Shown here: positions 1 to 38,915 of the stretch, piece by piece
Layout: each line of letters opens with the position of its first letter
Numbering within the stretch: the first letter of the stretch is position 1
Origin: Candidatus Heteroscillospira lomanii
GTDB lineage: Bacteria > Bacillota > Clostridia > Oscillospirales > Oscillospiraceae
DNA: 38,915 nucleotides
Direction: 5' to 3'
Assembly (NCBI GenBank): GCA_904419385.1
Contig: CAJFRI010000007.1
Location: 1-38,915 of the forward strand
Notes under the pieces: generated by a model
The model's input: only the letters and a program-made list of their open reading frames with translations
What the model was told of the DNA's origin: nothing
Database searches by the model: none
Translations under genes and position numbers: made by a program

Positions 1-2070
1 CTTGAATACACACCGAACGACGAGGCTTTCCCTGTTGTGGTATACGGCTCAAAGCTGCTCAACTACGGAGATTTCGTGAGTATGGCGAAACTCCTGAACG
101 AGCGCGGGTACTATGTCATCGGCGGCATAAACGGCGACTACTACAACACCTGGGACTACCAGCCGCTCGGCATCGTCATCAGCGACGGCGAACTGATCAC
201 GACCGACGGAGGATTCCAGGCCGTCGGCTTCCACGAGGACGGCTCGGCCATTATAGGCAAGCCGGCCGTCGAGATTAAGGCGAGCTTTTCCGGCGAGACA
301 TATCGGCTCGAGGGGCTCAACAAGGCGCGCGGGAGCGGGTATATGCTCTATTCATCGGAGTACTCGGCGGCGACGCGCAACTCGGACCCCGGATGGGACA
401 TCGTGCTCTCGGCGCCGGAGGACGAGATCATCACCACCGACTGCGAGATAGAATTCACCGTCGAGGAGATCATCGAGAGCGAGGGCTCATGCGAGATACC
501 CGACGGCAAGTACATCCTCAGCCTGCCGGAGAGCGCGGACGAGTGGCGCACCGGCGGCGTCGAGCGCCTGAGCGAGGGCGACACGGTGACGCTGACCGTC
601 ACATGTGCCGAGGGCTGGGAGGACGTCGACTGGGCGGTGGGCACGCTGTACCGCCTCATTGAGGACGGCGAGATCTGCTCGGATGATTTTGAACTGGGCG
701 CCGCATCGCGCACTGCCGTCGGCCTCAAAGAGGACGGCACCGTCGTGCTGTACACCATAGACGGGCGCCAGCCGGGCCTCAGCATAGGCGCGACCATGCA
801 GCAGGTCGCCGAGCGCATGCAGGAGCTCGGCTGTGTCGACGCCATACTCATGGACGGCGGCGGCTCGACCACGCTGAACCTGGTACGCCCGGGAGAGAGC
901 GCCATATCGCAGATAAACTCCCCGTCCGACGGCAAGCAGCGCTCGGTGACGAACTACATAATGCTGGTGTCGACTGAGCCGCCCGATCCGGACGGCGACC
1001 CGGAGCGCCTGGTGATCTATCCTTACAGCGCGCGGCTGCTGACCGGCGCGCAGATCGAGCCCGACATTATGGCTGTCGACTCCGTGGGCTTTGCTGTGAG
1101 TCCGCCGGATGATCTGGAATTCGACGGCGACGGGCTCGGCTTCGTCGAGGACGGCGTGTTCACGGCTGACGAGAGCGGCGAGGGCGTGCTCACCGTGTCG
1201 TCCGACGGGGTGGAGAGCGGGCAGCTGGAGCTGCTCGTCGTCGACACGCCGGACAGCATAGCTGTCTCCGAGGAGGAGAGCGGCCGCGAACGCACCGAAC
1301 TCACGCTCGAGACAGGTGAGAGCATAGACCTCACGGCCTCGGCCGTGTACGGCCATCTGCCGCTCACGGTGCGGGATGAGTGCTTCACCTGGGAAGTCGA
1401 GGGCGATATAGGCGAAATAGACGAGACGGGCCTCTTCACCGCCGGTGAGAGCACAGGCGAGGGCAAGATAACCGTCACGGCCGGCGAGCTGACGGTCGAG
1501 CTCGCCGTCGAGGTGAAGTTCCCCGCCGGAGAGTACGCCGACGTGGCCGAGGACAGCTGGTATTACGAGGCTGTGAAGGCCATGGGCGAGGGCGGATACA
1601 TGACCGGCGTGACCGAGACGGAGTTCGCGCCCGACGCGAACATGACCCGCGCAATGTTTGTGACGCTGCTGCACAGGCTCGAGGGCTCGCCGGCCCCTGA
1701 GGGCGAGAGCACGTTTGCAGACGTCGCGGCCGATTCGTGGTACAGCGACGCCGTGGCCTGGGCATCGGAAAACGGGCTCGTCACCGGCTACGACGCGGCC
1801 ACCTTTGCCCCGGGAGACAGCATAAGCCGCGAACAGATGGCGGCGCTGCTCTGCCGCTACGCCGCGTGGAAGGGCGAGGACGTGAGCACTGAACAGAGCC
1901 TCGAGGCCTTTGCCGACCGCGATGCGATAAGCGATTATGCCGTGAGCTCCGTGCAGTGGGCTGTCGGCCGCGGACTGATAAACGGCATGAGCGAGACGGA
2001 GTTCGCCCCGCAGGCGACGGCCAGCCGTGCGCAGGTCGCCGTGCTGCTCGACCGATTCCTCAGCGAGTGA
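1..2070 (+). CDS. Phosphodiester glycosidase family protein with C-terminal SLH repeats (5' partial)
   Basis: The reading frame is open from base 1, so the true start and probably a signal peptide lie outside the window; the ORF-track start at 37 is an internal GTG. The first third carries hallmarks of the phosphodiester glycosidase (NAGPA-like, DUF2233) fold: GGINGDYYN near the start and DAILMDGGGSTTLNL about 270 residues in. Family members cleave sugar phosphodiesters; the substrate here is unknown. Residues about 320-500 look like Ig-like/BIG2-type spacer repeats. The last 170 residues are three SLH repeats, recognisable by ADVAEDSWYYEAV, FADVAADSWYSDAV and the AFADRDAISDYA segment. SLH repeats bind cell-wall polymers, so the protein is inferred to sit on the cell surface. 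cobS follows 24 bases later. Confidence 0.88.
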   Translation, partial: LEYTPNDEAFPVVVYGSKLLNYGDFVSMAKLLNERGYYVIGGINGDYYNTWDYQPLGIVISDGELITTDGGFQAVGFHEDGSAIIGKPAVEIKASFSGETYRLEGLNKARGSGYMLYSSEYSAATRNSDPGWDIVLSAPEDEIITTDCEIEFTVEEIIESEGSCEIPDGKYILSLPESADEWRTGGVERLSEGDTVTLTVTCAEGWEDVDWAVGTLYRLIEDGEICSDDFELGAASRTAVGLKEDGTVVLYTIDGRQPGLSIGATMQQVAERMQELGCVDAILMDGGGSTTLNLVRPGESAISQINSPSDGKQRSVTNYIMLVSTEPPDPDGDPERLVIYPYSARLLTGAQIEPDIMAVDSVGFAVSPPDDLEFDGDGLGFVEDGVFTADESGEGVLTVSSDGVESGQLELLVVDTPDSIAVSEEESGRERTELTLETGESIDLTASAVYGHLPLTVRDECFTWEVEGDIGEIDETGLFTAGESTGEGKITVTAGELTVELAVEVKFPAGEYADVAEDSWYYEAVKAMGEGGYMTGVTETEFAPDANMTRAMFVTLLHRLEGSPAPEGESTFADVAADSWYSDAVAWASENGLVTGYDAATFAPGDSISREQMAALLCRYAAWKGEDVSTEQSLEAFADRDAISDYAVSSVQWAVGRGLINGMSETEFAPQATASRAQVAVLLDRFLSE

Positions 2071-2094
2071 CCGCATGAGAGGGGGAGCTGAGAA

Positions 2095-2829
2095 ATGAAG
2101 GTGCTGAGCGCGTTTCTGATGTCCTTTTCCATGTTCTGCGCCATCCCGTGCCCCATACGCTTCTGGGATGAGAGGCTGCGGCCGATGATGACGGCGGTGC
2201 TGCCGCTGGTGGGACTCGTGATAGGCGCGGCCTGGGCCTTTATAGGCTGGGCCTGCGAGGGGCTCGGCATACATGGCCTGCTCGCAGCCGTTATCATGGC
2301 GGCGGCGCCGTGGATGCTCAGCGGGTTCATACATGTCGACGGCTTCATGGACTGCTGCGACGGCATACTCTCGCGCAGAGAACTCGAGGAGCGGCGGCGG
2401 ATACTCAAGGACTCGCACACAGGCTCATTTGCCGTCATCAGCATGGTGCTGCTCGCGGCGTTCACCGTCGCCGCGTTCTATGACTCTGCCAGAGACGGAT
2501 ATCTCGCCCTGCTGCCGGTGCCGGTGGCGACGAGGGCCCTGTCGGCCATAGCCGTGCAGCGCCTGCGCAGCATGGGGCACAGCCAGTATGCCGCCGTCGA
2601 GCGCCCGCGCTACGCCACGGCCGCTCCCGCCGCGATGCTGGCGGCGAGCTTTGCGCTCGCGGCGGTCATAGGGGTCGGGGCGCTCGCGTGCACGCTCACG
2701 GCGGCGCTCGCCTGGTGCGCCGCGTGCAGGCATGCTTTCAGGCAGTTCGACGGCATGTCCGGCGACGTGTCGGGCTATGCGATAACTATAGGTGAGGCGG
2801 CGGCCGCCGTCGCCTTTGCGTTCGTCTGA
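2095..2829 (+). CDS. cobS: Adenosylcobinamide-GDP ribazoletransferase
   Basis: The 244-residue integral membrane protein has the CobS signature HVDGFMDCCDG (about residues 80-90) followed by RRILKDSHTGSFAV. The Asp-rich motif binds Mg and the nucleotide substrate. CobS joins adenosylcobinamide-GDP to alpha-ribazole (or its phosphate), the last assembly step of the cobamide lower loop. Several hydrophobic segments flank the motif, as expected, and the length is normal for the family (about 245-250). The ATG at 2095 follows a GAGAGGGGGAG SD sequence. The stop abuts the SD of the CobC-like gene, so the two form an operon. cobU and cobT are not in the window. Confidence 0.95.
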   Translation: MKVLSAFLMSFSMFCAIPCPIRFWDERLRPMMTAVLPLVGLVIGAAWAFIGWACEGLGIHGLLAAVIMAAAPWMLSGFIHVDGFMDCCDGILSRRELEERRRILKDSHTGSFAVISMVLLAAFTVAAFYDSARDGYLALLPVPVATRALSAIAVQRLRSMGHSQYAAVERPRYATAAPAAMLAASFALAAVIGVGALACTLTAALAWCAACRHAFRQFDGMSGDVSGYAITIGEAAAAVAFAFV

Positions 2830-2843
2830 GGAGGCGGATGAAA

Positions 2844-3710
2844 ATGATAGTACATATGCTGCGCCACGGCGACACCGAGGCGACGGAGCGGCGCCTGTAC
2901 TACGGCAGCACGGACCTGCCAGTGACCGAGGCCGGGGCCGAACACCTGCGCGAGATGCGGTCAAAGGGCGGCTACCCGGCTGTCGGCGGCCTGAAGGTAT
3001 ACACCTCCGGCATGCTGCGCACGGAGCAGACACTGGAGCTCCTGTACGGCGACGTGCCCCACGAGGCGCTCACAGAGCTGCGGGAGATGGAGTTCGGCGA
3101 GTTTGAGATGCACAGCTATGAGGAGCTCTGCCGGCGCGAGGACTACATCGAGTGGATAAGCGGCGACAATATGGCAAACCGCTGCCCCGGCGGCGAGAGC
3201 GGGAACGATTTCGCCGCGCGTGTGCTGCGGGAATTCAAAAATATCGAGGCGCGCGGGGAGGACTGCCTGCTCGTCGTGCACGGCGGGGTCATATCCTGCA
3301 TAATGGAATACCTCTTCCCCGGCGAGCGCGCCGGGCGCTATGACTGGCAGCCGAAGCCAGGCTGCGGCTACACCGTGACCATAACGCCGCGGCGCGTGTG
3401 CCGCTCCGAGCTGCCTGACGAGAAGCCGGCGTGGATGGACAAGGGCTATTCGTTTTTCCAGAACCGTGCCTGCGAGTATTTTCCATGCCACAAGACGGCG
3501 AGGACGGACGACTTCAGCTGCATGTTCTGCTACTGCCCGCTCTTCGCGCTCGGCGAGGAATGCGGCGGCAACTTCAGATACACGAAAAACGGCGATAAGG
3601 ACTGTTCAGGCTGCATTATCCCGCATATGAGGGAGAATTTCGGCCGCATTATAGGCAAATACCCGCTTATCAGGCAGCTTGCCGCAAAGAAAAACTGCAA
3701 AGACAGGTGA
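2844..3710 (+). CDS. CobC-like histidine phosphatase fused to a Cys-rich small domain
   Basis: The N-terminal 190 residues are a histidine phosphatase: LRHGDTEA near the start supplies the phospho-accepting His and VVHGGVIS near residue 145 the second His. Position directly after cobS suggests alpha-ribazole-5'-phosphate (or adenosylcobalamin-5'-phosphate) phosphatase activity, the CobC role. The C-terminal 90 residues (CEYFPCHK, CMFCYCPL, ECGGNF, CSGCI) match the Cys-rich small domain seen near clostridial cobalamin genes (recalled as PF04071), probably metal binding. ORF-track ATG 2838 is only 3 bases from the GAGGAGG SD; ATG 2844 has a 9-base gap and starts MIVHMLRHG, so I prefer it. The phosphatase assignment is firm; the exact substrate is inferred. 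Confidence 0.85.
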   Translation: MIVHMLRHGDTEATERRLYYGSTDLPVTEAGAEHLREMRSKGGYPAVGGLKVYTSGMLRTEQTLELLYGDVPHEALTELREMEFGEFEMHSYEELCRREDYIEWISGDNMANRCPGGESGNDFAARVLREFKNIEARGEDCLLVVHGGVISCIMEYLFPGERAGRYDWQPKPGCGYTVTITPRRVCRSELPDEKPAWMDKGYSFFQNRACEYFPCHKTARTDDFSCMFCYCPLFALGEECGGNFRYTKNGDKDCSGCIIPHMRENFGRIIGKYPLIRQLAAKKNCKDR

Positions 3711-3716
3711 AAATCC

Positions 3717-3745
3717 TTTACAAAACGCTTTTTGTGTGCTATCAT
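3717..3745 (+). promoter_or_regulatory. Sigma-A-type promoter ahead of the cobalamin riboswitch
   Basis: TTTACA (3717-3722) and TATCAT (3740-3745) are separated by exactly 17 bases. The predicted transcript begins near 3752, just before the riboswitch aptamer, so the riboswitch has its own promoter rather than depending on cobS read-through. Confidence 0.7.
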
Positions 3746-3754
3746 AGCAACGTG

Positions 3755-3860
3755 AATATTGAGAGCGACGCTCATGGATTCATGGAATCGGGTGAAATTC
3801 CCGGCGAGTCGGTCACTGTGAAGCTCCCTCGAGGAGATAAGTCAGATACATGAGAGCGAC
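3755..3860 (+). promoter_or_regulatory. Cobalamin riboswitch
   Basis: The core reads GGAATCGGGTGAAATTCCCGG at 3784, then GTCGGTCACTGTGAAG, and ends with AAGTCAGATACATG. These match the conserved B12-box hairpin, the CACTGT segment and the closing GUCAGAUAC strand of the cobalamin riboswitch family. The aptamer lies on the + strand and is followed about 40 bases later by an intrinsic terminator, so transcriptional control by cobamide is likely. The next + gene is a YihY-type membrane protein with its own promoter, not a cobamide gene, so the regulated target is unclear. Confidence 0.85.
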
Positions 3861-3901
3861 GCCGCTGCTCCTGCCGTGACTGGGAAGCGGATCATAGATC
3901 G

Positions 3902-3936
3902 TCCGCATGCTTCCGGCATGCGGATATTGCTTTTTG
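3902..3936 (+). terminator. Intrinsic terminator of the riboswitch expression platform
   Basis: A perfect 9-bp stem (TCCGCATGC / GCATGCGGA) with a TTCCG loop is followed by TATTGCTTTTT. Its position just after the aptamer fits an OFF-switch platform. Confidence 0.75.
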
Positions 3937-4078
3937 CAGCGCAATTTCACACTGCCCGCCGGGCTCCCTTTCAACGCGGGACTGCCCCTCCCGCGGCTTC
4001 GGGCGGGCTATCCTCCTTGGCTGCGGCGCAGTTTGTGCCTTGGCCGGACATCGTCCGGCAGCTGCGCCGCGGCTGTTC
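3937..4078 (+). other. Structured non-coding leader between two terminators
   Basis: This GC-rich stretch contains inverted repeats such as GCCCGCC with GGCGGGC, but no start codon preceded by a SD and no recognisable protein. The overlapping ORFs in the track (3876-4148, 3907-4158, 3892-4080 minus) have no SD and no family resemblance. It may be the remnant of a leader or of a lost riboswitch-controlled gene. Confidence 0.4.
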
Positions 4079-4116
4079 AAAAATCCCTGCCGGAACGGCG
4101 GGGATTTTTGCTTTTT
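4079..4116 (+). terminator. Strong intrinsic terminator upstream of yihY
   Basis: An approximately 14-bp hairpin (AAAAATCCCTGCCG, loop GAA, CGGCGGGGATTTTT, one G-T pair) is followed by GCTTTTT. It closes the riboswitch transcription unit before the yihY promoter. Confidence 0.85.
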
Positions 4117-4130
4117 GCGGCGTTTATCGC

Positions 4131-4159
4131 TCGACTTCCCGGCAGTGAGAGGGTATAAT
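4131..4159 (+). promoter_or_regulatory. Promoter of the YihY-family gene
   Basis: TCGACT at 4131-4136 and a consensus TATAAT at 4154-4159 are 17 bases apart and lie about 40 bases before the ATG at 4200. Confidence 0.65.
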
Positions 4160-4199
4160 CAGCCAAAAAGGATATATCGCGCGCAAAGGAGCGGTGTCA

Positions 4200-5009
4200 A
4201 TGCAGCGCATACTGAGATTTGCAAAGGATCTGGCCGGCATATACTTCGGCAAGCGCGTGTCGCGCTCGGCTGCGGAGCTGTCGTATTTCCTCACGCTGTC
4301 GGTATTCCCGACGCTGATGTGCCTGTACGCCCTGGTGGGGGAGTTCATCCCCTCGAGCGGCATGGTGGAGGAGGTGCTGCGCGGGGTGCTGCCGCCGGAC
4401 ACGATAAGGACCATAGAGAATTACCTGCTGTATGTGAGCGTGTTCTCCGGAAAGCGCATGCTCACCGCCGGAGCCATACTCATGGCGACCTCGTCGGCCG
4501 CCGCGTTCCGCTCGCTGCACAACATAATGGCCGACATACAGGGCGCGCCGCGCTATCAGGGGCTGCGCTCGGTGATAGCGAGCTTCGTGTTCTCGCTCGT
4601 GTTCCTCGCTGCCATGTATTTCACGGTCATAGTCATAGTCTCCGGTGAGTGGCTGCTGAAGCTGCTCGACGAGCACATCCCTGTGTCGTGGGAGTGGAGC
4701 TGGCTGAGGTTCGTGCTGCTCTATGCGATACTGCTGCTTATCCTGCTCGGGGTATACAGGCTCACCTCGCCGAGGGGGACGCCGGCGCCCATACTGCCGG
4801 GGGCGCTCGCGGCGGCGCTGTGCATGGTGGCCGCCGGCATGGCGTCGAGCGCCATGGTGAGCATGTCGGTGCGCTACTCTCTGGTGTACGGGTCGCTGGC
4901 ATCGCTCGTGATACTCATGCTGTGGCTCTATGTGTTCGGCAACATACTCATCATGGGCAACGCGCTGAACTTCCTTATCGGCGAGAGAAGGGGACAGGAG
5001 CGCTGTTGA
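4200..5009 (+). CDS. YihY/virulence factor BrkB family membrane protein
   Basis: The 269-residue protein has the BrkB/YihY pattern: an amphipathic N-terminus, the family-typical SAAELSYFLTLSVFPTLMC near residue 20, ATSSAAAFRSLHNIM near residue 95, and about six membrane segments ending in LWLYVFGNILIMGNALN. The family is found in the inner membrane of many bacteria; its biochemical role is not settled. ATG 4200 is 8 bases from AAAGGAG, while the GTG at 4194 in the ORF track is only 2 bases away, so ATG 4200 is the better start. It is a single-gene unit: promoter at 4131, and the trpB promoter overlaps its stop codon. Confidence 0.9.
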   Translation: MQRILRFAKDLAGIYFGKRVSRSAAELSYFLTLSVFPTLMCLYALVGEFIPSSGMVEEVLRGVLPPDTIRTIENYLLYVSVFSGKRMLTAGAILMATSSAAAFRSLHNIMADIQGAPRYQGLRSVIASFVFSLVFLAAMYFTVIVIVSGEWLLKLLDEHIPVSWEWSWLRFVLLYAILLLILLGVYRLTSPRGTPAPILPGALAAALCMVAAGMASSAMVSMSVRYSLVYGSLASLVILMLWLYVFGNILIMGNALNFLIGERRGQERC

Positions 5010-5035
5010 CAAAAAAGCGCGCGGGATGTTATCAT
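5006..5035 (+). promoter_or_regulatory. Promoter of the TrpB2 gene
   Basis: Consensus TTGACA (5006-5011), an 18-base spacer and TATCAT (5030-5035), overlapping the yihY stop. The predicted start of transcription near 5042 leaves only about 9 bases before ATG 5051, which argues for a downstream translation start. Confidence 0.75.
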
Positions 5036-5071
5036 CAGCGATAGAACCACATGAAGGAAAGGATGACAACA

Positions 5072-6436
5072 GTGGAAATACCTTACAAGATATATCTCGA
5101 CGAATCGGACCTGCCGAGGGCATGGTATAACCTGCGCGCGGACATGAAAAACAAGCCCGCGCCACTGCTCGACCCCGCGACGCACGAGGTCATGACGGCC
5201 GAGAAGCTCGGCGCCGTTTTCTGCGACGAACTCGTCAAACAGGAGCTCGACAACGACACGCGCTATATCCCCATCCCGGACGAGATAAGGGATTTTTACA
5301 AGATGTACCGCCCGGCTCCTCTGGTCAGGGCCTACTGCCTGGAGAAAAAGCTCGGCACGCCCGCGAAGATCTACTACAAATTCGAGGGAAACAACACCTC
5401 CGGCAGCCACAAGCTCAACAGCGCCATCGCCCAGGCATACTACGCGAAAAAACAGGGCCTGCGCGGCGTGACAACCGAGACGGGAGCCGGCCAGTGGGGC
5501 ACCGCTCTGAGCATGGCCTGCGCATATCTGGAGCTCGACTGCCTGGTCTATATGGTCAAGTGCTCATACGAGCAGAAGCCGTTCCGCCGCGAGGTCATGC
5601 GCACTTACGGCGCGAAGGTGACGCCCTCGCCCTCTGACACCACGGCGATAGGCCGCAAGATACTCGCCGAGCACCCCGGCACAAGCGGCTCGCTCGGCTG
5701 CGCCATCTCCGAGGCGGTCGAGGCCGCGACCACACGCGATGGATACCGCTATGTGCTCGGCAGCGTGCTCAACCAGGTCATGCTGCACCAGAGCATAATC
5801 GGTCTCGAGACCAAGACCGCCATGGACAAATACGGCGTGAAGCCCGACATCATCATCGGCTGCGCCGGCGGCGGGTCGAACCTCGGCGGGCTCATCGCGC
5901 CGTTCATGGGCGAAAAACTGCGCGGTGAGGCGGACTACCGCTTTGTCGCCGTTGAGCCCGCGAGCTGCCCGAGCCTCACGAGAGGCGTGTACGCATACGA
6001 CTTCTGCGACACCGGCGAGGTCTGCCCGCTCGCTAAGATGTACACTCTCGGCGCCGGGTTCATCCCCTCGGCCAACCATGCCGGCGGCCTGCGCTATCAC
6101 GGCATGAGCTCGACGCTCAGCCAGCTCTACCACGACGGCTATCTCGACGCGGTGAGCGTGGAACAGACGTCCGTGTTCGAGGCCGCGGTGCAATTCGCGA
6201 GGGTCGAGGGCATACTGCCTGCGCCGGAGTCCAGCCACGCGATAAAGGTGGCAATGGACGAGGCGATACGCTGCCGCGAGACCGGCGAGGAAAAGACCAT
6301 ACTGTTCGGCCTTACCGGCACGGGGTATTTCGATATGTACGCCTATCAGCGCTACAACGACGGCGAGATGAGCGACTATGTCCCCACAGACGAGGAGCTC
6401 GCCGCGAGTTTCGCGAAGCTGCCCAAGATAGACTGA
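5072..6436 (+). CDS. Tryptophan synthase beta subunit, type 2 (TrpB2)
   Basis: The roughly 454-residue PLP enzyme belongs to the TrpB2 group: it opens with EIPYKIYLDESDLPRAWYN and carries the long N-terminal region typical of that subgroup. The PLP lysine lies in GSHKLNSA (about residue 114), preceded by KFEGNNTSG; ETGAGQWGTALS and GCAGGGSNLGG (phosphate loop) follow. TrpB condenses indole with L-serine to make tryptophan. No trpA or other trp gene is nearby, so it may salvage free indole; that is inference. The ORF track starts at ATG 5051, but AAGGAAAGG (5054-5062) sits correctly for GTG 5072, and MEIPYKIY is the expected N-terminus. A terminator follows directly, so it is monocistronic. 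Confidence 0.93.
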   Translation: MEIPYKIYLDESDLPRAWYNLRADMKNKPAPLLDPATHEVMTAEKLGAVFCDELVKQELDNDTRYIPIPDEIRDFYKMYRPAPLVRAYCLEKKLGTPAKIYYKFEGNNTSGSHKLNSAIAQAYYAKKQGLRGVTTETGAGQWGTALSMACAYLELDCLVYMVKCSYEQKPFRREVMRTYGAKVTPSPSDTTAIGRKILAEHPGTSGSLGCAISEAVEAATTRDGYRYVLGSVLNQVMLHQSIIGLETKTAMDKYGVKPDIIIGCAGGGSNLGGLIAPFMGEKLRGEADYRFVAVEPASCPSLTRGVYAYDFCDTGEVCPLAKMYTLGAGFIPSANHAGGLRYHGMSSTLSQLYHDGYLDAVSVEQTSVFEAAVQFARVEGILPAPESSHAIKVAMDEAIRCRETGEEKTILFGLTGTGYFDMYAYQRYNDGEMSDYVPTDEELAASFAKLPKID

Positions 6437-6445
6437 TGCCGCAAG

Positions 6446-6480
6446 GGGCCGGCTCTGCCGGCCCTGTTTCCGCCTTTTTC
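6446..6480 (+). terminator. Terminator after trpB2
   Basis: GGGCCGGC, loop TCT, GCCGGCCC (8 bp perfect) followed by TGTTTCCGCCTTTTT. Confidence 0.8.
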
Positions 6481-6482
6481 TA

Positions 6483-6511
6483 TTGCATTATGGCTGCGGT
6501 GGTGTCATAAT
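6483..6511 (+). promoter_or_regulatory. Candidate promoter of the ABC system
   Basis: TTGCAT (6483-6488) and CATAAT (6506-6511) with a 17-base spacer. The two hexamers lie in an inverted repeat GCATTATG / CATAATGC, which could bind a dimeric regulator. Confidence 0.5.
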
Positions 6512-6613
6512 GCAGACATGGAAGGAGCACAGCGGCGTGAGCGCGCTCCGGCAATAAGCCGGAGCAAGCGATACAAAGCCTGCTCCGACGCGGGATGACT
6601 GGAGGGACGCAAA

Positions 6614-7282
6614 CTGCTCGCAGCTGTGAACATATTCAAAGCATACCGCGGCGCCGCCGTGCTCAAGGGCGCGTCGGTCTCGCTGGAGCCGGGGGAGCGC
6701 ATGGCGCTCGCCGGGAAAAACGGCTCTGGCAAGTCGACCCTCATGCGAGTGATCGCCCAGAGGCTCAGGCCGGATTCCGGCTCCGTGGAGCTCGACGGGC
6801 GAAGTGTCGCGCGGGACAGGGAATTTTTGCGAAAGCGCCTCGGCTACATCCCGCAGGAGTGTGAGCTCGCAGAGTTTCTCACCGTGAAGCAGCAGCTCGA
6901 GCTGTGGCGCGCGGCCGTCGGCGCGGAGTACCCCGAGGCCGATGAGCTGCTCGGGCTCGGCGAGCTGATGAAAAAACGCATATCCGAGCTGTCGGGCGGG
7001 CAGCGAAAGCGCGTGAGCATCGCGCTCGCCATCCAGGCGAGGCCGGACTATCTCGTTGCCGACGAGGCTTTTGCCTCGCTCGACGCCGAGTACCGCGAGC
7101 GGTTTGCGGCGTGGATGCGCTCCCGCTGTGAAGATGGCATGGCCGTACTCTGGTGCACGCACGATGCCCAGGAGCTCAGACGCATGTGCGGCAGGGCCGT
7201 GCTGCTCGACGGCGGCGTGACAAGGACGGTCTCGGCGGACGAGGCGGTACAGTTTCTGTCCGAAGATGGACGGAATGTATAA
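6614..7282 (+). CDS. ABC transporter ATP-binding protein (probable CTG start)
   Basis: All ABC ATPase motifs are present in order: Walker A GKNGSGKST (about residue 34), Q-loop YIPQE, signature LSGGQRKR, Walker B YLVADEAFASLD and H-loop WCTHD. It should energise export by the membrane proteins encoded just downstream. The ORF track begins at GTG 6626, which has no SD. GGAGGG at 6601-6606 is 7 bases before a CTG at 6614, and that start gives LLAAVNIFKAYRG, the usual M-L-x-x-x-N-I-x-K-x-Y opening of ABC ATPases. A TGA at 6596 closes the frame upstream and no ATG or TTG lies between. I therefore infer a CTG start. At about 222 residues the length is normal for the family. Confidence 0.9.
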   Translation: MLAAVNIFKAYRGAAVLKGASVSLEPGERMALAGKNGSGKSTLMRVIAQRLRPDSGSVELDGRSVARDREFLRKRLGYIPQECELAEFLTVKQQLELWRAAVGAEYPEADELLGLGELMKKRISELSGGQRKRVSIALAIQARPDYLVADEAFASLDAEYRERFAAWMRSRCEDGMAVLWCTHDAQELRRMCGRAVLLDGGVTRTVSADEAVQFLSEDGRNV

Positions 7283-7283
7283 T
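7278..7283 (+). promoter_or_regulatory. Possible -10 element for the lipoprotein gene
   Basis: A consensus TATAAT overlaps the stop codon of the ABC ATPase gene. The -35 region (TCTGTC) is poor, so it may be an internal promoter of modest strength. Confidence 0.35.
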
Positions 7284-7311
7284 ACAAAGATCATTTGGGA
7301 GGAAAAATGAT

Positions 7312-8829
7312 ATGAACAGTCTCAAAAAGATGCGCAGGGCGCTCGCTCTTGTGCTCGCACTGGCGATGGCGCTCGCCCTCGCAGGCTGCGGCCAGGAGGA
7401 AGTAGACCCCAAACAGGCGGTCGAAGATGCGGCAAAGGCGACAGCCGCAGCCTTCGGTGAGATAAGCTCCGCTTTCGGCATGGACGCCGTGAGTGAGCTC
7501 GCCGCCGGCAAGTCGCATGAGGAGCTCGAGCTCTACCTCAGTGACGCCAATGTCGGCGCCGACATCAGCAGTTTCTATGGTTCGGGTATCTCCGTCGCCG
7601 GCGACAGCGACATGGATGCCCGCCAGGTGTATGCCGACGTCGTCATAAAAGTCGCCGACTACGATCTCGCTACCATCCAGGTCGCCATCGACGACAGCAT
7701 GCTCTATTTCGGCTGCCCCGAGCTTTTCGGCGACGGCCTCTTCGGTGTGAACACCATGACTCTCTCCCAGGACTTCCCGACCTCCGAATACAGCAGCTCC
7801 GGCTTCGACGCCGTGATGGATTTCAATGTGTTCGACCTCGTGGAGCGGTATGTTGGCGCAAACGGCCAGTTCGTGTTTTCCAGCGAGACCATGTCCGCGC
7901 TTTCGGCCGCCTATGACACCATGGCCAATGCCTCCGAGTGGGCCGCCGGCGACGACGTTGACATCACCAGCGGCGACGACACCGCCACCTGCCAGACATA
8001 CACCATGTCTATCCCGACTGAGGCATTCGGCGCCTTTTTCGTCGACGCTTTCGACGCCCTGCTGCGTGACGACTACATAGCGCTCATGATGGAGAGCTCT
8101 CTCAGCACCACGGCTCCCGGACAGTCTTACGATGAGTTTGTCGACTCCATCATTGCCGATATGGAAGCATCGCTCGCCGAGAGCCCTGAGGGGACTGTGG
8201 ACGCCACTTTCTATGTGGCGGAGGAGCAGCTGCGCGGCGTCGAGTTCTCTATGCCGGGCGCCGACGGTTCTTCTCTCGACGGTTTTGTGTTCTTCGGAGC
8301 GGGCAGCAACGTCGCCGACCGTTTTGACATGGAGCTCACCATCACCGACGCAGACGGCGGAGCCACCCCGTTTATGAGCATAACCTCCGAGGGCGACCAC
8401 ACCGGCGAGAGCGGCAAGTTCACCGACGCCACCGTCATTGATATCATGGGCGCCATGACCATGGAGCTCAACACAGAGTGGGACACCGGCAGCGGGGCGT
8501 ACACCGTCGATGCCTTTGCCGAGGCCGACGGAGTTTCCATCGACGTCGGCATGTCCGGCACTATGACCATTGACGGCAGCAGCCTGGATATGACCATCGA
8601 CGACCTGACTCTCGGCTCCATGGGCATGTCCGTCACCCTCAACGGCGGTTACCGCGTGAGCGAGGGCGAGGGCGTGACCATCGACACTTCCAACGCCCGA
8701 CTCCTCAAAGACCTCACCGATGAGGATCTGGCCGCCCTTGAGGAGACCGTTACGACCAACGCCACCTCCATGCTCTTCGGCCTGCTCGCCGCCGTGCCTG
8801 AGCTCGCCGGAGCCCTGATGGCCGCCTGA
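7312..8829 (+). CDS. Large lipoprotein of the ABC export cluster, unknown function
   Basis: The 505-residue protein has a lipoprotein signal: basic MNSLKKMRR, a hydrophobic stretch and lipobox LALAGC with Cys26. The mature part is acidic and rich in Ala, Asp, Ser and Thr, with beta-type segments such as MELTITDADGG and MTIDGSSLDMTIDDLTL. I do not recognise a named family. ATG 7312 follows TGGGAGG by 9 bases; the longer ORF-track start at 7153 lies inside the ABC ATPase gene and is not credible. It sits between the ATPase and the two permeases, so it may be an extracytoplasmic partner of that transporter. The last residues (FGLLAAVPELAGALMAA) are hydrophobic. Confidence 0.85.
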   Translation: MNSLKKMRRALALVLALAMALALAGCGQEEVDPKQAVEDAAKATAAAFGEISSAFGMDAVSELAAGKSHEELELYLSDANVGADISSFYGSGISVAGDSDMDARQVYADVVIKVADYDLATIQVAIDDSMLYFGCPELFGDGLFGVNTMTLSQDFPTSEYSSSGFDAVMDFNVFDLVERYVGANGQFVFSSETMSALSAAYDTMANASEWAAGDDVDITSGDDTATCQTYTMSIPTEAFGAFFVDAFDALLRDDYIALMMESSLSTTAPGQSYDEFVDSIIADMEASLAESPEGTVDATFYVAEEQLRGVEFSMPGADGSSLDGFVFFGAGSNVADRFDMELTITDADGGATPFMSITSEGDHTGESGKFTDATVIDIMGAMTMELNTEWDTGSGAYTVDAFAEADGVSIDVGMSGTMTIDGSSLDMTIDDLTLGSMGMSVTLNGGYRVSEGEGVTIDTSNARLLKDLTDEDLAALEETVTTNATSMLFGLLAAVPELAGALMAA

Positions 8830-8830
8830 T

Positions 8831-9967
8831 ATGCGTCTCGCGGCGAGGCTTGTAAAACTCAATATTTTCCGTCTCAGACGGCGGCTGTTGCTACTTGCGG
8901 CAATGGCCGCCGCCTTTGCCGTGCTCTCGGCGCCGCTGGGAGCCGGGGCGGAGAACATGCTCTCGCGTGAGTCGGTCGAGCCGCTCAGCATCGCCGTGTG
9001 CGGCGAGGAGGCTGGACTCATTTCGCGCCTCGCCGGGAACATGGCCGACATATCCGAATACTGCTCATTCATCGAGATGGACGAAACAGAGGCGCTTGAG
9101 GCACTCGGTTCCGGCGAGGTCACGGCCGTTCTGCTCCTGCCGGATGACTTCATCGGGAGCATACTCTCCGGAGCAAACGAGCCCGCGCTGCTCTACACAG
9201 ACCCGGACGAGCCCGTGGAGGGCATGCTCGTGCTCTATGCCGGGCGCAGCGCCGCAGATATGCTCTCGGCGGCTCAGGGCGGGATATACGCCGTGCTCGA
9301 CGAGCTGAGCAGGCAGGGCATAGAGCGCCCCGACGCCGTTATGGAGATAAACCTCGAGTATATCAAGTTCACGCTGTCACGCTCGGACATGTACCGCAGT
9401 GAGACCGTGAGCGCCGCCGGGACGATGCCGGTGGACGAGCACTATGCGCTCTCGCTGATGTGCTGGCTCATGCTGATGGCCGCCGTGATCTACCACCCGG
9501 TCATGCGCTCAGGCCAGGGCGCATGGCGCTCCCGGCTGCGCTCGGCCGGATGCTCCGGGGCCGTGTGGGCCGTTGGGGCTGCGGCGCCGGTGCTGCTCTG
9601 CTCGCTTGTGCTCACGGCGGCAGTGTGCGCCTTTTTCGGCAGCGTGACGGCGGGCGGCATTGTCAGCTGCGCCGTTTTCACCGCGGGCTTTTCGGCGCTG
9701 CTCTGCGCCCTGTGCCCGGAGGAGGGGACGGCTTCGGCCGTCATCTTCGCGGCGAGCTGCGCGCTCACGTTCCTGGCGGGCGGGATAATACCGCCGGCGC
9801 TCATGCCGGAGGAGCTCGCCTGGCTGGTGGACTCGTCGCCTGTCGGGGCGATGAGGCTTGCCATCACGGGCGAGGGCTCGTGGCTGCTGGCAGCGCTCGG
9901 AGCAGTGATGCTCGCCGCCGCGGGAGCGCTGTGTGCGGGGAGCTATGCGAGGGAGGCGGAGAGATGA
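8831..9967 (+). CDS. ABC-2-type transporter permease, first of a pair
   Basis: The 378-residue protein has a topology typical of ABC-2 or YhgE-like permeases: one membrane segment near residues 18-36, a large external domain (about 40-200) and a block of about five membrane segments from residue 205 to the end. The motif ALLYTDPDEP and the weak helix LLPDDFIGSIL in the external part match the general ABC-2 (PF12698-like) pattern. It begins one base after the lipoprotein stop and overlaps the next permease by four bases (ATGA), so the genes are translationally coupled. The substrate cannot be told from sequence. Confidence 0.75.
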   Translation: MRLAARLVKLNIFRLRRRLLLLAAMAAAFAVLSAPLGAGAENMLSRESVEPLSIAVCGEEAGLISRLAGNMADISEYCSFIEMDETEALEALGSGEVTAVLLLPDDFIGSILSGANEPALLYTDPDEPVEGMLVLYAGRSAADMLSAAQGGIYAVLDELSRQGIERPDAVMEINLEYIKFTLSRSDMYRSETVSAAGTMPVDEHYALSLMCWLMLMAAVIYHPVMRSGQGAWRSRLRSAGCSGAVWAVGAAAPVLLCSLVLTAAVCAFFGSVTAGGIVSCAVFTAGFSALLCALCPEEGTASAVIFAASCALTFLAGGIIPPALMPEELAWLVDSSPVGAMRLAITGEGSWLLAALGAVMLAAAGALCAGSYAREAER

Positions 9968-11037
9968 GGTTTTTCCTGAGAGCCGCCATGGCTGAGCTCA
10001 GCGCCGTGTGGCGCGGGAAACGGGCACTGGCCATGCTCATAGCGCTGCCCGTGTGCGTATGCCTCGTTTCTGTGATCGTGCCGGACGACGTGATGGAACC
10101 GGCGGTGCCGGTCGGCTGGGCGATGAGCGACGGCTGTGAGACCGGCAGGGAGCTGCTCGAGCACCTGCGCGAGACGGCCGGCGGAGTTGAATTTTTCGAG
10201 ACGGACGAGGCGACCCTGCGCCGCAAGGTGGCCTCGGGCGAATGGGAGTGCGGCTTTGTGCTGCGCGAGGATTTTGACGAGCGCGTCGCCGCCGGACGGT
10301 ACGGAAGGCTGTTCACGCTCGTGTTCGGAGAGGGCAGCACCATGCAGGGGCTGGTGAGCGAGGCAGTGTCGGCCGCGATGCTCGCTGTCGTCGCGCCGCA
10401 GATAGGCTCGGACTATCTTGAGAGCGTCGGCGCCGTGCCGCCCGAGGGCGGCTGGGAGCTCGAGCCGGGGAGCAGACTGGAGATAGAGCCTGCGTCCGGC
10501 GAGCCGGCGGGCAGCTATGTCTCGTCCGGGATCTCGCGCTCGCTGCTGCGCGGTTGCGCCGCCGTGCTGCTCACCGTGTCTGCCGTGTCGTTCGGAGACG
10601 AGCTCGCCCGCAGGCGGCGCGAGGGGTATTTCCGCCGGATTGCCGCCGTGCGCGGGGAGGCATCGGCGCTCCTGCCGGCGCTCGCCGTGCGCTTTGCGCT
10701 GAGTTTTGCAGCGGCGGCCGCCGCGCTGGCCGCCGCGGGGATATGGGAACCGGGGCTGGTCGCGGCGCTGTGCTTTGCGCTGACGGCGTTTGCCGCCGTG
10801 CTCTCGGTGTTCCCGGACGGATGGAGCGCCGCGGTCCTGCCGTTCCTCCCGGCGGCGATGCTCGTGCTGTGCCCGGTGCTGTTTGACGTGTCGGAATTCA
10901 TGCCGGCGCTCGGCAGGGCCGGCTCGCTGCTGGCCGCGACGCACTATCTGCGCGGCGATGTCCTGCCGCTCGTCATGCAGGGCTGTGTGTTCCTCGCGGC
11001 CGCGTGGCTGCTTGACAGGTGCTTTAAGAAAATTTAA
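9964..11037 (+). CDS. ABC-2-type transporter permease, second of a pair
   Basis: This is a 357-residue paralogue-like partner of the previous gene: an N-terminal membrane anchor (AMLIALPVCVCLVSVIVP), an external domain with WECGFVLREDFDERV resembling LLPDDFIG in its neighbour, then a block of membrane helices from about residue 190. The ATG at 9964 overlaps the previous stop. The ORF track extends it to 9460, but that part is a shadow of the first permease. Two unlike half-transporters plus one ATPase are a common heterodimeric ABC exporter arrangement. A hairpin ending in six T residues follows the stop. Confidence 0.75.
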   Translation: MRFFLRAAMAELSAVWRGKRALAMLIALPVCVCLVSVIVPDDVMEPAVPVGWAMSDGCETGRELLEHLRETAGGVEFFETDEATLRRKVASGEWECGFVLREDFDERVAAGRYGRLFTLVFGEGSTMQGLVSEAVSAAMLAVVAPQIGSDYLESVGAVPPEGGWELEPGSRLEIEPASGEPAGSYVSSGISRSLLRGCAAVLLTVSAVSFGDELARRRREGYFRRIAAVRGEASALLPALAVRFALSFAAAAAALAAAGIWEPGLVAALCFALTAFAAVLSVFPDGWSAAVLPFLPAAMLVLCPVLFDVSEFMPALGRAGSLLAATHYLRGDVLPLVMQGCVFLAAAWLLDRCFKKI

Positions 11038-11042
11038 TCTTT

Positions 11043-11115
11043 GCCCTCCTTGTTTCTTAATCGGGCTCGGGACTACACTGGTTGTGAGAGAAAAAGAAAC
11101 ACGGAGGGCTTTTTT
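11043..11115 (+). terminator. Long-range hairpin: terminator that also covers the next gene's SD
   Basis: GCCCTCCTTGTTTCT (11043-11057) pairs with AGAAACACGGAGGGC (11095-11109) at 14 of 15 positions and is followed by six T residues, ending at the ATG of the glycosyltransferase. In RNA read through from the ABC operon the hairpin would stop transcription and hide the GGAGGG SD. RNA starting from the internal promoter lacks the 5' arm. Confidence 0.6.
11050..11079 (+). promoter_or_regulatory. Promoter of the glycosyltransferase gene inside the hairpin
   Basis: TTGTTT (11050-11055) and TACACT (11074-11079) are 18 bases apart. The predicted start of RNA near 11086 lies in the hairpin loop. Confidence 0.45.
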
Positions 11116-12369
11116 ATGACGCCTGCAGAGATGCTGAAAATGGCCGGGGGCGCGATAGGCGCGCTGTTTTTCATATTTTACGCATACCAGGTCGTATACG
11201 CACTGGTGCCGCTGTTTGCAAAGGCACCGGCGCGCAGGGAGCCGGGGATGAGGCGCTATGCCGTGCTCATAGCGGCGAGGAACGAGGAGGCGGTCATAGC
11301 CAGGCTCATAGAGAGCATAAAAGATCAGGACTACCCGTCCGAGCTCGTGAGCATATTCGTCGTCGCGGACAACTGCACCGACTCGACCGCCGAGTGCGCC
11401 CGGAGAGCGGGGGCGGAGGTGTTTGAGCGCTTCGATAAAGTGCGCGCCGGCAAAGGCTATGCGCTGAGCTTCCTGCTGGCGCGGGTGCACGCCGAATACG
11501 GCAAGGAATTCGACGGATATTTCGTGTTCGATGCCGACAACCTGCTCGACAGCCGCTATATCGGCGAGATGGACAGGGCTTTCGGGCCCGACTGCCAGAT
11601 AGTCACGTCCTGCCGCAACTCGAAAAATTACGGCGACAGCTGGGTCTCAGCGGGAAATGCGCTGCGCTTTCTATACGACTCGGAGCTCCTCAACCGCCCG
11701 CGCATGCTGCTCGGAACGGCGTGCACCGTCGGCGGGACGGGCTTTCTCGTCGGGCGCGAGGCGCTCATGCGCGCGGGCGGATGGCGGTTTTTCCTCATGA
11801 GCGAGGACACGGAGTTCACCGTCAGCAGCGTGCTCGCCGGGGAAAAGATAGGCTATTGCCCGAGCGCCGTGTTCTACGACGAGCAGCCGGTGAGCTTTGC
11901 GCAGTCGTGGAGGCAGAGGCGGCGCTGGGTGCGCGGGTACATACAGGTGTTTGCCAAATACGGCGCACGCGCGCTCGCGTCGCTGAGGAACGGCGGGTTT
12001 GCGTGCTACGACGTGTGCATGTCGAACCTGCCGGCGATGCTGCTCTCGCTCGTGAGCGCCGCGTGCTATGTGCTCGCCGCGGCGGCGAGCCTGCTGCTCG
12101 GCGAGCCGCTCCGGCCCATACTCATGCTGGCGCTCGGCTCGTTTGCCGGGAGCTACCTCGGGGCGCTGAGTGTAGCGGTTTACATAACTATCACGAAATG
12201 GCGCATGATACACGCCGGCACCCTGAAAAAGATAATTTATATTTTTACCTTCCCCATATTCATGCTGACATATGTGCCCATCAGCGTCTCGGCGCTCTTC
12301 GGCGCGGCGGAGTGGCGCCCGATAGAACACAGGGCCGCCTGCTCGCTGCGCGAGGTGGTGCGGGGATGA
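11116..12369 (+). CDS. Family 2 glycosyltransferase, membrane-bound
   Basis: The 417-residue protein has one N-terminal membrane helix (about residues 10-30), a GT2 domain from about 50 to 300 and C-terminal membrane segments, as in processive or polyisoprenyl GT2 enzymes. Motifs seen: VLIAARNEEAVI, VVADNCTDSTAE, the DxD-like VFDADN, SEDTEFT and QRRRWVRGY, the last resembling the Q/RxxRW acceptor motif of processive transferases. The sugar and acceptor are unknown; a cell-envelope polysaccharide is likely. ATG 11116 follows GGAGGG with a 7-base gap; the ORF-track start at 11041 lacks a SD. A terminator-like hairpin follows. Confidence 0.88.
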   Translation: MTPAEMLKMAGGAIGALFFIFYAYQVVYALVPLFAKAPARREPGMRRYAVLIAARNEEAVIARLIESIKDQDYPSELVSIFVVADNCTDSTAECARRAGAEVFERFDKVRAGKGYALSFLLARVHAEYGKEFDGYFVFDADNLLDSRYIGEMDRAFGPDCQIVTSCRNSKNYGDSWVSAGNALRFLYDSELLNRPRMLLGTACTVGGTGFLVGREALMRAGGWRFFLMSEDTEFTVSSVLAGEKIGYCPSAVFYDEQPVSFAQSWRQRRRWVRGYIQVFAKYGARALASLRNGGFACYDVCMSNLPAMLLSLVSAACYVLAAAASLLLGEPLRPILMLALGSFAGSYLGALSVAVYITITKWRMIHAGTLKKIIYIFTFPIFMLTYVPISVSALFGAAEWRPIEHRAACSLREVVRG

Positions 12370-12374
12370 ACTGA

Positions 12375-12407
12375 GCCGCAGGTATCGTATTCGGTACTTG
12401 CGGCTTT
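12375..12407 (+). terminator. Terminator-like hairpin after the glycosyltransferase
   Basis: A 12-bp stem (GCCGCAGGTATC with GGTACTTGCGGC, two G-T pairs) and a 6-base loop are followed only by TTTC, so termination may be partial. Its 3' arm contains the -35 of the next promoter. Confidence 0.5.
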
Positions 12408-12426
12408 CAGCATGAGGCATTATAAT
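12398..12426 (+). promoter_or_regulatory. Promoter of the CoA-disulfide reductase gene
   Basis: TTGCGG (12398-12403), a 17-base spacer and consensus TATAAT (12421-12426), about 36 bases before the ATG at 12462. Confidence 0.65.
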
Positions 12427-12461
12427 GTTGGTAATGTGAAAACACCGAAAGGAGCATGGAT

Positions 12462-14153
12462 ATGAAAGTGGTTATAGTCGGCGGCGTCGCCGGCGGCGCG
12501 ACTGCCGCGGCGAGGCTCCGCCGCATAAACGAGAGCGCCGAGATCATCGTTTTTGAGCGCGGCGGGTATGTGTCCTATGCCAACTGCGGGCTGCCGTATT
12601 ACATCGGCGGCGATATCACCGACAAGAGGGCGCTGACGCTCCAGACGACCGGGAGCTTCAAGGCGAGGTTCAACGTCGACGTGCGCGTGCACAGCGAGGT
12701 CACCGCGATAGACACGTCGGCCAAGACGGTCGCCGTCCGCGAGACGGAGACCGGCCGTGAGTACACCGAGAGCTATGACAAGCTGCTGCTCTCGCCGGGC
12801 GCGAAGCCCACCGTGCCCGATGTGCCGGGCATAGACAACGAGCGCATTTTTACTTTGCGCACCGTTGAGGACACGTTCAGGATGAAAGACTACATCGCCG
12901 CGGCGGGCGTGAAGAGAGCCGTCATCATAGGCGGCGGTTTCATCGGCCTCGAGATGGCCGAGTGCCTCACGGAGGCGGGCGCCGCCGTGACGCTGCTGCA
13001 GCGCAGTGAGCATGTCATGCCCAACCTCGATTTCGACATGGCGAGTTTCGTGCACGGCTATATGCGCAGCAAGGGCATTGACCTGCGCCGCAACACGCCG
13101 GTCGACCGCTACGAGGCCATTGAGAACGGCGTGCGCGTCGTGACCAGGAACGGCGGGAGCATAGACACGGACATGGTGCTGCTCGCCATCGGCGTAACGC
13201 CGGACACCGCTCTCGCCGCGAAGGCCGGGATAAAGCTCGCGTCCAAGGGTGCCATCGCCGTGAACGACCGCATGGAGACCTCTGTGAAAGACGTCTATGC
13301 GGTGGGAGACGCCGTCGAGATCGTCAACCCGATCACCGGCGCGCCGGCGGTGATACCGCTGGCGGGCCCGGCCAACAAGCAGGGGCGCATCGCCGCCGAC
13401 AACATAAACGGCGGCGACAGGCACTACAAGGGCACCATAGGCGCGGCAGTCATGAAGCTGTTCGATATGACCGTCGCCCACGCGGGCCTGAGCGAAAAGG
13501 CGGCAAAGGCAGCAGGCATAGACTACGACTATGCCGTGACCTACTCCCCGAACCACGCGACCTACTATCCCGGCGCCAGCAACATGACTCTCAAGGTGCT
13601 GTTCGAGCGCGCGACCGGGCGCGTGATTGGCGCGCAGATAGTCGGTTTCGACGGGGTGGACAAGCGCATAGACACCCTCGCCGAGGCTATGCGCCTCGGA
13701 CTCACGGCCTATGACCTCACCGAGCTCGAGTTCGCCTATGCGCCGCCATATTCCTCGGCAAAGGACCCGGTGAACATGATAGGATACGTCATCGAGAACG
13801 TCGTGTCCGGCCGTGTGAAGCAGTATCACTGGGACGAGGCTGCCGCGCTCGACAGGGACAAGGTGCAGATAGTCGACGTGCGCACGCCGCGTGAGTTCTC
13901 GCACGGATGCATACCCGGGGCCGTGAACATCCCCGTCGACGACATGAGGGAGCGCATGGGCGAGCTCGACAAGTCAAAGCCCGTGTACCTCAACTGCCAG
14001 GTCGGCCTGCGCAGCTATATCGCCTACTGCATACTCGCGCAGAACGGATTTGACTGCTATAACCTCGCCGGAGGCTACCGCTACTGGGAGTCCGCCGCGA
14101 CGGAGAGCTCTTTCAGCGTCGCGCCCTGCCACCCATGCGGCATGGAGATATGA
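12462..14153 (+). CDS. CoA-disulfide reductase / NAD(P)H oxidase-like flavoprotein with rhodanese domain
   Basis: The N-terminus has the FAD-binding MKVVIVGGVAGGATAAARLRR and the redox Cys in SYANCGLPYYIGG (Cys42), typical of CoA-disulfide reductases and related NADH oxidases. The NAD(P)-binding VIIGGGFIGLEMAE and the FAD motif VYAVGDAVE follow. The dimerisation domain spans about 330-440. A rhodanese domain fills about 455-555 with catalytic Cys in NCQVGLRS (about residue 512), so persulfide or polysulfide reduction is a plausible role, as in CoADR-Rhd proteins. The tail ends CHPCGMEI, an extra CxxC. ATG 12462 is 7 bases after GGAG; ATG 12456 in the track is too close to it. Confidence 0.92.
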   Translation: MKVVIVGGVAGGATAAARLRRINESAEIIVFERGGYVSYANCGLPYYIGGDITDKRALTLQTTGSFKARFNVDVRVHSEVTAIDTSAKTVAVRETETGREYTESYDKLLLSPGAKPTVPDVPGIDNERIFTLRTVEDTFRMKDYIAAAGVKRAVIIGGGFIGLEMAECLTEAGAAVTLLQRSEHVMPNLDFDMASFVHGYMRSKGIDLRRNTPVDRYEAIENGVRVVTRNGGSIDTDMVLLAIGVTPDTALAAKAGIKLASKGAIAVNDRMETSVKDVYAVGDAVEIVNPITGAPAVIPLAGPANKQGRIAADNINGGDRHYKGTIGAAVMKLFDMTVAHAGLSEKAAKAAGIDYDYAVTYSPNHATYYPGASNMTLKVLFERATGRVIGAQIVGFDGVDKRIDTLAEAMRLGLTAYDLTELEFAYAPPYSSAKDPVNMIGYVIENVVSGRVKQYHWDEAAALDRDKVQIVDVRTPREFSHGCIPGAVNIPVDDMRERMGELDKSKPVYLNCQVGLRSYIAYCILAQNGFDCYNLAGGYRYWESAATESSFSVAPCHPCGMEI

Positions 14154-14160
14154 GGGCCGA

Positions 14161-14628
14161 ATGGGCACTGTGAGGGAAATGCTGCCCGGCGACATCGACG
14201 CCGTCATGCGCATATGGCTGGAGGCCAATTTGAGCGCGCACTCATTTGTGCCGGAAGAATACTGGCGCTCGAATCTTGAATCTGTGCGCGAGGCGATAGC
14301 CTCGGCGGAAGTGTACGTCGCCGACTCAGGCGGACGGGTGCTCGGTTTTATCGGGCTCGACGGCGGGTATATCGCCGGGATTTTCGTGAGCCCGGAGAGC
14401 CGGGGGCGCGGCGTCGGGCGGCAGCTCCTCGAGCGGGCAAAAGCCCGGCATGCGCGGCTCGAGCTGCAAGTCTACGCCGAAAATCCCCGTGCACGGCGTT
14501 TTTATGAGCGCGAGGGGTTTTCGGTGCTGAGCGAGGGCGCCGACTCCGGCACCGGCCGGGCAGAGCTTGTGATGGCCTGGGCGCGCGGGGAGGGTGACAA
14601 TGACGGTAACAGAGCTGAAAGGCAATAA
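14161..14628 (+). CDS. GNAT-family N-acetyltransferase
   Basis: The 155-residue protein has the GNAT acetyl-CoA loop ESRGRGVGRQLLERA (about residues 80-95), preceded by the beta strand YIAGIFVSP and followed by LQVYAENPRARRFYEREGF, a standard GNAT C-terminal pattern. The substrate is unknown. ATG 14161 lies 7 bases after the CoADR stop, with a weak GAGGG SD; the longer ORF-track form starting at 14050 would overlap the previous gene and is unlikely. Its end overlaps the next GNAT gene, so CoADR, this gene and the next are probably cotranscribed. Confidence 0.85.
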   Translation: MGTVREMLPGDIDAVMRIWLEANLSAHSFVPEEYWRSNLESVREAIASAEVYVADSGGRVLGFIGLDGGYIAGIFVSPESRGRGVGRQLLERAKARHARLELQVYAENPRARRFYEREGFSVLSEGADSGTGRAELVMAWARGEGDNDGNRAERQ

Positions 14629-15043
14629 AAAGCGGTATCTCAATCTCCTGCTGCTAGCTGATGAGCAGGAGGATATGATAGACCGCTATCTCGACCGGGG
14701 GACGATGTATGTCCTCGACGACGGCGGAGTCAGGGCCGAGTGCGTCGTGACCGACGAGGGCGGCGGGATCATAGAGATAAAAAACATCGCGGTGTCGCCC
14801 GGATATCAGGGCCGCGGCTATGGAAGGGCGCTGATAGACTTCGTGGCCGGGAAATACTCGGGCAGATATTCCGCCGTTCAGGTTGGGACGGGTGACAGTC
14901 CGGCGACGGTCCCGTTTTATGAGAAGTGCGGGTTTGTGCGCTCGCATGTGATACCGGGTTTCTTCACGGAAAATTATGACCACCCAATATATGACGGCGG
15001 CGTTTTGCTGAGGGACATGGTATATCTGCGGCGCATGCTGTAA
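14600..15043 (+). CDS. GNAT-family N-acetyltransferase
   Basis: This second, distinct GNAT (147 residues) has the acetyl-CoA motif [16 protein letters not shown] (about residue 70) and the C-terminal [11 protein letters not shown]. It resembles small GNATs that act on unknown metabolites. ATG 14600 is 6 bases after GGGAGGG and is preferred over GTG 14594. It overlaps the previous gene by 29 bases and ends just before a strong palindromic terminator shared with rpoD on the other strand. Confidence 0.85.
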
Positions 15044-15051
15044 AAAACAAG

Positions 15052-15084
15052 CGCCCCTCCCTGTACAGGGAGGGGCGTGTTTTT
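15052..15084. terminator. Bidirectional terminator between GNAT and rpoD
   Basis: A perfect 26-base palindrome (CGCCCCTCCCTGT with ACAGGGAGGGGCG) has TGTTTTT on the right for + transcripts. On the left it has AAAAAACAAG, which reads CTTGTTTTTT for the minus strand, so it can stop the convergent gnat and rpoD transcripts. Confidence 0.9.
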
Positions 15085-15092
15085 CATGCGTA

Positions 15093-16307
<1,215 letters not shown>

Positions 16308-16309
16308 AT

Positions 16310-18055
16310 CTAACCACCGTACCCCTTCTTCTGCCTGTATTGTTCGGCCATGGCCCGCAGATCTTTTACGGGAGAGGCCTTTGAGTGTTCGCTTTTGATG
16401 ATATCTATATAATCAGCCAGGGCTTTCGCCCGGCTGCCCTGGATGAGCTCGGGCTCGCTGACTATCTGGGTGAGGCAGCTCATCTCATCGGAGCTGAGCC
16501 GGCCGGACAGCAGCGGGAGCGACAGCTCCGCGCCGGATGCCGCCATGTCGAGCAGGGCGGAATATATGCGCGCGAGCACATCGGACGAGAACTCCTCCGG
16601 TGAGACCGGCGCCCCGGACCTGAACAGTTCCGGGTCCTGGAACAGGAGCGATATGACGCCCTGCTCGGCCCGGGCGCTGCGCACGTTGTCGAAGTGCAGC
16701 GAGTTCACGCGCGGCTGGATGCTGCGCGCGGGGCTGAGCTCCGAGCGCTCGTACTGCTTTTTCTCGCGGCTGAGCCGCGCCTTGCGCAGGCGGGCGACCT
16801 CGCTCTCCACGACCTGCGGGGAGACGAGCGCGGTCTGCGCCGCGCGCATGGAATAGACCTCGCGCTCGAGCTGGTTCGGCACCGTCGCCAGCAGGCCGGC
16901 CGCCTCTTTGAGATAGGCCACGCGGCCCTCGTCGGTCTTGATGTCGTATTTCGACTCAACGGCGCGCAGACGGTACTCGATGTGGTTCTCGCTCTGCTCG
17001 ATGAGAGCGCGGAACACCTCGGCACCGTTTTTGCGGATGAACTCGTCGGGGTCTTTCGCGCCCTCCATGCGGAGGATGCGCACCTTGATGTCGAGCTTTT
17101 CCAGTATCCCTATCGCGCGCTGCGAGGCCTTTTGGCCGGCGGCGTCGCTGTCATAGGCGAGGACGACTTCGTTCGTATAGCGCGAGATGAGGCGCGCCTG
17201 TTCGGCCGTGAGCGACGTGCCAAGCGAGGCGACGGCCGAGTCGAACCCGGCCTGATGCATCATCAGCACGTCGACATTGCCCTCGGCGAGGATGAAATAG
17301 CCGGCTTTTGACTTCTTCGCGAGGTTTATCGCAAACAGGCTGCGGCTCTTGTTGAACACCGGCGTCTCCGGGCTGTTCATGTATTTCGGCTCTCCGTCGC
17401 CGATTATCCTGCCGGAGAATCCTATGACGTTGCCCCTTATATCGATGACAGGGAACATCAGGCGGCTGCGGAAGGTATCGTAAAAGCTGCCGTCGCGCTT
17501 GCCGGCTCGCACGAGCCCCGCGTCGAACAGCTCCTGCCGGGTGTAGCCCAGGGCCGACATGGCTTTTATCAGGCTGTCCCAGCTGTCGGGCGCGTAGCCG
17601 AGGCCGAAGCGCAGGACCATCTCGCGGGACATGGCGCGGCGGTTGACATAATCTTGAGCCGGGGCTCCCTCCGGGGAGAAGAGCTGGCTGCGGAAGAAGC
17701 GGGCCGCGTCTTTGTTGAGGGCGAGCATGCGCTCGCGGCGGAGCGACTCCGCGTCGCTCTTCTCATCGGGAACGGACATGCCGCAGCGTTTGGCCAGGAA
17801 CTCGACCGCCTCGCGGAAACTGAGCCCCTCTATCTCCATTATGAAGTTGATGACTCCGCCGCCCTTGCCGCAGCCGAAGCAGTGATATATCTGCTTTTCG
17901 GGAGAGACGGAAAACGACGGGGTTTTTTCGCTGTGGAACGGGCAGAGGCCGAACAGGTTTGCTCCGCTCCTCTTGAGTTTGACATAGCCTGAGACCACGT
18001 CGGCTATATCGCACCGCTCTGTAAGCTCCCTGAGGAAGCTCTCGGGAATAGCCAG
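16310..18055 (-). CDS. dnaG: DNA primase, probable CTG start
   Basis: The protein has the zinc-binding CHC2 domain ([11 protein letters not shown] ... CFGCGKGG), the primase core and TOPRIM motifs ([25 protein letters not shown]), and a C-terminal helicase-binding region. It makes RNA primers for replication. The ORF-track start (GTG 17998) would delete the conserved N-terminus. In frame upstream lie residues [19 protein letters not shown], a typical DnaG opening, but no ATG, GTG or TTG occurs before the TGA at 18137-18139. A CTG at 18055 with GGGAGG 8-9 bases before it gives (M)AIPESFL, so I infer a CTG start and a length of about 581 residues. It lies 16 bases after dgt. Confidence 0.95.
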
Positions 18056-18071
18056 TTGGATCGCCTCCCGC

Positions 18072-19076
18072 TCAATAGACCATCCACGCGGCGGGGATGA
18101 AAATCTCGCTGTATTTTCTGACGGCGTAGGTGTCGGTCATGCCGGCGACATAGTCGCACACCGCGCGGTCAAGCCCCTCGCGCTCGGCGATGAGGGCATA
18201 TTCCGGCGGGAGCTTGTCGGCGTGGTCGACATAATATTCCCAGATGCCGGATATGATATTCGAGACTTTGCTCTCTTCAGCCTTGGCCGTCGGGTTGAGG
18301 TAGACGTTTTCGTGCATAAATTTGTGAAAGACGTCGACCGCCTCGCTCATCTCCGGGGACATTTGGATTACGCCGCCGGTGCTGTTGGCGATGAGATCGG
18401 CGATGATGGAGTTTATCCTCACGCTGTGGCGCTCGCCGATGCGCTCGAGCACCGTGGGCGGCAGATCGTCCTGGGTGAGGATGCCGGCGCGGATGGCGTC
18501 GTCGACATCGTGGTTTATGTAGGCGATCTTGTCGGCCAGGCGCACGGAGATGGCCTCGAGCGTGTCGTTCGGGGCGCCGTGCGTATGGTGGAGGATGCCC
18601 ATGCGGGTCTCATAGCAGAGGTTGAGTCCGCGGCCCTCTTTCTCAATGAGATCGACGACGCGCAGGCTCTGCTCGTAGTGGTGGAAGCCGGGCGGGTATA
18701 TCTCGCGGATGGCGCGCTCGCCCGCGTGTCCGAACGGGGTGTGCCCCAGGTCATGGCCCAGCGCGATGGCCTCGGTGAGGTCTTCGTTGAGCTGGAGGGC
18801 GCGCGCGATGGTGCGCGCTATGCGCGAGACCTCGAGCGTGTGCGTGAGGCGTGTGCGGTAATGGTCGCCCTCCGGCTGGAGAAAGACCTGCGTCTTATGC
18901 TTGAGCCGTCGAAAGGCCTTGCAGTGCGTGATCCGGTCGACGTCGCGCTGGAAGCATGTCCTTATCTCACATTCGTCGTCGGGGTGTTCACGTCCCCGGC
19001 TGTTCACGGCGAGGGTCCCATACGGGCCGACCATGAGCTTTTCAAGCCCTTCACGCGTCTCTCTCGGGCAGGGCAT
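18072..19076 (-). CDS. dgt: dGTP triphosphohydrolase-like HD protein
   Basis: The 334-residue protein has the HD-domain metal ligands in RLTHTLEVSRIARTIA and ALGHDLGHTPFGHAGE (about residues 78-118), then HHYEQSLRV and a later DKIAYINHDVDDAI, all as in the deoxyguanosinetriphosphate triphosphohydrolase-like family. These enzymes cleave dNTPs to nucleosides and triphosphate and can shape dNTP pools; the exact preference is not visible. The ATG follows GGAGGTG by 5 bases. It leads the dgt-dnaG-rpoD operon, a common clostridial order. No clear promoter is visible in its AT-rich upstream region. Confidence 0.92.
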   Translation of the reverse strand: MPCPRETREGLEKLMVGPYGTLAVNSRGREHPDDECEIRTCFQRDVDRITHCKAFRRLKHKTQVFLQPEGDHYRTRLTHTLEVSRIARTIARALQLNEDLTEAIALGHDLGHTPFGHAGERAIREIYPPGFHHYEQSLRVVDLIEKEGRGLNLCYETRMGILHHTHGAPNDTLEAISVRLADKIAYINHDVDDAIRAGILTQDDLPPTVLERIGERHSVRINSIIADLIANSTGGVIQMSPEMSEAVDVFHKFMHENVYLNPTAKAEESKVSNIISGIWEYYVDHADKLPPEYALIAEREGLDRAVCDYVAGMTDTYAVRKYSEIFIPAAWMVY

Positions 19077-19178
19077 GGCGTCACCTCCACAATTTGAGTC
19101 TCTATTATTTATATACGCGATGTGCCCCTTTTTTCCCTCTTTTTTAGCGAAAAAAATATTTTTTTATGAGACAAGACA

Positions 19179-19202
19179 GACCCCCGCCGAAAGGCGGGGG
19201 TC
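19179..19202 (-). terminator. Terminator after the penicillin-binding protein gene
   Basis: A 10-bp perfect stem (GACCCCCGCC / GGCGGGGGTC) with a GAAA (TTTC) loop; on the minus strand it is followed by the moderately T-rich TGTCTTGTCTC. Confidence 0.7.
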
Positions 19203-19228
19203 TTATTTGTGGATGTTGTCTGTTCGTG

Positions 19229-21373
19229 TCACTCTTCCGGCACGTCTATGTCGGAATCTGTGGTCGGTCCGGCGCTGACTTCAGGCGAGGGCTCGGGAGT
19301 GGGGGTGGGTTCGGGAGTGGGAGTCTCCTCAGGAGGCGTGGTCTCCTCGGGCTCCTCCTCTTCCTCCTCAAGATCGCCGAATATCGTTGTCGGCGCGCCT
19401 ATCACAGGCGTCGGGAAGGCGACGTATTCGAGATCCTCGTGTATCGGGCCCATAATGGATTTCCATATCTGGGCCGCAGGGTTGGAGCTGAAGCGCATTG
19501 GCTCCGGCATATCGTAACCTGTCCAGACTGCTGCAACATAGTATGGCGTGTAGCCCACAAAGTAGCGGTCGCAGTCGGCGCTCGTGGTACCGGTCTTGCC
19601 GGCGACAGGCATGAATCCGAGATAGGCGGCGGAGCCGGTGCCGTAGGTGACGGCGTCCTCGAGAATATCGGTCATGTTGGCAGCGGTGTTTTCCTTGAAC
19701 ACGGTGACGGTCTCGGGCTCGTTCTCAAGCACGACGTTGCCCTGCGCGTCGAGCACTCGAGTATAGGTGCGGCCGTAGGTCATGACACCCTTGTTTGCGA
19801 AGGCGGTGTAGGCCTGAGCCATATTCCTGACCGTGGTGCCCTCGGAGAGCTGGCCGAGGGCGAGCGGGGCATAGTTCAGGTCGCTCTCCACGAGCTCGAA
19901 GCCCATCTTCGTGAGATAATCCCACGAGGTCTGGAGCGAGAGCTTGTCGAGCGTCTGTGCCGCGACGGTGTTCAGCGAGGAAATAATGCCCTGGCGGATG
20001 GTTGTGATGCCGCGGTTGCCGCCGCCGGAATTGCGGGGATACCAGGTGGTGCCGCTGAGCTTGATGTCAGGCGCATCGTTGACCTGGGTATACTGCGTGA
20101 CTATGCCGACGTCGAAAGCCGGGCCGTAGACCGCCAGCGGCTTGAACGAGGATCCAGGCGGCCGCTTGGAGTCGACACGGTTGAGCTCGAAGTTTGCGGT
20201 CTTTTCGCCCGTACCGCCGGAGAGCGCGACTATCTCGCCGGTGTAGGGGTCCATGACGACAATGGCGGACTGGAACTGCTGGTCGGACGGAGCCCATGAC
20301 TGGGGCAGGTTCTCCATGTTCTCATACACGGAGTCGACCTGGTTCTGTATATCCATGTCGAGGCAGGTATATACCTGATAGCCGCCGGAGTAGAGGAGCT
20401 GGCGGGCCGCCTGCAGCGAGATGCCGCGCTGCTCGACAAGGTCGGTAAGCACATCGTTGATGACGGTCTCGACATAGTAGCTGTATATCTGCTGAGTGTA
20501 TTCTTCAGTGGTGCTGCGCACGAAGGTGAGCTCCTCGGCAACGGCCTGCTCATACTCCTCGCGGGTGATATAACCCTGGTCGTACATCTCCCAGAGGATG
20601 ATCTCCTGGCGCTCTTTGTTGGCCTCGACATCGGCATAGGGGCTATAACGCGAGGGGTTGTTCGTGATGCCTATGAGGCTCGCGCACTCGGCAAGGCTCA
20701 GCTCGCTGACGTGCTTGCCGAAATAGGTCTCAGCGGCGGCTTCGACGCCGTAGCATCCGCTGCCGAGGTAGATGACGTTGAGATACCAGAGCATGATCTC
20801 TTCTTTGGAGTAGCGCTTTTCAAGGTCGAGCGCGCGGAATATCTCGAGCAGCTTTCGCTGGACGGTGATGTCGTCGTCCTGCGTGATGTTCTTGATGAGC
20901 TGCTGGGTGATGGTGGAACCGCCGAAGTCGCTGCGCATGCCGAGGAACATGTTGCCGAAGGCACCTATGGTGCGGTACCAGTCGACGCCCTTGTGATCGT
21001 AGAAGCGCTGGTCCTCGATGGCCACGGCCGCATGCTCGAGGTACTTGGGTATCTCGTCGTAATCGACCCAGATGCGGTTGACCGTGCTGTAAAGCGTGGT
21101 GAGCTCTTTAGTCTCGCCCTCATCTTCATAGTAAAGCGTGGTGCTGAGGTCGAGCTGATAGTCCTCCATCGAGACGTTCAGGTCGGAGGAGAGGCAGGTC
21201 TTTACATACACGGCGAATATACAGGTGAAGATCATGCCTGTTGTCAGGAAGATGAGCAGGACGGTGAGGAACACCTTTAATATAGTGCGCGCGAGCCCGC
21301 CGACAGTGAACGCCATGGCGGAGGCAGCAGTTTTGGCGGCGCGCTTGGATTTTTTGCTTTTAAATAAATTCAT
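19229..21373 (-). CDS. Class A penicillin-binding protein (PBP1A-type)
   Basis: The roughly 714-residue bifunctional peptidoglycan synthase has a cytoplasmic basic N-terminus (SKKSKRAAK) and one membrane helix. A GT51 glycosyltransferase domain follows (EDQRFYDHKGVDWYRT, GGSTITQQLIKN, RYSKEEIMLWYLN), then a transpeptidase with catalytic SSFK (in PPGSSFKPL), SLN and KTGTT motifs. The C-terminus is a Pro/Glu/Thr tail (PTPEPTPTPEPS) that may lie in the wall. ATG 21373 lies 10 bases after AGGAGGG; the ORF-track start 42 bases upstream lacks a SD. A good extended -10 promoter lies 48 bases upstream and a terminator follows, so it is monocistronic. Confidence 0.95.
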   Translation of the reverse strand: MNLFKSKKSKRAAKTAASAMAFTVGGLARTILKVFLTVLLIFLTTGMIFTCIFAVYVKTCLSSDLNVSMEDYQLDLSTTLYYEDEGETKELTTLYSTVNRIWVDYDEIPKYLEHAAVAIEDQRFYDHKGVDWYRTIGAFGNMFLGMRSDFGGSTITQQLIKNITQDDDITVQRKLLEIFRALDLEKRYSKEEIMLWYLNVIYLGSGCYGVEAAAETYFGKHVSELSLAECASLIGITNNPSRYSPYADVEANKERQEIILWEMYDQGYITREEYEQAVAEELTFVRSTTEEYTQQIYSYYVETVINDVLTDLVEQRGISLQAARQLLYSGGYQVYTCLDMDIQNQVDSVYENMENLPQSWAPSDQQFQSAIVVMDPYTGEIVALSGGTGEKTANFELNRVDSKRPPGSSFKPLAVYGPAFDVGIVTQYTQVNDAPDIKLSGTTWYPRNSGGGNRGITTIRQGIISSLNTVAAQTLDKLSLQTSWDYLTKMGFELVESDLNYAPLALGQLSEGTTVRNMAQAYTAFANKGVMTYGRTYTRVLDAQGNVVLENEPETVTVFKENTAANMTDILEDAVTYGTGSAAYLGFMPVAGKTGTTSADCDRYFVGYTPYYVAAVWTGYDMPEPMRFSSNPAAQIWKSIMGPIHEDLEYVAFPTPVIGAPTTIFGDLEEEEEEPEETTPPEETPTPEPTPTPEPSPEVSAGPTTDSDIDVPEE

Positions 21374-21421
21374 ATCATAAAGGCCCTCCTGAGGAAAAAG
21401 GCTCGAAACGGCCATACGGCT

Positions 21422-21430
21422 ATTATATCA
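21422..21430 (-). promoter_or_regulatory. Extended -10 promoter of the PBP gene
   Basis: On the minus strand TGATATAAT (TGn plus consensus TATAAT) lies 48 bases before the ATG at 21373. The -35 at the proper distance is poor, as is usual for extended -10 promoters. Confidence 0.6.
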
Positions 21431-21566
21431 CAGCCTGTCAATGCAGTTTGTGAACACGGATATGTTGATTTTTGAACATTTTAGCGGGTTTTAGACCGGT
21501 TGGAGGTTTATTTTTGCTCCGACGGGGGAAAATTGAGGTAATATCTCATTGCCGGAGGTTTTTTTG

Positions 21567-21872
21567 ATGAATATAAAGCTTAGAGTGGCGGCGGCGCTCG
21601 CGGCGGTCGTGTCGGCCGTGACGGCGTCGGGCTTTGCCTTTGCCTCCGCCGGGAGCGGCAGCACCGGGCCCGAGGCGCCGGCGGAGGGGTTCGTCGTGCG
21701 CGCGGAGGGGGAGAATGTGGCCGTTTTTCCGCCGGACGGGGGCGAAGCCGTCAAAATGACGGACATTGAACTGAAAAGCCTGCCAAGTGTGGACAGAATT
21801 GCACTCGAAGACGGTATTTTTGTGGAAAACAGTGAGGAACTTGCAAAAATTTTGGAAGATCTTGGCTCGTAA
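21567..21872 (+). CDS. Small exported protein, BofC C-terminal-like
   Basis: The 101-residue protein starts with a signal or anchor helix (IKLRVAAALAAVVSAVTASGFAFA). The rest (FVVRAEGENVAVF, LPSVDRIALEDGIFVENSEELAKILEDLGS) fits the pattern of clostridial BofC C-terminal-like proteins: a short beta unit ending in LP-x-x-D-x-x-x-L-x-x-GI-x-V-x-x-x-x-EL-x-x-LLED. In Bacillus BofC restrains the SpoIVB protease during sporulation, but many such small clostridial proteins have no assigned role. ATG 21567 follows GGAGG with a 9-base gap; the TTG 21549 start is too early. The gene faces away from the PBP gene. Confidence 0.6.
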   Translation: MNIKLRVAAALAAVVSAVTASGFAFASAGSGSTGPEAPAEGFVVRAEGENVAVFPPDGGEAVKMTDIELKSLPSVDRIALEDGIFVENSEELAKILEDLGS

Positions 21873-21931
21873 AACAGCAATTTCTGTGACCTTGACATCT
21901 GCCGGGGGCAATAACTGTGCGTTTTGACTGG

Positions 21932-21960
21932 TTGATTTTTATGTGGGCATGAGTTACAAT
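21932..21960 (+). promoter_or_regulatory. Promoter of the DUF1292 gene
   Basis: TTGATT (21932-21937), a 17-base spacer and TACAAT (21955-21960), 48 bases before the ATG. Confidence 0.65.
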
Positions 21961-22008
21961 ATAGCCGAGGGAAGCGAGTTCCCCAAGTCTTAACGGGAGG
22001 CGATTCCG

Positions 22009-22293
22009 ATGGGCCAGAGCGAATTCGGCAGCGACTATATAACGGTCACTGACGAGGATGGAAACCAGCTCGAGCTGGAGCTCATCATGTCCTTCGAAGT
22101 GGATGACAGAAGCTATATGGCCTTTTTCCCTGCCGACATGAGCGAGGATGACCCCGACTATGGCTATGTCATACTGAGAGTTATCGAGGAAAACGGGGAA
22201 GAGATCTTTGCCACCGTCGACGACGACAGCGAACTGGAAGAGGCATATGAGACTTTCATGACTCTGCTGTTGGACGACGAGGAAGGTGAATAA
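22009..22293 (+). CDS. DUF1292 domain-containing protein
   Basis: The 94-residue, strongly acidic protein matches the small Firmicute DUF1292 (YrzB-like) family: ITVTDEDGNQLELELIMSFEVDDRSYMAFFPA, then YGYVILRVIEENGEEIFATVDDDSELEEAYETF. Its function is unknown. The gene usually lies near alaS-yrzL-ruvX in Firmicutes, which are not seen here. ATG 22009 has a GGGAGG SD 8 bases upstream. It is transcribed alone and is followed by the 6S RNA gene. Confidence 0.9.
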   Translation: MGQSEFGSDYITVTDEDGNQLELELIMSFEVDDRSYMAFFPADMSEDDPDYGYVILRVIEENGEEIFATVDDDSELEEAYETFMTLLLDDEEGE

Positions 22294-22324
22294 GTTCCCG
22301 CCGGACGGTTCCGGACGGAAATTT

Positions 22325-22354
22325 TTGTGAAAAACAGCCGCAAACGGCTCATAT
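22325..22354 (+). promoter_or_regulatory. Candidate promoter of the 6S RNA
   Basis: TTGTGA (22325-22330) and TCATAT (22349-22354), spacer 18. The predicted RNA start near 22361 lies just before the closing stem of the 6S fold. Confidence 0.45.
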
Positions 22355-22360
22355 CGTCCA

Positions 22361-22566
22361 TACATCCCTGCGGTGTTCGTGGATTTTTATTGACCCTTTT
22401 AAACCCACATTTTTAATACGGGACGCCGGACTCTCTAAGTGGATTGCAGGCCTCCCGGGGCGGCTTTGACCGCACCTGGAAGTTGGAAGCAGCGAAGCTT
22501 TGAGGAGGCGACCCACCTGCCAAGTCGTGCAGGTTCTAATCGGGTCACCACGGCACATGCGGGGCG
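22361..22566 (+). ncRNA. ssrS: 6S RNA
   Basis: The 3' half (GACCCACCTGC..GCAGGTTC..GGGTCACCACGGCA) matches the 6S RNA pattern. The rod-shaped fold is visible by hand. CCCTGC (22366-22371) pairs with GCGGGG (22559-22564), TCGTGG (22377-22382) with CCACGG (22548-22553), and TGACCC (22391-22396) with GGGTCA (22542-22547). In the 3' strand of the central bubble, ACCTGC/GCAGGT forms the expected small hairpin. The length of about 200 bases suits the family. 6S RNA mimics an open promoter and binds the housekeeping RNA polymerase to lower transcription in stationary phase. Two terminators follow. Confidence 0.85.
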
Positions 22567-22595
22567 GCGGGCGCTCGTCGCCCGCCTTTTCGTTT
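22566..22595 (+). terminator. First terminator after the 6S RNA
   Basis: GGCGGGCG, loop CTCGT, CGCCCGCC (8 bp perfect) followed by TTTTCGTTTG. Confidence 0.85.
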
Positions 22596-22600
22596 GTTCG

Positions 22601-22638
22601 GACGCTCTCACGATTTTTCGTGAGAGCGTCTTTTTTTT
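22601..22638 (+). terminator. Second tandem terminator
   Basis: A perfect 13-bp stem (GACGCTCTCACGA / TCGTGAGAGCGTC), a four-base TTTT loop and a run of eight T. It insulates the phage-type operon from the 6S RNA and DUF1292 transcripts. Confidence 0.92.
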
Positions 22639-22772
22639 ATGCCTATGCGCATGTTAAAGCGCTGAAAATATGCAAAGAAAACTGTCGAATATGACGAATA
22701 TGCTGCGGCTTTGTCCGGCTCGATGCAAAAAACGCGGCAGCACGGCCCTATGGTCGAGAGGTGATCTGCAAG
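22639..22772 (+). promoter_or_regulatory. Leader of the phage-type operon, no clear sigma-A promoter
   Basis: This AT-richer stretch has no TTGACA/TATAAT pair at proper spacing. It holds a tandem 9-base repeat (CGAATATGA CGAATATGC, 22686-22703) that could be a site for a phage-type activator or an alternative sigma factor. A promoter must lie here or the operon is silent, because two terminators precede it. Confidence 0.35.
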
Positions 22773-23090
22773 GTGAAAAGACGGATGAAGAAAGCCGACT
22801 TCATCTCAGAGCTGGCGGGCCTGGCCTTTGGCGGCTGCAACGACGCCGTGAAGCTCCTGTTCATCGACCCGGAGGACGGGGGCGGGGGCGTCGATGGGCT
22901 GGACCTGCGCCATGTGAGCGAGATGAAGCGCGCGGCGAACGGGGCCGTCGAGATACGGCTGGTGAACAGGCTGGAGCTCCTGAGGCTGCTGGCCGAGCAG
23001 GTGGACGGGGAGACGAGCGCTGCCGAGAGCCTGGTCTCCGCGCTCGACCGCGCGGCCGGGGCGCTGGGGGGCGGAGAGCGTGAAGATTGA
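22773..23090 (+). CDS. Putative small terminase subunit
   Basis: The 105-residue protein immediately precedes the large terminase and overlaps it by 11 bases, the standard place for TerS. It is mostly helical with KKADFISELAGLAFGGCNDAVKLLF and a C-terminal acidic tail; the first half could be a DNA-binding helical domain. TerS would recognise DNA for packaging. GTG 22773 lies 8 bases after GAGAGGTGA and is better than GTG 22761 used by the ORF track, which lies within that SD. The assignment rests mainly on position. Confidence 0.55.
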   Translation: MKRRMKKADFISELAGLAFGGCNDAVKLLFIDPEDGGGGVDGLDLRHVSEMKRAANGAVEIRLVNRLELLRLLAEQVDGETSAAESLVSALDRAAGALGGGERED

Positions 23091-24363
23091 GCGCTTCTCG
23101 CCGAAGCAGCTGAGGCTGCTGACCTGGTGGCTGCCGTCGTCGGGCGGCGGGAGGTATGACGCCGTGATATGCGACGGGGCAGTGCGCAGCGGAAAGACGA
23201 TGTGCATGGGGCTGTCGTTCGTCATGTGGGCAATGTGTTCTTTCGACGGGCGGCATTTCGGGCTCTGCGGCAAGACCATCGCCTCGATAAGGCGCAACAT
23301 GCTCGGCGAGCTGCTGCCGCTTTTGAGGGAGATGGGGTGGAGCTGCAGGGACCAGGTCTCGAGGAACGCGGTGGTCATAGAACAGGGCGGCCGGAGCAAC
23401 ACCTTTTATCTGTTCGGCGGGCGGGACGAGGGCTCCCGCGCGCTGATACAGGGCGTTACGCTCGCCGGGGTGCTGCTCGACGAGGCGGCGCTGATGCCGC
23501 GCAGCTTTGTGGAGCAGGCCGCAGCGAGATGTTCCGTCGAGGGGGCGAAGCTCTGGTTCAACTGCAATCCCGAGTCGCCCTCGCACTGGTTTTACCGCGA
23601 GTGGATACTCAAGGCGAGCGAGCGGAGGGCGCTGTATCTGCATTTCCGGATGAGCGACAACCCGACGCTGTCGAAAACGATGCTTGCGCGCTACTCGCGG
23701 ATGTACTCCGGCGCGTTCTACCGCAGGTTTGTGCTCGGCGAGTGGGTGCAGGCGGATGGGCTGGTCTACGGCTTTTTCGACGAGTCGATGGCACAGCCGG
23801 TGCCAGAGGGGAAGTTTGGGCGATATGCTGTGTCCTGCGACTACGGGACGGTGAACCCCGCGTCATTCGGCCTCTGGGCCGAGAGGGAGGGCGTGTGGTA
23901 CCGCATAGACGAGTTCTATTTCGACTCGAGGCGGGAGGGGCGGCAGATGACAGACGGCGAGTACGTCGCGGCGCTCAAAGAGCTCATCGGCGCGCGGAAA
24001 GTCGAGGCGGTGATCGTCGACCCCTCGGCGGCGAGCTTCATCGAGGCGCTCACGCGCGAGGGGCTGCCCGTCGTCAAGGCGGACAACGACGTGCTGCGCG
24101 GGATAAGGCTGACGGCGGAGCTGCTGCGCACGGGCAGGCTGGTGATATGCCGGAACTGTGCCGACGCCCTGCGCGAGATCGCGCTCTACTCCTGGGAGCC
24201 GGGCGGGACGGACAGGCCCGTAAAGGCAAACGACCACGCGATGGACGACATCCGCTATTTCGCGGCGAGCTTTGTGTGCGCAAGGCGGGACGGCTTTGCG
24301 GCGCGGAGCGTCGGCAGATCACTCTCAGACAACATGGGATGGAGGAGTTTGATGGAAAAGTGA
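23080..24363 (+). CDS. Phage terminase large subunit (PBSX-type)
   Basis: The 427-residue packaging motor has an N-terminal ATPase with Walker A CDGAVRSGKTM (about residue 30) and Walker B GVLLDEAALM (about 130), then the ATPase coupling segment FNCNPESPSHWF. The C-terminal nuclease domain has acidic motifs in SCDYGTVNP (about 250), VIVDPSA and HAMDDIRYF. The motifs place it near PBSX/SPP1-like TerL. It would pump DNA into proheads and cut it. The frame and key residues look intact, so it may be active. GTG 23080 overlaps TerS; the stop overlaps the portal start as GTGA. Confidence 0.95.
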   Translation: MKIERFSPKQLRLLTWWLPSSGGGRYDAVICDGAVRSGKTMCMGLSFVMWAMCSFDGRHFGLCGKTIASIRRNMLGELLPLLREMGWSCRDQVSRNAVVIEQGGRSNTFYLFGGRDEGSRALIQGVTLAGVLLDEAALMPRSFVEQAAARCSVEGAKLWFNCNPESPSHWFYREWILKASERRALYLHFRMSDNPTLSKTMLARYSRMYSGAFYRRFVLGEWVQADGLVYGFFDESMAQPVPEGKFGRYAVSCDYGTVNPASFGLWAEREGVWYRIDEFYFDSRREGRQMTDGEYVAALKELIGARKVEAVIVDPSAASFIEALTREGLPVVKADNDVLRGIRLTAELLRTGRLVICRNCADALREIALYSWEPGGTDRPVKANDHAMDDIRYFAASFVCARRDGFAARSVGRSLSDNMGWRSLMEK

Positions 24364-25511
24364 GCTTTTTGAAAAAGGAGGAAGGCACGGCGGCGCGCGC
24401 CCAGCTGCGTTCCGGGCAGAGGCACCCGTTTATGGCGCTGGACGGATATGTGCCGCTCGGCGGCGGAGACTCGCGCCTGTACCGCGCGATACGCGAGGGC
24501 ATACCGCTCGTCGACGCCGCGATACAGAAACTCGTGCGCCTCACTGGCGGGGTGACGGCGCGCTGCGCGGACCCGGCGGCAGATAGGGAGCTCGGCAGGT
24601 TCCTGAGAGGCGTCGACACCGGGCGCGGCTGCCGCGGGATAGACTCGTTCCTCGAGAGCTATCTCGATTCCATGCTGACCTGCGGGCGGGCTGTCGGCGA
24701 GATAGTCACAGAGGGCAGCCGGGATATCGCCGCGGTGATATGCGGCAACGTGGCCGATGTGTGCGTGCGCGAGGGGGAGAGCCCGCTGGACTTCGCCATC
24801 TGCCGCTACGACGGGCTGGAGGCTGAGCCGCTGCCGTATCAGGAGCTGCTGCTGTTCACTCCGTTCAACCCGGACAGCGACAATCCCTACGGCTCGTCCA
24901 TGCTGCGCAGCATGCCGTTTCTCGCCGACATACTCATGAAGATATTCGCCTCCATCGGAGTGAACTGGGAGCGCTGCGGCAACGTGCGCTACGCGGTGGT
25001 CTGCCGCCCGGGGCAGGGAGCTGCCGGCGGGGCCGACGCCATGGCCGAGAGCGTTGCCCGAGAGTGGAGCAGCGCCATGCGCGAGACCCGCGGCGGCTCG
25101 GTGCGCGACTTCGTGGCCGTCGGCGACGTGGATATCAAGGTCATAGGCGCCGACAACCGCATGCTCGACAGCGAGGTGCCGGTGAGGCAGATACTCGAGC
25201 AGCTGGTCGCAAAGACGGGCATACCGCCGTTCATGCTCGGGCTCAGCTGGAACTCGACCGAGCGCATGTCATCGCAGCAGGCCGACATCATGACCAGCGA
25301 GATAGCCGCGCACAGGCGCAGCCTTGAGCCCGTGGTGAGGAAGATATGCTCGCTCTGGCTGAGGATGCACGGCTATTCGTGCCCGTATGAGCTCGAGTGG
25401 GAGGCTGTGAACCTGCAGGACAAGGTGGAGCTCGCCCGCGCCGCGCTCTATGCCGCCCAGGCAAAAAAGGCCCTGGCTGAAGCCGGGGCGGAGGGGGATG
25501 CTGAGAAGTGA
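24360..25511 (+). CDS. Phage portal protein
   Basis: The 383-residue protein has a portal-like pattern: LFTPFNPDSDNPYGSSMLRSM, then VRQILEQLVAKTGIPPFMLGLSWNSTERMSSQQADIM near residue 280 and a helical C-terminus. Position after TerL and before the protease is diagnostic. Portals form the dodecameric DNA channel at one capsid vertex. GTG 24360 overlaps the TerL stop, with GGAGGAG upstream; the ORF-track version starting at 23169 is a read-through of a shadow frame inside TerL. Confidence 0.88.
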   Translation: MSFLKKEEGTAARAQLRSGQRHPFMALDGYVPLGGGDSRLYRAIREGIPLVDAAIQKLVRLTGGVTARCADPAADRELGRFLRGVDTGRGCRGIDSFLESYLDSMLTCGRAVGEIVTEGSRDIAAVICGNVADVCVREGESPLDFAICRYDGLEAEPLPYQELLLFTPFNPDSDNPYGSSMLRSMPFLADILMKIFASIGVNWERCGNVRYAVVCRPGQGAAGGADAMAESVAREWSSAMRETRGGSVRDFVAVGDVDIKVIGADNRMLDSEVPVRQILEQLVAKTGIPPFMLGLSWNSTERMSSQQADIMTSEIAAHRRSLEPVVRKICSLWLRMHGYSCPYELEWEAVNLQDKVELARAALYAAQAKKALAEAGAEGDAEK

Positions 25512-26416
25512 TAATCAAAACAGCGCTCGACGTCACGGCCGCGCAGCCGTGCGCGGCGGATCTCGAGGCGATAAACGCGCTCGCGAGGAGGGAGCTCGCG
25601 CCGGACGAGGTTTATGTCTTTGGAGTGAAGCTCTGTGACAATGAGATAGACCGCGATTTTGAGCGGTTTTCCGACGAGTGCCTCGACGAGCTCGCGCCCA
25701 TGTTCGTCGGCAAAACAGGACTGCTCGACCACAACTGGACGGCTTCCGGGCAGCTCGCGCGCATTTTCCGCGCCGAGGTCGAGACCGACGCCGGGCGCCT
25801 GAACAGCGCAGGCGAACCATACCGCTATATAAAGGCGTGGGCATACATGCTGCGCTCCGATGCGACGGAGGGCTTCATCGCCGCCATAGACGCCGGCATA
25901 GTGAGGGAGACCAGCGTCGGATGCTCCGTGGAGCACAGGACTTGCAGCATATGCGGCGAGGAGAACTGCCGCCATGTGCCGGGCAGGTCGTATGACGGCG
26001 AGCTCTGCCACAAAGTGCTCTCCGGGGCGGTGGACGCATACGAGTGGAGCTTTGTCGCCGTGCCCGCGCAGAGGGAGGCGGGAGTCATAAAATCCGCCGG
26101 ATGCAGTCTGCGCGGCTTCGTCGCCACAGCGGCGGGGAAAGGCTTTCGCGCGGAGTTTGAACGCCTGGAAAGGCTCGCGGCAGAGGGTGAGAGGCTGCTC
26201 GAGCGCGAGAGGGCGGAGGTGCGCAGGCTCGGCCTGCTGTGGGACGAGCAGATGGCGGGCGCCGTCGCCAGGGCGGCGGAGAACATGGACGCCGGCGAGC
26301 TCGCCGGCCTGAGGGAGAGGCTGGAGAAAAAACTGGCTGGGCGCTTTCCGCCCGTGTGCCAGCTGCCGGGCCTCGGGAGAGATACCCGCTTTGACGGGGA
26401 CGACTATATCATTTAG
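25508..26416 (+). CDS. Prohead protease-like protein with Cys cluster and helical tail
   Basis: The 302-residue protein fits a group found beside capsid genes in clostridial phages: VKLCDNEIDRDFERF, GLLDHNWTASGQLARIF, then ETSVGCSVEHRTC and VDAYEWSFVAVPAQREAGV. The His in the second motif and the Ser/Cys of VGCSVEH are candidate catalytic residues of an HK97-type protease. A Cys-rich insert (CSICGEENCRHVPGRSYDGELC) could bind zinc. The C-terminal 90 residues are charged and helical (about 200-290), as expected for an internal scaffold. It overlaps the portal stop (GTGA). The protease role is inferred from position and pattern. Confidence 0.65.
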   Translation: MIIKTALDVTAAQPCAADLEAINALARRELAPDEVYVFGVKLCDNEIDRDFERFSDECLDELAPMFVGKTGLLDHNWTASGQLARIFRAEVETDAGRLNSAGEPYRYIKAWAYMLRSDATEGFIAAIDAGIVRETSVGCSVEHRTCSICGEENCRHVPGRSYDGELCHKVLSGAVDAYEWSFVAVPAQREAGVIKSAGCSLRGFVATAAGKGFRAEFERLERLAAEGERLLERERAEVRRLGLLWDEQMAGAVARAAENMDAGELAGLRERLEKKLAGRFPPVCQLPGLGRDTRFDGDDYII

Positions 26417-26427
26417 GGGGAATTTCG

Positions 26428-26766
26428 ATGAAGTATTCTTTCAGCGGCATTGGCGCCGTAACGGCGACTTTCGGCACGGCGACAGGAGCCGACCTTGAGC
26501 CGGGCACGCCGGTGAAGATGAGCTCCGGCGGCACCGTCGCCGCCTGCTCCAGCGGCGACGACTTTATCGGCGCAGTGCTCGGCTGCCGCGGCGGCTGCGC
26601 CTGCGTTCAGATCGCCGGGTGCATTGAGCTCGCCTGCTCCGGCACGGCCCCGACTCCGGGCTATGTCAAACTCACCGCCGACGCAAACGGAGGCGTCTGC
26701 TCCGGCGAGGGCAGAGAGCGGCTTGTGCTCGACTGCTCGGACGGCATAGTCACCATCATGCTTTAA
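26428..26766 (+). CDS. Putative head decoration protein
   Basis: The 112-residue beta-rich protein lies between protease and major capsid, the usual place of lambda gpD- or DUF2190-like decoration proteins. The opening KYSFSGIGAVTATFGTATGADLEPGTPVKMSSGGTV resembles such small beta-barrel head proteins, and it is unusually rich in Cys (eight). A SD (AGGGGG) precedes the ATG. Decoration proteins stabilise the expanded capsid. The family assignment is tentative. Confidence 0.5.
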   Translation: MKYSFSGIGAVTATFGTATGADLEPGTPVKMSSGGTVAACSSGDDFIGAVLGCRGGCACVQIAGCIELACSGTAPTPGYVKLTADANGGVCSGEGRERLVLDCSDGIVTIML

Positions 26767-26777
26767 GGAGGACGAAC

Positions 26778-27785
26778 ATGGCATACAAATTCAGCGACAT
26801 AAGGCTCGACAAGGGCATGTATTCCGTGCCCGGAAAGGGATTTTCCGCCCTGCTCGAAGAGCTCGACCCGTCCGAGGCCTACCGCGGCACCCCGCTCGAG
26901 GGCCTCGACGCATACCAGCGGCAGCTGAAGCGCTTTGGGATCAAGGTGCGCGGCGCGGGCAGCGACAATGTTGAGAAGTTTTTCCACACCACTGAGAGCG
27001 CTGTGCTCTTTCCTGAGTACGTCTCCCGCAGCGTGCGCCAGGGCATAGAGGAGAGCAACGTCCTGCCGCACATAGTCGCGACCACCACGAACATCGACGG
27101 CCTCGACTACCGCGCCGTGTCCTCCGAGCCCGACGGCGAGCGCGACGCCCTCACCCATGTGGCTGAGGGCGCGATGATCCCGCAGACCGAGATACGCGCC
27201 AAGGAGAAGCTCATCACCCTGCACAAGCGCGGCCGCATGCTGGTCGCCTCCTACGAGGCCATACGCTTCCAGCGCCTGGAGCTGTTCTCCGTCATGCTGC
27301 GCCAGATAGGCAGCAATATCGCCAAGATGCACCTCGCCGACGCCGTCGACGTCCTCATAAACGGCGACGGCAACGACAACGCCGCCGAAAAGGTCACCGG
27401 CGTCACCCTCAGCTACGACGCGCTGGTCGATCTCTGGGGCAAGTTCGAGCCCTACACGCTCAACACCATGCTCGCCTCGCCGGACGTCATGCTGAGCCTG
27501 CTCAAGCTCGACGAGATGCAGAGCCCGATGGCCGGACTCAACTTCGCCGGCAGCGGCGACGCCGGTTCGCCCCTCGGCGCAAAGCTCATCCGTACCTCCG
27601 CCCTGCCCGAGGACACGCTCATCGGCCTCGACCGCGGCTATGCGCTCGAGATGGTGCGCTCCGGAGGCGTGAGCGTCGAGTACGACCGCCTGATCGACCG
27701 CCAGCTCGAGCGCGCGGCCATCACCAGCACCGCGGGCTTTGCCAAGATCTACGCCGGTGCGGCCGTTGTCATGGAGACGGTCTGA
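26778..27785 (+). CDS. Phage major capsid protein
   Basis: The 335-residue protein has the HK97-fold features expected by position: a long N-terminal helix-rich arm, the spine-like VRQGIEESNVLPHIVATTTNIDGLDYRA, then KLITLHKRGRMLVASYEAIRFQRLELFSVMLRQIGSNIAK and VDVLINGDG. AGG AGG-type SD (AAGGAGG) precedes the ATG at 26778. It should form the icosahedral shell. Its stop overlaps the next start (TGATG). Intact length suggests capsids can still be made if the operon is expressed. Confidence 0.8.
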   Translation: MAYKFSDIRLDKGMYSVPGKGFSALLEELDPSEAYRGTPLEGLDAYQRQLKRFGIKVRGAGSDNVEKFFHTTESAVLFPEYVSRSVRQGIEESNVLPHIVATTTNIDGLDYRAVSSEPDGERDALTHVAEGAMIPQTEIRAKEKLITLHKRGRMLVASYEAIRFQRLELFSVMLRQIGSNIAKMHLADAVDVLINGDGNDNAAEKVTGVTLSYDALVDLWGKFEPYTLNTMLASPDVMLSLLKLDEMQSPMAGLNFAGSGDAGSPLGAKLIRTSALPEDTLIGLDRGYALEMVRSGGVSVEYDRLIDRQLERAAITSTAGFAKIYAGAAVVMETV

Positions 27786-28147
27786 TGGCTCTGAGCGACG
27801 ATGTCCTCGAGAAGGCCGAGCTGTTCTTCGGCGGAGAGCTGAGCGAGGCGGGCCGGGAGAAGCTTGCGGCGCTCTGCTCCGCCGCGGCGGCGAGCCTGAG
27901 AGGGCGGCTCCGCTCCGGCGTGTCGCCGGAGAACATACACGACGAGTTCGTGTCGGCGGCTGGCGTGCTCGCGCTCGCCATGTACGCGGCGGCGACGGGG
28001 GAGGATTTCTCGTCCGTGCGCGTCGGGAATGTGACGCTCTCGCGCTCAGGCGCCTCCGCGGCGGATTCGCTCCGCGCGCTGGCCGAGGAGATGCTCGCCG
28101 GGCAGCTGCGCGGCACGGGCTTTGATTTCCGGGGGGTGAGGGGCTGA
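27785..28147 (+). CDS. Putative head-tail connector protein
   Basis: The 120-residue, Ala-rich helical protein follows the major capsid by a TGATG overlap, the position of gp6/HK97-like head-tail connectors. Helices such as DDVLEKAELFF and REKLAALCSAAAASLRGRL fit the small helical connector fold. It would sit under the portal and join head to tail. The assignment is mainly positional. Confidence 0.5.
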   Translation: MALSDDVLEKAELFFGGELSEAGREKLAALCSAAAASLRGRLRSGVSPENIHDEFVSAAGVLALAMYAAATGEDFSSVRVGNVTLSRSGASAADSLRALAEEMLAGQLRGTGFDFRGVRG

Positions 28148-28155
28148 ACTTCGAG

Positions 28156-28467
28156 GTGATAGAGCGATACGGCGAGGCCTTTACCGTGTTCAGCGACCTG
28201 AGCCCCGATGGGCGGGCGGAGCGCGGATTCATCCAGCCGCTCGGCCTCACGGACGAGAGCTGTGCCGCTCCGGGAGAGCCGGGGCGCGGCGGCGGGCGCT
28301 TTCTGCTCGTCGCGGGCTGCGAGGCCATAGCCCCGGATGAGCGCGTCGGGCGCATAGTGCACGGCTCGAGGCGGTTCGTGCTCGTGAAGCGCGAGGAATT
28401 GAACGGCGGCGGACTGGGGCACATCGAGTGCCTGCTGAGATGTGTAGGGAGGGAAGACGATGCTTGA
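28156..28467 (+). CDS. Putative head closure or joining protein
   Basis: The 103-residue protein lies between the connector and the tail-completion gene, where head-closure (stopper) proteins are found. Segments such as FTVFSDLSPDGRAERGFIQPL and VGRIVHGSRRFVLVKREELN are compatible with a small beta barrel. GTG 28156 has GAGGGG 12 bases upstream; the spacing is long, so the start is uncertain. A function cannot be read from the sequence itself. Confidence 0.45.
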   Translation: MIERYGEAFTVFSDLSPDGRAERGFIQPLGLTDESCAAPGEPGRGGGRFLLVAGCEAIAPDERVGRIVHGSRRFVLVKREELNGGGLGHIECLLRCVGREDDA

Positions 28468-28936
28468 CGCCGTGACCGAAAAACTCTGCTCCGAGCTCAA
28501 GGAGCGCGGGATAGAGGCTGTGCGTGCATTTCCGGCGCAGGACGTGCCGGATGGCGCGGCCGTGGCCGTGGGACTTAAAAAGGCGTCCGTGGGGCCCGGT
28601 GGATTCGGCGACTACCTCGGGCTTGCGGGCGGGGAGGAGCGCTTCGGCGTGCGCTGCAAGGCGGTCTTTTCCCTCGATATATTCTCGCCGCCGCCCGGGG
28701 GCTCGGCGGGGCTGTCGAAGGCGGCGGACGCGCTGATGGCCGCGCTCGGCTCTATGGCGGGCGGAGGAAGCGCGGAGCTGAACATCGGCACGGCAGAGTT
28801 CGACGCAAAGCTCTGCCGCCTGCGCTGCCGCTGCGAGCTGGGCGCGCAGTTCTGGCTCGTGCGCGAGAGCGCGGAGCCGGGCGGCGGATTTGAGGAATTT
28901 GTTGTGAAAGGGATGATACTGGATGCCATTGAATGA
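28460..28936 (+). CDS. Putative tail terminator/completion protein
   Basis: The 158-residue protein overlaps both neighbours (ATG 28460 inside the previous gene, stop inside the sheath gene). Its pattern (MLDAVTEKLCSELKERGIEAVRAFPAQD, then a Gly-rich loop and a final FEEFVVKGMILDAIE) agrees with alpha/beta tail-terminator proteins such as those before the sheath gene in Mu-like phages. It would cap the top of the tail tube. The assignment is mainly positional. Confidence 0.5.
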   Translation: MLDAVTEKLCSELKERGIEAVRAFPAQDVPDGAAVAVGLKKASVGPGGFGDYLGLAGGEERFGVRCKAVFSLDIFSPPPGGSAGLSKAADALMAALGSMAGGGSAELNIGTAEFDAKLCRLRCRCELGAQFWLVRESAEPGGGFEEFVVKGMILDAIE

Positions 28937-29948
28937 GAGACCGGGCGTGTATTCGAGCTATGAGGTCACGAGCAGCGTGCGCGGCTCGGCGGCGGGCGGC
29001 GATGTCGCATGCGCGGCCGTGGGCGCAAAGGGCTCGGAGCTCGGCTGCGTGAGGGTGACGGGCAGCGCCGAGGCGCTAGAGAAATTCGGCGACTGCGCGC
29101 TGACGGACCTGTGTTCCGTCGCGCTGCGCTGCGGCGCCGGCGCCGTCGTCTGCCGCGCGGTCGAGACCGGGGCGGACGCGGAGGACTATGCCGCGGCCTT
29201 CGGAGAGCTCTGTGCCGTCGAGGGGATAGGCACGATGTTCTGCGACAGCCGCAGCGCCGACATGCACGAGGCGATGATGGAGGCCATACTCGCCGCCGGC
29301 GAGTCCTGCCGCTACCGTATCGGCATTGCCGAGTCGGCTGGGACGGCGGATGAGCTCAGCGCGGCGGCCAAGGCGCTCAACTGCGAGCGCATGATACTCG
29401 CGGCGGCTGAGAGCACTGAGGCGGCCGGAAGCTATGCCGCGGCGCTGGCCGGAGCCATAGCCGCGACGGCAGATCCCGCCCTGCCCATAAACGGGGCGGA
29501 GCTGCGCGCCATAGGCTGCTCGCTGCGCTATACGGATGCGGACGTGAACACCCTGGTGCGCGCGGGCGTCACGCTGATCGAAAACGACGCCGGCACGCCC
29601 ACCGTGCTCCGCGCCGTCACCACGCGCACGACGACCGGCGGCGCCGCCGACGCGACCTGGCGCGAGGTGACCACCGTGAGGATAATCGACGAGGTGATCC
29701 CCGCCATACGCACGGCTCTGCGCAGCCGCTTTTCCAGGGCGAAGAACACCGAGCAGACGCGCGGCGCCATACGCACGCAGGTGATAATCGAGCTCCAGGA
29801 CCGCGTCGCACGTGAGATCATCGACGGCTACGGCGACGTGACCGTCGCGCCGTCGGAGTCTGACCCCACGGTCTGCGAGGTAGGATTCGGCTTCACCGTC
29901 GCCCACGGGCTGAACCACATCTACCTCGCCGCGAAGATAACTGTATAG
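28923..29948 (+). CDS. Contractile tail sheath protein
   Basis: The 341-residue protein shows the C-terminal sheath signature: LPINGAELRAIGCSL, DADVNTLVRAGVTLIE, VLRAVTTRTTTGGAADATWREVTTVRIIDEVIPAIRTALRSRF and ARAKNTEQTRGAIRTQ. It starts PLNERPGVYSSYE, the usual sheath N-terminus with the arm that links subunits. The length is short for the family (PBSX XkdK is about 466), with a trimmed middle domain. A sheath means the tail is contractile (myovirus or R-tailocin type). It overlaps the previous gene by 14 bases. Confidence 0.92.
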   Translation: MPLNERPGVYSSYEVTSSVRGSAAGGDVACAAVGAKGSELGCVRVTGSAEALEKFGDCALTDLCSVALRCGAGAVVCRAVETGADAEDYAAAFGELCAVEGIGTMFCDSRSADMHEAMMEAILAAGESCRYRIGIAESAGTADELSAAAKALNCERMILAAAESTEAAGSYAAALAGAIAATADPALPINGAELRAIGCSLRYTDADVNTLVRAGVTLIENDAGTPTVLRAVTTRTTTGGAADATWREVTTVRIIDEVIPAIRTALRSRFSRAKNTEQTRGAIRTQVIIELQDRVAREIIDGYGDVTVAPSESDPTVCEVGFGFTVAHGLNHIYLAAKITV

Positions 29949-29958
29949 GAGGCATGGT

Positions 29959-30348
29959 ATGGGAACGGTCGGATTTCCCACAAGCAGCGATATCTACCTG
30001 GAGGCCGACGGCAGGAAGATCGCCGTCGTCCAGAGCTATAAGGCCACGGCCAGACGCTCCGAGCAGGTGGTCGAGGCGTTCGGCGAGTCGGAGCCCGTGG
30101 CGACCATAGCCACGCAGCTCACATATAAGCTCGAGCTAACGCGTCTCTACGCCACGGCGGAGGCGGTCGCCGACGGGATAGATTTTTATTCGCTGAGCGA
30201 TTTTTCGCTCGTAATCGTAAAGCCGGACAGGCGCGTCGTCTACACGGGCTGCCAGTGGAGCGAGATCGCCGAGACGGGCGAGCTGAGCCGTATGGTCGCC
30301 GAGCGCGTCACGCTCACGGCCAGCCACAGGATAGAGACCGAGACATGA
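29959..30348 (+). CDS. Tail tube protein (XkdM/gpM-like)
   Basis: The 129-residue protein follows the sheath directly, as tube proteins do. It is beta rich: DIYLEADGRKIAVVQSYKATARRSEQVVEAFGE, SDFSLVIVKPDRRVVYTGCQWSEIAE, as in XkdM-type inner tubes. It would form the rigid inner tube driven out on contraction. AGGAGG precedes ATG 29959. It overlaps the next ORF as ATGA. Confidence 0.8.
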   Translation: MGTVGFPTSSDIYLEADGRKIAVVQSYKATARRSEQVVEAFGESEPVATIATQLTYKLELTRLYATAEAVADGIDFYSLSDFSLVIVKPDRRVVYTGCQWSEIAETGELSRMVAERVTLTASHRIETET

Positions 30349-30584
30349 GCCTTGACGAGCTGATAGCAGGTCTTGAAAACGACAACATGGAGCGGCTGCG
30401 CTGGCTTGTCGCCGTGGAGCTCGGCATATCGCCGTATTGCCTGAGCGACTGGGAGACGGTGAAATGCGGCGCGCACATGGCGGCCGGACGGCGCGCGGGC
30501 GCGGAGGCAGGGGCAAACCCCGCTTTTGACCCGGCGCTGTTCGAGCGCATGAGAAAGGGAGGCGGAGATGGAGCCGGTGCTTGA
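30345..30584 (+). CDS. Putative tail assembly chaperone (XkdN-like position)
   Basis: The 79-residue protein lies between tube and tape-measure position, where tail chaperones are encoded. It is largely helical (LDELIAGLENDNMERLRWLVAVELG) and ends in a Gly/Ala tail. In many phages such chaperones are made in a short and a frameshifted long form; here the overlapping next frame has its own SD, so frameshifting is not required. The function is inferred from position. Confidence 0.4.
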   Translation: MSLDELIAGLENDNMERLRWLVAVELGISPYCLSDWETVKCGAHMAAGRRAGAEAGANPAFDPALFERMRKGGGDGAGA

Positions 30585-31029
30585 TTCATCTGAGCTCAGG
30601 GCGATAGCGAGCGAGATACTCGCCGTCCTGGAGGCGGCCCCGGCCGTCACCGCGGGCAGCGTGCCGGAGGAGAGGAGCGCCCGGTACGCATACCTCGCCG
30701 GAGAGCGTACGGGACAGGCCGCTCCCGCTTTGATGTGGGAGCCGTCTGCGGCGCGCGGCGCCGCCTATCTCACCATGAGGCGCGCTCCGAACGAGGGCGG
30801 GGATTTTCTCGGCTACGGGGCGGAGTCCGGCGCGGACGGAGGATATCCGCTTCATGCTCCGCCTCGGAGGATGGCGGCGGACGGGAGCGGAGGTGGAGCG
30901 CGCCTCGGCTTCGAGCTCCCCGGCGTGACGGGTTCGGAGCGCCGCGACGGCCTCTGCCTGCTTGAAGAGGCGTCGGAGCGGATACGGCGGGACAGCCGCC
31001 GCTACGACGCGCCGCTTGAAAAATACTGA
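30568..31029 (+). CDS. Short protein in the tape-measure position
   Basis: The 153-residue protein has an N-terminal helix (SSELRAIASEILAVLEAAPAV), a Gly/Ala/Arg-rich middle without clear fold, and a C-terminal helix (LEEASERIRRDSRRYDAP). In the Mu/PBSX gene order this slot normally holds a tape measure of 600-1300 residues. No family match is recognised. It may be a highly reduced tape measure, a degenerate remnant, or an unrelated tail protein. ATG 30568 has GGGAGGCGGAG upstream, and it overlaps the previous gene by 17 bases. Confidence 0.55.
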   Translation: MEPVLDSSELRAIASEILAVLEAAPAVTAGSVPEERSARYAYLAGERTGQAAPALMWEPSAARGAAYLTMRRAPNEGGDFLGYGAESGADGGYPLHAPPRRMAADGSGGGARLGFELPGVTGSERRDGLCLLEEASERIRRDSRRYDAPLEKY

Positions 31030-31041
31030 GGAGGTGTTTTC

Positions 31042-31587
31042 GTGAACCTGACGCCTATGCGCTACAAGGACTACACCTGGCCGCACAACCCGCGGACATA
31101 CGAGGTGGTGTTTTCGCGCGACGTCGCATGCCGCAAGGTGCCGTTCGGGGCATATGTACTGCAGAACATGGGACGGAGCCGCCGCGTGCTGCGCGGGAGC
31201 GGCGAGTTCGTGGGCGAGGGGGCGTATGACGAGTTCAAGCGCCTCGCCTCGGTGTTCTACGAGAACAGGCCGGGGCTGCTCATACACCCGCTGTGGCAGG
31301 AGAGCAACGCATATTTCGTGGAGCTGAGCCTGCGCGAGGTGCCGACGGAGAACTATGTGGCGTACAGCTTTGAGTTTTGGGAGAGCTTCGACCAGTACGG
31401 CGCCGTGACCGAGGCCGGGCGCGAGGGTCTCGGCGAGCCGGAGCAGAACAGGCACGTCGTCCTGCCGGGTGAGACGTTTTGGAGCATAGCCGCGCAGCAC
31501 GGCGGGGCGCAGGAGCTGCTCGCGCTGAACCCGCAGATAAAAAATCCGAACCTGCTCGCGGCGGGCGACGTCGTGCGCATAAAGTGA
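31042..31587 (+). CDS. LysM-domain tail/baseplate protein (XkdP-like)
   Basis: The 181-residue protein ends in a LysM repeat (VLPGETFWSIAAQHGGAQELLALNPQIKNPNLLAAGDVVRI), as in XkdP of PBSX. The N-terminal part (MRYKDYTWPHNPRTYEVVFSRDV...) matches the tail-hub initiator type. GTG 31042 follows GAGGAGGTG. LysM binds peptidoglycan, so it may sit at the hub or help to cross the wall. Present in all PBSX-like clusters between tape measure and hub. Confidence 0.8.
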   Translation: MNLTPMRYKDYTWPHNPRTYEVVFSRDVACRKVPFGAYVLQNMGRSRRVLRGSGEFVGEGAYDEFKRLASVFYENRPGLLIHPLWQESNAYFVELSLREVPTENYVAYSFEFWESFDQYGAVTEAGREGLGEPEQNRHVVLPGETFWSIAAQHGGAQELLALNPQIKNPNLLAAGDVVRIK

Positions 31588-31596
31588 GGGGCGGAC

Positions 31597-32526
31597 ATGG
31601 AGGCTTATGTTTTCTCCGCGCGCGGAGAGCGCACGGCGCTGCCCGTGCTGCTGGGCTGGGACGTGGTGCACAGCGCGCTCGACTGCGATGCGTTCGAACT
31701 CACCGTGCCGCTTGCCGAGGGGCTGAGCGAGGCTCTTGAGACGGCCGCGGCCATAAGCTGCACCCACGAGGGCATGACGGTGTTCACCGGAGTCGTCGAC
31801 GAATATGAGCTGCGCGCGCTGCCGTCCGGAGGCGAGGCGCTCATATCCGGCAGGGGATACGCGGCGTATCTGCTCGACAATGAGGCCGAGAGCGCCGAGT
31901 ACTGGAACCCGGGCATTGAGCTCATCCTCGAGCGTCACGTCTACCCGTGGAGGATAACCGACGTGGAATACGGACGCATGGAGTGCCGCGGGCGTTTTTC
32001 GATAAGCTCCGGCACGAGCCAGTGGAAGGTGCTGCGCGAGTTCTGCATGTTCGCGGCCGGGACAGTGCCGCGCTTCGACAGGAGCGGCAGGCTCATACTG
32101 ACCGGCGCGAAAGGCGGCGAGGCCGATCTCTCCGGCGCTCCCGTGATAGAGGAGAGATATCTCGCGCAGCGCAGCGGGGTGTTCTCGCATGTGCTGGTGA
32201 AAAACAGCGCGGGCGTCTCGTCCACGGTCGAGAATCCGCGCGCGGCCGGGCTCGGGCTGCTGTGCAGGCGGGTGGTGAACGTGCCGCGCAGCGTGCGCTA
32301 CGACACCATGCGCAGCACGGGCGAGTATCAGATCGAGCAGTCCGAGCGCCTCAGCCGGGTGCTCACGGTGACGCTGCCGCTCATGTTCCCGGCTTTTGCG
32401 GGCGACACCGTGCGCCTCGCGGGCACGCCGCTGGGCACGAGCGGGCGGTTTTTCGTAGCGGAGAGCCGCTGCCGTGCCGGCGGCGGCTCAGGTGAGACGG
32501 TGCTCAGGCTGACCAGGGAGGAGTGA
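31597..32526 (+). CDS. Tail hub protein (XkdQ/gpD-like)
   Basis: The 309-residue protein follows the LysM protein as XkdQ does. Segments ALPVLLGWDVVHSALDCDAFELTVPL, GMTVFTGVVDEYELR and SGRGYAAYLLDNEAESAEYW fit late-control protein D/hub folds, and the C-terminus has repeated beta strands (LTVTLPLMFPAFAGDTVRLAG). The hub trimer holds the spike at the tip of the tube. GAGGGG precedes ATG 31597. Confidence 0.75.
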   Translation: MEAYVFSARGERTALPVLLGWDVVHSALDCDAFELTVPLAEGLSEALETAAAISCTHEGMTVFTGVVDEYELRALPSGGEALISGRGYAAYLLDNEAESAEYWNPGIELILERHVYPWRITDVEYGRMECRGRFSISSGTSQWKVLREFCMFAAGTVPRFDRSGRLILTGAKGGEADLSGAPVIEERYLAQRSGVFSHVLVKNSAGVSSTVENPRAAGLGLLCRRVVNVPRSVRYDTMRSTGEYQIEQSERLSRVLTVTLPLMFPAFAGDTVRLAGTPLGTSGRFFVAESRCRAGGGSGETVLRLTREE

Positions 32527-32530
32527 GAAA

Positions 32531-32932
32531 ATGTGGATATCTGAGAATATCAAATTCGGCGGCGGGTCGGCCCCGGTGAGGGCGGAGACAGGCCGCGTGA
32601 GCATCGCGGGCGCAGAGGCCGCCGTTGTGACCGACGGGGAAAAGCGCTCGCTGCTCACGGCGCTGCCACCAGGCATAAGATCGAGCGCAAAGCTGGGGCA
32701 GAGGGTGCTGCTCATAACGACTGACTCCGGCGAGGCTGTCGTCGCCGGGGTGACAGACGGCGCCGCGCCGGAGTCGCTCGCCATCGAGGCCGGCGGCTGC
32801 CTTATCGAGCTCGACGGCGGCGAGGTGAAGATCTCCGCCGGGAGGATAGAGCTGTCGGGCGGCACGGTCGGCATCGACGGGGCGCTGTACATAAACGGCG
32901 AGAAATACGAGCCGCCGGAGGGGGCGGTCTGA
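32531..32932 (+). CDS. Baseplate spike protein (gpV/OB-fold, XkdR position)
   Basis: The 133-residue protein has an OB-like N-terminus and a C-terminal run of short alternating beta strands (CLIELDGGEVKISAGRIELSGGTVGIDGALYINGE) typical of the needle-shaped beta helix of gpV spikes. It would form the membrane-piercing tip. It lies between hub and gp25-like genes in the standard order. SD AGGAGGAGTGAG precedes ATG 32531. Confidence 0.75.
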   Translation: MWISENIKFGGGSAPVRAETGRVSIAGAEAAVVTDGEKRSLLTALPPGIRSSAKLGQRVLLITTDSGEAVVAGVTDGAAPESLAIEAGGCLIELDGGEVKISAGRIELSGGTVGIDGALYINGEKYEPPEGAV

Positions 32933-33285
32933 TGGAGCTGAGACTGGTGAACGGCGATTACGCCGTCGGCGAATACCATGATTTTGAGAGCGTGTCCGGG
33001 GCCGGGGAGACTGCCCAGAGGGCGATGATGAAGCTCGCTGCGCGCAGGGGCGGGTGCGCCGTGCTGCCCGAATACGGCAGCAGGCTCTATACCCTCGCCT
33101 CCGTAAAAGAGAGCGAGAGGGACGGCTGCGTGAGACAGTTCGTGGCCGAGGCGCTCGACGGGGAGGGGCTCGCCCTCAGAGACGCCGCCATCCGCAGCGA
33201 GGACGGGCGGCTGTATGCCGACCTGGTCATCGCCGGGAACGGTGTTGATCTCACAGTGACAGCTGAGGCCGGAGGTGTGATTTGA
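32932..33285 (+). CDS. gp25/gpW-like baseplate wedge protein (XkdS-like)
   Basis: The 117-residue protein has the gp25 pattern: ETAQRAMMKLAARRGGCAVLPEYGSRLYTL followed by a helix and VDLTVTAEAG. XkdS/gp25 proteins bind sheath and wedge and start sheath assembly. The ATG overlaps the previous stop (TGATG) and the stop overlaps the next start (TTGA). Confidence 0.82.
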   Translation: MELRLVNGDYAVGEYHDFESVSGAGETAQRAMMKLAARRGGCAVLPEYGSRLYTLASVKESERDGCVRQFVAEALDGEGLALRDAAIRSEDGRLYADLVIAGNGVDLTVTAEAGGVI

Positions 33286-34331
33286 GAAGCATTGACGATA
33301 TATATAACGAGATGGTGAGCGACTACGAGAGCCGCTGCTCCGTCGTCCTGCGAGACGGAGGCGACATGTCGCTCAGGATGAGGGCTTTTGCCGCGCAGGT
33401 GTTCGCGCTGGAGAGCCAGCTCGAGTTCTCGCGCAGGCAGGCGTTCCCGCAGACGGCGCAGGGCGAATATCTCGACCTGCACGCCGGGATACGCGGCCTC
33501 GAGCGCGGCGGAGCCGTAAAAGCCGTGGGCATCATCCGCTTTTTTGTGAGCAAGGCGCTATCCGAGGACGTATCCGTCCCCGAGGGCACGGTGTGCACCG
33601 ACGCGGCGGGCACGGAGTTCATAACGACGGAGCCCGGCATCATCCAGGCGGGCGGGCTGAGCTGCGATGTGGCGGCAGCGGCGATGAGCGGCGGTGAGAG
33701 CGGCAACGCCCCGGCCAAGGCCGTGTGTTTCATGCCGTTTGCCCCGGTGGGAGTGTCGTCCTGCCAGAATCCGGCGCCTTTTTCCGGCGGCAGCGGCGGC
33801 GAGGACGACGAGAGCCTGCGCGCGAGGATACTCGACAGCTATCGCAGCCTCCCAAACGGCGCCAACATCGCCTATTACGAGGCGCAGGCGCTCGCTGTGC
33901 CGGGTGTGTTCGCCGTGCAGGTACTGCCGAAGCGCCGCGGCGCCGGCACCGTCGACGTGGTGGTCGCCGCCGAAGGCGGCACGCCGGAGAGCGGCGTCGT
34001 CGAAGAGGTCGGGCTGCGCCTCAGCTCGCAGCGCGAGATATGCGTCGACATCGAGGTGAGCGCTCCGCAGCTGAGCCCGACGGACGTGTCGGTCCAGATA
34101 GAGGCAGAGGATTTCGCCGGGGCGAAGGCCGCCGTCGAAGGGGCGCTGGATGCCATGTTCACCGGCGCCATGCTCGGACGGCCCGTGCTGCTCGCGGAGC
34201 TCGGCAGCGTGATCTTCTCCGCCGCGGGCGTGACCAACTATAAACTGAGCGCGCCGGCCGCCGACATCGCGGCTGCCGACGGAGTGCTGCCCACGCTCGG
34301 CACGCTCACCATAACGGAGATGGGGGCGTGA
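33282..34331 (+). CDS. Baseplate J-like protein (XkdT-like)
   Basis: The 349-residue protein has the baseplate_J pattern: EFSRRQAFPQTAQGEYLDLHAGIRGLERG, EGTVCTDAAGTEFITTE, GNAPAKAVCFMPFAPVGVSSCQNPAPFSGGSGGEDDESLRARILDSYRSLPNGANIAYYEAQALAV. It forms the baseplate wedge. TTG 33282 follows GGAGGTGAT and overlaps the previous stop. Full-length and intact. Confidence 0.92.
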   Translation: MRSIDDIYNEMVSDYESRCSVVLRDGGDMSLRMRAFAAQVFALESQLEFSRRQAFPQTAQGEYLDLHAGIRGLERGGAVKAVGIIRFFVSKALSEDVSVPEGTVCTDAAGTEFITTEPGIIQAGGLSCDVAAAAMSGGESGNAPAKAVCFMPFAPVGVSSCQNPAPFSGGSGGEDDESLRARILDSYRSLPNGANIAYYEAQALAVPGVFAVQVLPKRRGAGTVDVVVAAEGGTPESGVVEEVGLRLSSQREICVDIEVSAPQLSPTDVSVQIEAEDFAGAKAAVEGALDAMFTGAMLGRPVLLAELGSVIFSAAGVTNYKLSAPAADIAAADGVLPTLGTLTITEMGA

Positions 34332-34915
34332 GCATGGGATACGCCGGCCATATGAAAGAGCTGCTGCGCCCGCTGGGGATATACAGGCTCGACGGCGGTT
34401 ATTCCGGATCCGAGTTGGACGTCGAGGGGGCTGAGCTCGACGCTTTTTCCGCCTCGGCCGACGCCGCGCTCGATGAGATGCTGCTCGCGACAGCGGAGGG
34501 GGACGGGCTCGCCGCGTGGGAAGAGCTCTTCCCCTACCGCCCGCTGAGGACGGACACCGAGGGAAGGCGCGCCGCCGTGGCCGCGCTCATGCGCATAGAC
34601 GGAAGCAGCTTCACTCCCGAGGCGCTCAACGGCACGCTCGCGGGTTCGGGCTTCAGCGCCGTTGCCGAGGAGGGGGCGGAGCCGATGACGGTCATCGTGC
34701 GCTTCACCGATGTGCGCGGGAAACCGCCGGAGTTCGACGAGGTGCACAGGAGGATAGAGGACATACTCCCGTGCCATCTCAATGTTGAGTATGTTTTTGC
34801 ATACCCGACATGGGCGGAGATAGAGTCGGGCGGCCTGACCTGGGGCGAGCTCGACGCCATGGAGCTCACCTGGGACGAGTTTGAGCGCCATGACTTTTCG
34901 CAGCCGCAGACATAA
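34328..34915 (+). CDS. DUF2313/XkdU-like baseplate protein
   Basis: The 195-residue protein has the DUF2313 (XkdU, Mu gpI-like) pattern: GHMKELLRPLGIYRLD, SASADAALDEMLLATAEGDGLAAWEELFP, then PMTVIVRFTDVRGKPPEFDEVHRRIEDILPCHLNVEYVFAYPTWAEIE. These proteins link baseplate wedge to fibres. No fibre gene follows: a terminator lies directly after. GTG 34328 overlaps the previous stop; ATG 34334, 6 bases later, is a possible start. Confidence 0.88.
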   Translation: MSMGYAGHMKELLRPLGIYRLDGGYSGSELDVEGAELDAFSASADAALDEMLLATAEGDGLAAWEELFPYRPLRTDTEGRRAAVAALMRIDGSSFTPEALNGTLAGSGFSAVAEEGAEPMTVIVRFTDVRGKPPEFDEVHRRIEDILPCHLNVEYVFAYPTWAEIESGGLTWGELDAMELTWDEFERHDFSQPQT

Positions 34916-34919
34916 ACAG

Positions 34920-34951
34920 AGCGCCGGAGCGGAATGCTCCGGCGCTTTTTG
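34920..34951 (+). terminator. Terminator of the phage-type operon
   Basis: A perfect 11-bp stem (AGCGCCGGAGC / GCTCCGGCGCT), loop GGAAT, then TTTTTGCG. On the minus strand it also follows the repressor gene. Confidence 0.92.
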
Positions 34952-34960
34952 CGTCTGTAT

Positions 34961-35698
34961 TCAGTTTTCCGGCAGAGGAGGGCGTTTCGGCAAAAGGACC
35001 TTGCCGAAACAGAACACGGTTATCCCGCTGCTCGCGGGGATCTCGGTGTCGGCGTCGGCCCTCGCGCGGTTGAGCGAGAAGAGGTAGACATTGCCGTAAC
35101 TGTCCTCGCAGTACTGCTTGCACTTGATGTCGCCGTCGACAAAGAAGAGGCCGACGTCGCCGTCCGAGATGGGCATGCTGCGGCTGACGAGCACTATGCT
35201 GCCGTCGGCGATGTAGGGCTCCATGCTGTCGCCGCTGATGCGCGCGGCAAAGTCCGCGCGGCTGTCCGCTGGGACTGAGTAATCCTCGTAGTCCTCGCCG
35301 AGAGCGGGGTTCGCGTAGCCCGCGGCGGCCGGCGTGGCGTAGAGCGGGATGATCCTGGAGGCGGCCCCGCTCTCGCGCCGCGTGCTCGAGATGCGCTCGA
35401 GCTCCGCGCCGGCGACCAGGCCGACCATCGAGCGCCCGTGATCGTCCAGGGCGCGGTATTTCCTGAGCAGGTCGTGCTCCTCGACGCTGAGCGTCTCGGA
35501 CTCGTCTCCGCCGCACATGAACTCGAGCGGCACCTCAAGCACGCTGCACATATTGCGCAGCACGTCGACATCTATCTTGTTGGCGTCGCGCTCGAGTATG
35601 CTGTAAAGAGTCTGTGAATTTATGCCCGAGCGGCGGGAAAGCTCCTTCGGCGTCATGCCGCGCTCGGCGAGCACCGACTTGATGCGTGAACCCAGCAT
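34961..35698 (-). CDS. HTH/S24-peptidase repressor (cI/LexA-like)
   Basis: The 245-residue protein has an XRE-type HTH (MTPKELSRRSGINSQTLYSILERDA, about residues 15-40) and an S24 self-cleavage domain: cleavage site region YATPAAAGYANP (Ala-Gly), catalytic Ser in RISGDSMEPYIADGSIV, catalytic Lys in DGDIKCKQY. Such repressors are inactivated after RecA-stimulated self-cleavage during DNA damage. ATG 35698 follows GGAGGTGAT; the ORF-track extension to 35746 enters its promoter. It faces the structural operon and is transcribed divergently from a 50-aa ORF. Probably autoregulated by the palindromes upstream. Confidence 0.93.
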   Translation of the reverse strand: MLGSRIKSVLAERGMTPKELSRRSGINSQTLYSILERDANKIDVDVLRNMCSVLEVPLEFMCGGDESETLSVEEHDLLRKYRALDDHGRSMVGLVAGAELERISSTRRESGAASRIIPLYATPAAAGYANPALGEDYEDYSVPADSRADFAARISGDSMEPYIADGSIVLVSRSMPISDGDVGLFFVDGDIKCKQYCEDSYGNVYLFSLNRARADADTEIPASSGITVFCFGKVLLPKRPPLPEN

Positions 35699-35718
35699 AG
35701 GATCACCTCCACACCTCG

Positions 35719-35746
35719 ATGATAACATATTAATTGAGAAAGTCAA
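35719..35746 (-). promoter_or_regulatory. Repressor promoter with overlapping inverted repeat
   Basis: On the minus strand TTGACT (35741-35746), a 16-base spacer and TATCAT (35719-35724). The -35 lies in the inverted repeat ATTGA-GAAAG-TCAAT (35733-35747), a possible autoregulatory site. Confidence 0.65.
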
Positions 35747-35754
35747 TATTTAAT

Positions 35755-35770
35755 TTATGAAAATTCATAA
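35755..35770. promoter_or_regulatory. Operator-like palindrome 1
   Basis: TTATGAA-AA-TTCATAA, perfect 7-bp arms around two bases, lies just behind the repressor -35. It is the best copy of a motif that occurs three times between the divergent genes. Confidence 0.7.
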
Positions 35771-35777
35771 TATAGCA

Positions 35778-35806
35778 TTGACAAAATATGAAATTTCGAG
35801 TATTAT
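35778..35806 (+). promoter_or_regulatory. Rightward promoter facing the 50-aa ORF
   Basis: Consensus TTGACA (35778-35783), a 17-base spacer and TATTAT (35801-35806). Operator-like copy 2 lies exactly in the spacer, so bound repressor should block it. Confidence 0.75.
35786..35801. promoter_or_regulatory. Operator-like palindrome 2
   Basis: ATATGAA-AT-TTCGAGT matches the TTATGAA-N2-TTCATAA pattern at most arm positions and overlaps the -35/-10 spacer of the rightward promoter. Confidence 0.5.
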
Positions 35807-35816
35807 TAAACTGTAA

Positions 35817-35832
35817 TTACGAAAACTCATAA
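35817..35832. promoter_or_regulatory. Operator-like palindrome 3
   Basis: TTACGAA-AA-CTCATAA matches 14 of 16 positions of copy 1 and covers the expected start of the rightward transcript. Copy centres are about 31 bases apart. Confidence 0.55.
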
Positions 35833-35846
35833 AAAGGAGGCGGAGA

Positions 35847-35999
35847 ATGTACCTGTTTTGCCCTGAACACCCGGATATACGCCGCGTGCTCGAGACCGGG
35901 GATCACCACAGGCGTTTTTCCGGAAAATACCCGCCGCGCGCTGTGGCGGAAGATGACGTTTTTTGGCGCGGGCATAAAAAAACACCGGAGCAAAGCTGA
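35847..35999 (+). CDS. 50-aa ORF divergent from the repressor, unknown function
   Basis: This ORF is too short for the ORF track. ATG 35847 has a strong SD (AAGGAGGCGGAGA), and TGA is at 35997. The peptide begins MYLFCPEHPDIRRVLETGDHH and ends KKTPEQS; it is basic, with one Cys and several His, and matches no family I know. It sits under the repressor-controlled rightward promoter, where phages place cro or an induced early gene, so it may be an antirepressor or induction effector. Its 3' end overlaps the hairpin that terminates the tRNA transcript on the other strand, which weakens but does not exclude the coding call. Confidence 0.55.
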   Translation: MYLFCPEHPDIRRVLETGDHHRRFSGKYPPRAVAEDDVFWRGHKKTPEQS

Positions 36000-36013
36000 C
36001 TCTGCTCCGGTGT
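35975..36013 (-). terminator. Terminator of the tRNA operon
   Basis: An 11-bp perfect stem (ACACCGGAGCA / TGCTCCGGTGT) with a ten-base loop; on the minus strand it is followed by TTTTTTTA. It starts at the 3' CCA of tRNA-Tyr. Confidence 0.88.
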
Positions 36014-36097
36014 GGTGGGGGAAGGTGGATTCGAACCACCGAAGTCACTGACAACAGATTTACAGTCTGCCCCCTTTGGCCACTCGGGAATTCCCCC
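36013..36097 (-). tRNA. tRNA-Tyr (GTA)
   Basis: Minus strand reads GGGGGAATTCCCGAGTGGCC, anticodon loop CTGTAAA (anticodon GTA), a long class II variable arm and the TTCGAATCC T-loop region, closing with TTCCCCC-A-CCA. The 7-bp acceptor stem pairs fully and CCA is encoded. Confidence 0.96.
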
Positions 36098-36113
36098 ATA
36101 AAAATATTAAGTT

Positions 36114-36189
36114 TGGAGCTGGTGGACGGACTCGAACCCCCGACCTGCTGATTACAAATCAGCTGCTCTACCGACTGAGCTACACCAGC
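36114..36189 (-). tRNA. tRNA-Thr (TGT)
   Basis: Minus strand reads GCTGGTGTAGCTCAGTCGG, anticodon loop TTTGTAA (anticodon TGT, reads ACA), GGTTCGAGTCC T-arm, acceptor CACCAGC, discriminator T and encoded CCA. It is the first gene of a two-tRNA operon. Confidence 0.96.
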
Positions 36190-36221
36190 ATGGTCAACGC
36201 CGGTCGTTACCAGCGAGGAAT

Positions 36222-36250
36222 ACTATAACAGAATCGGAGCCGCTTGTCAA
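36222..36250 (-). promoter_or_regulatory. Promoter of the tRNA operon
   Basis: On the minus strand TTGACA (36245-36250), a 17-base spacer and TATAGT (36222-36227), about 33 bases before the tRNA-Thr 5' end. Confidence 0.85.
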
Positions 36251-36304
36251 GGATAAAATTTAATTTGCCGCGTTTTTTCGCGGGATCACGGAGGTGGGAG
36301 ATAT

Positions 36305-36547
36305 ATGGACCTCAAAACTCTTGCGGGAGAGTACCGCGTGAGCGGGGAAGCATGCCGCTCGAGGGCTGCCATGCTCGAGCGCGACCTGCGCCGCAGGCAG
36401 AAGCTGGGCGAGATAACAGCGCTGGAGACCACAAGGCTGCGCCGGCGCATAAGCATGCTGCGCGGTATGGCGCGTGACTGTGCCGGGACGGCAGCGTATC
36501 TTGAAAACTACTACAGGGGAGGGCCTGGATTTGAGCTATACATATGA
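36305..36547 (+). CDS. Small helical protein, partner of a sigma-like regulator
   Basis: The 80-residue protein is predicted to be helical and highly charged (RAAMLERDLRRRQKLGEI, TTRLRRRISMLRGM), like the small helical proteins that precede ArpU- or sigma-like late regulators in Gram-positive phages. GGAGGTGGGAG precedes the ATG. It overlaps the next gene by 17 bases, so the two are coupled. No family is recognised with confidence. Confidence 0.6.
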   Translation: MDLKTLAGEYRVSGEACRSRAAMLERDLRRRQKLGEITALETTRLRRRISMLRGMARDCAGTAAYLENYYRGGPGFELYI

Positions 36548-36821
36548 CGACAGACAGCCGGAGATCGCGGTGATACAGGAGGCGTTCCCGGCGCTGACGG
36601 AGGATGCCCGCATATGCCGCATAATGGCGGGCGCCCTGCGCGAGCGGCTCACCCCGCTGCAGCGCCAGGCTCTGCTGCTGCACTATGCCAAGGGAAAATC
36701 AGTGTCGGAGATAGCGCGGATGCGCGGCGTGTGCCCGTCGACTGTGTGGCGCACGCTCCAGCGAGCAAAGGACGAGCTCGCCTGGGCGATGCGCCTCGGC
36801 GGGATATGCATACGAGATTGA
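36531..36821 (+). CDS. Sigma-70 region 4-like HTH regulator
   Basis: The 96-residue protein has a sigma region 4-type HTH in its C-terminal half: LTPLQRQALLLHYAKGKSVSEIARMRGVCPSTVWRTLQRAKDEL. It has no region 2, so it is not a full sigma factor; small proteins of this type act as phage late-gene activators or anti/co-sigma factors. TTG 36531 lies 7 bases after GGGGAGG; the ORF-track GTG/ATG at 36474 lacks a SD. It could be the missing activator of the sigma-A-poor structural operon promoter; that is inference. Confidence 0.75.
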   Translation: MSYTYDDRQPEIAVIQEAFPALTEDARICRIMAGALRERLTPLQRQALLLHYAKGKSVSEIARMRGVCPSTVWRTLQRAKDELAWAMRLGGICIRD

Positions 36822-36822
36822 T

Positions 36823-36851
36823 TTGCGCTTTTTCGTGCCCTGTGGTACAAT
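36823..36851 (+). promoter_or_regulatory. Promoter of the GH25 lipoprotein gene
   Basis: TTGCGC (36823-36828), a 17-base spacer and extended -10 TGGTACAAT (TACAAT 36846-36851), 27 bases before the ATG. Confidence 0.65.
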
Positions 36852-36878
36852 GGCCTAAAAAACGAAAAGGAACCCGGC

Positions 36879-37742
36879 ATGAAACGATACATAAGCATGT
36901 TCATAACGGCGGCGCTGTGCGCGCTGCTGCTCTCGGCGTGTACGCTCCGGCCGGAGCCGACGCCCGACCCGCACGAGGGCATGGTCCAGGTCGACGACGG
37001 GACGGGCCTCGTCTGGCTGCCGCTCATTGAGGAGCTGGAGCCCAACATGCTCCTGCCTGAGCACTTCAGCTCGGACAATGGCTATCTCACCTGCTCGCTC
37101 AGCTGCGAACACGGCATAGACGTCTCCGAGCACCAGCAGGAGATAGACTGGGAACAGGTGGCCGCATCCGGGCTTGCCGACTTTGCCTTTATACGCGCGG
37201 GCTACCGCGGATATACCGAGGGCGGCCTGTTTGAGGACCTTTATTTTCGCGACAACATCGAGGGCGCGCTCGAAAACGGCATAGACGTCGGCGTCTATTT
37301 CTTCTCGCAGGCGACGACGGCCGAGGAGGCCATAGAGGAGGCGCAGTTCCTGCTCGAGCTGATAGACGGCTATGAGATAACATATCCGATCGCGTTCGAC
37401 TGGGAGCCAATGCACCTCGAGGAGGCGCGCACGGAGGGCCTCTCCGGCGATGTGCTCACCGACTGCGCCATCGCGTTCTGCGACACGATAGCCGCCGCCG
37501 GCTACGAGCCGGCCGTGTATTTCTACCGGCATCTCGGCTATTATGACTATGATCTCGGCCGCCTCGCGGACTACACCTTCTGGGTCGGCGCGCCGGGTGA
37601 ATATCCGGACTTTTATTACAGGCACGAATATTGGCAATATTCCTACACCGGCGTAGTGCCGGGGATAGAGGGCGATGTCGACCTCAACCTCCACTTCACA
37701 GATCTGCCGGCTCCGCCGGAAGAGACGCCGGAGGCCGGGTGA
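36879..37742 (+). CDS. GH25 lysozyme-like lipoprotein
   Basis: The 287-residue protein has a lipoprotein signal (LLLSAC, Cys about 21) and a Pro-rich linker, then a GH25 muramidase domain: GIDVSEHQQEIDWEQVA (catalytic Asp), FAFIRAGYRG, IDVGVYFFSQATTAEEAIEEA, the acidic pair in IAFDWEP, and YWQYSYTGVVPGIEGDVDLN. GH25 enzymes cleave the MurNAc-GlcNAc bond of peptidoglycan. A lipid anchor and its own promoter and terminator suggest a host cell-wall enzyme rather than a phage endolysin, though it lies beside phage-like regulators. Confidence 0.92.
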   Translation: MKRYISMFITAALCALLLSACTLRPEPTPDPHEGMVQVDDGTGLVWLPLIEELEPNMLLPEHFSSDNGYLTCSLSCEHGIDVSEHQQEIDWEQVAASGLADFAFIRAGYRGYTEGGLFEDLYFRDNIEGALENGIDVGVYFFSQATTAEEAIEEAQFLLELIDGYEITYPIAFDWEPMHLEEARTEGLSGDVLTDCAIAFCDTIAAAGYEPAVYFYRHLGYYDYDLGRLADYTFWVGAPGEYPDFYYRHEYWQYSYTGVVPGIEGDVDLNLHFTDLPAPPEETPEAG

Positions 37743-37774
37743 AAAACGCGGGGAAATTTTCCCCGCGTTTTTTT
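37742..37774 (+). terminator. Terminator after the GH25 gene
   Basis: AAAAACGCGGGGAAA pairs with TTTCCCCGCGTTTTT to form a near-perfect palindrome ending in a run of seven T. Confidence 0.92.
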
Positions 37775-37775
37775 G

Positions 37776-37804
37776 TTGACAAAAAACTGTATTAGCCATA
37801 TAAT
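37776..37804 (+). promoter_or_regulatory. Consensus promoter of the GntR operon
   Basis: TTGACA (37776-37781), a 17-base spacer and TATAAT (37799-37804), a full consensus match. Confidence 0.88.
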
Positions 37805-37835
37805 ACGGTTAGAAAGTGTATTACATGAGTGATAC
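37789..37835. promoter_or_regulatory. Two operator palindromes of the GntR repressor
   Basis: Site 1 is GTATTA-GCCATA-TAATAC (37789-37806) and covers the -10. Site 2 is GTATTAC-ATGA-GTGATAC (37818-37835) and lies over the start of the transcript. Each is 18 bases; their centres are 29 bases apart, near three helical turns. Confidence 0.7.
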
Positions 37836-37858
37836 GGTTTTGAAAGGGCGGTGATGAG

Positions 37859-38230
37859 ATGGTCTCGTTCGAGGGCTTTTCCGCAGAGGGCGGTGTGCCG
37901 ATATACTTGCAGATAATAATGTATGTGAAGCGCGGGGCCGTGTCCGGCGCGGTAGCCGACGGCGACGAGCTGCCGTCGCGCCGGGTGCTGTCGGCCCTGC
38001 TGGGAGTGAACCCCAACACCGTGCAGAAGGCTTACCGCATGCTCGAGGACGAGGGGCTCGTGCAGTCACGCTCGGGCGCGAAGAGCTGCATGGTGCTCGA
38101 CGCGGAGAAGATCTCGCGCATACGCTCGGAGCTGACGGAGCACGACGCGCGCGCCGCCGTGACGGCGATGAAGCAGATGGGGCTGACGCGGGAAGAGGCG
38201 AAGCGTCTCATCGACGAATACTGGGGGTGA
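37859..38230 (+). CDS. GntR-family regulator, YtrA type
   Basis: The 123-residue protein has the winged HTH of GntR: GGVPIYLQIIMYVKRGAVSGAVADGDELPSRRVLSALLGVNPNTVQKAYRMLEDEGLVQSR. The short C-terminal part (about 45 residues, no effector domain) is typical of the YtrA subgroup, which usually represses linked ABC transporter operons involved in cell-envelope stress. The next gene is a membrane protein 4 bases downstream. The two palindromes at the promoter suggest autorepression. ATG 37859 follows GGTGATGAG. Confidence 0.92.
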   Translation: MVSFEGFSAEGGVPIYLQIIMYVKRGAVSGAVADGDELPSRRVLSALLGVNPNTVQKAYRMLEDEGLVQSRSGAKSCMVLDAEKISRIRSELTEHDARAAVTAMKQMGLTREEAKRLIDEYWG

Positions 38231-38234
38231 GGAT

Positions 38235-38915
38235 GTGAAAAAACATATATCGGTTTTCATGCTCATAGCGCGGCACACCGTGCTGAAGATGCTGGCGCTG
38301 CTGGCCGTGTTTACGGCGGCGGAGGTCATGTGGGCGCGCTTTATCCTCCCATGCCCGCCGGAGATCGCGCTCGGGACGTTGCCGGTGCTGCTGTTTCTGG
38401 TGTGCCATATTGTGCTGAGCATATTGCTGTGGTCGGCGGCGTCGGACAGCGGTTCGCAAGTGAGCTATACGGTGAAGCGGCTGCGGACAGGCGAGCGGGA
38501 GTTTTTCCTATGGCAGGCGCTGTGGGGCTGCTGCGCATACTTTATCCTCTGGGCGTGGCAGGCGGCGCTGGCCGTCGTGCTCGCGCAGCACTCGCTCTCG
38601 CGCCTGGAGCCGCAGTTCGCGGGGCCGCAGGCGCTGATGATCGCTTTTTACCGCAATGGTTTCCTCCACGCGCTCGTGCCCCTGGCGGACACGGCGGTGT
38701 GGCTGCGGAACGCGGCGATGGTCCTGTTCCTCGGGCTCGTATCGGCGTGGATACCGAAGCGCCAGCGCGAGGGCAAAAAGCGCGCCGGGCTGATCCTGAC
38801 CGTGCTGACAATTATATGGCTGCCTATGGTATTCCAGGTGGAGGGCAGAGACGGCGTGATCGCCGTGATGCTTTTCTGCGGAGCCTGCGCCGCTGCACTG
38901 TTCATCATGGCGATG
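38235..38915 (+). CDS. Multi-pass membrane protein (3' partial)
   Basis: The frame is open from GTG 38235 to the window end (227 codons, no stop), which is why it is absent from the ORF track. The product starts MKKHISVFMLIARHTVLKML and has about six hydrophobic segments, for example LGTLPVLLFLVCHIVLSILLWSAA and AGLILTVLTIIWLPMVF. No ABC motif is present; in YtrA-type operons such a protein is commonly an ABC permease-like component with the ATPase encoded next. The SD is GGGGGTGAGG, close to the GTG, so the exact start is uncertain. Confidence 0.7.
   Translation, partial: MKKHISVFMLIARHTVLKMLALLAVFTAAEVMWARFILPCPPEIALGTLPVLLFLVCHIVLSILLWSAASDSGSQVSYTVKRLRTGEREFFLWQALWGCCAYFILWAWQAALAVVLAQHSLSRLEPQFAGPQALMIAFYRNGFLHALVPLADTAVWLRNAAMVLFLGLVSAWIPKRQREGKKRAGLILTVLTIIWLPMVFQVEGRDGVIAVMLFCGACAAALFIMAM

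Follow-up and report, generated by a model that had tools for sequence, protein, structure and literature searches.

A candidate fold-back translational insulator within a two-component-type promoter upstream of a glycosyltransferase gene in Candidatus Heteroscillospira lomanii

Introduction

In the fold-back inhibition of the insertion elements IS10 and IS50, read-through RNA hides the start of the transposase gene, which is not hidden in RNA made from the element's own promoter. In the lac operon, a hairpin formed by the operator covers the Shine-Dalgarno sequence (SD) of lacZ, only in RNA that comes from upstream. The leader of gene e (lysozyme) of phage T4 follows the same principle: a long RNA started upstream folds over the SD, with a reported repression of this RNA of about 100-fold, while the true promoter is located in the DNA that encodes the 5' strand of the helix, and the gene's own RNA lacks this strand and is translated (PMC3014915). 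The leaders of soc, 49 and I-TevI are similar to that of gene e (PMC3014915).

Here we describe a locus of Candidatus Heteroscillospira lomanii (Oscillospiraceae) in which an ABC operon is followed by a glycosyltransferase gene. The window, that is, the whole stretch of DNA that was analysed, covers 38,915 nucleotides (contig CAJFRI010000007.1, positions 1 to 38,915, forward strand), and the evidence is a sequence comparison, largely of draft or metagenome-assembled genomes. As in T4 gene e, a putative promoter lies within a hairpin and the SD would be covered in the long RNA. Unlike T4 gene e, the locus is on a bacterial chromosome and carries a two-component-type activator box rather than a phage late promoter; moreover, its 5' arm doubles as the operator, and the window genus adds a U tract. 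In IS10 and IS50 the helix is formed by the mobile element's terminal inverted repeat, whereas here it is made of operator and SD and belongs to a resident gene. The locus shares with lac an operator sequence beside the promoter that would fold with the SD only in upstream-started RNA, but the lac operator is a repressor palindrome, while in the window the box serves an activator and lies upstream of the start, and the other arm is the SD itself. Finally, the GC-rich hairpin and U tract behind the upstream gene recall an intrinsic terminator near a stop codon (PMC4824070), from which the window differs in that its loop of 35 nt holds the promoter and the element lies 5 nt from the stop.

Results

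A strong predicted hairpin covers the SD of the glycosyltransferase gene

The two flanking genes and the parts of the hairpin between them are as follows.

9964 to 11037, + strand: ABC-2-type permease-like gene, last of the ABC operon (open reading frame; congener orthologue, 59%; codon usage)
11043 to 11058, + strand: 5' arm of the hairpin, in the operator, GCCCTCCTTGTTTCTT (pairing, fold, congener identity)
11094 to 11109, + strand: 3' arm of the hairpin, AAGAAACACGGAGGGC (pairing, fold, duplex test)
11103 to 11108, + strand: SD GGAGGG, wholly in the 3' arm (sequence; anti-SD duplex of -10.0 kcal/mol)
11110 to 11115, + strand: run of six T (T6) from the SD stem to the ATG, the U tract of a possible intrinsic terminator (kept in the congener)
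11116 to 12369, + strand: GT2-family membrane glycosyltransferase gene (Pfam PF13641, 2.6e-27)

Genes for an ABC ATPase and an ABC-2-type permease are among those upstream, and the permease-like gene comes after them. It shares four bases (9964-9967) with the permease gene before it, and its product (9964-11037) matches no Pfam family over the cut-off. Against NCBIfam EpsU the glycosyltransferase scores 127 bits, below the cut-off of that family.

An earlier note on this DNA had described a 15-base arm after the ABC operon that pairs with an SD-containing stretch, with six T residues leading to the ATG. These coordinates hold. Positions 11043-11058 and 11094-11109 are paired at 15 of 16 positions around a loop of 35 nt, the outer stem (11043-11049/11103-11109) being GCCCTCC/GGAGGGC and the inner stem of 8 bp (11051-11058/11094-11101) being TGTTTCTT/AAGAAACA, with T11050/C11102 as the sole mismatch. 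The 3' arm contains the SD, and TTTTTT (11110-11115) separates it from the ATG (11116-11118). The minimum free energy of region 11033-11125 is -33.9 kcal/mol, compared with a mean of -20.3 (sd 3.0) for 200 dinucleotide shuffles, none of which folds as well (z -4.5).

We then relied on a duplex test, in which the DNA upstream of the predicted start is paired with the SD region and compared with dinucleotide shuffles of the upstream part. The promoter-to-SD duplex of the window reached -25.7 against a mean of -11.9 for 500 shuffles, and its p value of 0.002 is the limit of the test. In the predicted folds, the SD lies inside the helix of the long transcript, as in leaders of the T4 gene e type. 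The predicted unpaired share of the SD is 0.14 (14%) in read-through RNA and 57% in RNA from the gene's own promoter, so read-through RNA is expected to be poorly translated. However, the value of 0.14 is not unusual in the window species (shuffle mean 0.22, 18th percentile); the unusual feature of the window is the strength of the helix, not SD occlusion as such. Mean SD accessibility did not discriminate as a measure, and the duplex test with shuffles, together with a comparison of matched and mismatched pairs, was used instead. From the predicted start, the leader of the own transcript folds at chance level (z 0.22). An Rfam search of the element gave just a chance snoRNA match far below threshold and no family over the cut-off.

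The hairpin encloses a probable promoter with its operator box

The earlier note had placed a candidate promoter in the loop, and comparison with relatives supports this, through a conserved box architecture and a -10 element that is kept in the congener. The elements are listed below.

11023 to 11029, + strand: outermost operator half-site TTTAAGA, 10 bp to the next (CTTAAAC and 11 bp in the congener)
11033 to 11039, + strand: operator half-site TTTAATC, 23 bp to the next, like orthologues of other genera
11056 to 11062, + strand: operator half-site CTTAATC, at the place of the -35 (spacing pattern)
11074 to 11079, + strand: -10 element TACACT, in the hairpin loop (kept in the congener; matching -10 elements in orthologues of other genera)

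Spaced TTAA half-sites form an OmpR-type response-regulator box, and TACACT starts 11 nt past the last of them. In orthologues from many genera of the family, the layout consists of TTAA half-sites 11 and 23 bp apart, 10-13 nt and then the -10 element. Such a layout is that of an OmpR/PhoB-type activator box in place of a -35 element, and the window likewise has 11-bp-phased direct half-sites that end about 11 nt before the -10. The pattern of box and -10 occurs once in the window versus 0.01 expected. A simple sigma-70 promoter scan of the element found no promoter, presumably because the activator box replaces the -35.

From this layout we infer a transcription start at about 11086, in the loop. 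Since the predicted start is in the loop, the gene's own transcripts would lack the 5' arm; by sequence, the locus thus agrees with the T4 gene e type, in which the own promoter lies within the hairpin and its RNA is without the 5' strand. The 5' arm, previously proposed as a terminator arm, does pair but is not only that. Because the box architecture is conserved upstream of orthologous glycosyltransferases, the arm is also operator DNA, in an operator/-35 region that is conserved as such. The TAA of the permease-like gene (11035-11037) overlaps the operator.

The hairpin is weaker in the congener

One other species of the window genus (G001) was compared. Its gene order is the same, with 72% identity for the glycosyltransferase and 59% for the permease. 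A stretch of 35 bp (AAAATTTAATCTTTGCCCTCCTTGTTTCTTAATCG), which includes the 5' arm, is identical in the two species, and so are TACACT, GGAGGG, T6 and the ATG. Much of the loop and of the upper 3' arm has changed in G001, the upper stem is partly decayed, and the hairpin is weaker (fold z -1.65, duplex p 0.06-0.08). The T6 run behind the GC-rich base is common to both species.

SD cover by promoter DNA recurs in other genera

The duplex test was run on orthologues with a recognisable promoter. It is calibrated, since in the window genome 5.4% of 204 putative genes (from a crude gene caller) reach p<=0.05, and among these 204 there was no genome-wide tendency to SD cover. In the genus g21, 13 of the 14 promoter-bearing orthologues gave p values of 0.002-0.042, the exception being L066 (p 0.14); in this genus the 5' arm begins at the last half-site and spans the -10, and the 3' arm begins at the SD and ends at or near the base that precedes the ATG. 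Cover was also found in two further single species, L087 of g5 (p 0.042) and L081 of g85 (p 0.024), and in g102 leaders the -10 lies in the loop of a hairpin abutting the SD, weakly (p 0.09-0.16). Eleven regulator-gene promoters of the same architecture did not exceed expectation significantly: their combined p was 0.057, and one of them fell below 0.05.

Matched promoter and SD regions were compared with cross-genus pairs for 12 genera, species within a genus not being independent, and with g36 L008 among the 12 but not counted as support. Matched helices were stronger, with genus-level p values of 5e-4 for the spacer and 5e-5 for a wider region; within g21, matched pairs reached -24.0 and mismatched pairs -19.9 kcal/mol. 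Matched changes keep the helix across genera, and moderately in g21. Promoter DNA covers the SD independently in other genera, most strongly in g21. The register of the window helix differs from that of g21, which indicates that the window helix is convergent or shifted relative to it rather than the same element.

Upstream genes abut co-directionally in g1, g21, g5 and g102, and are divergent in g74, which is without cover. L081 is covered with a divergent neighbour, while L064 and L160 are co-directional yet without cover, so the orientation of the upstream gene was a suggestive but not a clean predictor. Such a promoter is missing from the glycosyltransferase of several genera, where the gene stands directly after a coding frame on the same strand, in an operon-like arrangement (L068, L004, L069, L070, L071, L075, L078 and L079). 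The g36 loci L008, L133 and L135 have long leaders downstream of the -10. Some leaders have an SD hairpin past the -10, which would fall within their own RNA; at L008, for instance, a strong hairpin over SD and ATG lies downstream of the -10 and may be part of the own transcript, a different kind of control.

The hairpin as a possible terminator

The earlier note had proposed that the two adjacent genes would be separated at two levels, RNA and translation. SD cover, on which the translational half depends, is well supported by the conserved promoter, the recurrent matched pairing and the control promoters without it. The terminator half draws only on T6 and the GC-rich base, present in both species of the genus, and has against it the congener fold (z -1.65), the long loop and the stop codon 5 nt away.

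The hairpin might instead be nothing but an intrinsic terminator of the ordinary kind, ending the ABC operon where intergenic space is short. Since CCTCC is present in the operator and GGAGG in any SD, the SD would then fall in the 3' arm by chance and any control of translation would be incidental. A GC-rich stem followed by a U tract (GCCCTCC/GGAGGGC, T6) is indeed present, the base and exactly T6 recur in both species of the genus, and 11037-11116 holds no other terminator-like sequence. Of the 204 putative genes of this genome, only two have a run of five or more T within 12 nt of the start, and in one of these two the called start follows an ordinary terminator. The 5' arm would be kept as operator DNA regardless of pairing, and SD occlusion as such is unremarkable. 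The hairpin begins 5 nt after the upstream stop codon, and in E. coli a terminator this near the stop is repressed by the trailing ribosome (PMC4824070); however, Bacillota are classed as runaway-transcription species (PMC13323073), so termination 5 nt past the stop is still plausible. On the other hand, the loop of 35 nt is long for an intrinsic terminator, and a terminator scan with loops of 3-8 nt did not report the element. A terminator also leaves unexplained the SD cover in g21, g5 and g85, where the covering relatives have no T run (T6 is found only in the window genus), as well as the excess of matched pairs and the 8-bp upper stem, which goes beyond SD and operator composition (duplex p 0.002). 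We therefore regard this explanation as unlikely, though not negligible.

RNA helix, DNA dyad or leader switch

In the g21 alignment, 89% of the helix cells pair, compared with 42-57% in slid controls. The covariation score was reached by 12 of 500 shuffles; only two of 12 pairs have changes on both sides, which 141 of 500 shuffles also reach. With the outermost pair and one misaligned row excluded, the cells comprise 90 Watson-Crick pairs, 17 G-U pairs and 3 that are neither, and the length of the element ranges from 51 to 56 nt. The inverted repeat could work as DNA, either as a second regulator site or as a dyad around the -10, with RNA folding as a by-product, and the inner arm of g21 does repeat, in inverted orientation, the -10 and part of the last half-site. 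However, G-U accounts for 17 of the 20 cells that are not Watson-Crick, the distance between the arms varies along with element length, the 3' arm is at the SD in every case, and the register differs among genera. The G-U excess over other cells and the variable length are easier to reconcile with an RNA helix than with a fixed DNA dyad, and we disfavoured the latter as very improbable. Given the own register of the window helix, the g21 covariation supports the principle and not this exact helix.

Attenuators and translational switches usually combine SD sequestration with a U tract. The hairpin, confirmed by folding, resembles this layout, but that it is a leader switch (attenuator, thermometer or riboswitch) in an own transcript started further upstream is scarcely to be expected, in view of the conserved -10 and activator box inside the hairpin, a loop sequence that is not conserved and the lack of any Rfam family over threshold.

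A VanR-like protein is the most likely regulator

In seven of nine genomes scanned for the box pattern, the box directly precedes the gene of a VanR-like regulator of the OmpR family (G000 L169, G001 L166, G021 L177, G254 L178, G361 L195, G447 L192 and G412 L187); the regulator is VanR-like with scores below the curated cut-off. In whole-genome counts, pattern matches did not exceed the reversed-pattern control in most genomes (5 vs 5 in G000), so the case for the regulator draws only on recurrence at the same gene. As would be expected of a VanR-like regulon, the box is found at the regulator's own gene in these seven of nine genomes, which suggests autoregulation and a small regulon that includes the glycosyltransferase.

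In the seven genomes, the box at the VanR-like regulator's own start has the form TTAA-N19-TTAA with a -10. The same box precedes a glycerophosphodiester phosphodiesterase-like gene (G000 L167, G000:C68:2063-2108), which is divergent from an apparent secreted protein gene and whose SD pairs only marginally with promoter DNA (p 0.04). The same spacing with TTTAAC-type half-sites is seen at pstS (G000 L043 and G001 L044, by inspection) and at a PhoB-like regulator gene; loci with boxes of this type are L043, L044, L191, L196, L200 and L179. There may be two paralogous regulators that read nearly one layout.

In the window species the glycosyltransferase half-sites are CTTAATC, which on visual comparison are closer to the VanR-like type; in g21 the picture is less clear, and the sites look closer to the Pho type. 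The Pho regulon was considered and set aside: its spacing fits, but the box of the window species resembles that of the VanR-like protein's own gene more closely. The protein that we infer to bind the box is most likely the VanR-like OmpR-family regulator.

Discussion

On balance we favour, with some reserve, a translational insulator of the fold-back kind that forms part of a promoter of the type controlled by two-component systems. Read-through RNA from the upstream ABC operon would include the promoter sequence, and its operator part would pair with the SD of the glycosyltransferase gene and block ribosome start. In the window genus, the GC-rich base and the six U would probably also terminate part of this RNA. 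A response regulator, most likely the VanR-like OmpR-family protein, would activate the promoter, and the own RNA, starting in the loop at about 11086 without the 5' arm, would leave the SD free. Against such an insulator stand SD occlusion at the 18th percentile, the partly decayed stem of the congener, L064 and L160 without cover, and the divergent neighbour of L081. Taken together, the comparative evidence supports a fold-back insulator like that of T4 gene e under selection. The chances are a little short of even that glycosyltransferase promoters across the family repeatedly evolve complementarity of the activator box and -10 to the SD, the window genus having turned it also into a terminator of the upstream operon.

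If that is so, the same DNA would serve as operator, promoter and anti-SD of the read-through RNA. There would then be a class of chromosomal, two-component-linked fold-back insulators, with promoters that abut upstream genes without separate terminators, and thus a compact means of separating adjacent genes without a terminator. Gene-by-gene annotation takes RNA from a neighbour that carries an SD as translated, whereas a conserved fold-back insulator would mean that read-through RNA-seq coverage here does not equal protein. Phage T4 provides a documented example of the principle; its recurrence on bacterial chromosomes, linked to a two-component-type box, would be a directly testable case, with natural replicates with and without SD cover among the relatives.
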